Positions 1 to 64,000 of a DNA stretch of 64,000 nt are shown here, one piece after another. The position numbers were made by a program, and so were the translations under genes. The DNA is from Caenorhabditis remanei (taxonomy: Eukaryota > Nematoda > Chromadorea > Rhabditida > Rhabditidae), in NCBI RefSeq assembly GCF_010183535.1, contig NC_071330.1:13125717-13189716 (forward strand), given 5' to 3'. The notes below the pieces were generated by a model, which did no database searches, was not told where the DNA came from, and saw only the letters and a list, made by a program, of their open reading frames with translations. How positions within the stretch are numbered: position 1 is the stretch's first letter; the number at the start of each line of letters is the position of its first letter.

Positions 1-303
1 TTTCGACGCTATTTCGACCGTTTTTCATGATTTTTTCGCGGTTTTTTTGCGAAAAAATGAATTTAGTACGATTAAATTGTCATATTTCATTGAATTTCCC
101 GCAAAAATCTGGACAAAATTGTGATTTTTTGTGCATTTTTTGGATGACTTCCAAGTCAATCAAAAATAACACCGATTTGATGAGAAAACTTGAATTTTGG
201 ATTATAATTCGATGTGAAATCGAGTTTTTCGAGACTAGAGATGTGATGAACTCAAAAATAGAAAAAAAAAATGGAAAAAGGACTGAAATTATCAATTTTT
301 CAG

Positions 304-345
304 CTGCAGGACTTGCAGCAAAAATTGGAATTCTTTGAAATATGA
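304..345 (+). CDS. possible last exon of an upstream gene
   Basis: A good acceptor (ATTTTTCAG, ending at 303) is followed by 13 sense codons and a TGA. The translation LQDLQQKLEFFEI looks like the end of a coiled coil. An AATAAG variant hexamer follows shortly after the stop. The rest of the gene would lie left of the window. Because the AAMP-like gene starts about 430 bases downstream on the same strand, the two could share an operon. The stretch is too short to be sure and I cannot name the gene. Confidence 0.3.
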   Translation: MQDLQQKLEFFEI

Positions 346-775
346 TGTTTTTAATAAGTTTTTTCAATTAAGGCCAGTCTTCATGCTGAATATGGCGTTT
401 TTTCGATCAACTACCCGCGAAAAATAAAAATGTTAGATATTTCTCGAAATTATCGAGAAAAAAAAATTAAAAATCGAAAGGTTTCGCAACAAAAAAAGCT
501 ATTTCTTAATTTCTAAGATTTTTCCGATCTATTTCGAATTTTTTCGTTAAAAAACACCTTGATTTTTTGCAACAATTTCGAAAAAATTCTGTTTTCTTCA
601 AAATTTTAGAAAAAAATCAGAATAAAAACAAACATCTTATTTGAAAGTTTCAAAAGCAAAATATATGACTCATCATTGTTGTTTCTAAATATTTCTTCTA
701 TTTTTCACGTCAAAATAAAATAAAAATTCAACTTTTCACCAAATTAATATTATTTTTTGGAGGTTTTAAACGAAA
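346..775. other. spacer upstream of the AAMP-like gene
   Basis: AT-rich sequence with many runs of A and T and no ORF or repeat I can recognise. It probably holds the 3' end of the preceding gene and the promoter or outron of the next one. No clear trans-splice acceptor of the TTTTCAG type lies just before the ATG at 776. Confidence 0.5.
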
Positions 776-3700
776 ATGGACGAGGATAATCATCGTATCG
801 ACGAAAGTGAGATCGGCGAGGTGAGTTTTTACAATTTTAATGTCAAAAAAATCAAAAAAAGCTCTCAGATCATCGAAATCGACGAGGATGCCGAGATGAA
901 GTACGCAAGTGATGATGAAGATCAGCAGAGTACTTCAAAGTGAGTTTTTGATCATTTTTTGAAAGTAAAAACGGTGAAAAATCAAAATATTTTGTATATT
1001 TTGTCAAAATTCACGAAAAACGAATTTTCAGCGCCGACGTGCCCGCTGAAATCATCGACGACTCTCTGATGTCACTTCAAGCACACGAACAAGACTGTTT
1101 CACGGTCGCTCTCGCATCGAATCGCTGGTTGGCAACTGGTGGAGAAGACGATGTCGCTTTTCTTTTCGATCAAAATGTTTCCGAATCTGAGCCAGTGCTC
1201 AAAGTGGAACATAAGGATTCGGTTACTCAAGTGCTGTTCAATCATAGCGAAACCCTATTGGCTACTGGCGATTTGAGCGGAAAAATTATGATTTCTGATG
1301 TGGCGACGAAGAAAGTGCGAGCTGAGGTGTGTTGTATTCGCTGTTTTGCAGTTTTTAGGGGTTTTTTATGGGGCATATGGCGTAAAGTACCGTGCGGCAA
1401 ACGAAAAAGAACGGAATAAACAAGAAAAAAGTGAAAGAAAGAGAGAAAATCAGCTCAAAAATGACAATTTCTAACAAAAATCTTCCAGATAGATGAGTGC
1501 AACGATCTGGAATGGATGAGATGGCATCAAACGGCCGACATTCTATTCGCAGGTGACAAAGACGGAATTTTGTGGATGTGGTTGATTGGGAACAAAGGAA
1601 TCGCTCAGTCAAAGGTATGGGAATGAGAAAAATCGGGGAGAAAAGGGGTAGAGAATTAAGAAAATAGAAAAAAGGGCTAAAAGAGGTACATTTACTATTA
1701 GGATAGGATAAAAAGAACAGAAAAAGAAAGACGACCGAATTATTTATGACACCGTAAACTAACAGAAATACAACCTTCTGGCGGGAGGAAGTTGACCATT
1801 TTACTAATCAAAAAGGACGCCTTCTCCTCTCTGTTCGGCTGAAAAATTGACCCCCTTATGACCTTTTTCTTTAACATCTGTCCCCCACCCCTTAGTTTTG
1901 CCGCCTTATTGCTCTGTGACCCCCAGAGAACATCTGGCAGTGTGAAGGGGGGGAGACGTCTATGTGTGCAGTATTCGTCACTGTATAAGCAGATGACAGG
2001 AACACCATCTTGACATATGTATGCATATATTGGTTATTGGAGGAGATGAGCCCGGGAGGAATTGGAAGATATTGAATTTCTATGCGAAAATAGGTCTCTT
2101 TACGGTCTAAAATGGGGTTTGAGCTCACAAATTCATGCAAAATGTGACATTCTGGAGTTCTTGTCATCAGACGTACTGTCTAAATCTCGAAATTCGATGA
2201 TTTCTAGCTGCTAGGAGCAGAGATCTGTTCTAAGTCCCTACAGCATTTCCAATCTCCCTCACGCCTAGATTCAGGTCCGACCACTCTTTGCACTTCTCTA
2301 AGAAAAAAACCATTACTCACAGAAAACGTCGTAAAAAAACAGAAGATCCCCCCTCTCTTTGAATTTTCCCCCCTCTCCTCAAAGTGAGAAATCTTGTAAA
2401 AAGTCGTCTCTCCCCCCTCTCTCTGTCCCCCCGGTCGCTCTTTTTTGCCTCGCGTCCATTCTCCCCCCTTCTTTTTTTCTCCTTCTCCCCCCTCCATTCC
2501 GTCTGATTCTCTACCCACACACTATCTCCGCCCCCTATTCAAAACCGTCGTGTTCTCTCGTCTTCACTCTCTCCACCGTCTAAAGAGCCTCTCTCTGCGT
2601 GCCCTCCTCGTTACTCCATACTCTCTCCGCCAATGGTCACTTGTCTCTGCTTGTCTCAGGTCACAATGACGTATCCATCTGTCGTTGTCTCTGTTTGTCC
2701 CTCTCCGTGGGGGGCTTCTCGTGTTCTCTGCACCGACACTCTCTCACGCTCCACAACGTGTAGAGAGTGGGGGGAGACGACGGCCCGAGGACGCGAGGAG
2801 GGGGCAAAACTGACAGGCCTTGTGTGTGTGACTGACGAGGCGAGGCTGCAGAAATTCGGGGGACCTTGGCAGTTTTCCGAAAAAAAACTTGTTGAGAGGT
2901 TCTAGAAGGTTCGGAAACCACGAGGATACGTCAGCGTACTTGGAATCACTAATAAATGCAAGAAAACTGCTCCGTATGACTTGACATCTGAAACTTCTGG
3001 AATTCAGCTGGAAGAGCGCCTTGAAATCTATGGAATTGGGGACTATGATTTTTCCGTCATCAGGATCGGGGCTTCACCGAGGGATTTCCACTGTCTTCAG
3101 GCTATATTCAACTCGTCAAACCCCCAGTCTTTTCTGTCCAAAATGACATTTTTCCCGCATGAAAGAGAAAAAAAGGATGGCACTACGTTTTTAATAACGT
3201 TTCGGTCCATCTTCTTCTTCTTCTTCACAACTCCTTCATCTTCATCCCCCGTCTTTTTTTGCTGCTTCTTTCAGCGTCCCACACACACACACAACAACCA
3301 GCACAAAACGGGGAAGAAAATTGCTATTTTCGCATCGTCGAGTTCTCTTCTTCTTCTTCGACTCGAAACGAATAGAAAAGGAAGAGGAGGGAGCTCTATG
3401 AATAAAACATTAGTTTGCTGACTTGTGTGTGTGTGCCGAAAAGAAATAGACACACACAAACACAGAAAAAAAATGATCGAGGGAACCGACTTGGAAAGGC
3501 AAAAATGTCAAATTTGAGTTGCCCGCCAAGAAAAGTGTTGCTCTCCCTCTAGTCCACTTTTTCTATCAACCCATTCCCAGTCGTGGTTTGGCGGTTTTTT
3601 GTGGTCGCCGTCCGAGCAATGGTCTGCTGCCCTCCTCCTCTCCCCATTCGCCTCGCTCCTCTGAGAGAGTGGTGAAATCCAAATAATGGTTATGTTGGTT

Positions 3701-6700
3701 GCGAAGGAGTGTCCAAAAGACCACTTCCACAATACCACCTGTCGGAGGGAAAAAGAGACCGAAATGACCGGTTACATTGGAGAAGATAAGCCTCCCCTCC
3801 CCCCTTCTGTTCGGGTAATTAGCGTGACAGGAGATGAGGAGAAAGGGATGCAGTTATTCCCGGAATAAAGGGAGTGAGGGGGTCTCTCATCATTTTCTTG
3901 TCAGATAGATGTCAAAACCAGAGGAGAGCTTGACATAGATGAGACGAGAGAACTGGACCCATCTCCTCCTCTAGTCACTCAACTAGATCCGATTAAAAAC
4001 TGGGAAAGGTGATGACACTGTTAGTGTGTAAGCTTGAAAGTAAACCATCTCGTATTCCCCCCTCTCCCATCCCTCTCCCTCTCTCAATACCCGACGAAAG
4101 TAAATTTGCTTTCGGGTTGTTTGTTGGGGGGCCGCCGAAATGGATGGCGGTGGGAAGGAGGAGGAGGCCGAGGCCCGAAATTTTTATAGTGCACTTCTTT
4201 GATTTGAATCGACGACAAAAAACGAGGGGATTCTGACTGGTTTTTCTGTCTATTCCGCTCCCATAGATCAAAAGTTGACGGGGAGAAAGAACGGACGGCA
4301 TCGGTTTTTTCAGACGTGGCAACCTTGAGATTCCGCTCGCTCCGAATGTGAAATTCAGTCGAAATCTTTGCCGCAGAATCTCAAAGAACCTTGAATACAG
4401 AAACTTACAAGGTTAGGTCCCCCACCGCACGTCTTCAAAAAACGAAAGTTCTCTTCTTCTCAGAATTGAATTTAGAAGACGACGACAACGATGTCGAAGT
4501 GGTTTTTCTTTTTCAAGTGTACGGAAATTGGCAGAAATTGCGGGAGCCATCGGGAATGTTCTCACGAGGAATTTTGTTCCAGAAACTTCCATCTCCTCCT
4601 GATTTCAATAAGAATTGTTTATTGACCTTTCTGCCGCCTCGTTGACTGCCTACCTTGTGATAAGGTATTGAGAAAAAAAAGTAGAAGTTTGTTGACGGTC
4701 TATCGGGGGGTTGCTGACAATTGTGTGTGTATGTCTATTTGATCATCAAAGCTCATGGTTCTCTTGTTCTCGTTTTTTCCAATCTCTCCCGGTTGGTCGG
4801 TCTCGCTCGACCCGATTGCGTAACCCCCCTCTCTCTTTTTTTTCCGCAGAGAGAAGTTCCAATTTCATTTCGGTTTTCCTTCCCGCAGACTGATAACGCA
4901 CACACACACACACACAAAATAACAAACACGCTTCAATTGCGTTCTGTTTCTTCCTTCTTCTCCTAACAAGAACAAATTGGTTGACCCTTTCCTCCCCTCT
5001 CAGCCCTTTTTGCATCCCCCGACAAAATGGGCGGAGTCCACTTTATAACGATGTTGTCAAGAGTGGATTATAGGCAGGTGTTGAGAGAGAGAGGTCTCAG
5101 TTTTTAGAGGAGGGACGAGAATAATGAACGATTAGATTATCAAAGGACACGCAATAGAGAAGATGATGATGATGAGTAAGAAGAATTAAGAAGAAGAAGA
5201 AGACGGAGGGGATGATGATGAATGAATTGAAAGGGAAAGTACAATAGTTTGTTGTTGTTCTTCTTCATCATCGCCTCAATAGGGGAGAGGCTATCCGCAC
5301 AAAGAGCCGCTTCTTCTCCTTTTGTCCGTCCTTTGTTTGGTTATGAGTAGTCTCGGTTGTAGAGAGGCTAGAATTCTTTGCTGGGAGATCAGTGTTGTTT
5401 TGGACACGAAATGCCAAAAACAGGCTGTAATTTTGATCAGACAGAACAACAAGAGAGAGGGAAATCTGAAATTAGAAGCTGAAAACAGTCATTTTCATTG
5501 GTGAAGCAAAACAGACAAGGGATCTGTTACTGAAAACCGAAAAAAAACGCACAAGGATCTCTGGCATCCCTGAAACATCCCTACCAGAAACGTCCTTTTC
5601 GTGATCACTACGTAATCATGGAACCCAAAAAAAGACATTAGAATTCCCCCATGATGATGATCATCATCACCGCTATTTCGTCATTCCTCTAACATCAAAA
5701 ATTCACATTTTTTCAACATGATGAATCGCACATCAAAAAGTAATGTTTATTTCAGACATCTCTCTCGTGATTTCCTCCTCTTTTCGAGCTCTCATGACGT
5801 TTCCCCGACAGAAACTTTGTTTTCTTCATTTATCAGACTCTCTCTCCGTCTACCTCGAGAACGGGTTGCCATGGAAAGAGTGTGTTTACACTCGCGAGTT
5901 CTGATCGCACAAATTGAGCCCCATGGAGACTCCTCCTCCGGTCTCCGGAGCAAATGCAGTAAACAAGTCCACGCAAATTGAATTCCGAATAGAGATTCAG
6001 AAAGGGACTGAGAGCTGCCAAGAATAGAGAGAGAGGGGGATCTATGCATCTAATCCGCATGACCGAAAAGATAGAAGGCTTCTTTTGCTTCTTCTTCTGG
6101 TTCAATTGATGGTTTCTTCGCAAATCTCTATCCCTCTTTTTTTTCTTCTTTCGAAAAATAAACGAAAGGGGGACCCTCATTTTGTTTCGAGGGACCGCAC
6201 GCAGAGGGAAGAGGAGATGGAGCAGATGGCCTCTAGTCCCCCCGTTTCGTTTCATTTTTTATGAGATGAGCCGTTTGGGACATGTGGTCCTTATATTTTT
6301 GGACGACCGCTTCTAATGGAGGGGTAACAAGAGAGATGGAGGAAATAGTCCCTATAATTAGTAGTCAATGAGGAAAAGAAAGGCATGGAGGCGTTTACAA
6401 AACAGCCTATTTATGAGGGAAGAAAGGAAAGGAAGGAGAAAGGAAATAACAGAAAGAGCTGTTTCATTAGAAAGAAATTTTGGGACAAGTTGTGGAAGGA
6501 CAATCGAATGCCGAAATTGGCCAAGAATCAGTGAAAATTGAGTTAATGAATCCAGACAATGCAGGGATACTGTAGGAGTACGGTCATCCGTAAAAGATGT
6601 CCGAAATCATCCGGAAAGATCGTGTGAAGATTACGGTATATCAGTCCTAAAAGATACTGAAGGAAATTCTGAAAGTCTTCACGGAGATTACTGTAGGATT

Positions 6701-9182
6701 CTTAATTCCTGAAAATCTGACACCCTGAAACAAACGCGCCAATGGCACGCCATTCCACTCAATTGGTTCATTGTTGTTGACACTCTTTCGGATGGGAAGT
6801 GAGAGGAGAGTCTATCTCGAGTATGCATCTTGTATGTATTATTCATTATCATGTGATGATGATCGTAGTAGTAGTTTTGAAGAGGAAGAAGGGAAAAGAA
6901 GAGATAGTGCGGGAAGATAGGGATCGTAGATACGAGAAGAGACACAGAGAAAACGATATTGGTAGTGGGCGCGAAAAATTTGATAACACTCGTCGCTCAC
7001 TAACACAAATGTTGGTTTTGAAAGTGTGTGTATACACCAACTATCAGTTTTCATAACAAATGACAACCGGAAAAGAGAAATAAACACACAGAATCGGGGG
7101 AATTCAAGAGAAAACTAGAAACTCAACGCCTTGTTACAGGTATACGCTGGAAATGGAGCATCGTGTACTGTCGGATGTCTTCTGCCAGACGGAAAACGAA
7201 TTATGTGCGGTTATTCGGATGGAATCGTCCGTAAGTGGAGAGGGTAATCTGAATTTAAGCTGAAAATTTGACAAGAATTGAGTTGTGTAGGCTGAAAATC
7301 GCTGTGATATAAGTCGAAATTCGACTTTCCATTGTTCAGATCCTTCTGAAATCTGAATAGAAACTTGCTTAAGATAATTTTTCCTAAATCTATCCGGTTT
7401 TTCTTTTAAAACTACTGTAATCTGGCTGAAACTCATCTTCCTTGAATTCCATTTAATTTTCTATACGAATCTCTAGAAATCGCTGTACTTCATCCCCCTA
7501 ATCCTTTCCGAACATCAGCTCCAACATCTTCTTTATATTCAAAAAAAAGATAATCTCTCATCAATTCCTTTTTCAATTTCTCTTCTCTTCATCCATCCTG
7601 AATGCTCATATTCATCCGGATATATTTATTAGACTCTTTTTCAAATATATTCGAATTAGAACTAATATCCGGATAACTCATGATGCATTGACGACATTCG
7701 AGGATTATCTGGAAGGGATAGATGAAGGATTAGATGGATAAAATGACAATTTTTGGTGTTAAAAATGGATTAAATATTAGTATCGGGGAAGAGTTATTCT
7801 TGGAAGATGATAATGAGGAAAAGTGGTGAAAATTGAATTTCCAAATTTCCAGGTCTATGGCTGCTCCGTGAAGAAACAAGCACCCATCTGTACTTCCACT
7901 CCCCAATCACCGCCATCGATCATCACGTCACCCAAACCGTCGCAATCGTTGGAACACAAAGTGGAACTGTCAATGTAGTCAACACGGCGTCACCGGATAA
8001 TGTACTCAAGAAGATCTCATTACTCCCACCACCCGGCGTCAAATCGACAACCATCACAACAGCTGGAACGGCGGCGAAAGAAGAGGGTGAAGAAGAGGAT
8101 GAGGACGTGGCGAATTGTGTGGAGAGTCTTGCGATGGCACCGTCTCATCCATGGTTTGCGGTGGGCAGGAATGATGGATCCATGTGCATTTATGAGATGG
8201 ACTCGAATGCGCCCAGAAGTATTTATCAGTCGAATCAGATGATGGTTAGTGGGAAAATTGACCAAACATCGCGGTCAGAAGACGTTCAGACATTCAAACT
8301 ACAGCTTTTAGAAGAAAAAGAATTGAGTCAAAATTCGGGGAAGAAAATGGATTCTGAATCATATTCTATAGATTCTATTTTAATTTAGCTGTTTTAGTTG
8401 GTACTGAATCGGAAATTCTCTTTTTCGTTCTTCTTTTTTCTTCCCCAGATTTTCATAATTTGGGAAAGAAAAAGGGATTCTGAATCAGGTTATAGATTCC
8501 TTCAGGAAAGAAAAAATGGTTTTCGGATTTTTTGGGATAACCTTTTTTCTAATTCCATCTCAGAAGAGCTAGTAGTGATTTCCTGGATTCTGGCTCACTC
8601 TGAAGACGTCGAATTTTGGTTTTTTCTCAAAGTAGAAACTTTAGACATCTTAAATAGATTCTGCGTGACGATTCTAGAGTTTCAGAAGCCGCTAGTCTCA
8701 TTCTTACGTCTTCTGAATCCTAGAAATGATTCTAGGGTTCTAGAATACATTCAGAAGTCATTAACTCTATTCCTAAACGACCCATAATTATTCCATTCTC
8801 TTCCTTCTCAATTTAACGACCAACAATTTAACCCAACTAGACAGCTTGAACAATAAAAAGAACCCTCGTTCCGTTTCTACCCAATTAACCTCCGTCTTCT
8901 CTTCAGGCAATTGTCAAAGTGATTTGGTCGATGGAGGGTAATGCACCATACGTCACAACTGGCTCAATTGATGGAACTGTTCGAGTTTTTGATGCGAGAG
9001 ATAGTTCGTTGGTTAAGGTGAGTTCTCAGAGATTTTGACTGATTCTAAGCCTTAATTCTGTATTCCAGGAGCTCCATAACGGTGGTGACGAAGTGCTCGA
9101 CGTTCTCGTCATCCAATCGAATCCCCATCGAATTATGACGGCTGGAAGTGGAGGAGTCGTTCGAGTTTTCGATTTGAACTGA
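776..9182 (+). CDS. AAMP: AAMP-like WD40 repeat protein
   Basis: Eight exons: 776-820, 869-939, 1032-1326, 1489-1614, 7140-7230, 7853-8244, 8907-9017 and 9069-9182, giving 414 residues. All junctions are GT/AG and keep frame. The short acidic N-terminus (IIEIDEDAEMK) followed by WD40 repeats matches angio-associated migratory cell protein. The characteristic blocks are present in order: GGEDDVAFLFD, HKDSVTQVLFNH, ATGDLSGKIMISD, DLEWMRWH, LLPDGKRIMCGYSDG, and an acidic insert (EEGEEEDEDVANCVESL, about residues 270-290) before the last repeats. Human AAMP has 434 residues, so this is full length. AAMP and its yeast relative Sqt1 are WD40 scaffold proteins; Sqt1 acts in large-subunit ribosome assembly. 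The oddity is the 5.5 kb fourth intron. The TFIIA-gamma gene follows on the same strand. Confidence 0.93.
1615..7139 (+). other. very large intron 4 of the AAMP-like gene
   Basis: This 5.5 kb intron is far longer than the other introns of the gene. It is unlike the AT-rich spacers elsewhere: it is strongly pyrimidine-rich on the plus strand at about 2340-2640, purine-rich at 5090-5230 and 6290-6480, and carries AC/TG dinucleotide runs near 3282, 3424 and 4898. Several ORFs of 60-146 codons occur but none has a recognisable domain or coherent splice sites. I see no tRNA or miRNA I can name. It may carry regulatory sequence or an unrecognised nested gene. Confidence 0.7.
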
Positions 9183-9508
9183 AAATTCTTTCTTCTTATT
9201 CCCCGTATTTCATTGTTTTCCTATCCCGTTTTTTTTCCATATTTTTTCCCATCGGTTATTGTTTTCTTTCTTCTTTTTCAGGTATTTTATTATTGCCCCG
9301 TTCCGGTTCTTCTTCTTTTCTCCCCCATTTTTTAGTTGAATTCCTAGAAAGCCCTCACTTCTAATCACTCGTTTCTGTTTTTCGTGTTAATTCATTTCTT
9401 TTTTGTCTGTTTTTTGTTATCCCTAACACTTTTTCTTCGTGTTTTGTTGTTCCCCACCACCACCGTTTTTGTTAGAAATCTCTTCTATGAAAGGGATAAG
9501 AAATCGTT

Positions 9509-9514
9509 AATAAA
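9509..9514 (+). terminator. poly(A) signal of the AAMP-like gene
   Basis: AATAAA about 330 bases after the stop codon at 9182 and about 400 bases before the next trans-splice-like acceptor. Confidence 0.5.
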
Positions 9515-9910
9515 TTTATTGTTAGCTTATAAAATATCACATAGTGAGTAGTGAGTGTCTGTTTTGTGATGAGTATCCGGCCAAAGTACGGTGTGATTAT
9601 CTGTTTTTGGGGGAATTTCCCGGTGTTGGGTTACTGTACTTTACTTTTCTGGGTTATGACGTCGTCAGGGGATTCAGAATCCTCTGTGACGTCTTCTAAA
9701 AATTTCGAATAGATTTTTTTTTTCATCGTGACGTCTTCTAAATCATCTAATTCTGAATTTCTCTCTCCCTCTGACGTCTTCTAAATGTCATCTGAATTCT
9801 TTTTTCAAAAAAATTTTCATCGTGACGTCGCTTCTGAATCCTTTTTCCTTCTTTTTCGCCGTCAAATTTTCCTTTTTTTTCGAAAAAAAAATTCCAAAAA
9901 ACTGGAAATT

Positions 9911-9914
9911 TCAG
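9911..9914 (+). promoter_or_regulatory. probable trans-splice acceptor of TFIIA-gamma
   Basis: GGAAATTTCAG lies ten bases before the ATG at 9925 with no matching upstream donor, as expected for a spliced-leader site in nematodes. This spacing supports the ATG chosen. Confidence 0.5.
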
Positions 9915-9924
9915 ATTCCCAAAA

Positions 9925-11284
9925 ATGGAGAAGCCGAACTACCAATTGTACCGTAACACGACACTCGGCCAAGCACTTCAGAAGACGTTGGACGACTTTG
10001 TGAGTGAACAGATTATACCGGATAGTCTGTCGAAAAAAGTGATGGATTCATTCGACAAATCAATCAATCGAATTCTGCCGATGAAGGCGAAGAATAAGGT
10101 GAGCATGATGACATCGAAAATTCTTTTTTTCGTTCTTTTTTCTTCTCCAGATTTTCAAAATCTGGAAAAAATTTTTTTTCGGATTTTAAAAATTCGGGGA
10201 AGAAAAAGGGATTCTGAATGATTTTGAATTGAAAATAGATTCTATTTCAGTTTTTGATTGGTACTGAATCGGAAATTCTCTTTTTCGTCCTTCTTTTTTC
10301 TTCTCCAGATTTTCAAAATTCGGGGAAGAAAAAAGGTTTTTCAGATTTTAAAAATTTGAGGAAGAAGAAGCGATTCTGAATGATTTTGAAATGAAAATAG
10401 ATTCTTAAGCTGTGTTAGTTGGTACTGAATCGAAAATTCGCTTTTTTCGTTCTACTTTTTTTCTTCCTCAGATTTTCAAAATTCGGAGAAGAAAAATGTT
10501 TTTAAAAGAATTGTCAACTACAAATTTGTAGTAAACTTTGAGTAGATCAATTTTGTAGTTGACCACTTTTTGCTAGCTCCGCCCACTTTTGAGGAAATAT
10601 GGTTGAAAATTCGAAATCCTCAAAAATTCCTCTTTTTTCTTCCTCAGATTTTGAAAATCTGGGGAAGCAAAGTTTTCGGATTTTTGGGGATCACTCTTTT
10701 TTGAATTCCAGAAAGAGGAAAAGTTGAGCAAAAGCAACTTTTTGTTAGCTCCGCCCACTTTTGAGATATCAGCCAAAAGTTAACTCCCTCGACAAGTGTT
10801 CGCACTTCAACGGACCGTATCTCCCCTAAGAGTGGTCCTATAAAAAAGTGGTCAACTTCAAAAATATAGCCCTTGACTTGTTCTATCTAGTCATATAAAA
10901 ATCAATAAAGTCCAATAAAACCTAACTCGATGGCGTTCCTTCAAACTTCACCTACTTTTCCCTTGGTCTCTAAAATTCTCCATCTTCAAAAGCCTATATC
11001 TCAAAAGTGGGCGGAGCTATCAAAAAGTGGTCAACTACAAAAATGTAGCCCTTAACTTCTTCTAGCTATCCATATAAAAATCAATAAAATCCAATAAATT
11101 CCAGGTGAATTTCCGTGCCGAGAAACTCCGAGCGTACCGATATTGTGACAACGTGTGGACATTCATAGTGGAACAAGTCGATCTGAAAGAGGCAATCGAT
11201 CCGAATGGACCAGTCAATCGGCTGAAAATTGTCGCCTGTGATGGACAGACGAAGGGACAAATCGGAGGGGCGGGGCATGCTTAG
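9925..11284 (+). CDS. gtf-2A2: transcription initiation factor IIA small (gamma) subunit
   Basis: Two exons, 9925-10098 and 11105-11284, give 117 residues, close to the family's usual 105-125. The first exon carries the N-terminal helical domain (YQLYRNTTLGQALQKTLDDF, with the family's YQLYRxTTLG opening). The second carries the C-terminal beta domain (VNFRAEKLRAYRYCDNVWTF then KIVACDGQTKG). TFIIA-gamma pairs with TFIIA-alpha/beta and stabilises TBP on the TATA box in RNA polymerase II preinitiation complexes in the nucleus. The ATG follows a spliced-leader type acceptor. The gene sits about 740 bases downstream of the AAMP-like stop on the same strand, so an operon or simple tandem arrangement is possible. 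The 1 kb intron is filled with palindromic repeats. Confidence 0.95.
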
Positions 11285-11330
11285 TTATCAATGGAGCGCA
11301 CTTGCTTCTCCATTCTTGGGGATAATTTCA

Positions 11331-11336
11331 AATAAA
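11331..11336 (+). terminator. poly(A) signal of TFIIA-gamma
   Basis: AATAAA 47 bases after the stop codon, a normal nematode spacing. Confidence 0.7.
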
Positions 11337-11531
11337 ACATTTTGTACATTCTTAAATTGTATTTTTTCTTCTTCTTCTTTCATAATAATCTCGTTTTTTC
11401 TTGTGATATTTCTTCTCGTTGTGATTCCTACCGTAACCCAGTCTCTCTCTCTCATTTCTCCCCTATTTTTCTGCTGTGATACCAATCTTCTAGTGATTTT
11501 TATAATTCTAATATGGTGATATTGTCGCAAC

Positions 11532-11643
11532 AAAAAAGTTCCGACATTTTTTCCCCCTCGGTGTTTGCGGACTCAAGCCAAAATTTGATAATTTTGGCTT
11601 GAGTCCGCAAACACCGACGAGGAAAAAATGTCGGAACTTTTTT
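11532..11643. repeat. near-perfect hairpin, about 51-bp arms
   Basis: The left arm (AAAAAAGTTCCGACATT ... ACTCAAGCCAAAA) is followed after an 8-base spacer by its complement (TTTTGGCTTGAGT ... GTCGGAACTTTTT). Only one or two mismatches are visible. It lies in the spacer downstream of TFIIA-gamma. It could be a tiny foldback element or fold as an RNA hairpin. Confidence 0.85.
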
Positions 11644-12711
11644 ATTTCGATAATATTTTATACAATTTTATTCGGTGTCAAAATAAATATTTTTCTGGAA
11701 TGTTCTATCATGTGTATCTCAAAAGTGGGCGGAGCCAGGAAAAAGGTGTCAACTACAAATTTGTAGTAAATTTTATGTAGATCAATTTGGTAGTTGACCG
11801 CTTTTTTCTAGCTCCGCCCACTTTTGAGATAATGGGGTTCAAAAATGCTTCTTTTTTCTTCCCCAGATTTTCAAAATTCGGGGAAGAAAAGAAGGTTTTT
11901 CGGATTTTTGGGGATCACTCTTTTTCGAAATCCAGAAAGTGGAAAAGTTGATTTAAAAAGTTCAGAACACTTTTCGTAAGCTCCGCCCACTTTTCAGATC
12001 AGGTGTACAACAAGCCTCGCACACCCTCGACAGGTGCTTGCACTTCAACGAACTGTATCTCCCTTAAGAGTGCTCATATAAAAAAGTAATCAACTACAAA
12101 AATGTAGCACTTGACTTGCTCTATCTATCCATATAAAAATCAATAAAATCAAATAAAATCTGAATCGATGGTGATTCTTCTAACTTCGCCTACCTTTCCC
12201 TTGCTCTCTGAAATTCTCCATCTTCCAAAGTCTATATCTCAAAAGTGGGCGGAGCTACCGAAAAGTGGTCGACTAGAAAAATACTCAGCAAGATTAGTTC
12301 TATAACATATCAAAAATTCAAGCCAATAAAATCAATTCAGCACCTTATTAAGCCCTGTCAAATTATACAAACTACAGTAAATTTCAGTTTTCTCTGCGCA
12401 CCCTCTCTCTCTCTCGTCGTATCTTCTTTCTTCTCAATTTGCCAAACGAGTGTCCATGAGAAGTGCAAAAAGAAATCGTATATCCCTTTTTTCAAAGAAG
12501 AAGAGAGACTACTGATTTTAGAGAGACGCAGAGAAAAGGGAATGGCGCCATTTCTCTCTCCCCCAGAAATGTCCTTCGTTCTTTATTCTATTGTCTATCT
12601 ATCTTTCCCTGTCATCATTTACATCGGAAATCGAACAAAAATGGTTAATGAGGGGTACTGTAGACATCAGGACAATAGAAATCAAAAAAGTAAAAAGAAA
12701 AAAAAAACGAT

Positions 12712-12783
12712 AGGTTCCACCGAGATTTGAACTCGGGTCGCAGGATTCAAAGTCCTGAGTGCTAACCGCTACACCATGGAACC
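12712..12783 (-). tRNA. tRNA-Gln (anticodon TTG)
   Basis: The minus strand reads a 72-base cloverleaf: acceptor GGTTCCA pairing with TGGAACC, anticodon stem CAGGA/TCCTG with loop CTTTGAA (anticodon TTG), and T arm CCGAG TTCAAAT CTCGG. It matches the eukaryotic tRNA-Gln pattern closely. A run of T residues follows on the minus strand as a Pol III terminator. No intron. Confidence 0.95.
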
Positions 12784-12999
12784 GACGGAGAAGAGCCGCA
12801 CCACAGGGCACTGATATTTGTTGTGATTTTGAGGGAAAACGAGGGGTGAGGTGGTGATGGGAAATGACAGACACACAGATGGAGATGGTTGACATCTGGA
12901 CAAACAGATAGACAGACAGACAAATAGACATGGCTCTATAGAGACTATGGTACTTATGGTCCGTATCATATATTTCGGCTCGTTTTTAAGCGGTTTTCG

Positions 13000-13790
13000 A
13001 CTGAATCTCGTGAGGTGAGGCCTAGAAACTCAGAGTTCGGCCATCATACCTACATAGTCAACTTCGTCTCATCGAGAGCTTTCAGAAAAATATAATCATG
13101 CCTGTGCTAGCTCTCAATTGGCTTCCACCACGAAAACTACAGTAACCCAGTTTAAAGGCGCATACCGTAGTTTCGTGGTGGGACCAAACTTGCACCGAAT
13201 CGGGGCATGATTATACTTTTCTGAAAGCACTTTCCACGTTGAATCTGAAAATATACATATCACTTGGATAAAAACTCACCGTAGTTTTAGTGAAAAGGGG
13301 AGAGAGCAGCGTCTCTGACCCCGAAATTTAAAAACTTCAGAATATAGTCATGAGTATACTCATTCGAAGCGTCTTGACATGCTGATTCAAAATTTCCAAA
13401 AAATTTCAAAATTGGAGCAAAACTAACAGAGACACTGTAGTTTGAAAGTATCGGGAATTTTCGAAAAGTTTCGAAAATCTGTACCTTTCGGGGTTTTTGA
13501 TATTTTCAACTTTTTTTTGGATCAAAATGTGTGAAAATTGTCTAACTTTTTGTAAAAAATATTATTCCTAACATTTTATCAGTTATAACTACAGTAACCC
13601 AGAGCTTTCGTGGCGTGACCCATCTCTATACGATTAAAAATAAGTTTTTCCAAATCTAGACATGATTATACTTATTCGAAGCGTTTGGACACATTGATTC
13701 AGAATATATCGGTTTGGTGGCCGAAATTTGGGTTTCTAGGCCACCAGGTGGGGGTTTCTAGGCCAAGGAGGGAGAAGTGTAACAACTCTG
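13000..13790. repeat. dispersed repeat with CTACAGTAACCC and TTTCGTGGTGGGAC motifs
   Basis: About 800 bp of sequence related in blocks to 22865-23990. Shared strings include GGCGCATACCGTAGTTTCG, ATATATCGGTTTGGTGGCC and GTTTCTAGGCCA. I see no coding potential. It is probably a non-autonomous element family or its relics. Confidence 0.65.
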
Positions 13791-14387
13791 TTCAATGTGA
13801 AAATGATTCATTTCTATTGTATTTTTGTTGTTTTTCTGCGTCTCTTCGTACATTTTATCTCTCTCCATGGAGCTTTTATTAAAAGTTTTCATTCATTCTG
13901 TCGTCTTTTTCTGAGCCCTTGTGTCGGGCTCTTCAGATTTTTAAAATATTTTTTTCTGAATCTAGTTTTTTATATATTACTGCTATTCTTATTGGACTAC
14001 TAAAAAACCCTTCATTCTTGCTACATAATGGGACACATGAGGGTGAGTGGTGGAAGATTTTTTGCTCAAAAACTTAATTGACCGAAATTATTTTTAGATG
14101 ACTAGATAGCTGACATCATGAGGATTCAGAATCTGTCTTTAACTTTTTTCTAGGGCACCGTCTGACTGAGTTATACCTCTTTGAAGTTTTCAGTTTTGTA
14201 AAGTTTGAAATCTCGACTCGTTTTCATGCAAAATTAATTTTGAAACTACTAGAATCAGAATCCTCGTGACGTCAGCTTTCAGGATATTGTATTTTCAGTT
14301 AGTTATGATAGACTCAGTAGAGTATCACGACGGGTTTCTCCAAAAACGCCTAAAACCGAGGTCCCGATTCGAGGTCCCGGTAAAGTA

Positions 14388-14839
14388 CAGTACCGTCCAC
14401 CAGGTTGTAAACATTTGCCGTTTTCAGTTGAAATTGGCCGATTTTGAAAGTGTGTCAGGGTAATATTGATTGTCTCAACGAGTAGGTTTGTAATTTATCA
14501 TACAGATTAAAAACATAGCTTTATTTTTGTAGTTGACTACTTCTTTCCACCGACACTCCTTAAAAAGTTACATATCGAGAAAGTAACTTTTCTATCAAAT
14601 CTACCAATTTCAGTGCAAAATAGAGTGATTTTTGAGCTTTCGTCTTCAAATGACCATAACTCTCTAGGGAGTGATCGTACAAAAAAGTTGTCAACTACAA
14701 AAATAGAGTTCTATCTTTATTCTGTATAATTCCGAAAACATCTACTTTATGGGGCAATCAATATTACCATGACACACTCTCAAAGTTGGCCAATTTCAAC
14801 TGAAAACGGCCAAAGTTTACAATAATTTGGACGGTACTG
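14388..14839. mobile_element. Tc1/mariner-like MITE with CAGTACCG ends
   Basis: Long inverted arms start CAGTACCGTCCA and end TGGACGGTACTG, flanked on both sides by TA (14386-14387 and 14840-14841). The arms include the GTTTTCAGTTGAAATTGGCC block and an inner GTAGTTGAC/GTCAACTAC pair. There is no transposase. Related copies are at about 29690-30070, 37305-37660, 53728-54115, 60240-60675 and inside 61050-61430. Confidence 0.8.
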
Positions 14840-14841
14840 TA

Positions 14842-15720
14842 CAAGACGAAATTGGAGGAACACATCAACTGAGGTCGTAAGACACTTGAAGGAAACGTTC
14901 AGTTTGCATGATCTCTCAGGCAAACTACGAGCACATTGAGCCCCAGCATCGAACTTCTTGCGTCTTCCCTGTGATGTGGCCCCGAGAGTCCTCCTTGACG
15001 TCATCCAGCAAGCCGAAAACGACATGAGCACCGCCATTTGCGACGCTTTCTATTTCCTCAACACAGCCAGCAAAATCAGCTCCGACCAAATCATCAGGAC
15101 GCGATCAGTAGTTCCCGCAGACCACAAAGATCCATCTTTGCCGTTCTGGTTCAATTCTTCAAAGTTCGAGTGATGATCGGCACAGTCGCTTCCGCCATTG
15201 AAACCCTGAAATAAACTGGATCTACCAGAAGGACAAACAGCATTTGTTGGGCTTTGATAGAATTTTCGAAAGATCCATCGGACAAGAAAGTGTTGAGAAA
15301 GTAGTAACGGAACCACAAAGTTATTCAAAGGTAAAGATCATCCAATAAAATGTCGGAATATTGAAATTTTGTGCTAAAAATGTGAATATAAAAGTGAAAG
15401 TAAATACAAACTTCACAATTTCTCTGAATTTGAATGTTCTTGCAAGTTACAGTTGTAAGGAATATTCATATTCCTTAGGCCTTGACTGTATCTTAGTCTC
15501 ATGACGTCACCCATTTCCGGGATCAAACCCGGAACTATTCGTCATCTGGGAAGGGCTCAGATATTGCCTTTTCCCTCTCCGGAAAGGGCACACTATCTCC
15601 TCCTTTCCAGAAGGCATCCAAGCTAGAAGGGATTAGGATTCCTGAGAGACTGTCCAGGACATATCTCTGATACCCTCTTACAGACCAATACTATTTCTGA
15701 CTATTCCATCTTACAGGCCC
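14842..15720. other. spacer with unassigned ORF-like stretches
   Basis: A 71-codon plus ORF (14958-15173) and an overlapping 92-codon minus ORF (15050-15328) have mixed composition suggestive of old coding sequence, but neither has a domain I recognise or usable splice context. Short blocks near 15640-15850 recur in diverged form at 16080-16270 (GAGACTGTCCA, CGCCCTTTGAGCCC), an old tandem duplication. Confidence 0.4.
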
Positions 15721-15904
15721 TTCCCATGTGCCTCGTCTCCCGTCTCCTCTCCCTCTCTCATGGTCTCTCCGGATGCCCTTTGAGCCCATCCGACATTCCA
15801 TCACCGCCTCCAGGAGCCCACGCACCATGCATGCCTATATCTATTATCCTAATAAACCTATATCCCACCCGAACCCAGATCTTATTTATTCAGTACAATA
15901 ATCC

Positions 15905-16018
15905 TTGCCTACGGACAAACTGGCTGTGGGGAAACGTACACAATGATCCGAATTTGTACAATGTCAGTGTTTCAATGTTTGAGATCTATGTAGACAAGTG
16001 TCATGATTTGAATTGGTG
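15905..16018 (+). pseudogene. kinesin motor-domain fragment, broken
   Basis: One frame gives LAYGQTGCGETYTM, which is the kinesin P-loop (consensus YGQTGSGKTYTM) with the invariant Lys replaced by Glu. About 40 bases on, a different frame gives VSVSMFEIYVDKCHDLNW, like the kinesin VSxxEIYNExxxDLL segment, followed by a GTGAGT donor-like site. The frame change, the lost catalytic Lys and the absence of the rest of the motor make this a relic. The following 1 kb contains two inserted elements (16286-16672 and 17026-17647). Confidence 0.55.
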
Positions 16019-16285
16019 AGTCATCTTAGGCACCCTTTCGGTTCCTTTGGCATTACTGTAGCTAGATCCCAAGTCCATAAGAGACTGTCCATGACAGATC
16101 TCTAATGCCCTCTCCATGGCACGTTATGTCTCACTAACCATAATAATTTCAGGACTATCCCGCGCCACCAGCTGATATCTCTCTCCTTATATCTTACACT
16201 GTCCCACCGGAATGCCCAGACGCCCTTTGAGCCCGAGCCGCCTACCGTCATCTCTTTATGCACCTGCGGCTCCCGGTTATCTACC

Positions 16286-16672
16286 AGAGTTGCATGGAAG
16301 TAAACTCGGAAGTTAGACGGAAGTGAGTTTTATTTCGACAATATAAAACGAACTGCAAAAATATGAAGTTAATACGTTGTATTGATGGTATTACTACCCT
16401 TCGAGCATAGAAAATTCTAACATTTTACTTATCCCCTACCAGTAGACCTGAGTAAGTCTTCACTTCCGACTTCCGGGATTTTCCGGGTTTCAAAATCAGA
16501 TCTTTTTTCAAGTCTACTGGTAGGGGATAGGTAAAATGTTGGAATTTTTATGTTCGAAGGGTAGTAATACCATCAATACAACGTATTCACTTCATATTTT
16601 TGCCGTTCGTTTTATATTGCCGAAATAAAACTCACTTCCGTCTGACTTCCGAGTTTACTTCCATGCAACTCT
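16286..16672. mobile_element. 387-bp foldback element with 10-bp target duplication
   Basis: The ends AGAGTTGCATGGAAGT and ACTTCCATGCAACTCT are perfect inverted copies, and most of the element folds on itself. GTTATCTACC flanks it directly on both sides (16276-16285 and 16673-16682). A 9-11 bp duplication is typical of Mutator-like (MULE) elements. No ORF, so it is non-autonomous. Confidence 0.85.
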
Positions 16673-17025
16673 GTTATCTACCATCTCTTCCTTCTGAATC
16701 TCGGCATTTGCTCCGCCTCACATTCCAACACCAGGGCTATAAGTATGATCCCCTTATCGACGCTTCTCCCCAATTATCCCTTCAACATGTCTCTCCAACC
16801 GGCATTAAATAAACCCGTCTTACCCTAACCCTGTCTTATGCTTTATTTATCTCATGCTTATTTTATCACTCTCTCTATGATCTATTCTTCTGTCAAAATA
16901 AACCAATTCTACCTGAACAACGGTCTCATTTTTGGTTTCTTCTTACAGATGGTCTCATCTTTCACATTCCAGCAGAAATTAACACCTCAACACTGGATAT
17001 CAGATATTTTATTGATAGCAGTGAG

Positions 17026-17647
17026 CAGGGTGCTCAACCGAAGGTAAAACCGATGAAAAACCGATTTTTTTTTAACCGATGAAAATCGTTTCTCTCTCCG
17101 AAGAATTTTAACCGATTTCTCAAAAACTAAAATCGGTAGGAAATCGATCAACAATCGGAGAAGAATCGATTTTCTTCGATTGTGTTTTGAAAAAAACCGT
17201 TCGGTTTCGGTTTTTATTGGTTTTTGAAACCGTTTAAAAACCGATTATTTTTCGATTTTTACCGATTTTCACCGGTTTTTTTGAAAATTCAAACTGTCAC
17301 GTTTTTATTTATTTTTAAAGAAAATTTGAACAAAAATGAGAAAATATCTATTTTAAGTAAAATTTAAATTAAGAACAGTGCAAAATATGATATAAACGTG
17401 ACAAACCGCCGTAGAGTTTGAACTTTCAGAAAAAAAACCGTTGAAAATCGAGTAACAATCGGTTTTAACCGGTTTCTAATCCGAACAAAATCGGTTTTTT
17501 CTCAGAACAATCGAAGAAAATCGAATTTTAACCGATTTTTCCCTGGAGAAAAACCGATTTCTTTTTTAAAAACCGACTCATATTTTCCCCGATTTTTTAA
17601 TCAATAACCGATTTTAATCGGTTTTGAAGTATCGGTTGAGCACCCTG
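17026..17647. mobile_element. hAT-like non-autonomous element with 8-bp target duplication
   Basis: It starts CAGGGTGCTCAACCGA and ends TCGGTTGAGCACCCTG, flanked by GCAGTGAG on both sides (17018-17025 and 17648-17655). CAGGG ends plus an 8-bp duplication are hAT hallmarks. The interior consists of many ACCGATTTT / AAAATCGGT units in both orientations, with a central AT-rich piece and no transposase. Confidence 0.85.
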
Positions 17648-17655
17648 GCAGTGAG

Positions 17656-19206
17656 CTTCGTTTTCATTTAGATTTTAATTTTTTTCAAACGTTTTATTTG
17701 GAAAATTAATGTAAGATTTTTACCAAAACTTTTATTAAATTAGAAAAAGTGAAATATTGATGTTCAGTTTCGTGCCATTCCAAAGAATTGTATAATTCCT
17801 GTTCAAATGTCCAATAGAGCACCGTTTCATCGCTGGCCGCGAATCGGCAACAACTCGGCCATCATAATGTCGGGAACCTCGGCCATAGCATTTTTTCGAT
17901 TGTTGAACTTATCTTATTTGAAAATTAGTGTTCTTTCATACAAAATTTAATAAATTCTTTATAAGTAGAAATTGCGAAGATTTTCCCCAGTTTTCGATCA
18001 GGAACACATATTTTCAAAAACGCGCCCAACTTGCGCCAGTCTAGCAAGAATTTTCAATTTCCAGCATAAAATAACTAATTTAAACTTCTGCTTTATTTTT
18101 CTCAACATTTCAGTAAAAGTTATCATTTTCCTTATTTTCCGGCGCAATTTAAAGTCTTTTTCCCCAAAATTCGTCCAATCCAATCACGTGGCCGAGTTTG
18201 CAAAAATTCGGCCACGGCCGTCTTCCCTACGAATTCGATATTTGTTTTCTCTCATTTTTCTCTGATTTTTCATATAATATATTCCCCCGTCCCGTACTTT
18301 TCTTTACACAATCAAAAACCCCCTATTACACATGCATGGGACCTGTGGCCGAAGTTGCAAAAGTTCGGCCATGACCGCTAAAAATGTTTTTCTTCCCTTT
18401 TAGTTTTTCGGCTTGTTTCTTCGACTATTTTTAGAATTTTTCTCCGGTTTCTGAATATTCTTTTGATGATTCAGATTTGAAAACAAATTTTTGAGAAAAT
18501 GTCGAGGAAAAAAGAAAAATAAGCGATAATCGTGGAAATTTGAAAAATTGAAAATTAGTCAAATTATTAAAATTTTACCTTCAAAATTTAATTTAAATTT
18601 TAAATTATTTCGAAAGATTGACAGGTACCAGCAAAAACAGACAAAAATCAATTTTTCTCTTCGATTAGTGGCTGAAAAAATGCTCAAATTCGACAACAGC
18701 GACTAGTTTTTTTTTAAATTTCCAAAAAAATAAATAGAATTTAACTACTTTTAAACACAACTTATGTGAAAAACTTCTTAAAATCGAAACATTTCCATCT
18801 TGAACATTTTTTAAACTAACTTTTATGCAATTTTTTGTAAAATCTGAAAAAAGTTGACCCGTGTCGATTTACGCCGTAAACCCACACAAACCACCTATTT
18901 TCAAATATGTTCTACTTATTTAATTTTGAAGTATTTTGGCCGGTTTTTGTCAAATTTTCCATAATCAGACTTATTTTAATTTTTAAAAATTCTGAAATTT
19001 TCTATCTTAAAAATCTTTTTTTTTCAGAAAAGAAAGCAATTTTTGTAAAAATCTGAAAAAAAAATTGTCGATTTACGCCGGAATTTCACACTAACCACTT
19101 ATTTTCGGATTTGTTATACTTTTTACCGTTTGTTGACAATTTTTCCATAAACAAAACTAATTTTACGCAAAAAATCTGAAAATCGCAATTTTCTCTGATT
19201 ATTTCA
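17656..19206. other. AT-rich spacer before the SPK gene
   Basis: No gene recognised. It contains CTCGGCCA and related GGCCGA-rich snippets near 17840, 18190 and 18345 that look like dispersed repeat relics. It ends in the ATTTCAG acceptor used by the SPK gene. Confidence 0.5.
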
Positions 19207-19209
19207 GCA

Positions 19210-22200
19210 ATGGCCAGTAGCAGACCAAAACGACAACCGAAACCTGTTAAACGTGATGAATTCATTGCGATTCGTTTGGATTCACAATCTGATGACGACG
19301 ATTTTGAAGGTAGGAAATGCGCTCCATTGAGAATCCACGTACCAGGCGCCGGCGACACACGACCGCGCCGCAACTCAAAAACCGAAAATTCAAATGTCTG
19401 TTAAAATGCGAACACGCGACGCGACCGCGCCGCAGCCTAAAATTGAAATTTCAGACGAACCGACATCCTCCTCTTGCTCCTCGTCTTCGCCACCTTCCCG
19501 ATCAAAACGTGCATATATGAAACGAGTAATACAGAAAAAAGATGAAGTGAGTGCCCGTAAATCGTTGGAATATTTCACTCCGGAAGAAAGTCAATCGATA
19601 TTTCATTTCATTCTCTCACTGTGTCGATCGAAAAATCCATTGAGAGAAGGACGAGTTGCGAAGAGAAGAGTCGAGTTGAATTCCAGGGATTTATGGGAAA
19701 AGTGTAGAGAATTGACAGGATCCAGTAGGGATTCACATGCACACAAACAACAGTGAGTTTAGATACGAAATGGAGAAATTTGCTGAAAAATTCCACTGGG
19801 AAAATCAGAATTTTTTGACTTTTGAGCGTGAGAACACCTGTCAAATAGTCATATGTTCATGTTAAAAACAAAAAGTTTGGACATTCGGACAAACAGACAG
19901 ACAGACTTTCGGATAAAAAGGGTTTCAAAGAATTTGGTTCCTAAATGGCCCGGAGCCGTAATAATACTCAAAAACCTCCAAAACCGCAAATTTTCAGCCC
20001 GAAAATTCCTGAAATTGGCCAGTGCTGGTGGCCGAACTTTTTTCTGTTTTAGGTTTCTAGGCCAAGGTTTGTGAGAAAACATAACCAGTTCACTGACGGC
20101 GGAAATGACCGTAAAGAATTTTCGATTTTGGAACACCAGCTTAGAAACCCGTAACAGAAAAATGTTCGATCAGCACAGACCACTTTTGAGAATTTAGAGA
20201 GTTTTTCGGACAGAAAATGGGTATTTTGCGGGTTTTTTGGAGAGTTTTGAACAATTTTTGCTAAAACAGAGGTTTTCCAGCAGAAAACCTGGAAATTCAG
20301 ACTTGTCGATCCCCAGGTGATTGGCGCCATAATTCAACGTTTTAAATTTTTTTTTGTGAAAAAGTCAAATTTTTGACTATCATTCAGAATTGAAAGAAGT
20401 TCGGAAAAAAGCGTCGAAATTGTTCACATTTTCGATGAAAAAATTGTTTTAAAAAACGCTTTTGAGAATTTTGAGAGTTTTTTCGGATAGAAAATAGGGA
20501 TTTTATGATGATTTTTTGAGCATTTTTGCTCAAAAACAGGTTTTTCAGCAGAAAACCTAGAAATTCACAGTCTGTCTGTCTATTCGTCCGGATGTCTGGA
20601 GATTAAGCCCCGCCCCCTCTTTCTAACTCTGAAACTCTCTTTATATTTTCAGTTTTATGCATTTCTGTCGAAAACTTCACGAATATCCGAATCTGACATT
20701 GGAGGAGAAAGTGGATTTATACTATGCATTGGACATTCGAGTCGTCGACGCATCTATCCGTGAAAAACTAATTGAAAAATTCGAAGTGGAATTCAATGAG
20801 ACTGGAATTATTACGGGAAGTCTACTACTTCATCATTGGGATATTGTACATCCGGATAGTGAAAATGAAGAAGAGGAGGAGGCGGAGTCAAATAAATCAA
20901 TGAAATTCACGGAATTCGATGATGGAATGATGTGGCAATTCATAGTTGATCAGATAAAAACAGGAGAGATTTTGACGAATTCGAAGAAATTTTGGGAAGA
21001 GTTTCGAAAGAAACACGAGAAGAAGACGGGCGGACACAGAGTACCAGAGACTTATAAGGCTAGGTGAGTTGATAGAGGGAGAGACATCTGGATTGGACGG
21101 AGGGACAGATGGACAAGAAAAGAGTGGAAAATGAAAAACTGAAAAATCCGAGAAATCTGCAAAAAAAGAAATCTAGACATCCAGACATCCGAACGGACTG
21201 TTTTTCTGAAAATTCTATAAAAATTGGAGATTTTTGGATCTGAAAAGTCTGGAATTACAGATGAAGAGGTTATTTGGACATACGGACAAACAGACAGACA
21301 GACACGACAGTTTTCAATTTTTTGACTTCAATCTGGACATCTGGACACACAGACAGAAATCCGATGAAATTTTTTTTGAAAAACAGAAATTCCGGTTGTA
21401 ATCTATCTGGAAACCTGAGCTTTTAGCGAGATGTTGAGAAAAAGAGACATCCGGACACAAAGACAAACAGACAGACTAGAATTTTCTAACTCTGTCCAAA
21501 AATAGAAAATCAGAAGATCCGGGCATACAGACAGATAGAAAATGCACAACAACTGAAAAAAAATCTGAATAAATTCTAGAAATTACTGAAAATCAGCACA
21601 AAAGACGCACAGAAATCTGAAAAAAAAAGTAAAAATAGGTAATTTTTCAAATTTCGAGTTCCGGACATCCGGACAAACGGATTACCGCACAGACCCCCAA
21701 TTTCTTTTTGCAAAGTCGATTAGAAGTACATATAAAGTTTTCAGTACATACATACGGATATCCGGACACACAGACATGTTGTACGGAATGACATATTTCT
21801 ATTTCCGGAATCAAATTTTCGAAATCCGGAATCCGGAACCGGAATGCCGAAAAAACTCTGAATTCCGGAATTTCGGAATCCGGATTCCGGACAACTCTGA
21901 TCTGGACCACCAGACACACAGACATTCTTTTTAACTTTTCCCCATTTCTCTGTCTACAGATACTTCCGAATTCTTCTTCCGAATCTCCACCGAATGCCAT
22001 TCGACATTGAGACAAAAGCGGCATTGTATTTCCATTTGGAATGTGCAGTACCTGAGGAATTTAGAAAAGAGTGAGTTTTGGTTTTTGAAAATCGAAAAAA
22101 ATCATATTTAGGTAGTTTTTGGCCATTTTTACTCATAAAACATGAATTTCTATCAATTTTTTACCGGGAAAGCCATTTTTTTCAACGATTTTTGCGAACT

Positions 22201-25200
22201 TATCTTTGCTTTTAAGCCGGAAAACTGATTTTTAGAAATCAAGGTTTTTTCGGTAATTTTCAACGATTTTTCTGCGTTTTTCAGCTTAAAATCGAGATTT
22301 TCAGGCTTCTTGGGAGGATTTTAACCCGAAAAATGAGGTTTTTAGTGCCTTAGTTCCCTTATCAATTTCAACCTAATCTTGGTTCATTTTTGATAAATTT
22401 TAATAGGAAAATACGGATTTTTCTCTGAAATCTACCTTAGAAAGTGATTTTTCATTAGTTGTAGCCAGTTTTTTCTGATTTTCAGGCGTTTTGACTTGAA
22501 AATCCCCAAACTTTCACATTTTCAGACTGTCCGATCGAGTGAATGTGAAATTAGATGAAGAAGGAATGATCTCTGAGTATCTATCATGTCCAAACCCTAT
22601 TGTCCTTCAATCCCGCCCGTATAAATCGATAATTGGAATCTCATCAATTAACAAATTATCCACTTTGAAACCACCGAATACATCGAATGACACTAGACCG
22701 TACTCTACGGAAGAGGACGGTCAAATGTGGCAATATATTCTGTATCGAAGTAATGGAAAACGGATAAATCAGAAAATGAATGGATGGGTATTCTGGAAAC
22801 AATTCATGTCACATGTACACACTGATAGAAGTTTGCAGAGTTTGAGTGAACAGTGAGTGAACTTCATTGGGTCTCAACACGATAACTACAGTAATCCGTT
22901 TTAAAAGCGCATACAGTACCTCTTCACCCAAATCTCGGTCATCAAACTTTGAGGATCCAGTTTTAGGGCTCTATGAAAGATAGAATCATGTTGGGTCCCA
23001 TCACGAAAACTACAGTAACCAGGAAGAGTTTTATAGGCCACAATAGCTGAAAATTGATTATTTTTTACCAAAATTGAGCCGTTTTAAGACAAAAGTAGAA
23101 AAATATTTTCAAAATGAAGACCAAACATGGGTTTTTTTTTTCGGTAGAGCGCCTTTGCATAAAATATCAAAATTGTGGATTTGAAGTTCCTGGGAATCGG
23201 CTTTGAAATGCGATATTACGAATTGAAAACTGCGAAAAACACAAATTTAGGCCACCAAAAACACTAAAAATTGAAGTCGCAGCCTAGAAAATCACCTCCG
23301 GTGGCCTAGAAACCCAAACTTCGGCCAACAGACCTACAGAGTCAGATTCAGCTCATTGAGAGCTTTCAGAAAAGTATACTCGTCCACCTATTCTATTGCA
23401 AGTTTGGTCCCAGAACGAAAACTACCGTAACCCAATTTGAAGGCGCATACCGTAGTTTCGTGGTGGGACCCAACCCAGTCATGATTATACATTTCTGGAA
23501 ACACTTTTCACGTTGAATCTGAAAATATACATTTCATGCATTTTGGATCAAAACTCATTGAGATACGGTAGTTTTCTGACCCCGAAATTCGAAATTTTCA
23601 GAAAATAGTCATGGTTATACTCATTCGAAGTGTCTTAACATGCTGATTCCAAATTTTAAAAAATTTTCAGAATTGGAGCAAAACTGGCAGAGTTACTGTA
23701 GTTTGAAAGGTTTGGGGTTTTCGCAAATATGTAACTTTTTAGTGTTTTAAGATATTCAAGCATTTCTATGATCAAGATATGTGAAAATTGTCGAATTTTG
23801 ATTAGTGACAACTACAGTAACCTGGAATTTTCGGGGCGTGACCCATCTTCATCCAATTAAAAATAAGTTTTACCGAAGCCCGCCCATGATTATACTCATT
23901 CGAAGCGTCTTGACATGCTGATTCTGAATATATCGGTTTGGTGGCCTAGATTTGGGTTTCTAGGCCAAGGGGGGAGAAGTCGAAAATCTGTAACATCCGA
24001 TTTCAACCAGTTTTTTGCAGTTTCGTGAAGGACCTAATGGATAATATACAGTACCTACCATACGACAAAAAGACCAAAATGGATCTCTATTTTGCTCTGA
24101 ACCACCCGGTTGAAGATGAAGTACTCGCAGAGTTTGAATCAGTCGCCAGTGTTGTTCTCACCAGAACAAGATCCATCAAATTTGCGGCTGGAAATGGTTT
24201 TTCGATTGGACGGAGAGGACGAAACGGAGGAGATGAAAGTGGAGATGAGGGGATTCATTTATCTGAGGAGACACGACGACACAATACGAATTTATTCAAT
24301 CAGATGCATGAAATGGCGAAGAAAAGGGAGAGAATCGAGGCGACTGCATCGAATAGTGATAGATTCCCCTATTTGTCAGTTTTTTTGAGTGAGATGGAAA
24401 TTTTAGAAAAATTATAGGTTTTGACAGTTTTTGAAAGAAAACGTCGTTTTTTTAGTTACATTTTAAAGATTTTTTCTTTTAAAAAAAGTCTGAAAATTAG
24501 TGGAAAACTACGATTTTTACTTAGAATATGCGAAAAATTATGGTTTCATGCAATATTTGGACAATTTTGAACTGGAAAATTCGAAATTTTAGCTAAAATC
24601 TGTGGCAAAATGTATTTTTTCACTGAAAAATTCGAAAAGTTGACTTGAACTTAGGAATTTTACCCCTGAAAACTCAAAATTTCTGCTGAAATTTGGCGGA
24701 ATAATGGATTTTTTATAGAAAAAACCACAGAAACTTACCACAAACTCATGTTTCGACTTTGGATGAGTAAAAATGATCATTTCTGATCGAAGAAACAAAA
24801 AACGGCGATTTTGCAGACCTCAAGGAATACGACCACGTGTGAAATATATCAGAAAAAGAGATAGAATTGCGGCGGCGAAGAGAGCAGAGAAAGCAGCGAG
24901 GTAAGGACATCTGGACATCCGGATGGACATCCGGACATAGATATTCTCTAAAAATAAGCCACGCCCACTTCTCGACTACCGTACCGTAAAGGTTCAGCAA
25001 TCACCGAGACAGGAAGTGGGCGTGGCTTATTTATTTTCAGAGGCCGGAATTACAGTACACAGACACTAATGAGAGCGCCTCTATTGGGAGTATCTGTAAA
25101 TTGAATCTGAGATATTAAAGTGATAACATTTATTCGAATTTAATATTTTTAACGAGGTTGATGAGATGCATGTCCAATAGTGTGACTTCATCCATGATTA

Positions 25201-28200
25201 GTATCGAAAATCCATCCAGTTCTCTCCTGCGATGGGGATCTTGAGAGCAGAGTGGAGGGTTCTTCCTCCTATGGCTAGGGCACCCTTGGCCATCAATGCG
25301 GTGATGAGGCAAATACCCTCATATTTCTTCTTGATCTCCGCAATTACGCGGGATTTGCCGACCGTTATGAACGCAATTACCTAACAATGATCATAGTAAA
25401 TACTAGATGTCCAAAACAATCACTAACCTGCAGTCTGGCTGATTTGGTCGATCCAGTCGATAATAAAATCCTGTTGGCGGCTCTAGAAAAATAAGTTGAA
25501 TAAGTTAGAATGATTCAATAAAAATAAGAAGACAGGCGATCGACAACCATCCACTAGGCTATCCGGATACAAGACTAACTGACTATGAGAACGAAGGGTG
25601 GAGCACTACTTATAGGGAGGGGAGGAGATTAAGATAAGAATTTCATGATGGGAGGAAGGATGAGGCGACGAAAAGGATCCGGATAGGAGACTCGGAAGAG
25701 AGACATCATTAGTCACAGTACGCATGACATTTAGTATTTGGAAGGAAGAATGAGGTGACAAGAAAAAAGCTGAATATCGGAGAAAGGGAGCCTGTTCCAA
25801 AGAAGAGATCAAGCAGATAGGTGAAAGGGAAATAGTCGAGAGAGATGTTCCAGTAAGATAGTAGCGAAAAATTGCTATAAGATAGCATCTGTCTCTCCAC
25901 TCGAAACCTTCCATTCCTTACAAGAGAACTACTTTTAGAAAATGTTTGAGAATTTGCTGAAAATTGACTTAGTTTCGACCATTCTGAATACGATGGTAGC
26001 AAAATCTTTTGCATATTTCTGTTCCGGAGCTCAACAGCGAGCTCGAAAGTTGCTCCGCAAGATTTTGCACTCTTCACTGCCCGAACAAGAGGGAAATCTT
26101 GCGGATCAAGCTTCGTGCTCGTAGAAGCAGGAATAGGCAAAAGATTTTGTTACCATCGTATTCAGAATGGTCGAATCTACCTATGAGTCAATTTTCAGAA
26201 AATTCTCAAACATTTTCTAAAAGAAAACTCTTTTTTTTTAATTTTTAAATTTTAAATTTCCCCCAATTTCTTGCAGCCTCGCCGCGAAACAATCACCAAA
26301 CGAACCACCACCGTACTTTCCGAATGAAAAGCTCCGTTATCAATATTTCACAGAACTTGAATATGGGAAACGAGTAGAGGATCATAGAAGGAAAAAAAGA
26401 ATTGCGGAGGCGGAAGAGGATTCAGAAAACAACGAGGATGCGGAGACGGAAGTGAAACTGGAACCGATGGATTTTGTTTCAGAAGACGCGGAAATCGATG
26501 AGAAACCGACAAGGGACGAGCCGACGTCTTTTGAAAAGATTCAGAATGCTTTTTCGATGAGAATGGACCCACTGGATTCTGGAGCACAAGAAGAGCGAAA
26601 ACCGGAGAAATTGTCAGTGACATCACCGCCGAAAATCCCAGAAAAAGAGCAAAAACCGGAGAGATTTGAGGATTCTGGAGCATTGAAACAGGCTGGCACG
26701 GTGCCAATAACGTCAAAACCCACACAGCTCATAGTTAAAACCATCCGGGAACGTGCCCCATACTATCCGGAAATTGCGGATTCAGAAGCGCCGACGACGA
26801 TTCCGCAAACCGTTTTTCGAAAATTCAAAACGGACCACAACAAGGTTCCGGCATACTTTGAGCAAGTGCGCCCTTCTAGAGCAGTCGAAACGGTACCGTA
26901 TGTGGCATACGATCATCCCGCTCTTGACGTCGTCACAGAACAAAAACCGGAGAGATTTGAGGATTCTGGAGCCTTGACACTGGCTAGCACGGTGCCAAAA
27001 ACAAAACTTGTTTGGGAACATGTGCCATACTATCCGAAAATTGGGAAAATTAGGGATTATGAAGCTCCCACGACGTCAGAAGCACCAAAGATTCCACCTA
27101 AAGTTCTCAGACCGCCCGGAATTGGGTCCAGAATTGATCCACCTCGAAAACCCGTACCGTACCTCTACCCACCGTCGTACCGTACTTCTGCCAAAGTCAA
27201 GGGTACAGGCGCGACGAACAAGCCAAGATTGACGGATAAGAAGGATTCTGGAGTCGATGCGAAAACTCTTTATATGGCAATGGGCGGAGCACCGAAAACC
27301 GAATCGATACCGTATTATTCAGAAGAGGAAGAAGATGAGGAGGAGATGGATTTTGATTCCGCCCCCACGTCGTCAGAAGCGGTTTTCAGACGCCCCAGAA
27401 TTGATCCACGTCGGGATCCAATACCGTACTTCTGCCCACAGCAATACCGTATTTCTATTCCGGAAGAGATGGATTTTGAGCCAAGAATTCCAGAATATGA
27501 TCTGTCTTCTGAGATTCAGAAACAACCGGAAAGAGTACCGTACTTCCCGGAGGCGGAGCCCGAGGAGGCGGAGCCAAAAGAGAGACAATACAACCTCCGT
27601 TCCTATGTATACGATAAGACGCCACCTCCATTACCTGCAAACCGACATGCCCCGCCCCTTTATGTCGGGAGACGTTTTATAGCGAGAAAAGTGCCAACTA
27701 CCAATTTTCTCCAGAAGAAACAATTGGTACCGATTGTGCCGAAACAACCGATACCGGTGGCCACGATGAGGTGAGTACTTTGGGAATCGGGACAACTCGC
27801 TTAAAACACAATTCTATGAGCTGAAAATTATACGATATATGAAATTTTGTTATTTTCAGTACATTCGACCCTATTAATTCTGGCATTGAACCCAATGGAT
27901 GGGTAGAAAAAAAGCCAAAGAAAGAGTTGATTGTATTGCAAGGTGGATGGAATGGAGAAACGATGGATATGATGAATACACCGTCCTCTTCTTCATCTGG
28001 TTTTTTGACGTGAGTTTTAGATGTTTTTGGAAAAAAAATTGGCAAAAATTCGTTGTTTTGGGACATTTGGAAACACAAACAAGCTGACAGATTGAGATGT
28101 ATAAAGACATCCGGATGTATGGACACACAGACAGTCATTATACGGATTCCATGTTGAGTCTGTTGACAGATATAGACATTTATGGATATCCGGAAACACA

Positions 28201-28955
28201 GACAGAAAAATTTGATTTTTGAAGAGAAAAACCTGAACAATTAGTCAAAGTTCAGAGTTTTTTCACTGAACATTTGAAATTTTAATGGACTTTTTGGCAA
28301 AAAACATTTAAAAATCTGTAGATTGCTGTGTTAAAACGTTTTCGTTCATTTTTTCATCAAATTCAGAATTTTTCAGGTGAGAATACTGTATATTTAACAA
28401 ATTTCTTTAAAAACCATCATATTCAGTGAAAAATCACAATTTCCGATTGCAATTTCTATAAAATTCAAGGAAATCGACGATTCTGTAACATTCACCCGAT
28501 TTTCATGTTTTTCTCATTAAAAAGTCTTTAAAATTTGAACATCCGGCTATACAGATTGATAGGCAGACATCCGAAATTGATAAGAATCCCCCAAACTCTG
28601 AAATTCCAGACGTCCCGCTTCAAAACCATCGAAAGTGATGTTGGCAATGGAATTGTTCAACAATCAGAAGCATGTTCCAACTACTACTCCAATCGAAGAA
28701 CCGTTGAGACCTCATTCCGATGAATTCGTCGATTCGGCAATCGAAGAAATGGAGATTCATCTGAAAACCTTCTCGAAAGAGTTCTCCGACGCAAACTCCA
28801 AATTGACACCAGCACAACGACAGATGTATGGAGATAGGCTGTTGGTGAGTTTGTGGCTGGCGTGTCGGTGCCGTTTTTAGAATCTTTATTTTCAGGGATC
28901 CGTCAAAATGTTCCAAGCGGGAATCAAGAAAGCGATCATGAAGGATCCGTCATAA
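19210..28955 (+). CDS. protein with three SPK domains and a proline-rich tail
   Basis: Eleven exons: 19210-19309, 19455-19752, 20653-21063, 21960-22070, 22526-22852, 24021-24374, 24817-24900, 26277-27770, 27860-28009, 28610-28844 and 28896-28955, giving 1207 residues. An ATTTCAG acceptor two bases before the ATG supports a trans-spliced start. Three copies of the nematode SPK domain follow one another at about residues 74-190, 215-325 and 355-475. Each has the W(Q)F/Y...FWxxF half and the MPFDIETKAALYFHL...VxLDExGxI half; the second is the clearest. After a basic stretch, exon 8 encodes a proline- and acid-rich region with repeated KPERFEDSGAL and VPYY/FPE units. The last 60 residues are a conserved-looking helical tail. 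SPK domains occur with SET, PHD and kinase domains in nematodes; their function is unknown to me, so a chromatin role is only a guess. The 3' end is duplicated at 35.4-36.5 kb. Confidence 0.85.
21066..21945. repeat. intron filled with GACATCCGGACAAACAGACAGA variants
   Basis: Intron 3 of the SPK gene holds at least six diverged copies of a unit near ACATCCGGACAMACAGACAG, in both orientations when other introns are counted. Further copies are at 12890-12930, 19865-19910, 20570-20605, 24903-24940 and 28100-28205. All look non-coding. Confidence 0.7.
22865..23990. repeat. second copy of the 13.0-13.8 kb dispersed repeat, inside SPK intron 5
   Basis: It carries the same ACTACAGTAACC, GGCGCATACCGTAGTTTCG and CGGTTTGGTGGCCTAG motifs as 13000-13790, in the same orientation. 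The last block (23880-23980) matches 13670-13770 almost base for base. Confidence 0.7.
25130..25480 (-). pseudogene. PIF1/Helitron-type helicase fragment
   Basis: In one minus frame VGKSRVIAEI is a worn Walker A, followed by ICLITALMAKGALAIGGRTLHS, which matches the PIF1-family TAPTGxAAxxIGGxTxHS motif. A stop follows, and the next frame continues with ILIMDEVTLLDMHLINLV, the Walker B block (IxDEVSMLD). One frameshift and lost P-loop residues show it is dead. Helitron Rep/helicase proteins carry exactly this helicase, so I infer a Helitron relic. It lies in intron 7 of the SPK gene, opposite to it. Confidence 0.65.
25500..25900 (-). repeat. diverged copy of the minus-strand promoter-like module
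   Basis: The segment near 25510-25570 (AATAAAAATAAGAAGACA, then CCACTAGGCTATCCGG) resembles the module repeated at 52.8, 55.3, 58.1, 59.6 and 62.5 kb. The following purine-rich stretch has the same character as in those copies. No downstream gene other than the helicase scrap is visible. Confidence 0.45.
25932..26223. repeat. inverted repeat inside SPK intron 7
   Basis: CTTTTAGAAAATGTTTGAGAA at the left end is matched by its complement at the right end. The arms extend through a shared CATTCTGAATACGATGGT block. The centre carries further nested palindromes around CTTGCGGAGCAA. It looks like a foldback element; I see no clear target duplication. Confidence 0.7.
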
Positions 28956-30102
28956 TAATTAATTTGTTTAATTGTTTCATTGTAATACTTTTTCAATTGT
29001 CATAATTTCATAATTTTCTTTGTACGGGCATTTTGTTTTTATATAGATGAATTTAGCAATGTTTTTATGTGTGTTTCCCAGAATTTTCATTGGATCCAGG
29101 ATCAAGGTTACTGTAGCTTTCCTGCATTCTTTATTTTACAGTAACCTGTAGTAGTACTGTAGTTGTAGGTCTTACTGTACGTCTTACTGTAACTATAGAT
29201 GATACTGCGAATCTGGGTCTTTACTTTGTTTCTTTCCCAGAATGGCTCTTTTTCTGGATGTGGCGGGATGGATTTTATTGGATCCAAGATCAAGGTTACT
29301 GTAGCTTTCCTGTATTCTTTTTTACAGTAACCCGAAGTAGTACTGTAGCTGTAGATCTCACTGTAAGTCTTACTGTATCTGTCGGTCTTACTGTAACTGT
29401 AAGTAGTTCTATGAAGATGGATCATACTCATAGTTCATGCTGTGTTCTTACTGTAACTGTCCTTCAGATCAGCTTCGGGGCGTTTGGAAACAGAAACATT
29501 CGGCAACTTTCGCATTTCGACAGAAGACATTTCAAAACCAGACCTTTTGAAACTTGAACATTTTGAGACTAATCGGGAAGTAGTATACTGAAAAATCGCC
29601 TCATTTTTCAGTATTTTTTTCACTTTTACTGTCGAAATGTTTGGTTTTGAAATGTTGGCAAATCTCATGGTTTCCAAACGAGCTATTTTCAGCGTAAATG
29701 ACCAATTTTGAGAGTGTGTGATGGTAAAACTAACTGTCCCACAAAGTAAACGTTGAATGGGTTATACAGATTAAGAATAGCTCTCAATTTTTGTAGTTGA
29801 CAATTTTTTTGTATGAAGACTCTCTAAGAAGTTACGGATCGGCAAAGTAATTTCCCTCTCAAATCTCGCAATTTCGGTGTGAATTTTCCGAACATTTCAC
29901 TTTGATGAGCTGTAACTCACCAGAGAGTTGCTTTACCAAAAAAATTTTCAACTACAAAAATGACGATCTATTTGTGATTTGTATAATCCATGTAAAATTT
30001 ACCCTGTGGGACTATCAATGACTCCGTTTCCACACTCTCAAAGTACATTTATATCCAGTAATTGTAGGTGAGCCGAGCAACATTCGTCTTCTTAGGTTGC
30101 AG

Positions 30103-30221
30103 ATTCTGCGAAGAAGTCAATCAATTTCCAGCTATTCGACACTTTGGAACCGGAAATCTTTCAAGTGATACTCACTCCACCATCCAATCCAAATGAATTC
30201 ACTTCACGAGCAACTGATTGA
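30103..30221 (+). pseudogene. M1-aminopeptidase-like N-terminal scrap, copy 1
   Basis: It follows a GTTGCAG acceptor-like site. Compared with the copy at 37711-37830 it lacks one base near its start and is frameshifted. The open copy reads FQLSDTLEPEIYQVILTPPF, which resembles the LPxxLxPxxYxVxLxP entry strand of M1 aminopeptidases. The resemblance is short, so the family call is tentative. Confidence 0.35.
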
Positions 30222-30829
30222 GTGTGAATACATGACAACGACCGATGAAACAGGGAATGCTTCAGATTTTTTTGGAATTATGATGAAAGTGGCTCATCGC
30301 GTGTTTTCAAGTATTGTAACATTGCACCAGGCAATAGAGGTTTTCAGTGTGATTGGAGACGTTGCTACCTGGAATTGTCACGACACCCGCCAGCCATGAT
30401 CGGACCAATCAGGAAGAAGAGCAAGGCATGCAGAAGAATTTATTTTCGTTGAGGAACTTAACTAATTTTTGACAATTTCCTTCATTTTTTGTTGAAATTG
30501 AAATTGGTAAAAAAGCAAAACACACATCTTTCCTATTTCTTTACAGTAACCCGTTTTGTATTTATCTGTTTCCTTTTGTCTGCCATTCCTTTTCCCTTTC
30601 TTCAAATTTTTGTTTCCAATGGATTCTCACAATAAAATTAATTTTTTTTTAAATTTACAATCGTTTTCATATTTCTCTTTAATTACATATTTTTAGGGAT
30701 TCTTGATTCTTCTTTCACACAATTTTCATCGATTTTGCCTCTGAAATTGACTGTAAATTTTTATTTGTATAAGGGTAGTTTTCTTGAGATCAGAGCTGAA
30801 AAGATGTCTTATCAAGTGATGGGATGATC

Positions 30830-31270
30830 AAAAAGAACATTATATATTTCAGATTCCCTCGGAAGGCAGTATGAAAGGATGTCGATTCTTCGAATTTAAC
30901 TGAATTCCTTCTCAATTTTTCAATAAAGTTATTTTCTTTACATAAACTTTTTCAAATAAAAGTTTTGAAGTTATGCTACACGCACGGCACGCTTCTTACA
31001 ACCGCGCTCTGCCGAAACCGAATTGAGAGACTCAGAGAAAAAGAGACATTTCTCAAGATGATTTCGGTGGATCGCAGTTGTAAGAACTGTGCCGAGCTAA
31101 TAATTGTCGTTCTCTTTCCTTCTTCTTTTCGAAATAGGACAGTCTAAAAGAACTTCGGGATTCTAGAATTGGTCACTCTTACCACAAAATTTGGGTTTTC
31201 TCTAGTCATTTTCAGCCAAGATACGAGCTTCAGAAGGTTCCACGACGATTCCACGCGTCAAAAAATGTTT
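30830..31270 (+). pseudogene. relic of a WSN-gene 3' UTR
   Basis: TATATATTTCAGATTC followed by the CGGAAGGCAGTATGAAA block and a TTTTTCAATAAAGTT poly(A) signal match the 3' UTR exon of WSN gene A (35071-35390) and a third copy at 38790-39100. This implies a further WSN gene once lay upstream and was lost before the segment duplicated. Confidence 0.55.
30979..31097. mobile_element. about 120-bp insertion present only in unit 1
   Basis: Aligning TTATGCTA|ATTGTCG of unit 2 (near 38930) with unit 1 shows an extra block beginning CACGCACGGCACGCTTC and ending with the related inverted GAACTGTGCCGAGC. Its ends share TTCTTACAAC. A related sequence (CAACCGCGCTCTACCGAAAC) occurs at the right edge of the window, 63951-64000. 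Confidence 0.55.
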
Positions 31271-31685
31271 TTCAAAAAGTGAAAATTGAAAGGTCAAGCA
31301 GCCACGTGGAATACTCGAAAAGTTCAAAGCACTATTTTGTGACCCCTACGTGGCATTTGCCACTTGTTTTCTCTTTTTTTTCAATCATTACGAAAGATGT
31401 ATCGAATTCGACAATCGAAACTAAAAGTAGGAGTTGTTCGCAAGAATAATTCCAAAGGAGCTTGCAAGAAGTCAAGATTTGGAGTAATGAGCAACATGAA
31501 GAACAGTGAGTTATCTTTCTTATTTGGGTTGTAATGGCGCTCCGTCTGATTGTGAATTTTCGTAGGATTTCAATAGAGCGCGGTTCCAAAAAACACGTGG
31601 AGAAGATAAAATTAATTTAATTAAAAAAATGAAATTCCCGTGAATTGAACTACTCCACTAACCCACTGCGCTCCTTTTCCTTCCT

Positions 31686-31692
31686 TATATAG
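31686..31692 (+). promoter_or_regulatory. TATA box of the distal first exon, WSN gene A
   Basis: TTCCTTATATAG, preceded by the CTACTCCACTAACCCAC-type block shared by all four promoter modules at this locus, and 76 bases before the ATG at 31768. Confidence 0.55.
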
Positions 31693-31767
31693 CCGCTGTT
31701 TCCTCAAATTCAAATCAGCTTTCGATTTGTGATAAAACCAAAACTGACGCAAATACGAATTTTTGGG

Positions 31768-31789
31768 ATGGCGAGCGCCAGAGGGTCAA
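31768..31789 (+). CDS. alternative first coding exon of WSN gene A
   Basis: 22 bases starting ATG and ending at a GTAAGTTGGG donor, encoding MASARGS plus one base. Its length and phase equal those of the proximal exon at 32041-32062 (MARFGRA), so both can splice to exon 2 in frame and give an equivalent signal peptide start. The exon has its own TATA box. The same arrangement recurs before gene B. Confidence 0.55.
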
Positions 31790-31959
31790 GTAAGTTGGGA
31801 GTGCACGCCCATGGGACCCCTGTTAGGATCTCTATCCGACTTTCCGTAGGATCTCTATGAAGTGCGATTGAAAAAAAAAACTTCCAGTAAGAAGTGAAAA
31901 ACTTTCAATAAAATTGACGTGGGCTACTCCACTAACCTATTGCGCTCTTTTTCCTTCCT

Positions 31960-31967
31960 TATATAAA
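31960..31967 (+). promoter_or_regulatory. TATA box of the proximal first exon, WSN gene A
   Basis: CCTTATATAAACAC, 81 bases before the ATG at 32041, with the ACTCCACTAACCTATTGCGC block just upstream. Confidence 0.6.
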
Positions 31968-32040
31968 CACTCTTTCCCCCAAACCAAATCAGTTCTCGAT
32001 TTGTGATTACAACGAATTGCCGCAAAGAAAAAACGTCAGA

Positions 32041-35030
32041 ATGGCGAGGTTTGGAAGAGCAAGTAAGTTGGGAGTGCGCGCCAATGGGACCCCTTGTTAG
32101 GTTACTGTATCTCTACTGATATTTTTCAGAGCTCTTGATCTTCCTGGCCTGCTCGATTTTGACAACTGCCTCCAATGGCCTCAAACAATCAGCCGATATC
32201 GGCAATGCTAACTGTAAGTAGTTCAAGATCTCAGTTTCCACAATGAAAGTTCATTTTCAGATCCGCCTTCGAGCGATGAAATACACAATGATCCACAGAA
32301 GATGGATCGTCTCTACATTCCATCAGGCACTTATAGTAAGTTTGAATGATAGCTAGTAGTACTGTAGTCATCTAATTTGTTTCAGAAGTGACCAACAAGG
32401 ATCCACACCACCGTACTTACTCCGAACCCCACCCATCTGACTCCAAATCCGACCGCTCCCGTTTCCGACGTGATTCTAATGGTGAGTACTGTAGACAGAT
32501 AGGGCACCTCACTCTTTGTGAACCCGCGCCTCTAAGAGGCGGGTTCCAGAGCTACAATAAGTTCTTCATACTGTATCTTTCCCACCAATCAACCAACGTT
32601 TCTTTCAGAAAACTTCACAAGCATCGTCGATCGTATGGAAAAGATATCTCGAGTTGTCAATGGAATATCGATTCAGCAGGGAATCATCAATGGAACCATC
32701 AAACCGGATGTTCTCATCGCTGAGCTTCTCAACTTCGGAAGTGTCTCTTTGTCCGACATCGATGGAATCAAATTAGATGAACTTTCGAAGGTTGTCCAGG
32801 ATATTCAAAGTCTTTCGACTACGCTGGCAAAGAATGATGAAGTCGCAAGAATGGAGAAACGACTGACGACAATTAGCTTATTTGTTCGGGAATCAAATGG
32901 TGTCAGTGAGCTGAAAGAACCATCCAAAGAATACTCCAATGCTCTCATTGCTTGGAAGACTCTCAACGTTGACTGGACTAAATTCAATGAATTAAATACC
33001 TACTATTTGGGCTTTTTGAATGCAATTGAAACCTTCAAATCTCAATCTGTAGCTGTTGGTGACATCAATCTTGGCATTTCGACGCTGACGTACTTAGTCA
33101 ACAGTTTGGCTGCTGGAAATTTGGATACCTATTCTGACACTTTGAAATCTGACGTTCTCCGGAAGGCAGACTCCATTTTTGCTCCATTCATCAGTTTTCA
33201 AAAAAGTGTTGCTTCCTTCCGGAAGAACGAGAATCTCTTGATGTATAGTTCAACGAGGGACAGAACACCGTTAGGTGCTCTTCGAGATAAGTTGAATGCG
33301 TTGAATGAGGTCGGCAAAGGTGCGAAAGCGCATCTCTCGAATGTTTCCAAGTTGGGTCAACTATTCATCGGCCGTCACCATAGGAGTTCTGGAAACATTT
33401 TGATTCACACGAATGGATTTCCTAATGGTTTCAAAGATCTGGAGCAGGTTTCGGATGATTTGAAGGATCCGTGGATTGAACAAGCAGTTGATGGACAATC
33501 GGAATCTCTGGCAAAAGCATTGGTTCAGCTGAGGACTCTGGCGAGAGCCACTCGTTCTGTTGATGAAACTATGGGTCCCAAAACAAATGCGGAGACTGTG
33601 AGTATGGCTGACATTCACAAGAAAGTTACGATGCTGTCAGAAATGAATCATCCACTCGCTGATGTTGCTGGCAAACTTCAAGATATTCAAAATGCTTGCT
33701 CGTCAGTCAACGTGCAGCCTGACAGTCAAGATGCCTTTGTTCTCTTGCAGAACCAAATAGTTGAGTTCACAAAGAAGTTGAAAGCAGTCGATCATGTGAT
33801 CGCTGTGACCCATACCTTGAACACGGACAAGAACACTCAGCTGACAGCCGTGTCTCACATTTGCAAGTCTCATGTGGGGTCGAATTATGCTGAAACACAG
33901 GAAAATCTGAAAACCAGCAAGGAATATCAAGAAATTGTTGACTTGATACTGCCACTCAATGCTTCACTCGGATTGATTGGAAAAAGCGCTTCGTTAGAAC
34001 CACTAAGTAACATACTGCAGAACTATACAACGATTGCAACTTATGTGAAAGAATCCACATCGTTCACAAGCATGCTGAAGAATCTTCAAGGAATCAAGGA
34101 ATTGAGTCAAGTCGATGAAGTGCTCGATGCTCTTCGTAGTCATCGGGATATCAAGATTTCCAATTTCGATCCCGTCGCTGCGAAACTTGAAAAAGTCCGT
34201 CCGAAGCTGAAAGACCTTCAATCTTCGATTGGAAACATGAAAGGAGCTGACAGTTTGGAGAAGAAGTCGTTGGTCGAGATTCGCGATCTATTCAAGGATT
34301 CACAGAACATTGGTGGAGCGACTCGTGTCTTCCGGAGCATGCGGATGGTGAAGAAGAAGAACCAGACAGTGATGACTCCAGCGATGGAGAAGTTGATTCA
34401 GAATCAGTTGAAACACGTGAGTCAGCCACAACAGGACCAGTTGAATCAGTTGCTCGGATTGGACAAAGAATTGACGACCTTGATCGCCGCAATTGATAAG
34501 ATCGAGACTTCTGTGACGCCATCACCATCTACTGATCTGGTCTCCCTCTGGCCGATTTTCTCACTTGCTAATGGATCCCAAGGAATTCCAATGGACTTTT
34601 TGGAAATCAGTGAGACAATCGATGAGCTATCGAAGGACCCAAATCTGAAGAGCCATCAACAGGACCTTCTGAAGATCAAGGATGACTTGGACTCTTTGGA
34701 TTCGCTTGGTTTGGACTACTCGAAGCATCAGACTGCGATCAAGGAAACCGAGGAATCGTTGAAGCAACTCGACTTATTTTTTGAGTTGTTTAAGAAGAAG
34801 ATAACTCCGAAAAATGTATCTCAAGACAGAAAGGGACCATTGGAGAAGAGACCAACAGGTGAAGGCAAGAATCCAAGTAGTGATTCTAGAAGATCGGAGA
34901 AGATTGAACAGAAGGGAAGCCATCAGTAAGAAAAAAAATTATTTGAATGATTACTAACAATCATATTTTCAGTTTCAACTGCTGGCTCGTCATGGGGATC
35001 ACTCTTCTTCTTCTCGTATTGATAATTTGA
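32041..35030 (+). CDS. WSN-domain membrane protein A, without phosphatase domain
   Basis: Exons 32041-32062, 32130-32213, 32261-32335, 32386-32481, 32609-34925 and 34973-35030 give 883 residues. A signal peptide (LLIFLACSILTTASNG) opens it, then a basic, histidine- and serine-rich linker, then the WSN domain from about residue 93 (RMEKISRVVNGISIQQG ... VLIAELLNFGSVS). A long, mostly helical extracellular region follows. The last exon adds a hydrophobic tail (LVMGITLLLLVLII) right at the C-terminus, which could be a membrane anchor or a GPI signal. WSN is a nematode domain of unknown function often fused to PTP domains. The paralogue at 39868-45272 keeps such a PTP domain; this copy does not. 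A 3' UTR intron (35034-35077) follows the stop by three bases. Confidence 0.85.
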
Positions 35031-35146
35031 ATGGTAAGGGTCTTCAGATGATCAAAAGAGACCATTATATATTTCAGATTCTCCCGGAAGGCAGTATGAA
35101 ACGATGTCGATTCTTCGAATTTAACTGAATTCTTTCTCAGTTTTTC

Positions 35147-35152
35147 AATAAA
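35147..35152 (+). terminator. poly(A) signal of WSN gene A
   Basis: AATAAA in TTTTTCAATAAAGTT, downstream of the 3' UTR intron. The same string marks the relic copies near 30920 and 38870. Confidence 0.6.
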
Positions 35153-35384
35153 GTTCTTTTTCTACATAAGCTTTGTCAAATAAAAGTCTTGAAATTATGC
35201 TAATTGACGTTCTCTTTCCATCTTTTCGATACGGGACAGCTTTGAGATTCTAAAATTGGTTGAAACAACTGGGAGAGGAAGTTTACATCTTTTTCATTCT
35301 TCCTTACCACAAAATTTGGGGTTTCTCTGGTCATTTTCAGCCAAGATACGAACTTCAAAAGGTTTCCGAATCCACGCGACAAAA

Positions 35385-36548
35385 AATATTCGTACCCAAC
35401 TTCCACAAAATTCAAGAGTAGTGGCGCGGCGAAGAAGCCAAAGTTGACAGATAAGAAGGATTCTGGAGTCGATGCGAAAACTCTTTATGTGGCGATGGGC
35501 GGAGCACCGAAATCGGTACCGTATTATTCAGAAGAGGAGGAAGAAGAAGAGGAGGAGATGGATTTTGACTCCGCCCCCACGTCGTCAGAAGCGGCTTTCA
35601 GACGCCCCAGAATTGATCCACGTCGGGATCCAATACCGTACTTCTGCCCACAGCAATACCGTATTTCGGAGGAGATTGATTTTGAGCCAAGAATTCCAAA
35701 ATATGATCTGTCTTCTGAGATTCAGAAACAACCGGAAAGAGTACCGTACTTCCCTGAGGCTCCAAAGGAGAAAGAGGAGCCCGAGGAGGCGGAGCCAAAA
35801 GAGAGACAATACAACCACCGTTCCTAAAAAAATTAGTCGAAGTTCAGAGTTTTTTTCACTGAACATTTGAAATTTCAACGAACTTTCTGGCAAAAAACAT
35901 TAAACATCTGTAATGTGCTGTGTTTCGAGTGAAAAAAACGTTTTTTAAATTTTATTTTTCATCAAATTGAGAACTTTTCAGGTGAGAATATTGTATTTTT
36001 AACAAATTTCTTTTTTTTAAAACCAATCGCAATGTCCGATTGCAATTTCTATAAAATTCAAGAAAATCGCTGATTCTGTAACATTCGCCCGATTTTCATG
36101 TTTTTCTCATTAAAAAGTCTTCAAAATTTGAACATCCGGCTATACAGATTGAAAGGCAGACATCCGAAATTGATAAGAATCCCCCAAACTCTGAAATTCC
36201 AGACGTCCCGCTTCAAAACCATCGAAAGTGATGTTGGCAATGGAATTGTTCAACAATCAGAAGCATGTTCCAACTACTACTCCAATCGAAGAACCGTTGA
36301 GACCTCATTCCGATGAATTCGTCGATTCGGCAATCGAAGAAATGGAGATTCATCTGAAAACCTTCTCGAAAGAGTTCTCCGACGCAAACTCCAAATTGAC
36401 ACCAGCACAACGACAGATGTATGGAGATAGGCTGTTGGTGAGTTTGTGGCTGGCGTGTCGGTGCCGTTTTTAGAATCTTTATTTTCAGGGATCCGTCAAA
36501 ATGTTCCAAGCGGGAATCAAGAAAGCGATCATGAAGGATCCGTCATAA
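35385..36548 (+). pseudogene. duplicated 3' end of the SPK gene
   Basis: 35444-35827 copies exon 8 (LTDKKDSGVDAKTLY ... ERQYNHRS) and ends in a TAA created at a deletion junction. Copies of exon 10 (36203-36437) and exon 11 (36489-36548) follow with intact splice sites and identical coding sequence, but exon 9 and all SPK domains are missing. No start or promoter is evident. It is most likely a truncated pseudogene, although the block could be transcribed. Confidence 0.75.
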
Positions 36549-37710
36549 TAATTAATTTGTTTAATTGTTTCATTGTAATACTTTTTCAATTGTCATAATT
36601 TCATAATTTTCTTTGTACGGGCATTCTTTTTGTATAGATGAATCTAGCAATGTTTTTATGTGTGTTTCCAAAAATTTTCATTGGATCCAGGATCAAGGTT
36701 ACTGTAGCTTTCCTGCATTCGTTTTTTACAGTAACCTGTAGTAGTACTGTAGCTGTAGGTCTTATTGTACGTCTTACTGTAACTATAGATGATACTGCGA
36801 ATCTGGGTCTTTACTTTGTGTTTTTCTTAGAATGGCTCTTTTTCAGGATGTGGAGGGATGGTTTTTATTGAATCCAGGATCAAGGTTACTGTAGCTTTCC
36901 TTTTTACAGTAACCCGGCGTAGTACTGTACCTATCGGTCTTATTATACGTCTTACTGTACCTGCCGGTCTTACTGTAACTGTAAGCAGTACTGTGGATGT
37001 GTATCTTTCTGTAGTTCATACTGTCAATGGAGTTCTTACTGTAACTGTCCTTCAGATCAGCTTCGGGGCGTTTGGAAACAGAAACATTCGGCAACCTTCG
37101 CATTTCGACAGAAGACATTTCAAAACCAGACGTTTTGAAACTTGGACATTTCGAGACTGATCGGGAAATAGTATACTGAAAAATCGCCTTTTTCAGTATT
37201 TTTTTCACTTTTACTGTCGAAATGTCTGGTTTTTCTGTCTGGTTTTGAAATGTTGGCCAATCTCATGGTTTCCAAACGACCCGGAATCTCCTTTTTTCAG
37301 CGTAAATGACCAATTTTGAGAGTGTGTGATGGTAAAACTAACTGTCCCACAAAGTAAACGTTGAATGGGTTATACAGATTAAGAATAGCTCTCAATTTTT
37401 GTAGTTGACACTTTTTTCGTATGAACACTCTCTAAAAAGTTACTGATCGGCAAAGTAATTTCCCTCTCAAATCTCGCAATTTCGGTGTGAATTTTCCGAA
37501 CATTTCACTTTGATGAGCTGTAACTCACCAGAGAGTTGCTTTACCAAAAAAATTGTCAACTACAAAAATGAAGATCTAGTTTTGATTTGTATAATCCATG
37601 TAAAATTTACCCTGTGGGACTATCAATGACTCCGTTTCCACACTCTCAGAGTACATTTATATCCAGTAATTGTAGGTGAACCGAGCAACATTCGTCTTCT
37701 TAGGTTGCAG

Positions 37711-37830
37711 ATTCCTGCGAAGAAATCAATCAATTTCCAGCTATCCGACACTTTGGAACCGGAAATCTATCAAGTGATACTCACTCCACCATTCAATCCA
37801 AATGAATTCACTTCGCGAGCAACTGATTGA
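37711..37830 (+). pseudogene. M1-aminopeptidase-like N-terminal scrap, copy 2
   Basis: Open for 39 codons after a GTTGCAG acceptor-like site, containing FQLSDTLEPEIYQVILTPPF, then TGA. A second short open piece near 37860-37910 ends IGPIRKKSKA. The rest of any peptidase, including the HEXXH zinc site, is absent. Confidence 0.35.
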
Positions 37831-38149
37831 GTGTGAATACACATAGAATTGACACAGCACCCCCAGCCATGATCGGACCAATCAGGAAGAAGAGCAAAGC
37901 GTAGAGCAGAAGTCTTTTCGTTGAGAAGAACAACTAATTGTTTGCCAATTTTCTTTATTTTTTATTGAAACTGTAATTCGTAAAAAAGCAACAAAAATAC
38001 CACTTTTCCTATTTCTTTACAGTAACCCGTTTTGTTTTTATCTGTTCCCTTTTGTCTGTCATTCCTCTTGCTTTTGTTATAGTTTTTGTTTCCCGGTGGA
38101 TTCTCACAATAAAACGTTTTCATATCGTTTTCATATTTTTCTTTCATTA

Positions 38150-38627
38150 TGGACCTATTCTGGGGTAGCAAAAAATAGTTTTTTGCTTATTTTTTGCTAT
38201 TCAGAAAGTAGCAAAAAAAGCAAAAAACTCCTGGTTTGGAGGCATTTTTTGCTTGACCTTTTCTAGGCCAGCCCGCGGTTTTCTAGGCCATGTGTAGATT
38301 TACGGGAGAATTTTTTGCGATTTTTTCAGCATTCATGTACTTTATCGCTACTTTTGAACTGAATTCGTAATTTTATTGATTTATTCCATACTTTGCAATC
38401 GTAAAATGATTTTTTTCCGAACTTTGCTGAAAAAATCCCAAAAAAAGCTCCCGTAAATCTACACCAAACACAGGTCTTGCAGCGAATGGCCTAGAAAACC
38501 GCGGGCTGGCCTAGAAAAGGTCAAGCAAAAAATACCTCCAAACCAGGAGTTTTTTGCTTTTTTTGCTACTTTCTGAATAGCAAAAAATAAGCAAAAAACT
38601 ATTTTTTGCTACCCCAGAATAGGTCCA
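38150..38627. mobile_element. PIF/Harbinger-like MITE with TTA duplication
   Basis: The ends TGGACCTATTCTGGGG and CCCCAGAATAGGTCCA are exact inverted copies and the arms extend for about 200 bp each. TTA flanks both sides (38147-38149 and 38628-38630). The matching site in unit 1 (near 30687) is an empty CTTTAATTACATAT, so the insertion postdates the duplication. A 3-bp TWA duplication suggests PIF/Harbinger. Confidence 0.85.
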
Positions 38628-39512
38628 TTAGATATTTTCAGGGATTCTTCAGTTGTTTCGATGGTGCATCTGAAATTGATTGTTAATTTTTGTTTGCAGA
38701 ACGGTAGTCTTCTTGAATTTGTTAGTTCAGTAATGTGTGATCAGACCTGAAAAGATGTTTTATCGTGTGGTGGAATGATCAAAGAGGACATTATATATTT
38801 CAGATTCCCTCGGAAGGCAGTGTGAAGCACGTCGATTCTTCGAATTTAATTGAATTCCGTCTCAATTTTTCAATAAAGTTATTTTTTTACCTAAACTTTC
38901 TGAAATAATAGTTTTGAATTTATGCTAATTGTCGTGCTCTTTTCTTCTTCTTTTCGAAATGGGACAGTAGTAAACAACTGGGATTCTAGAATTGGTTATT
39001 CTTACCACAAAATTTGGGTTTTCTCTGACCATTTTCAGCCAAGATACGAGCTTCAGAAGGTTCCACGACTACCCGATTCCACGCGTCAAAAAAATGTTTT
39101 TCAAAAAGTGAAAATTGAAAGGTCAAGCAGCCACGTGGAATACTCGAAAAGTTCACAAAATCTTTTTTGTGACCCCTACGTGGCATTTTCCACTTGTTTT
39201 CTCTTTTTCTCATCATTACGACAGATTTATCGATTAAATTCGACAATCGAAACTAAAAGTAGGAGTTGTTCGCAAGAAAAAATCCAGAAAGAGCTTGCAA
39301 GGAGTCAAGATTTGGAGCAATGAGCAACATGAAGAACAGTGAGTTATCTTTCTTATTTGGGTTGCAATCGCGCTCCGTCTGATTTTACGTAGGATTTCAA
39401 TGGAGCGCGGTTGGAAAAGAAACGTGGAGAAAATGAAATTAATTTAATTAAAAAAAATAAATTCCCGTGATTTGAACTACCCCACTAACCCAGTTTGCTC
39501 TTTTTCCTTCCT

Positions 39513-39519
39513 TATATAA
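39513..39519 (+). promoter_or_regulatory. TATA box of the distal first exon, WSN gene B
   Basis: TTCCTTATATAACC, with the same upstream block as in gene A; the ATG of the distal exon is at 39595. Confidence 0.55.
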
Positions 39520-39594
39520 CCACTGCTTCCTTGAATTCAAATCAGTTTTCGATTTGTGATAAAACCAAAACTGACGCAAATACGAACTAATAGA

Positions 39595-39616
39595 ATGGCG
39601 AGCGCCAGAGGGTCAA
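39595..39616 (+). CDS. alternative first coding exon of WSN gene B
   Basis: 22 bases encoding MASARGS plus one base, identical to the distal exon of gene A and ending at a GTAAGTTGGG donor. It is compatible in phase with exon 2 at 39956. Confidence 0.55.
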
Positions 39617-39786
39617 GTAAGTTGGGAGCGGGCGCCCATGGGACCCCTGTTAGAATCTCTATCCGACTTTCCGTAGGATCTCTATGAAGTGCGATTGAAA
39701 AAAAAAACTTCCAGTAAGAAGTGAAAAACTTTCAATAAAATTGACGTGGACTACTCCACTAACCTATTGCGCTCTTTTTCCTTCCT

Positions 39787-39794
39787 TATATAAA
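39787..39794 (+). promoter_or_regulatory. TATA box of the proximal first exon, WSN gene B
   Basis: CCTTATATAAACAA, 81 bases before the ATG at 39868. Confidence 0.6.
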
Positions 39795-39867
39795 CAATCT
39801 TTCCCCCAAACGAAATCAGTTCTCGATTTGGGATTACAACGAATTGCCGCAAAGAAAAAACGTCAGA

Positions 39868-42800
39868 ATGGCGAGGTTTGGAAGAGCAAGTAAGTTGGGA
39901 GTGCGCGCCAATGGGATCCCCCCTTAGGTTACTGTAGCTATATTCCTATTTTCAGAGCTCTTGATCTTCCTGACCTGCTCGATTCTGACAACTGCCTCCA
40001 ATGGCCTCAAACACCCAGCCGATATCGGCAAAGCAAACTGTAAGGAGTTAAAGATTTCAGGATTCTAGAAAATTAAATGATTTTCAGATCCGCCTTCGAG
40101 CGATGATCTCCACAATGATCCACAGAAGATGGATCCTCTCTACATCCCACGAGGCACTTATGGTATGTTTGAATGATAGCTAGTAGTACTGTAGTCATCA
40201 ATATTGTTTCAGAAGTGACCAACAATGATCCACACCACCGTACTGGCTCCGAACCCCACCAATCTGACATCGAATCCGACCGCTCCCGCTTCCGACGTGA
40301 TTCTAATGGTGAGTACAGTAGGCAGATAGGGCAACTCACTCTTTGTGAGCTCGCAGCTCTGAGAGGCGGGCTCCAGGGATACAAGAAGTTCTTCAAAATG
40401 TATCTTTCCCATCAATCAATCAATATTTCTTTCAGGAAACTTCACAAGCATGGTCGATCGTATGGCAAAGGTTTCCCGCGTTGCCAATGGAATATCGATT
40501 CAGCAGGGAATCATCAATGGTACCATTAAACCGGATGTTCTCATCGCTGAGCTTCTCAACTTCGGAAGTGTCTCTTTGTCCGACATCGATGGAATCAAAT
40601 TAGATGAACTCTCGAAGGTTGTCCAGGAGATTCAAAGTCTTTCAACTAAGCTAGAAAAGGATGATGAAGTCACGAGAATGGAGAATCGACTGAAGACACT
40701 TAGCTTAATTGTTCGGGAATCGAATGGTGTCAGTGAGCTGAAAGAACCATCTACAGAATATTTGGATGCTCTCACTGGTTGGAAGAATCTCCAAGTTAAT
40801 TGGGATCCAATTCATGACTCTGTTCATGTTTCCGGTGTCATGATAACAAATGTAAAACTACTGGATTCTAAATCATTGATAGAATCAGAAATCAAAGCAT
40901 CAATCCGTGACATAGAGGATTTTGTTGATACATTGTTAAAAGATAACCTGGATGGATATTCTAAGCAGCTGAAGTCTGATGTTCTACGAAAAGGAGACAT
41001 CATTTTTGATCCATTCATCAGTTTTCAAAAAAGTGTTGCCTTGTTCAAAAAATACCAGAAACTCTTGACATACGTTGATGGTGTAGAGGAATCACTGCTT
41101 GAAAACCTTCGTGATCAACTGATTTTGTTGAGTGATGCCGTCAATGGTTCAAAAGCGAATCTATCAAATTTCTCCAAGTTGGAAGAACTATTCAATGGCC
41201 GCCATCATGGGAATTCTGGAAACATTTTGATTCACACAAATGGATTTCCTAATGGTTTCACTGATCTGGAGATGGTTTCGGATGATCTGAAGGATCCGTG
41301 GATTGAACAAGCAGTTGATGGACAATCGGAATCTCTGGCAAAAGCATTGGTTCAGCTGAGGACTCTGGCGAGAGACATTGAATCCGTTGATCGAACTATG
41401 GGTCTCAAGACAAATGCGGAGACTGTGAGTATGACTGACATTCACAAGAAAGTTACAATGCTGTCCAAATTGGTTCATCCATTCACTGATGTTGCTGGCA
41501 AACTTCTAGATATTCAAAATGCTTATTCAACAGCAAACGTGCTTCCTAAAAGTCAAGATGCCTTTGTTCTCTTACAGAACAAAATAGATAAGTTCACAAA
41601 GAAGTTGAAAGCAATCGATCATGTGATAGCTGTGACCCATACATTGAACACGGACAAGAAAACTCAGCTGACAGCCGTGTCTAACATTTGCAAGTCTCCT
41701 GTGGTTTCGAAGTATGCTGAAATACGGGATAAGCTGAAAAACAGTAAGGAATATCAAGAAATTGTGGAACATATTCTGACACTAAATTCTTCACTCGGGT
41801 TGATCGGAAAAAATGCTTCGTTTAATGAAACGTTGAATAATATACTGCAGGAGTATACAGTGATTGCAACCTATGTGAATCAGTCCAAATCGTTCACAAG
41901 CATGTTGAAGAGTCTTCAAGGGATTAAGGAATTGAGTCAAGTCGATGAAGTGATCGATGCTCTTCGAGGTTATCGGGATATCAAGATTTCCAGTTTCGAT
42001 CCAGTCGCCACGAAACTTGAAAAAGTCCGTCCGATGCTGAAAGACCTTCAATCTTCGATTGGAAACATGAAAGGAGCTGACAGTTTGGAGAAGAAGTCAT
42101 TGGTCGAGATTCGCGATTTGTTCAAGGATTCACAGAACATTGGTGGAGCGACTCGTGTCTTCCAGAGTATGCGGATGGTTAAGAAGAAGAACCAGACCGT
42201 GATGACTCCAGCGATGGTAGACGTGGTGAAAAAGTTGAAAAATATGAGTCCGAAACAACAGGAAGGGTTGAATCAGTTGCTCGGATTGGATGACGAGTTG
42301 ACAACCTTGATCGGTGCAATTGGAAAGATCGAGACTTCTGTGACGCCATCAACATCTACTGATCTGGTTTCCCTTTGGCCGATCTTCTCACTTGCTAATG
42401 GAGCCAAAGGAATTCCAATGGACTTTTTGGAAATCAGTCAAACTATTGAGATCATATCGAAGGACCCAAATCTGAAGAGCCATCAACAAGACCTTCTGAA
42501 GATCAAGAATGACTTGGACTCTTTGGATTCGCTTGGTTTGGACTACTCGAAGCATCAGACTGCGATCAAGGATACCGAGGAATCGTTGAAGCAACTCGAC
42601 TTGTTCTTCGCTTCTTACGAGAGAAAAGTCACTCCAATTGTCCCTACAGTACCTACACCGAAGACCTTGCCACCACCAACTGCACAAAGTTCAATCTCTG
42701 GATCCGCCGGAAACATTGATAACGAGAAACATTTAGAGAACACGATTCCGTAAGTGTTTGTATTATACTAATGAACTGTTGAAGAAACTGATATTTTACA

Positions 42801-45272
42801 GAGACTGGGTAATGTATGTTATTTTTGTTATCTCACTTATCGGCGTCGGGGTGAGTGGTGGCTTTTGTTGGAACCGGTTTGATCATTATAAGTCAAATCG
42901 AGGTGAGTGATTTCAGAGCAAAAAAATACAAATAACAAGAATCGTTTTCAGTGTTCCCAATTATGATCAACGAAAACTTATTCGAAGTCTACCTCGCGGA
43001 TATTGTCAGCAAAGTGGTTCGTTTCGCCGCCCAGTACAGGTATGTGTGCGTTGAGCGCCTCGCATTTTTTCAAAAATTCGACAAGAGAGAGTGTGCGAAT
43101 TGGAGAGACGCAGACATCATCTCTTTAATTCACACTTTCTCTCTCTCGTCGCATTTTCGCAAACTTTGAATTTTTACAGCGCCGTAATCACCTCCGAAGA
43201 CAAATCCAAGAAAGGTCAAAAATCCAAGAAAGGCCAGAAAGCCCAGAAAGGCCAGAAAGCCCAGAAAGGCCAGAAAGCCCAGAAAGGCCAGAAAGCCCAG
43301 AAAGGCCAGAAAGCCCAGAAAGGTCAGAATGCCGAGAAAGGCCAGATAGCCGAGAAAGACCAGAAAGCCGAGAAAGAGGAGGAAGAAGAGAAAGAGAAGA
43401 AATTACTGTACTCTGGTGCATTCAAGTTGTATTTCATGGCACTCTATGAGCACAATTGCCGACAAACTATTGCTGAAGAACCTAATCAACTGGTCTTGGA
43501 TCATGAAAAGTATCAAAGGTTTGATTCATCAATTTAAAAAATATCTAGACGAGCAAAACTTCTTACAGAGCAAATGAGCCGCTTTCGGATGTGAGCCCTC
43601 TATGGTTGATAAAGAAAAAGTCGTGGTTCGGCAATGTTCGGTATATGCATGCAAACCTGATAAAGTACAAGAACAACTTCAAGTTGGGACTCTTCCAAGC
43701 TCCTCAATTGGCTAACGCTGCTACTGGAGCGAAGGAAACCGTTGGAATGTTCTATTGGGCGATGAAAGAGCAGAAGGCTACGTTGATCGTGTGCATGGTG
43801 AAGATTGGTATCGAGTGTTGTCAATATTTCCCGGTGAAAGTCGGAGATAAGTTGACATTTGCTGATGGAAATCTCGTTGTCACATGCAAGTCTTTGGAGG
43901 AAGAGCATGACGGAAAAATTCGAATGCGCACTTTGGAAGTGAAGTTCAAGTGAGTGAATCCATTGTAGAAGTATAAATAATTCTCATTTTCAGAGGTTGC
44001 CGATCGTTCACCATCACCCACTCTCATTACGATGAATGGACGAACAAGCTCCCGGTAGACCTCTCTCCGATCATGTCCATTTTTGAGAAAATGGATAAGG
44101 AAAAAGTGGTTTTCATGCACTGTGACTTTGGTATTTATCGTTCAGGAATTATGGCTCGTGAGTTAATGTTAGAACACATGATTTTCTACGGAAATACTCA
44201 TTTCAGAGGTCCTTATGAACAAGACTCATTTGGAAATGGATCGTGGACGTCTAGCGTATGGATCGGCTGTGAATGACGTGAGAAAAATTCGTACTGGTGT
44301 CATTAAGAATGGAGTCGAGTTTCTGGATATGGTCATCCTCACTTTCAAATACTTCCGAACGGTAAGCTGAATCAGAATTAGTCCAAGATTCTATTCATTT
44401 GTTTACAGTTCGTCCCGGACATCAAACACTTCTCGAAGGAGACGAAAGAGCACATCTTCTTCAGCGAGTCTGCCATTGCACAGTATGTCCGTGACTTAGT
44501 TCACGTTGACCTAGATCTCATGGCACTGAACGAGATGAACCAGAAGAAAGTGGAATTCATGGAGAAGAGCAAGAAAGAAAAGATTGAGAAGAGCAAGAAA
44601 GAAGGAAAGAGTGAGAAGAAGGATGGGAAGAAGAGTGAGAAGAAGGATGGGAAGAAGAGTGAGAAGAAGGATGGGAAGAAGAGTGAGAAGAAGGCGAAAA
44701 GTGAGAAGAAGGGTGAAAAATCGAAAAAGAAGGTATCCGTGAAAGATGTGAAGGAGAGCAAGCCTGCAGCGAAAGACCCGAAAAAGAATCAAGGTCGTAG
44801 AAAGTCTAAACTACCATCTTGTGCGCCGAATCCCATGGATGATTTGCTTTGTGAACTTTCGTATTATACAAACAACCCAAAAATAAGCAATGACTTTAAG
44901 CATGATATCATCACAACGGACAAATTCCAAAAGAAACTCGAGAAGAAGTTGGATAATACGGTAGATGATGACGAAGACGTGCCTGATCAGCCTCCTGAAG
45001 AAGTAGAAAACACTCAAGAAATCACTGTTGAGGCCCCCGAAGAGCCGAAGGAAGGAGAGACGAAGCCGAAGGAAGGAGAGACAAAACCGAAGGAAGGAGA
45101 GACGAAGCCGAAGGAAGAAGTGAAGGAGAAGAAAAAGAAGAAGAGAAAGAATAAGACGTTGACGGAGTCGGTGGAATATGAGCCTGGAAAGGAATATCCG
45201 GTCGGAACGAGATTCAAGAGATTGGATGAGGAAATTTACCTTGACGACTTCTTGACGAATATCCTTAAGTAA
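39868..45272 (+). CDS. WSN-domain receptor-like protein B with PTP-like domain
   Basis: Twelve exons: 39868-39889, 39956-40039, 40088-40162, 40213-40308, 40436-42749, 42802-42902, 42952-43039, 43180-43518, 43569-43949, 43994-44157, 44207-44361 and 44409-45272, giving 1560 residues. Order: signal peptide, WSN domain from about residue 93, long helical ectodomain, one membrane helix (about 868-886, VIFVISLIGVGVSGG), a KGQKAQ-repeat linker (about 939-992), a tyrosine-phosphatase-like domain (about 1040-1290), and a lysine-rich tail with KKSEKKDG and KPKEGET repeats. In the PTP domain the signature is HCDFGIYRSG, keeping Cys-x5-Arg but not the usual SAGIG core. The WPD loop reads WTN, so the general-acid Asp is gone. 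I infer weak or no catalysis, possibly a substrate-binding role. Its paralogue A lacks everything after the ectodomain. Confidence 0.87.
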
Positions 45273-45323
45273 ACTCGATTAATTTTTGTATTATTGTATT
45301 GCCGCTGCAGTAGCGCGTTGCTG

Positions 45324-45329
45324 AATAAA
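45324..45329 (+). terminator. poly(A) signal of WSN gene B
   Basis: AATAAA 52 bases after the stop codon. Confidence 0.7.
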
Positions 45330-45684
45330 CTTGATTTTTGATGAGAAATTGTTGTATTTTTGGGCAAAAAATATTCAGAAAATCTAATTAGAACCGACAG
45401 ATAGTAGAAACTCAGAAAAATTGAACAAAATCTTATCGAAAACGGCCGTTTTAACGTTTAAACGGGGAAAAAAAAACTTCTAGAAACCATTCTCTAAACA
45501 GTGAATCTTCGGAGAAAAAGAGATAGATAAGCAAACTCGAAAACTGGCGGAAACGAGAAATCAGTTCTATTTTACCGAAGAAAAACGGGCTGGGGCACAT
45601 AAAAACAGCAAAAAAGCGCGTCATTGCAAGATCATAGAAAAATTTGCCCCGAAAATCAGTGTAAAAAGGCGAAAAAAGGAGATT

Positions 45685-45768
45685 TGCCGGGGAGGGGAAT
45701 CGAACCCCTAAAGGATTTACATCCACAGATTCCCCAAACCTGCGCCTTTGCCACTTAGCTACCCCGGC
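45685..45768 (-). tRNA. class II (long variable arm) tRNA with anticodon GGG
   Basis: The minus strand gives a complete 84-base cloverleaf. Acceptor GCCGGGG pairs with CCCCGGC, discriminator A. Anticodon stem CAGGT/ATCTG encloses loop TTGGGGA, so positions 34-36 are GGG (Pro codons). A 16-base variable region forms a 4-bp arm (GGAT/ATCC). The T arm is AGGGG TTCGATT CCCCT. The A box (TAGCTAAGTGG) and B box (GGTTCGATTCC) are intact and a T-run terminator follows. A long variable arm with A73 is the build of tRNA-Leu, not tRNA-Pro. This matches the nematode nev-tRNA class, described with Gly(CCC) and Ile(UAU) anticodons and shown in vitro to take leucine. GGG would be a different anticodon. Confidence 0.9.
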
Positions 45769-47332
45769 AATTAGAGAATTCGAGGTTGAAAACGATATGA
45801 TGCAAATTGTTTGATTACCTGGCATTACGGTATGCAAGAAATTAGGAAAATTTGATTTTGACTAGAACCGGCTGTTTTTTGAATATTAATGTTGGAATTT
45901 GGCTTCTAAAAATTAGGAATAACTTGAATTATTTTTAAATAGCAAAATATAGTTGAAAACATCTTTAATTTCTGTAAAAAACCAGCTTTAATTTTTCCAA
46001 TATCCGCAATATTGCGTCACGGTGTTTGCGTACCTCCGTTTTTTGTTGGCGCGAGGGCGCCATTTTCAGTTGTTTTTTCAGCGATTCTCCACCACTTTTT
46101 TCCAGTTTTTTTGCTCAATTTTTAGAATTTTTCGAGAGTTTTCAAATTTTCAGGCAGTTTTTTAATAAAGAATAAAGTTTTTCATCCATTTTTCATGATT
46201 TCATCCCTCTTTTTAATTGAATTCCGTCTTCCACCAACATTTTCTATCCGTTTCTTTATTTTCCGCCCGTAAAACCTCATATCGCTCTTCTGTTTTCCAA
46301 TAGAAAACACTAAATAAACAATAGCCACCTCCTCGTCGTCGTGTCGTCTCTTTATTGCAGATATCAGCACTTTTAGGTTGTTTTGCTGGCGGGAAACGTA
46401 CAAAGACAGGAAAATGTGTACTTTTGCCACGTTTTGGGCTCAAACTGGAAGTTTTTCTAATAATTTCGACAGTTTATTTCATGTTTCATGCTCTAGACGC
46501 ATCGGAAAAGTGCAAAACTTCTTGAAAATCGTTTTGCTCGCTACGAAATAGTACACTTATCTATTTTTCGTGTAAATTTTTTTTAATTCTTGCTGTTTTC
46601 CATTCGAAAGCGAAATTCTGATGAAGAACTATAAAATTACTTCATTTTGCACACATTCTTCGTCATTATTTACACTGAAACGGTGATTCCTGTTACTTGC
46701 CAGTTGGAACACGTGTGTTACGCCCTTTTTCAATGGACAAAGTGAGAAATTGTATTAGTTCCAATATGTTTTCCGATATTTTTCGCTGATTTTTACTAAA
46801 AAGAGTCAACTCACTTTTCTCTCTTTCCTTTGTACTCCCCCTCTCCAATTCTCAATAGTGGAGGTCTCTTTTGTTATCGGTTACCCATTTCATTCATTTT
46901 TAATGAGTTTTCGCCGCCGGAACTCATTTTTATGTGTTGCCGAGCGAAAAATTACTAAAAGTACGGAATATTGTCGTTTTCTATAGAAAATACTGGGAAT
47001 CAAGATGAATACATGCAGATATATCCGGATAATCAGAGATTAGTCAGTGGAGAGGAGAAATTTGCATAAATCTTCTGCTTTTCGCTTAGAATCTGCATTT
47101 TTCTCAATATATGCCAAAAATCGTGAAAAAACGGTTTTAAAACTCGATTTTCGGTAGTTTTGCTTCATATCACCTTATTTTCCCTTCAAGGGGGCCTAGT
47201 TTGTCATTTCTCCGATAAAAATTGATATTTCCAGTAGAAAAATATAGTTCCTTGCTCCGCCCATATTTCTCGCTTATTTCTTGTGCAATGTTGCAAAATT
47301 TTCGCCTCAATCCCCATTTTGCTCATTCCAGG
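45769..47332. other. spacer and promoter region upstream of uap-1
   Basis: AT-rich, with no convincing ORF on either strand. It ends in the CATTCCAG acceptor just before the uap-1 ATG, so the right part is probably promoter plus outron. A stretch near 46020-46060 is GC-richer (GTTGGCGCGAGGGCGCC). Confidence 0.5.
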
Positions 47333-50029
47333 ATGCCAACCTCCACCATTCCCACAAAAGAGCAAATTCTCTCCACGAACAAGGAGGCGGAGCCACTTCT
47401 CTCGTTCTTCGACGATTTATCCGATGAGGAGAAAATGAAATTGTGGAAACAACTGACAACTCTGAATCTTTCGGATGCTCGTCAGTGGTTCATCGATTCA
47501 GAAGAGCAGAGAGCTCCCGCTTCGGCCGAAGATCTCAAACCAATCCCTCATTCCCATCATTTTAATCAATCTGAAATGCATCAAGCAGTTTTGGATGAAC
47601 TCTGGAATAAGGGAATGGATGCGATCACTCGTGGAGAGGTTTGTGCAATTGTGTTGGCTGGAGGACAGGCGACACGACTTGGATCATCTCAACCAAAAGG
47701 GACTATTCCGTTGGGCATTAATGCTGCTTACGGAGATTCGCTGCTCGGAATTCAGGCGGCAAAGATTGCCTTGTTGCAAGCACTTGCAGGTAATTGATAA
47801 AAATTGAAATGTTTGAGGTTTACAGGACGTTTGGAGGTGCTAGGGAAGAACAGCTGATTTCCAGAATTTTCGAATAAAATCGGACACTTCTAGCAAGATT
47901 TCAATGGATTTTGTCATTTCGGCTACACTAGAGAGTTTCTTAGCACAAAAAAAGATACTATGGGGTTTTCTGCAGTTTCAGGTTGAGTTTCAGCTCGAAA
48001 GAGTGGCTCTGTGAGCTGTCGATCTTAGGTTTTAGCAAAAAATGATTGAAATTTCCTTTTTTGAGTTAGTTTCCAGCTGGATTCGATTTGAATATGGCTA
48101 CGATAGTTGCCTCCTTGTTTGAGGTTTTTTGAATGCTCACAGACGATATTGTCTGAAAAGTGTAGACCAGTTTTTCCTAGTTCTAGGTGTTGCCGGAAAT
48201 TTCTGCGTCTCTGAGCAATGGTATGCTTTCACCTAAACCCGTAAGCTGCGCTGGCAACGTTTGGGTACTTCCTATTGTCCATTGAACGAAATTCGCGTTT
48301 TCAAGTATGAAGAGCTCTGTAAAATCAACATTTTCACCTCGAAACCATCGCTTTATTTTAAAATCTACAAAAAAAAACGCTTCAATTCCCATTTTCCAGG
48401 TGAACGCGACCACCAGGACCCCGGAAAGATCCACTGGGCCGTGATGACATCTCCAGGAACCGAGGAGGCTACCCGTGAACACGTCCAAAAACTCGCCCAT
48501 CATCACGGATTCGATTTCAACGAACAAATCACAATCTTCTCACAAGACGAAATCGCCGCGTACGATGAGAATGGAGATTTCCTTCTCGGCTCAAAGGGTT
48601 CCGTCGTCGCCGCTCCGAATGGAAACGGCGGTTTGTACTCTGCAATCTCCGCCCACTTGCCACGTCTTCGTGCCAAAGGAATCAAGTATTTCCACGTGTA
48701 TTGTGTCGACAATATTCTGTGTAAAGTCGCCGATCCACACTTCATCGGATTCGCCATCGCGAATGAGGCGGACGTCGCGACGAAATGTGTTCCAAAGCAG
48801 AAGGGAGAACTCGTTGGATCCGTTTGTTTGGATAAGGGAAAGCCACGCGTCGTCGAGTATTCAGAGCTCGGAGAGAAGTTGGCTCAACAGAAGACGTCCG
48901 ATGGGAAGTTCTTGTTCGGCGCCGGATCCATCGCCAATCATTTCTTCACTATGGACTTTATGGATAGGTGAGCGATCTGGTTTCAAGACTATTTTAAGAC
49001 ATTTTGAGACTATTTCCAGTTCTTAAACTGTAATTTCCAGAGTGTGCTCCCCATCATCTCGTCTCCCATACCATCGTGCACACAAGAAGATCTCCTACGT
49101 CGACAAAAACGGTGAAATCGTGAAGCCGGAGAAGCCGAACGGAATCAAATTGGAGCAATTCATCTTCGACGTCTTCGAGTTGTCCGAGCGATTCTTCATT
49201 TGGGAAGTGGCGAGAAACGAGGAGTTCTCTCCACTCAAGAATCATCAATCCGTTGGAACCGACTGTTTGAGCACTTGTCAGAGAGATTTGTCCAGTGAGT
49301 TTGAGAATTGATTTTCTACTAAATCGGCTAAAAATCTGATGAAATTGGCTAAAAATTGGTTGAAATTGGCGTCAAGTCAGCCATTTGAATAAGAATGGCT
49401 GCGTTTGGCTGAAATTAGATTTGATTCTCTGGGAATTACTGAAATTGATGAAAGTTTGTTCGTTTCCCGGGTAGTTTTGTTGTAATTCTGACTATTTTCT
49501 GGTCAGATAAAGCCATAATCCATAAAAAGCCTCTAAAAACGTGGATTTTATGCTCGTTTTCGAGAAAATCATCATTCGGTTGATTTCAACAGATTTGTGC
49601 TCAAATTTATATTTTTGCACGCGACTGAACCCAATTTCGGCACATTTCGTAAATTTTCTCGACAACGAGCAGAAAATATGCGTTTTCAGAGGTTTTCGAT
49701 AGATTATGACTGTACCAAGCCCCATCGAATGGAATTTCAGCCAAACATAGCCAATTCCATCCAATTTTTGGCCGAATTTGGGCACATTACGTGAATTTTT
49801 GAATTGATTTCAATCAATTCCCAGCCAAAAATAGTCCATCCTCTTACTTCCAGACGTGAACAAGATGTGGTTGGAACGTGCGGGAGCCAACGTGACCGCC
49901 TCGAAGCAAGTGTACCTTCTCTCACTCGTCTCATTCAACGGAGAGAATCTTCAGGAGCTTCGTCACCGTGAGATTTCCGACGAGGCCATCGAATCGGATC
50001 ACACGATCAACAAGTTCTTCGTCCATTAA
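47333..50029 (+). CDS. uap-1: UDP-N-acetylglucosamine pyrophosphorylase
   Basis: Four exons, 47333-47789, 48400-48967, 49041-49294 and 49854-50029, give 484 residues, the usual eukaryotic UAP1 length (about 480-520). The enzyme makes UDP-GlcNAc from UTP and GlcNAc-1-phosphate in the cytosol, feeding chitin, N-glycans and O-GlcNAc. The nucleotide-binding loop LAGGQATRLGSSQPKG is at about residues 108-123 (usual LAGGQGTRLG). APNGNGGLY, the uridine/GlcNAc contact block, and HVYCVDNILCKVADP follow in exon 2, with NGIKLEQFIFDVF in exon 3. I chose the ATG at 47333 rather than in-frame ATGs at 47222 and 47288 because a CCAG trans-splice-type acceptor lies immediately before it and the family starts there. 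The QA for QG change in the loop is conservative. Confidence 0.96.
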
Positions 50030-50880
50030 TTTATGTATTTTCCCTCTTAATTATTGCATTTTCTGTCGCTTGAATTGTCCCTTCCCCCATTAACTCTTTC
50101 ACCCGTCCCAAATTTTAAAATTTTGTGATTATTCTCTTTTTGCTTTCCCCTCGCTCACCGGTTTTCAGATTTGTACTATATTAGTCACACCGTTTATATT
50201 GCTCCCCGCCATTGCTTTCTTTCTAGGAGTTTTTGATAATACAGATGTGTTCTGTTTTGACTGGAAATTGTATAATTTATAATGTTTTTCAGATTTTTCA
50301 AAAGGTTTTGGTTGGAATTTCTCAGAAAATGTTTCAGATTCTTGTTTCTTACCACGGATGAGTTCATGAAGGTGAGTAAAAGGAATATCGAGTAGAGCAG
50401 ACCGTCTTCTATCCATTTTCTCAATCCTCTCAAATCTTTCTCGATTTTAAGTCATTTTCAGCCCAAAAAGCACCAGTTTTTATCAATTTGATTAGTTTCA
50501 GGCAATTTTCGATAGATTTTAGTTTATTTTCCATCAATTTTCAAAGTTTTAATGCGATTTCGAGTGGTTTCATAAGATTTTGTTTCATTTCCTCGGAATT
50601 TAGCAAATCTTATGAGTTTGTGCGAAATTATTTCAATTTCTGTGTTTCTCGGTAACTTTTCGCTGATTTCTTCTATTTTACAGCCAATTTTAATGTTTTT
50701 TGCAGATTTCGAACCGAAGAAGTCTTCCTTCAAAAATTTTTCAGAATTTCCCTTCTGTATGGCCGCCAAATCACCGCTTTTCGTAATTCTGAAACATCTG
50801 AAACTTCAAAGAAAGTAATGAACTCGATCATTCGATTTTCAGCAGAAAAAAAACAGAAAAAAACCATTCCTAATAATCTA
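50030..50880. other. spacer downstream of uap-1
   Basis: It contains the uap-1 3' UTR (pyrimidine-rich, no clear AATAAA). A minus ORF at 50165-50416 starts MDRRRSALLDIPFTHLHELIRG and has a donor-like GGTAAGAAA, but no domain is recognised. The rest is AT-rich with nothing identifiable. Confidence 0.4.
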
Positions 50881-51108
50881 TTTATTTACAAAAAAAACCA
50901 GTCCCCCTTAGCGGTTTTCGTGAATAATTATAATTAAAAAATTATTTATTTCCAACCAGGATTTGCGAGGGTTTTCGATCTGAAAAATGAATTCTGATAA
51001 CAGGAAATTTGAAAAAGAAGAAATTGTATTAATTGAACACATAAAGAACTCACCTCATCGAGAAGTCCTCCAAGATATTCTTCGAATTTGATGGAGACGG
51101 AAACACAC
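50881..51108 (-). CDS. possible 3' exons of an unidentified minus-strand gene
   Basis: A minus exon at 51108-51054 has a CCAG acceptor and a GTGAG donor. It is followed by a TTTTCAG acceptor and an exon from 50979 with a stop at 50948-50946 in one frame (ending SKTLANPGWK). AATAAA lies on the minus strand at 50886-50881. Two frames are open across the junction, so the product is uncertain. The splice and poly(A) signals are the main evidence. Confidence 0.28.
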
Positions 51109-51691
51109 CTGGAATATGGGGAAAAGTTGAATAATCTGCAACTTCAACGCCAATTTTCCTATTAAAAAATACCAAAAACTCACCATTTTCAACCCGAATA
51201 TCAACAAAAAAAATGGAATAATTTAATTCAATAAAAATCAGAACATTTTTAGAGCTTCAACCAGAAGAAGCTCATAGGAGAGTGTCATTAATGCTAATGA
51301 CTCTTGAGGGGAAGAATTCATGAGAGTCTAGTAGAGCGCGATTGCATTGTTAAGCCGAGAGTGGTGGTGTTGAGAGGTTGAAAATGAGAAAATGATATTA
51401 CTCGAGTGATAAAAATGATGGGGTTTTATTGGGTGATAAGAACAGGAAATGGGAAAATTGAAGAAAAAAAAAGGGGAACCGTAAGCGAAAAATACGGGAT
51501 AGGCCTTGAAAGAGGTAGAGGGTACGGTAGTTTTCATGATTAGGAAAGTTCTGAAATTTCGAAAATAGCAGGCAATTCGATTAATTCGACTTTTTATCAT
51601 AGAAAACAGAAACACTTTCAAATTCAAAAAAAAGAGTTATTTCGAGCAGGAAAAGAAGGAAGGTGGAAAAATCGGAAATGTATCAAAAAAT

Positions 51692-52770
51692 CTATCGTAG
51701 AAGCCAAAATTTCAGGTGTTTTCTCGCCTCATCATCTCCCTGAAAAATCTCAATATTTTTCTTTCAAATATTTGAAATTAGAGGTCACCTCTCTAATCGC
51801 TATCTCCACAGTGCTCAGCATTTCGTCTCGTATTCCATCGATTTGGTCGGGGTGTTCCGGATTCCTTGAGAATGACATCTTGAAAATTGATTTTTCAAAG
51901 AGAGACACACAGTGTTAGACAAACTTACGAAATCTTTCAGTGGTTTGTCCGTTACCAGCAACTTTTCCCCCAAATGAATCAATTGGTATGGTCGGTCGCT
52001 GCTATGAAGAGTGTCCGTGTATCGAATCACCTGTTTGAGACTTCTCCAGCTCCAAAAACAGCTCGAGAAGCTTATCCAGCCGGGGGATCCCTGCAAACAC
52101 CCTGATGAAACTCAGTAGTCTAATTTACTAGAAGCTCACATGTATCTGTACATTTGGTCTTGGTTACCAATGTGCACCATGACACACTTGTTTCGAGAGA
52201 TTTTTTAAACATTCTTCTTTTTGATTGCCGCTTCGGGATTGATAATCATGAAGATATCCTTTGTTTCTTCGAAATTGAAGATCTCCTCGAATTGACTTTC
52301 GACCTGAAATTATATGACACTTTTTGCTTTGGTAAAAATTGGAAAAAATAAGGCATTTAATACTGATTTAGCATTTTCTGAACGTTAACGGATGCCCCCG
52401 CTATTTTAAACGGTATTATCCAAAAAGTAGGCGGAGCTAACAAGAAGTTGGTAACTACAAAACTGTAGCCCTTGACTTGTTCTACTACATACTAAATGCT
52501 TGAAACAATAGATTAATCCAAAAAGTTGTGACTTCGTCCGAAAGTTAGTCGTTATCTCTACTTTCCCTCAAAGACATCTCTGATTCAATCTGTGATATTT
52601 CAAAAGTGGGCGGAGCTATCAAAAAGTTGTCAACTACAAACTTGATCAGTTAGACTTTTTCTATACCATACTAAAATTTAAAGTCAATCCAACATTTTTC
52701 CTCGAAGTTACACTACTCAACCAACATTTCAAAAAATAGGCCTTACCTTCAATCCTTCCTCCGCAATCAA
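51692..52770 (-). pseudogene. decayed minus-strand gene of unknown family
   Basis: Exon-like blocks in order on the minus strand: LIAEEGLK (ending 52747 at GTAAGG), VESQFEEIFNFEETKDIFMIINPEAAI (from 52303, running into a stop), GIPRLDKLLELFLELEKSQT (near 52085-52025), VIRYTDTLHSSDRPYQLIHL (near 52024-51930, another frame), MSFSRNPEHPDQIDGIRDEM (near 51880, to a GTGAC donor) and GDDEARKHLKFWLLR with a TAG at 51694-51692. The peptides look like real protein, but one stop and one frame change break the reading. I do not recognise the family. It follows one of the repeated promoter-like modules. Confidence 0.45.
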
Positions 52771-52865
52771 AAAAAGAGTAAATCGAAATTCAAGAATTCA
52801 ATGAAAATAGGAAAATATGTAGACGAACCATTCAGTAGGTTATCGAGTATACATGACTGAAGAAG
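52747..52865 (-). promoter_or_regulatory. promoter/first-exon module, copy A (diverged)
   Basis: It shares AACCATTCAGTAGGTTATC and the run to a GAAG|GTAAGG donor with the better copies at 58.1, 59.6 and 62.5 kb. It leads into the decayed gene at 51692-52770. Confidence 0.5.
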
Positions 52866-53136
52866 CGGGGAGAATAAGGGGGCGGGGTAGAGCGGAAGGG
52901 GGGTAAATGTTACTTGGGCAGATGTCGACAAAGGGGGACATTTTCGCATTCAAACTAGAGATTAAGGGGAAAAGGAGAGTGATTTCGAAATTTGAAGGAG
53001 ATTTGCAATGGTGATCATACGCAGGTGACGCAAGCACCCGACACCAAAGTTGTTCGGTTAGGTCTTGCAGCGAAAATACCTCCGACTTTCGTTGTTCCAT
53101 AACTATGGAAATAAGGAAGAGTACATTTCGCAGAAA

Positions 53137-53667
53137 TACTCGGCAGTCACCGGCAACTTTAGCGCGGAAGTTGGTCGGCTTCAGCTCAGAGGTTGGTCGG
53201 ATTCTGGACAAGACCGCTGCTAAAGCCGACCAACTTCCGACCAACTTCTGACACGGACCGCATGGAACCCCTCGATCGCCTTATTGATTTATTTTTCGCG
53301 CACAAAAACAGCTGAAATATCATACATTGCAATTTATTCACTAAAAGGATTATACATAAAAAAGTATAAATTTTAAAAAATACAAAAAAAACAACTAAAT
53401 ACAATGATTTTTCGAAGTATTCCTGGTGTGCTCGCATTGTGGTCCAGATGTAGACTTCGTCAGTGAATTTCTGTAAAATACATTAATTAATTATGATTTT
53501 TACTTGTAAACATTACTTTCTGACGATACATTTAAGGTGGGAAGCTGACCTAGATCCGACCTAAAGTCTGAAATCGTTAAACTTCCGGCCAGAAGGTGAG
53601 CAAGATTCGATCTAAAGCCGAATCGACCTCAACTTCCGCCCTAAAGTTGCCACACGACTGCCGAGTA
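53137..53667. mobile_element. foldback element with TACTCGGCAGT ends
   Basis: Left end TACTCGGCAGTCACCGGC and right end ending GACTGCCGAGTA are inverted copies. The arms continue through CAACTTTAG(C/G)GCGGAAGTT. Inside, GAAGTTGGTCGGCTT and AAGCCGACCAACTTCC form a second pair. TA at both edges suggests a Tc1/mariner-type target. No ORF. Confidence 0.65.
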
Positions 53668-53727
53668 CATGGAGAAATGGTCTAAATGGACGGAAAATAG
53701 GCGTTTCTTATCATACTTTTCTTTTTT

Positions 53728-54115
53728 TCAGTTGAAAATGGCCAACTTTGAGAGTGTGTTATGGTAATTCTGATTGTCTCATCAAGTAGGTTTTTGATGA
53801 ATTATACAGATAAAATATAGAACTTCATTTTTATTATTGACAACTTTTTTGTACGGACACTCCCTAATGAGTTAGAGTCATTTTAAGACAACAACACTAT
53901 TTTTCACTGAAATTGGACAATGTGAAGGATAAATTAATTTGTCGATACGTAACTTACTAGGGAGTGTTTGTACGAATAAATTGTCAACTACAAAAATGAA
54001 GCTCTACTTTTGATCTGTATGATCCATAAGAATTTACTTGATGGGACAATCAGTATTACCATGACACACTCTCAAAGTTGGTCATTTTCCACTGAAAACA
54101 GCCAAAGTTGATACA
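53728..54115. mobile_element. MITE of the 14388 family
   Basis: TTTTTTCAGTTGAAAATGG and AACTTTGAGAGTGTG at the left are matched by complements at the right, ending near GTCCGGTACTGTA (54120-54132). The left end has lost its CAGTACCG terminus. Confidence 0.65.
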
Positions 54116-54132
54116 TTTTTGTCCGGTACTGT

Positions 54133-55210
54133 ACTAATTTATTCAAAATAAGAAACAGTTAACAACTAAGACAATTTCCAGAGAGTTTACTGTACCAAGG
54201 CTATAATTTTTTGTGAATTTTTGAAAAAAAAAGTAATTTTTCTACCAAAAAAAGGTCTTGGCACAGCGAATAAATAATCTTGCTATTTACAACTTTGTCT
54301 GCATACATATATTCATCGAAGATGTCCATAGAAGGAAACAAATTAGTTTTCATAGCTATCGATGTCTCCTTTCTCTTCTTCGAGTAATGAATAGTAAATA
54401 AGTAATGAATATAGTAATGAATATATTCTTCGAGTTATGATCATATTCAACTAAATAATACATCAAATACTGTGAGAATTTGTGCAAATTGTTACATGTC
54501 CCTAAATAAGGCATGTCTCTCGTGGGGTCTAGGCGACGGTCTCATTTTTATACATTCAAAACATTACACATTTTTAATAAAGGTATTCATTTATAAAGTT
54601 GTTAGTAAAGATACAAATATATGAGAATCGTTTAAATACAAAATTACTAAAATTAAAAAAGTGAACTTTTGATAAATATGACAGGTATAAGCATGGGAAT
54701 TTAATGTAGCCTATTGAATACACTAAGATGTGATTAATAATAGAATTCATTTAGAATGAAAAATATACAGAGTGAAATGATAGTAGTAAGACTGAAAAAT
54801 AAGATGGGGGTTTTTAACTATGACTCATACGTTATTTACTAATGTAATACAACAACATCTTACATCAAATGTCATCAAAACTTCTATCCCTGTAATCGTC
54901 ATAACTACCAGACTCCCGATTTCTCAAATTCTGACTTGACGATTCTGATTTCTCCGTGGTAATGGAATGCTTTCGGGACCTTCGGTGTAGCGGCTATCAT
55001 CTTTATTCAGTTTCAGAGAGAGGCATGGTACAGTTGACCGTCAAGTCGCTTTCTCCTGGAAAAAAGGGTAAATTAAGTATTTCAGGTGTATTTAAAGAAC
55101 TATCCGACTAAAACTCACTATCGTTTTTTGTTCTGGTGGAACCTCCATGTAATAAAAGGTTAGAAACTTCTGAAATTGAAAAAATAAGAAAACGAAAATT
55201 CCCAATACAA
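54133..55210. other. AT-rich spacer with 3' ends of minus-strand units
   Basis: GGGGTCTAGGCGACGGTCTC at 54525 matches GGTCTAGGCGACAGTCT at 61966, a shared 3' end of the minus-strand units. A short minus ORF starting MEVPPEQK with a splice donor lies near 55148. I cannot support an intact gene. Confidence 0.4.
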
Positions 55211-55218
55211 CCCTTTAC

Positions 55219-55340
55219 CTGTCACAAATACAAATATTCAATTTCAGAAAAATCGCTTTAATTCAATAAAAATAGGGGGAATACATTGTTGTCTCGACGA
55301 GCCATTCAGTAGGCTATCTTCAGTACAGAGTGACTGATTG
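55219..55340 (-). promoter_or_regulatory. promoter/first-exon module, copy B
   Basis: CGACGAGCCATTCAGTAGGC and AATAAAAATAG, ending at an ACAG|GTAAAG donor on the minus strand. Its upstream continuation is interrupted by the element at 55552-56078 and resumes at 56087 (GACAGATGGGATCTC). Confidence 0.55.
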
Positions 55341-55551
55341 TTGTGAGGGTAATGGAAAGAGAAGAGCACAGGAACAAAGAGAGGGCGTTTCCTGTCGAAT
55401 AGCTTATCACATTCTAGACTGTCATAACAAATAAATAAGAAGAAGACTACACTCATTCCATCGTTCCCTTAGTGGCTGTGACAAACTATATACGGCCTGG
55501 CGCGCCTCGGGCGCCTCCTTATTGGAGTTTGAAATACGGATACAAATAAAA

Positions 55552-56078
55552 GGCTCCGGGACATTTCGACACCAGACATTTCGACACCAGACATTTCGAC
55601 ACCAGACATTTCGACACCAGACATTTCGACACCATTGAAAATCGAAAAAAATTTGACTCAAAAAGGAAATGGTTTTAGGGTTTGAAGGGTCCGGGGTTCG
55701 ACCCGGGTGGTTGAAAAAGTGTTTTCGAAACCCCGGACGTCAGATTAGTACCAAAATGTTAAAAATAAAAAACAAAGAACATTGATACCCGTGGGGGTCG
55801 AACCCTGGTTGTCAGATTGGTACCAAAAACCCAAAAATAAAAATAAAACACTTTTTCAAGCACCCGGGTCGAACCCCGGACCCTTCAAACCCTAAAACCA
55901 TATCCTTTTTGAGTCAAATTTTACTCGATTTTCAATGGTGTCGAAATGTCTGGTGTCGAAATGTCTGGTGTCGAAATGTCTGGTGTCGAAATGTCTGGTG
56001 TCGAAATGTCTGGTGTCGAAATGTCTGGTGTCGAAATGTCTGGTGTCGAGATGTCTGGTGTCGAAACGTCCCGGAGCC
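55552..56078. mobile_element. foldback element with tandem 15-mers at both ends
   Basis: It starts GGCTCCGGGAC and ends GTCCCGGAGCC, flanked by AAATAAAA on both sides (55544-55551 and 56079-56086). Five copies of ACATTTCGACACCAG follow the left end and nine copies of the complement TGGTGTCGAAATGTC precede the right end (55936-56070). Further in, each arm carries a GGGGTTCGACCCGGG block resembling a tRNA T arm. No transposase. The long repetitive ORFs on both strands are by-products of the 15-mers. Confidence 0.85.
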
Positions 56079-56201
56079 AAATAAAAGAGTGACAGATGGG
56101 ATCTCTTCTTCTTCTTCTTTTATTATTCAACCATTTGGTCATGCGACTCTCCACTCCGTCGGAAAAAAGAGTAACAGAAAACTGTGCTAGACTAGAAAAC
56201 G

Positions 56202-56396
56202 GAGATAAACTGCAATAAGGATCAGTACCATAACGACTGCCCACAAGAACAATTATCGAGAATACTGGTTCAAGCCGCCTTGGATATGTTCAAAGTACTG
56301 AGAACCCACAAAATTCGCCCACATGTGGATAACTTCAAGGAGAGTCTGAAAGATGCTCGCCAAGAATATTACATTGTGAAGGAAACTGGACTGTAA
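56202..56396 (+). pseudogene. C-terminal coding fragment, unknown family
   Basis: Open for 64 codons (EINCNKDQYHNDCPQEQL ... LDMFKVLRTHKIRPHVDN ... YYIVKETGL) to a TAA at 56394, after an acceptor-like CTAG. Composition and helical pattern look like real protein. No start, no other exon and no recognised domain, so it is treated as a fragment. Confidence 0.35.
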
Positions 56397-57456
56397 ATGT
56401 GTTTTTTCAACCTTCATTCAAACGTATTACACATAAAAAATTGGAAAAAATTGGTCTAAAATTGATTTTGAGTCACTTGAAAAATGCAACTTTTGCCTCC
56501 TGGAAATGACTTAAAACGCTTATATCTCAGTTCAGTGAAGCATTCCACAAAATTGGATAACATATTCGGAATCAGCGTGTTGAGAAGTACTAAGTAGAAT
56601 ATGAGCCAATTTGAAAGGTCGAGTTATGTCTGGAACATTCCCTAGTAAGGTCAATATTATCCGGAAAAGTGAGTGGTCAATTTAGGAAAGGAAAGTATGG
56701 CTTGTATAATTTTATGATTTATATTCCCAGGCAACAAATAAATTAAATTAAATTACCCGATTATTAAAATAAATCGTATTCAAAATTTTCATCTCATTCT
56801 TTACACATCTTTCTATTATAAATTAGTTGCATTTTTTACAAAACTTTTCTTATTTTCAGAATCAGCGTTTTTTCCGATAAAAAATCAGATTTTTCATCAT
56901 TTTTACGCAAAAATGTATGTCTTTCGCATAAAAATCACAATTTTAGAGCCTTGAGAGTCAAGATGTAAAGAACGCGCCGAAGGTGCGCCAGACTGCAGTT
57001 TTCGCACTTTTTCAACGACTTTAATCCAATTTTTGTTGATTTTCAGTGTTTTCCCAATTTTCTTGGCTTTCTGGCTCGCCTGAGACGCGTCAGAACTCTG
57101 AAAAAAAAACAAGGTTTTCAATTTAACAAGTGGTTTATTAGAACTTCAGATCTCACAACAAAAATGACCCTTTCACATCCTACCCGTTTTTAAAAACAAT
57201 CTAAATAAAAATGATGCTTCGTCCTCGAAGCGCAATTAGAATAGGGGGAAAACAAATAAAAACAATTAAAACAACGTCGCACCCCTTTAAAAATTGCTTC
57301 GTCCTCGGAGCACAGGAAGTTTTTGTTAGTGCTCGAGGTTGAAACCGTTTTTAAAAGGAATAAACAATCAAGAAAAACTATCAAGCAAATATAATGTTCT
57401 AGTCTAGCATAGAATACAATTCAAACTGATTCATCTCAAAAACTCATTGCCCAGGC
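56397..57456. other. AT-rich spacer with no gene recognised
   Basis: A minus ORF at 56903-57121 has low complexity. AATAAA on the minus strand near 57138-57133 may end the small gene at 57457-57767. TGCTTCGTCCTCGRAGC occurs twice (57211 and 57295), a short local repeat. Confidence 0.4.
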
Positions 57457-57767
57457 TTACACTACACCTCTCGTTGTATGAGTCGGGATGGTGGTGTTTT
57501 GTTCAATTCTGGACTTTTCACCCGTTTCTTCCATGTGAAACAAATAAATCGTTTTCATCCTGAAAAGAGAGATAGCAATTGAGGTGTTAAGGAAAACTCT
57601 AGTTTGAAATTATATTTTCCAAAATTTTGAATCACGACTAGTTTGCTACTAATGTTTGTGGTTGAGAATATCAAGTTATGAGGATTCTGAACGAACGCCT
57701 GTATTTGGCTTCGAAACCATGACAATTCGAGAACAAACATGAAAAAAATCATTGTCAAATGAGTCAT
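57457..57767 (-). CDS. small putative secreted protein
   Basis: Proposed exons 57767-57598 and 57559-57457 give 90 residues. It opens with a plausible signal peptide (MTHLTMIFFMFVLELSW) and continues with a beta-rich looking segment and a polar tail ending TTRGVV. The intron would be only 38 bases with a weak GTTTTC donor and a good TCTTTTCAG acceptor, so the model may be wrong. Reading through instead gives a 70-codon ORF ending at 57555. It lies downstream of promoter-like module C on the same strand. Family unknown. Confidence 0.35.
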
Positions 57768-58026
57768 TTTTACGGTAATCGCGAAAAACTTCTCATCTTC
57801 AGTAACTTTTTCAGGGTTGAATTTCGAAATATCGTGTTTCGGAACGTCTGTTTTTGAAATGTCTTATGCGTTACTTCCAGACTTTTTTGAGAAAAATAAA
57901 CGAGATTTTTGAAATCGGCGTGTTCTAAACTAACTATACACAGGTTTATAGCAATTTTTGCAGTTTTTAATTGCTCTAACTAATTAAAAACGTTTAATTA
58001 CAACTAAAAATAGCCAAAACTCTTAC

Positions 58027-58180
58027 CTTTCCAAATAACAATAACAAAAACAAAAAAATGAACAGGTATATATTAGAATTCAATAAAAATAAGAAGACAT
58101 CTTGTTCGACGAGCCATTCAGTAGGCTATCTTGAAGGGTATACTGCCAGAGGAGAGAGAAGCGGGAAGGGAGCACGGGGG
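58027..58180 (-). promoter_or_regulatory. promoter/first-exon module, copy C
   Basis: Minus strand: purine/pyrimidine-rich lead, GTATACCCTTCAAGATAGCC, ACTGAATGGCTCGTCGAACA, TTATTTTTATTGAATTC, then GGAAAG|GTAAGAG. It is almost identical to copies D and E. A conserved ATG is present but the frame closes quickly, so the exon may be a 5' leader. Confidence 0.65.
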
Positions 58181-58433
58181 GGGGGTCCGACGGAGAGGGG
58201 GGTCAGATGGCCAGCTGGCTGAATAGAGCAAGAAGGAGAAGAGTGTCCATCTGCCCCTCTTTTATTTCCCTCCAGAAGTGTGCGCATGGCTGATTGGGCT
58301 GGCGCGTCGTTGGCTCGTTTGGGGTGGTCAACCGGCTTCTCAGTGGTGAAAATGGTTGAAGATGATGGTATACATGGTATAACAGAACACGGTTTAAGGA
58401 TAATTAGGTTTATTGAGGAGCTGGTTAGTAAGA

Positions 58434-59316
58434 TTACAACAAAATATATATATATATATATAGCAGAAACATCCATACGTTGAAGATGGCTTTCTTGATA
58501 GCGTTGACTCTAGGAATCGGATAATCTTCCTCAATGTCTCTGTGGACGTGTCGCCGGTCTTGCATCTCGTAGTCTACATGATAGACTCCTCTTAGCTTTT
58601 TGGTGGCGATGGCGAAGAGTTCGTTCGCGGCTTTCCGAGACAGACGGTATTTACAATACGCCCAGAGGATTACTGCCATGACGATCACAAGCAGTAGTGG
58701 AGCGACGATAGCCAACAGGAACATCCACACACTGAAGATAGCCTTTTTGATTGCCGAGACTGCTTTCTTCCCAGTACTGTTCCAGATCTCATCCAGAGTG
58801 TTGGCGACCTTGTCCTTGTGGACCCTGGCCGTGGTTGTGATGTAGTCCTTGGCCTTCACGATATTTTCCTCCAAGAGCCGGAAGGTGATGTTGTTGATCC
58901 TTCTCCGGTAGATCTTGTTCAGCTCTTCATTTGCAGCTGACGAAGTACCAGGTCCCAACAGATCTTGGCCGAGCACAGCCGGATCTTGGAACAGGAACTG
59001 ATCCGTCATCTTCTGGATTGGACGGCTGAGAGGTTGGACACGAACCTCGTCTCCTTGCTCGTTTCTCCAATGAGACTCTTACTGATTAATGATTCCGTCC
59101 CTGAGCGGGTTCTTGCATTCCATCGATCCTGAGTCCGCCACCAAGTCATTGGTCCCCTTCACCAGATCTTTCCTTTCATGGGCACAAGGGCGAAGCACAT
59201 GTCGTTGACTTTTCTGTTCCAATAGATTTTATCCGGCTCCACTGTTTTGCACTGGGATACCAGTTGTCCTACTCTCTTGCCTGCGACATCCGTTCTTTTG
59301 AACAGCTGCCTGATTG
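58434..59316 (-). pseudogene. env-like glycoprotein remnant (C-terminal part)
   Basis: After an acceptor ending at 59317 the minus strand carries a cysteine-containing ectodomain-like stretch, broken by frame change and stops. A 191-codon ORF (59009-58434) follows with a polar helical stem, one strong membrane helix at about residues 92-117 and a basic cytoplasmic tail. This order resembles the end of viral-type envelope glycoproteins carried by nematode retroelements. No gag, pol or LTR is visible. The ORF end contains a short tandem copy of its own AIKKAIF-containing segment beside a TA microsatellite (58443-58461). AATAAA on the minus strand at 58414-58409 may terminate it. The assignment rests on layout, not on a search, and a host membrane protein is possible. 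Confidence 0.4.
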
Positions 59317-59585
59317 CTGAAAAAAAGTTTCCAAGAAAATGAAATGATTTTTATATTTCATTTTGACTTGTATCTGTCACTTTTTTCTGACTTAAATTTC
59401 AGAAACTTGAATTTTATGCTCAAATGTTTTGTAAACGAAAAAACTTCTTTTTTTATGAAAACAAGCAAGATTTTTGAAGACATCGTGTTCTAAACTAGCC
59501 GTACACTGGTTTATAGTAATGTTTTTAATTGCTCTAACTAATAAAAATATTTAATTACATAATTTAAGATAGATAAAACGCTTAC

Positions 59586-59720
59586 CTGTCCAAATAACAA
59601 TAATAACAATTAAAAAATAAGCAGTTTATATTAGAATTGAATAAAAATAAGAAGACATTTTGTTCGACGAGCCATTCAGTAGGCTATCTTCATGGGTATA
59701 CTGCCAGGGGAGAGAGAAGC
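59586..59720 (-). promoter_or_regulatory. promoter/first-exon module, copy D
   Basis: Same string as copies C and E (CGACGAGCCATTCAGTAGGC on the plus strand), ending at GGACAG|GTAAGCG on the minus strand. It leads into the env-like remnant at 59316. Confidence 0.65.
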
Positions 59721-59754
59721 GGGAAGGGAGCATGGGGGTCCGACGGAGAGAGGA

Positions 59755-60180
59755 GTCAGATGACCAGCTGTTTGAATAGAAAACGAAGAAGAAAAGGTCC
59801 GTTTTCTCTTTCCTCCTTTCACTGATGTCTGGGGTGTCGTTGGCGCCTTCGAGGAGTTCAGAGGATTCTACCTGATGTAGCTAGTGGGGAACAACGTACA
59901 TTTTCCCAAAAACTTGTCTTATGGTACTTTGAAACACCCTGATTCTGAACCTGATTTCAGTTTTTGAAAAAAGCGTCTGGAAATAAAAAATTTTCGCTTC
60001 CAAAATTAAAACTTTTCTGGTTATTGAAAACTCCACTCCTTCAGAAATTCTTGAACTTCTTTCTTTTATGTTTCCGATATTGTGAAGGGGAAATCGCTCC
60101 AGAACCACCTCTTCTGAAATACTCAACCTCTACCTGAGGACTTCTGGAAAAGTGGAGTAGTGTTGGTTATATGTGTATAT
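59755..60180. repeat. upstream half of the module, matching 62985-63440
   Basis: TCGAGGAGTTCAGAGGATTC, AGCTAGTGGGGAACAACG, TGGTACTTTGAAACACC and TGGAGTAGTGTTGGTTATA all recur in order at 63114-63425. In the right-hand copy this block is the 3' end of the next minus-strand gene, so this copy probably carries a relic of such a 3' end. Confidence 0.65.
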
Positions 60181-60239
60181 GGATTTACTTACTAGGGAAT
60201 GACTCACACATAGGTTAGAGATACACAACATGATATACA

Positions 60240-60675
60240 TCAACTTTGGCTGTGTTCAGTGGAAAATTACCAACTTTGAATGCTTATTTTGGTGTCATTT
60301 AGTTGTCCGATAAACTCAATTTTGTATGGGTTGGATAGAGCAAAAACAGCACATCATTTTTGTAGTTGACCATTTTTTTGTATGGACACTACCATGAAAG
60401 TTACAGGTAAGGAAACCCATTACTCCCTGAAATCGACCAATTTCAATGCAAATTTGCGAAAATTTGGAGGTTTTCACTTTGACAACCTATAACTTTCATG
60501 GTAGTGTTCCTATAAAAAATTGATCAACTACAAAAATGATGTGCTGTTTTTGTTCTGTTCAGCCCGTACAAAATTGAGTTTATCGGACAATCCGTTGACA
60601 CCGAAATACACTGTCAAAAATGGTCATTTTCCACTGAAAACAGCCAAAGTTGATAATTTTTTGTCCGGTACTGTA
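60240..60675. mobile_element. MITE of the 14388 family, left end lost
   Basis: CATCAACTTTGGCTGT at the left pairs with ACAGCCAAAGTTGATA at the right, which then runs to GTCCGGTACTG and TA. The inner GTAGTTGACC/GATCAACTAC pair flanks an ACACTACCATGAAAGTTA palindrome. It abuts the Tc1 palindrome at a TATA junction. Confidence 0.7.
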
Positions 60676-60677
60676 TA

Positions 60678-61803
60678 CAGTGCGTCCAATAATCTTAAGA
60701 CACCCCCCTAAAATGAAGATTCCGAGAAAATGGGATGTGATCTGAAAAAACTGTGAATGCAGTTCGATTCAGAATCTTTGAAAACCCCTACAAACAAATT
60801 TCTAGAAAAAAAGACCTATTTCTGAGCACGTGACCTCAAAAAAACACTTTTTTGGCCGTCCAAAAATGATAAGACGCCCTCGATTTTTTCGGTTTTTCAC
60901 GCAAATGACTAGTATGAAAGAGCTTTAAAACATCATTTATTATTCAAAAACGCAAAAAAACAAAGCGCAATTCAATAACTTGTGTTCCCTCCATTGTTCT
61001 GAATAATTTCAATTATCCTATCTTTCATGCTTCCAACGACACTAGCAGTTTTTAGTTGAAAATGGTCAACTTTGTGACTGTGAGACGGCTTCCCTGATAG
61101 TCTCACAATGATAATTGTTTATGGAGTGTATAGATCAAAAGTAGAGCTTTATTTTTGTAGTTGACAACTTTTTTGTACGGGCACATCCTAAGAAGTTATC
61201 AATCGTCAAAGTGATTGCTCGCAATTGTTGCCCTTTTTCAGTGCTAAAAGGAAACTTTTAGAGCTGTTCACATAAAATGCCTGAAACTTCTTAGGATGTG
61301 CCCGTACAAAAAAGTTGTCAACTACAAAAATAAAGCTCTACTTTTGATCTATACACTCCATAAACAATTATCATTGTGAGACTATCAGGGAAGCCGTCTC
61401 ACAGTCACAAAGTTGACCATTTTCAACTAAAAACTGCTAGTGTCGTTGGAAGCATGAAAGATAGGATAATTGAAATTATTCAGAACAATGGAGGGAACAC
61501 AAGTTATTGAATTGCGCTTTGTTTTTTTGCGTTTTTGAATAATAAATGATGTTTTAAAGCTCTTTCATACTAGTCATTTGCGTGAAAAACCGAAAAAATC
61601 GAGGGCGTCTTATCATTTTTGGACGGCCAAAAAAGTGTTTTTTTGAGGTCACGTGCTCAGAAATAGGTCTTTTTTCTAGAAATTTGTTTGTAGGGGTTTT
61701 CAAAGATTCTGAATCGAACTGCATTCACAGTTTTTTCAGATCACATCCCATTTTCTCGGAATCTTCATTTTAGGGGGGTGTCTTAAGATTATTGGACGCA
61801 CTG
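60678..61803. mobile_element. 1.1-kb palindrome made from two Tc1-family 3' ends
   Basis: It starts CAGTGCGTCCAATAATC and ends GATTATTGGACGCACTG, flanked by TA on both sides (60676-60677 and 61804-61805). The arms look essentially identical over about 360 bases. Each arm encodes, reading outward, SMKDRIIEIIQNNGGNTSY then a stop (right arm plus strand to 61510, left arm minus strand to 60972), which fits the C-terminus of Tc1-family transposases (SMxxRxxxVIxxxGxxTxY). The centre (about 61050-61430) is a foldback of the 14388 type. No catalytic DDE region remains, so it is non-autonomous. Confidence 0.85.
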
Positions 61804-62027
61804 TATTTAATTATCTGGTATTAGCTCAGTAGCTTTTGAGTAGATCAAAAACCGATTCCGTGCACTTTCCTAACTCTTCATCCAATAGTGGGTCAAAGAT
61901 ATTACATGTACCTCGGTTTGGTATATGTCTTCCAGTCTTTGTCTACTGTGGTATAGACCTCTGGTAGGGTCTAGGCGACAGTCTTTTTATATAAATGACA
62001 TAACAGAACACAATTACTATAAAGGTA

Positions 62028-62033
62028 TTTATT
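62028..62033 (-). terminator. poly(A) signal for the small basic-protein gene
   Basis: AATAAA on the minus strand, 41 bases after the stop codon at 62074. Confidence 0.55.
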
Positions 62034-62073
62034 ACGGAAAGATAAATGACTGCCTTCCCCGCTGCTCTTTCCT

Positions 62074-62334
62074 CTAACGTCTTAATCTCCTTCTCCTCTT
62101 CCGTCTCTTCCGTCCTCCCATGACATCCCTCTCCTTTTTTGAGGTGAATCGTCCCGATTCGAAGTTCTTCGTTTTCTTTTCGCTGACTCCTTTGCTGCTG
62201 TGTCCAAGAGATCTTCCAATCCTTTTCTTCGGGATTCTTCCCATTTCTGGGAGCTTCTTCGGGGCTTCAGATGATGGTGTTGCTGGTCCGAGCAGCTCGT
62301 CTTCATCGAAGTTGAGGTCAATTGGATCCGACAT
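62074..62334 (-). CDS. small acidic-then-basic hypothetical protein
   Basis: 86 residues from an ATG at 62334, nine bases after a strong TTTTTTCAG acceptor, ending TAG. It starts with an acidic segment (DPIDLNFDEDELLGPATP) and ends in a run of Arg/Lys (RKRRKRRRRLRR) that could serve as a nuclear signal or bind nucleic acid. The frame is open upstream to 62436, but the acceptor argues for the inner ATG. The upstream exon is module E (donor at 62497), giving an intron of about 150 bases. AATAAA lies close downstream. No homologue comes to mind. Confidence 0.5.
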   Translation of the reverse strand: MSDPIDLNFDEDELLGPATPSSEAPKKLPEMGRIPKKRIGRSLGHSSKGVSEKKTKNFESGRFTSKKERDVMGGRKRRKRRRRLRR

Positions 62335-62497
62335 CTTCTTTCTCTGAAAAAAGTTTAATTCTTCCCGTTTACATTCTTCTGTGTTTTTTCTGTTTCCGAT
62401 AACGGTTTCAACAAAAAATCTAATTTTTCTTTCCATTTCTTTTCGTTTTCATCATCTAAAATTTAATTACATAACTAAAGATAGATAAAACTCTTAC

Positions 62498-62640
62498 CTT
62501 TCCAAACAACAATAATAACAATTAAAAAATAAACAGGAATATATTAGAATTTAATAAAAATAAGAAGAAATTGTTCGACGAGCCATTCAGTAGGCTATCT
62601 TGAAGGGTATACTAACCACAAAAAAGGGGAAATAGGAGGG
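62498..62640 (-). promoter_or_regulatory. promoter/first-exon module, copy E
   Basis: CGACGAGCCATTCAGTAGGC and CTTGAAGGGTATAC on the plus strand; the minus strand ends GTTTGGAAAG|GTAAGAG. It has intact splice context and leads into the small basic-protein gene. Confidence 0.65.
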
Positions 62641-63437
62641 TGTCCCGTATTTCAATAGGAGGGGAGGGGATGGTTGACCTCGAGTGAACGGGTCATATGG
62701 ATAGATAAGCAAACGGAGGGTACGGACCAATTGTCTTTGGACCACCCGGGTTGATGGCGATTTGAAGAAAAGGAGAGACCACGAGGAAGGCAAATATGCA
62801 TATGACAGATATTTCTGTCGCATCTAGGGCGCGTTTTTTAGGTTGACGGTTTTAAATTCGTACTTTATAAAGTAAAGTAGGCAACTCAAATGTAAAAAGG
62901 ATCAAGTTCTGTTGGGAATACATGAATTTATAATCAAAATTAATGTTGACAGCTCCGGGAGTTTCGAAACCGGTCATTTGAAGAGGGGTCAGTTGACCAG
63001 TGGGGATTTCCCATCTGCCACTCATGTGTTTATAGAAAATAGAAATGCGGGCACTCCGTCTTTCCCCGTTTTCTCTCTCCCTTTCACTGGTGGCTGGGGC
63101 TACGTTGGCGCGTTCGAGGAGTTCGGAGGGTTCTACCTGAAATAGCTAGTGGGGAATGACGTACAATTCCCCAGAAACTTGCCAAATGGTACTTTGAAAC
63201 ACCTTGATTCTGAAACTAGTACCAGATTTTAGAGAAAATGTCTGGAAATGAAGATATTTCATTTCCAAAATTTTTCTAGTAATTCAAAACCCCACTCCTT
63301 CAGAAATTGTGAACTTCTTTCTTTAATTATTTTTATATTGTGAAGGGGTGGATCACTCTAGAATCCCTTCTGAAATACTCAACCTCTACGAGGGTTTCTG
63401 GAAAATTGGAGTAGTGTTGGTTATATATGTATATGGG
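62641..63437. other. spacer between module E and the next minus-strand gene
   Basis: A 340-bp stretch without recognised features (62641-62980), then the block shared with 59755-60180. A minus ORF at 62587-62823 is not supported by anything else. Confidence 0.4.
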
Positions 63438-63443
63438 TTTATT
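63438..63443 (-). terminator. poly(A) signal of the 63.5-kb gene
   Basis: AATAAA on the minus strand, about 45 bases beyond the stop in the second frame. Confidence 0.5.
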
Positions 63444-63487
63444 TAGAATAAATAGGAGAATGAAATCAAGAAATAATATAGAGTAAT

Positions 63488-63866
63488 TTATATAATGGGA
63501 GAAATATTGAGGCCGTGTAGTGCCTGCCGATACTCTACCAAGGTGTCCAAGTCGTCCTCGGCCTTCACTTCCTGACACTTCATGTCATCAGCTAGCTCGT
63601 TATCCCCCAATTCCTATTTTGGTGTTCTGGGAGGTTCTGAGAGAAGGTTTCTCTTCTTTGGGTGAAGATGGCTTTTCCAGTAGAAGAGAACTTTCCTGGT
63701 TCTGACCGAGTACGAAGTCGTACTGTTTCCTCAGTGTCGCTGTGAACCACAAAAGTGTTCCAGTAGCCTTCGGAGTTTCAACGAGAGGATGAACTGGTTG
63801 GGTGCTTTTCGGAGAAGAAGTTGGGAGATTTCTAGCCGGAAGAGAACTGCTCGGACTCCAAATAAT
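63488..63866 (-). CDS. last exon of an unidentified minus-strand gene, with a frame break
   Basis: A TTTCCAG acceptor ends at 63867. The exon opens IIWSPSSSLPARNLPTSS, a Ser/Pro-rich stretch, then LLWFTATLRKQYDFVLG. At a run of five G on the minus strand (63608-63604) the frame meets a stop. The neighbouring frame continues at once as DNELADDMKCQEVKAEDDLD to a stop at 63490-63488, with AATAAA at 63443-63438. So either one G is extra (assembly error or real mutation) or the gene is dead. Upstream exons lie beyond the window or are not recognised. Confidence 0.45.
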
Positions 63867-64000
63867 CTGGAAAGAATTTATTGGTATGTATAAATGTTTA
63901 ATTTTCAAATATATAAAAACAACTAAATTCTACTATTATCGCACACTTTTTTCAACCGCGCTCTACCGAAACAGAAAAAAGAGACATTTTTCAAGAGCAT

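Follow-up and report, generated by a model that had tools for sequence, protein, structure and literature searches.

The window analysed here, a 64-kb stretch of the Caenorhabditis remanei genome (C3:13125717-13189716), carries a class II tRNA gene that combines a leucine-type body with the proline anticodon GGG, hereafter Pro(GGG) (Table 1). ARAGORN placed a tRNA with anticodon ggg at 45684-45769 (-), and the Rfam model RF00005 matched 45768-45685 (-) with a score of 54 bits (gathering score 29) and an E-value of 7.8e-09, covering the whole model (positions 1-71 of 71). Its orientation is minus-strand, a point on which the original prediction was silent. The central claim of that prediction, a class II tRNA of leucine build bearing GGG as a foreign anticodon, is upheld by the ARAGORN anticodon, by the match over the full covariance model, and by the nearest relatives of the gene, which include Leu(CAG), Leu(UAG), and Leu(UAA). 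The sole other tRNA recovered from the window by ARAGORN and Rfam was a tRNA-Gln(UUG) at 12783-12712.

Table 1. Features of the Pro(GGG) gene, its flanks, and its relatives. Positions without a contig prefix are those of the window.
Feature	Position	Strand	Basis or remark
Leucine-type class II tRNA gene with GGG (Pro) anticodon	45685..45768	-	ARAGORN, Rfam RF00005, family members
Anticodon GGG (nt 34-36), loop UUGGGGA (nt 32-38)	45733..45735	-	Sequence, ARAGORN
16-nt variable region (nt 44-59), 4-bp stem GGAU/AUCC	45710..45725	-	Direct reading, cloverleaf pairing
Internal A box UAGCUAAGUGG	45751..45761	-	Sequence; fits the usual consensus
Internal B box GGUUCGAUUCC	45696..45706	-	Sequence; fits the usual consensus
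T6 run, likely Pol III terminator	45672..45677	-	Sequence
TACCGTA, possible remnant of the upstream element of the Leu sisters	45826..45832	-	-64 from nt 1
Blocks common to the inverted segmental duplicate (C3:13060563 onward)	39377..45757	.	Outer limits within 6001 bases compared
Family members Leu(CAG), Leu(UAG), Leu(UAA)	C1:5484835-5489911		Cluster of divergent tRNA-Leu genes within about 5 kb
Family member Val(CAC), intact	C1:8943295		
Family member Arg(CCU), intact	C5:14527403		
Family member Pro(GGG), 5'-truncated copy without nt 1-11	C3:13060563		Segmental duplicate 110 kb away

Direct reading of the gene recovered every predicted element, namely a 7-bp acceptor stem, A73, the 4-bp variable arm, A and B boxes, the loop UUGGGGA, and a T-run. 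When the cloverleaf was written by hand, 24 of 24 pairs were standard, two of them G-U wobbles. Both internal boxes match the usual consensus. The T6 run (45677-45672) begins 8 nt past A73; in C. elegans, analysis of the UM2/UM3 loci suggested that four Ts are sufficient (PMC2527325). The gene does not have the appearance of a tRNA pseudogene, as its stems and A and B boxes are intact; an external upstream element, described below, is mostly absent. In the minimum free energy (MFE) fold of the unmodified RNA, the acceptor, variable, and T stems were present, the anticodon stem was extended by three pairs into the loop, and nt 10-12 paired with nt 17-19 instead of with nt 23-25 as in the D stem. 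Folding energy alone (-36 kcal/mol, z = -1.95) is weak evidence for a tRNA because 11 of 200 shuffled sequences folded as well or better; the covariance match is the strong evidence on which the observation rests. A misassembled or misread anticodon is unlikely, since a second locus has the identical GGG.

A search of the whole genome (130,466,896 bases in 186 contigs) with the 84-nt Pro(GGG) sequence returned seven places. Patterns allowing up to three mismatches gave the identical seven when built from the 3' part of the gene and the six intact ones when built from the 5' part. Foreign anticodons (Val CAC, Arg CCU, and Pro GGG) were present in three of the six intact family genes, and the searches of the 130 Mb turned up a single intact GGG gene. 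Over 84 nt, Pro(GGG) differs from Val(CAC) at 4 positions, from Leu(CAG) at 8, from Arg(CCU) at 9, and from Leu(UAA) at 11, and the family Leu(UAG) gene is 81% identical to it. Shared states among the six genes conflict: at nt 12 and 28, Pro and Val agree with Leu(CAG) and Arg agrees with Leu(UAA), while nt 40 and 49 are common to Pro, Val, and Arg against both Leu(CAG) and Leu(UAA). The 28-mer at the family 3' end had no exact match in genome_contigs or viral_contigs, a result that tests horizontal origin little because matching was exact only.

The positions separating Pro(GGG) from Val(CAC) are nt 34, 35, 36, and 39 only, and the chance that all three anticodon positions would be among four random changes in 84 nt is 4e-5. 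Such a pattern could arise if family bodies were kept for a non-decoding role, as a LeuRS substrate, a decoy, or a source of tRNA fragments, with the anticodon left to drift freely. Consistent with this are the concentration of three of the four differences in the anticodon, the three foreign anticodons carried by three close relatives, and the coverage of decoding by separate ordinary Leu genes. The numbers are small, however, the clustered trio retains Leu anticodons, and the window gene and its duplicate both carry GGG, so that we regard a non-decoding role as a rather unlikely explanation.

Ordinary and nev-type genes in the same genome were counted by pattern. A D-arm-to-T-arm pattern with a T loop ending in ANTCC gave 51 matches: the seven of the Pro(GGG) family, 25 Leu(AAG), 3 Leu(UAG), 10 nev-Ile(UAU), 1 degenerate nev-Ile-like sequence, and 5 nev-Gly(CCC), the nev-Ile and nev-Gly matches being recognised by anticodon and variable arm. 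With a T loop ending in ANCCC there were 10 matches (3 UAA, 5 CAG, and 2 UAG). Both patterns combined give at least 25 Leu(AAG), at least 5 Leu(UAG), at least 5 Leu(CAG), and at least 3 Leu(UAA) ordinary genes, all lower bounds, as these are partial matches that miss intron-holding and divergent genes. An anticodon-arm pattern for ordinary tRNA-Pro, with the first anticodon base left free, gave 68 matches in the genome (53 UGG, 4 CGG, and 11 AGG); GGG occurred in none of these, which are partial matches and not whole genes. This agrees with the premise of the original prediction that eukaryotes have no ordinary tRNA-Pro(GGG), and Pro-GGG is listed by tRNAscan-SE 2.0 among the anticodons unexpected in eukaryotes (PMC8450103). 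In an RF00005 search of the genome, 63 of 12196 candidates were scored, and in 30 loci taken from it ARAGORN called class I tRNAs only.

The five nev-tRNA-Gly(CCC) matches lie at C3:10758635-11107904, four of them within 27 kb. Amplified nev-tRNA-Ile(UAU) genes occur at C1:4.96-5.04 Mb and 8.98 Mb with near-identical upstream sequence that ends in TTCCCATTTTTCAGAATAT, a motif similar to a 3' splice site. A dispersed repeat with a class II tRNA-like A box (TGGCCGAGTGGTCCAAGGCG) at its start and a conserved tail in most copies read has the look of a SINE derived from a tRNA; allowing two mismatches at most, the A-box pattern matched 348 places in the genome, real tRNAs included, versus 6 for a reversed control.

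In all six intact family genes the motif TACNGTA lies 61 to 64 nt before the start given by ARAGORN (-61 to -64). It is missing from this position in the 48 further unique tRNA genes compared, which were best-scoring and A-box-pattern loci and not a random sample. In the Leu members, TACAGTA is followed by an exact copy of the 17-mer CCTTGCTCATCTYAAAA, whose three exact matches in the genome all lie upstream of the family Leu(CAG), Leu(UAG), and Leu(UAA) genes. With one mismatch it was found at seven further places among the matches listed; at up to two mismatches there were 128 genome matches versus 84 for the reversed control, and weaker copies therefore mean little. Modified versions of the element precede Val(CAC) and Arg(CCU). 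An external promoter of the snRNA type (PSE) was considered and rejected, the family element being unlike the sequence upstream of 12 U6 loci when compared by eye. We infer that the family element is a promoter aid.

Upstream of the window gene, the TACCGTA at -64 is followed by none of this: the 18-mer of the remaining element was absent from the whole window at up to three mismatches. TACNGTA occurs at 1.2 per kb and CTACAGTAA is common in the window, so the TACCGTA is weak evidence on its own. CTACAGTAA was found at 14 places in the window versus 0.21 expected and is a dispersed repeat motif. The window gene thus appears likely to have lost an upstream promoter aid and to be weakly expressed, and it may be silent given that most of the element is absent. 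In that case it would be a relic, namely a tRNA-Leu duplicate that has shed its upstream element and fallen silent but has yet to decay. In addition to the missing element, two observations favour a relic: the second GGG copy is without nt 1-11 and one of its variable-arm pairs is broken, and the intact copy is the only one found in 130 Mb. The authors of tRNAscan-SE considered high-scoring tRNAs with unexpected anticodons such as Pro-GGG to be unusual and probably without function, but did not class them as pseudogenes outright (PMC8450103). We consider a relic possible but less probable than a leucine-accepting tRNA of little effect; the latter is conditional on expression, and the two likelihoods overlap and do not divide a whole between them.

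Several features of the tRNA body speak against a relic. All 24 pairs are intact, and pair 31-39 shows compensating change: Arg(CCU) has C-G there, Val(CAC) has U.G, Pro(GGG) has U-A, and both Leu(CAG) and Leu(UAA) have A-U; in Leu(UAG) it is a C-A mismatch. Among the six intact sequences, 99.3% of cells pair, a level reached by 4 of 500 shuffles in a comparison that does not control for relatedness. The body of Pro(GGG) looks constrained because its stems are kept with compensating change.

The inverted segmental duplicate provides a second comparison. Its blocks comprise tRNA nt 12-84, part of a protein-tyrosine-phosphatase gene, and parts of a WSN-domain gene. Between the window and the duplicate, the tRNA has 1 mismatch in 73, whereas 21 of 165 ungapped columns differ in the adjoining flank (33 more columns are gapped) and 140 of 727 differ in the phosphatase block. 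If both copies drifted, the probability of so few changes in the tRNA is 6e-4 at the flank rate and 3e-6 at the phosphatase rate, which argues against a relic. The truncated copy may have been dead from birth, since homology starts at tRNA nt 12; these probabilities then become 0.049 and 0.005, and the tRNA stands out only weakly against the flank. The comparison with the duplicate thus offers moderate evidence that the window gene is under constraint. The GGG anticodon is present in both the window gene and the truncated copy and is therefore older than the duplication. Two similar WSN-domain ORFs of ~800 aa lie in the window at 32536-34929 and 40363-42753, and parts of a further WSN-domain copy are in the duplicate near C3:13.06 Mb.

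The Pro(GGG) gene probably originated when a divergent tRNA-Leu gene was copied and its anticodon changed to GGG. The transcript would be made by Pol III from the A and B boxes, trimmed at its ends, and given CCA, like other nev-type tRNAs, and LeuRS would recognise A73 and the class II body and charge it mostly with leucine. Leucine charging is expected over proline charging because of these two features, eukaryal tRNA-Pro having C73. For yeast tRNA-Leu(UAG), leucylation in vivo was strongly affected by A73 and marginally by A35 and G36, while in vitro A35 and G36 were essential to leucine identity (PMC9976931); Pro(GGG) has G35 and G36 and not A35. Its D loop, 1 nt shorter than that of Leu(AAG), might also weaken recognition by LeuRS.

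Some proline charging is possible, as G1-C72, G35, and G36 of Pro(GGG) match features of tRNA-Pro. Eukaryal tRNA-Pro is described as having G1-C72 and C73, and bacterial proline determinants include G35 and G36 (PMC9976931). A complete switch of identity would make the gene a new, proline-charged tRNA-Pro serving as an extra decoder of CCC and CCU. Its G35 and G36 are proline determinants in E. coli, its G1-C72 pair is that of eukaryal tRNA-Pro, and anticodon recognition is said to be evolutionarily maintained (PMC9976931), but the gene has A73 instead of C73, a class II variable arm, and otherwise the body of the Leu family. We consider such a switch very improbable.

A base G34 pairs with C and U by the wobble rules, and leucyl-tRNA(GGG) would accordingly be expected to pair with CCC and CCU codons. 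If the tRNA were charged with leucine and used, these proline codons could be read as leucine, a disruptive substitution. Across six stop-to-stop ORFs in the window, 17 of 156 proline codons were CCC and 20 were CCU; free use of Pro(GGG) would therefore be costly, and it is probably little used. It would also compete with the products of many ordinary tRNA-Pro genes. This competition, together with probably weak promoter support, makes a negligible effect on the proteome probable.

The original prediction had gone further and proposed a possible source of programmed mistranslation. In such a scheme, Leu-tRNA(GGG) would place leucine at CCC and CCU codons under some condition. The anticodon with its two pairing partners would permit this, as would A73 and the class II body, and nev-tRNAs are able to enter ribosomes and were used in a cell-free system (PMC4300185). 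On the other side, proteomics detected no mistranslation by nev-tRNA-Gly in C. elegans, that is, no leucine at Gly(GGG) codons (PMC4300185). Furthermore, the upstream element of the window gene is mostly absent, the 68 ordinary tRNA-Pro pattern matches suggest heavy competition, and CCC and CCU are far from being nearly unused in the window ORFs. Programmed mistranslation is thus not supported, and we hold it to be highly unlikely.

Taken together, we think it probable that Pro(GGG), if expressed, is a leucine-accepting, nev-like tRNA that is weak, outcompeted at CCC and CCU, and of negligible effect on the proteome. A broader and distinctly speculative interpretation is that the seven loci represent a second anticodon-diversifying tRNA-Leu family, in which the body is selected, the Leu members have their own upstream element, and the anticodons of derived copies are free, the products being either leucyl-tRNAs for conditional misreading or non-decoding bodies. 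The four-base difference between Pro(GGG) and Val(CAC), three bases of which are the anticodon, makes these two genes a clean pair for asking whether the family decodes or has another role.

Anticodon changes of this general kind have precedents. Rogers and Griffiths-Jones (2014, PMC3923123) described alloacceptor anticodon shifts, in which an anticodon has moved to that of another amino acid, for nematodes as well as further taxa. Those shifts were mostly single-base (PMC3923123), whereas the Pro(GGG) anticodon differs from Leu(CAG) at two of three bases and from Val(CAC) at all three. Among ordinary tRNAs, Leu(AAG) shares with Pro(GGG) the class II form, A73, and 52 of 92 alignment columns, and G37 is common to Pro(GGG) and the ordinary Leu AAG, UAG, and CAG genes. 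In addition to its shorter D loop, Pro(GGG) differs from Leu(AAG) in having UA for UG at nt 8-9 and another acceptor stem and variable arm. Ordinary tRNA-Pro (UGG, CGG, and AGG) has G35, G36, and G37 in common with Pro(GGG), but in the 68 tRNA-Pro matches the anticodon arm is another one and the variable loop has 5 nt. With A73 and a 16-nt class II variable region in place of a class I variable loop and the C73 of eukaryal tRNA-Pro (PMC9976931), Pro(GGG) does not resemble a tRNA-Pro in body.

The closest parallel is with the nev-tRNAs, of which a review counts over 100 across six genomes of nematodes, naming C. remanei in its table (PMC4033280). Like these, Pro(GGG) has a class II body, a perfect cloverleaf, and an anticodon of a class I amino acid, neither Leu nor Ser, in a nematode nuclear genome; its variable region falls inside the nev-tRNA range of 15-20 nt (PMC4300185), and A73 is shared with nev-Ile. 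Nev-Gly(CCC) and nev-Ile(UAU) were reported to accept no amino acid but leucine in vitro, to receive CCA, and to be exported and weakly expressed (PMC4300185). The backbones differ: nev-Ile is identical to Pro(GGG) at 59 of 89 alignment columns, versus 73 to 80 of 84 for four members of its own family. There were 10 nev-Ile and 5 nev-Gly matches against one intact Pro(GGG) found, and the anticodon here is that of Pro. The nev-type assignment in the original prediction therefore stands as to a Leu body with a foreign anticodon and needs amending as to backbone, which is that of a second family and not of nev-Ile(UAU) or nev-Gly(CCC). A nematode nev-tRNA-Pro(GGG) was not named in the parts of the literature searched; the gene may already be listed in the primary catalogue (Hamashima et al. 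2012, NAR). This kind of tRNA is already known in worms. Of note here are the make-up of the family, the upstream element common to its members, and a difference that centres on the anticodon. Judged from its sequence, Pro(GGG) would function on paper as a nev-tRNA built on another backbone, which suggests that anticodon swapping on nematode leucine tRNA bodies is not confined to the backbones of nev-Gly and nev-Ile.
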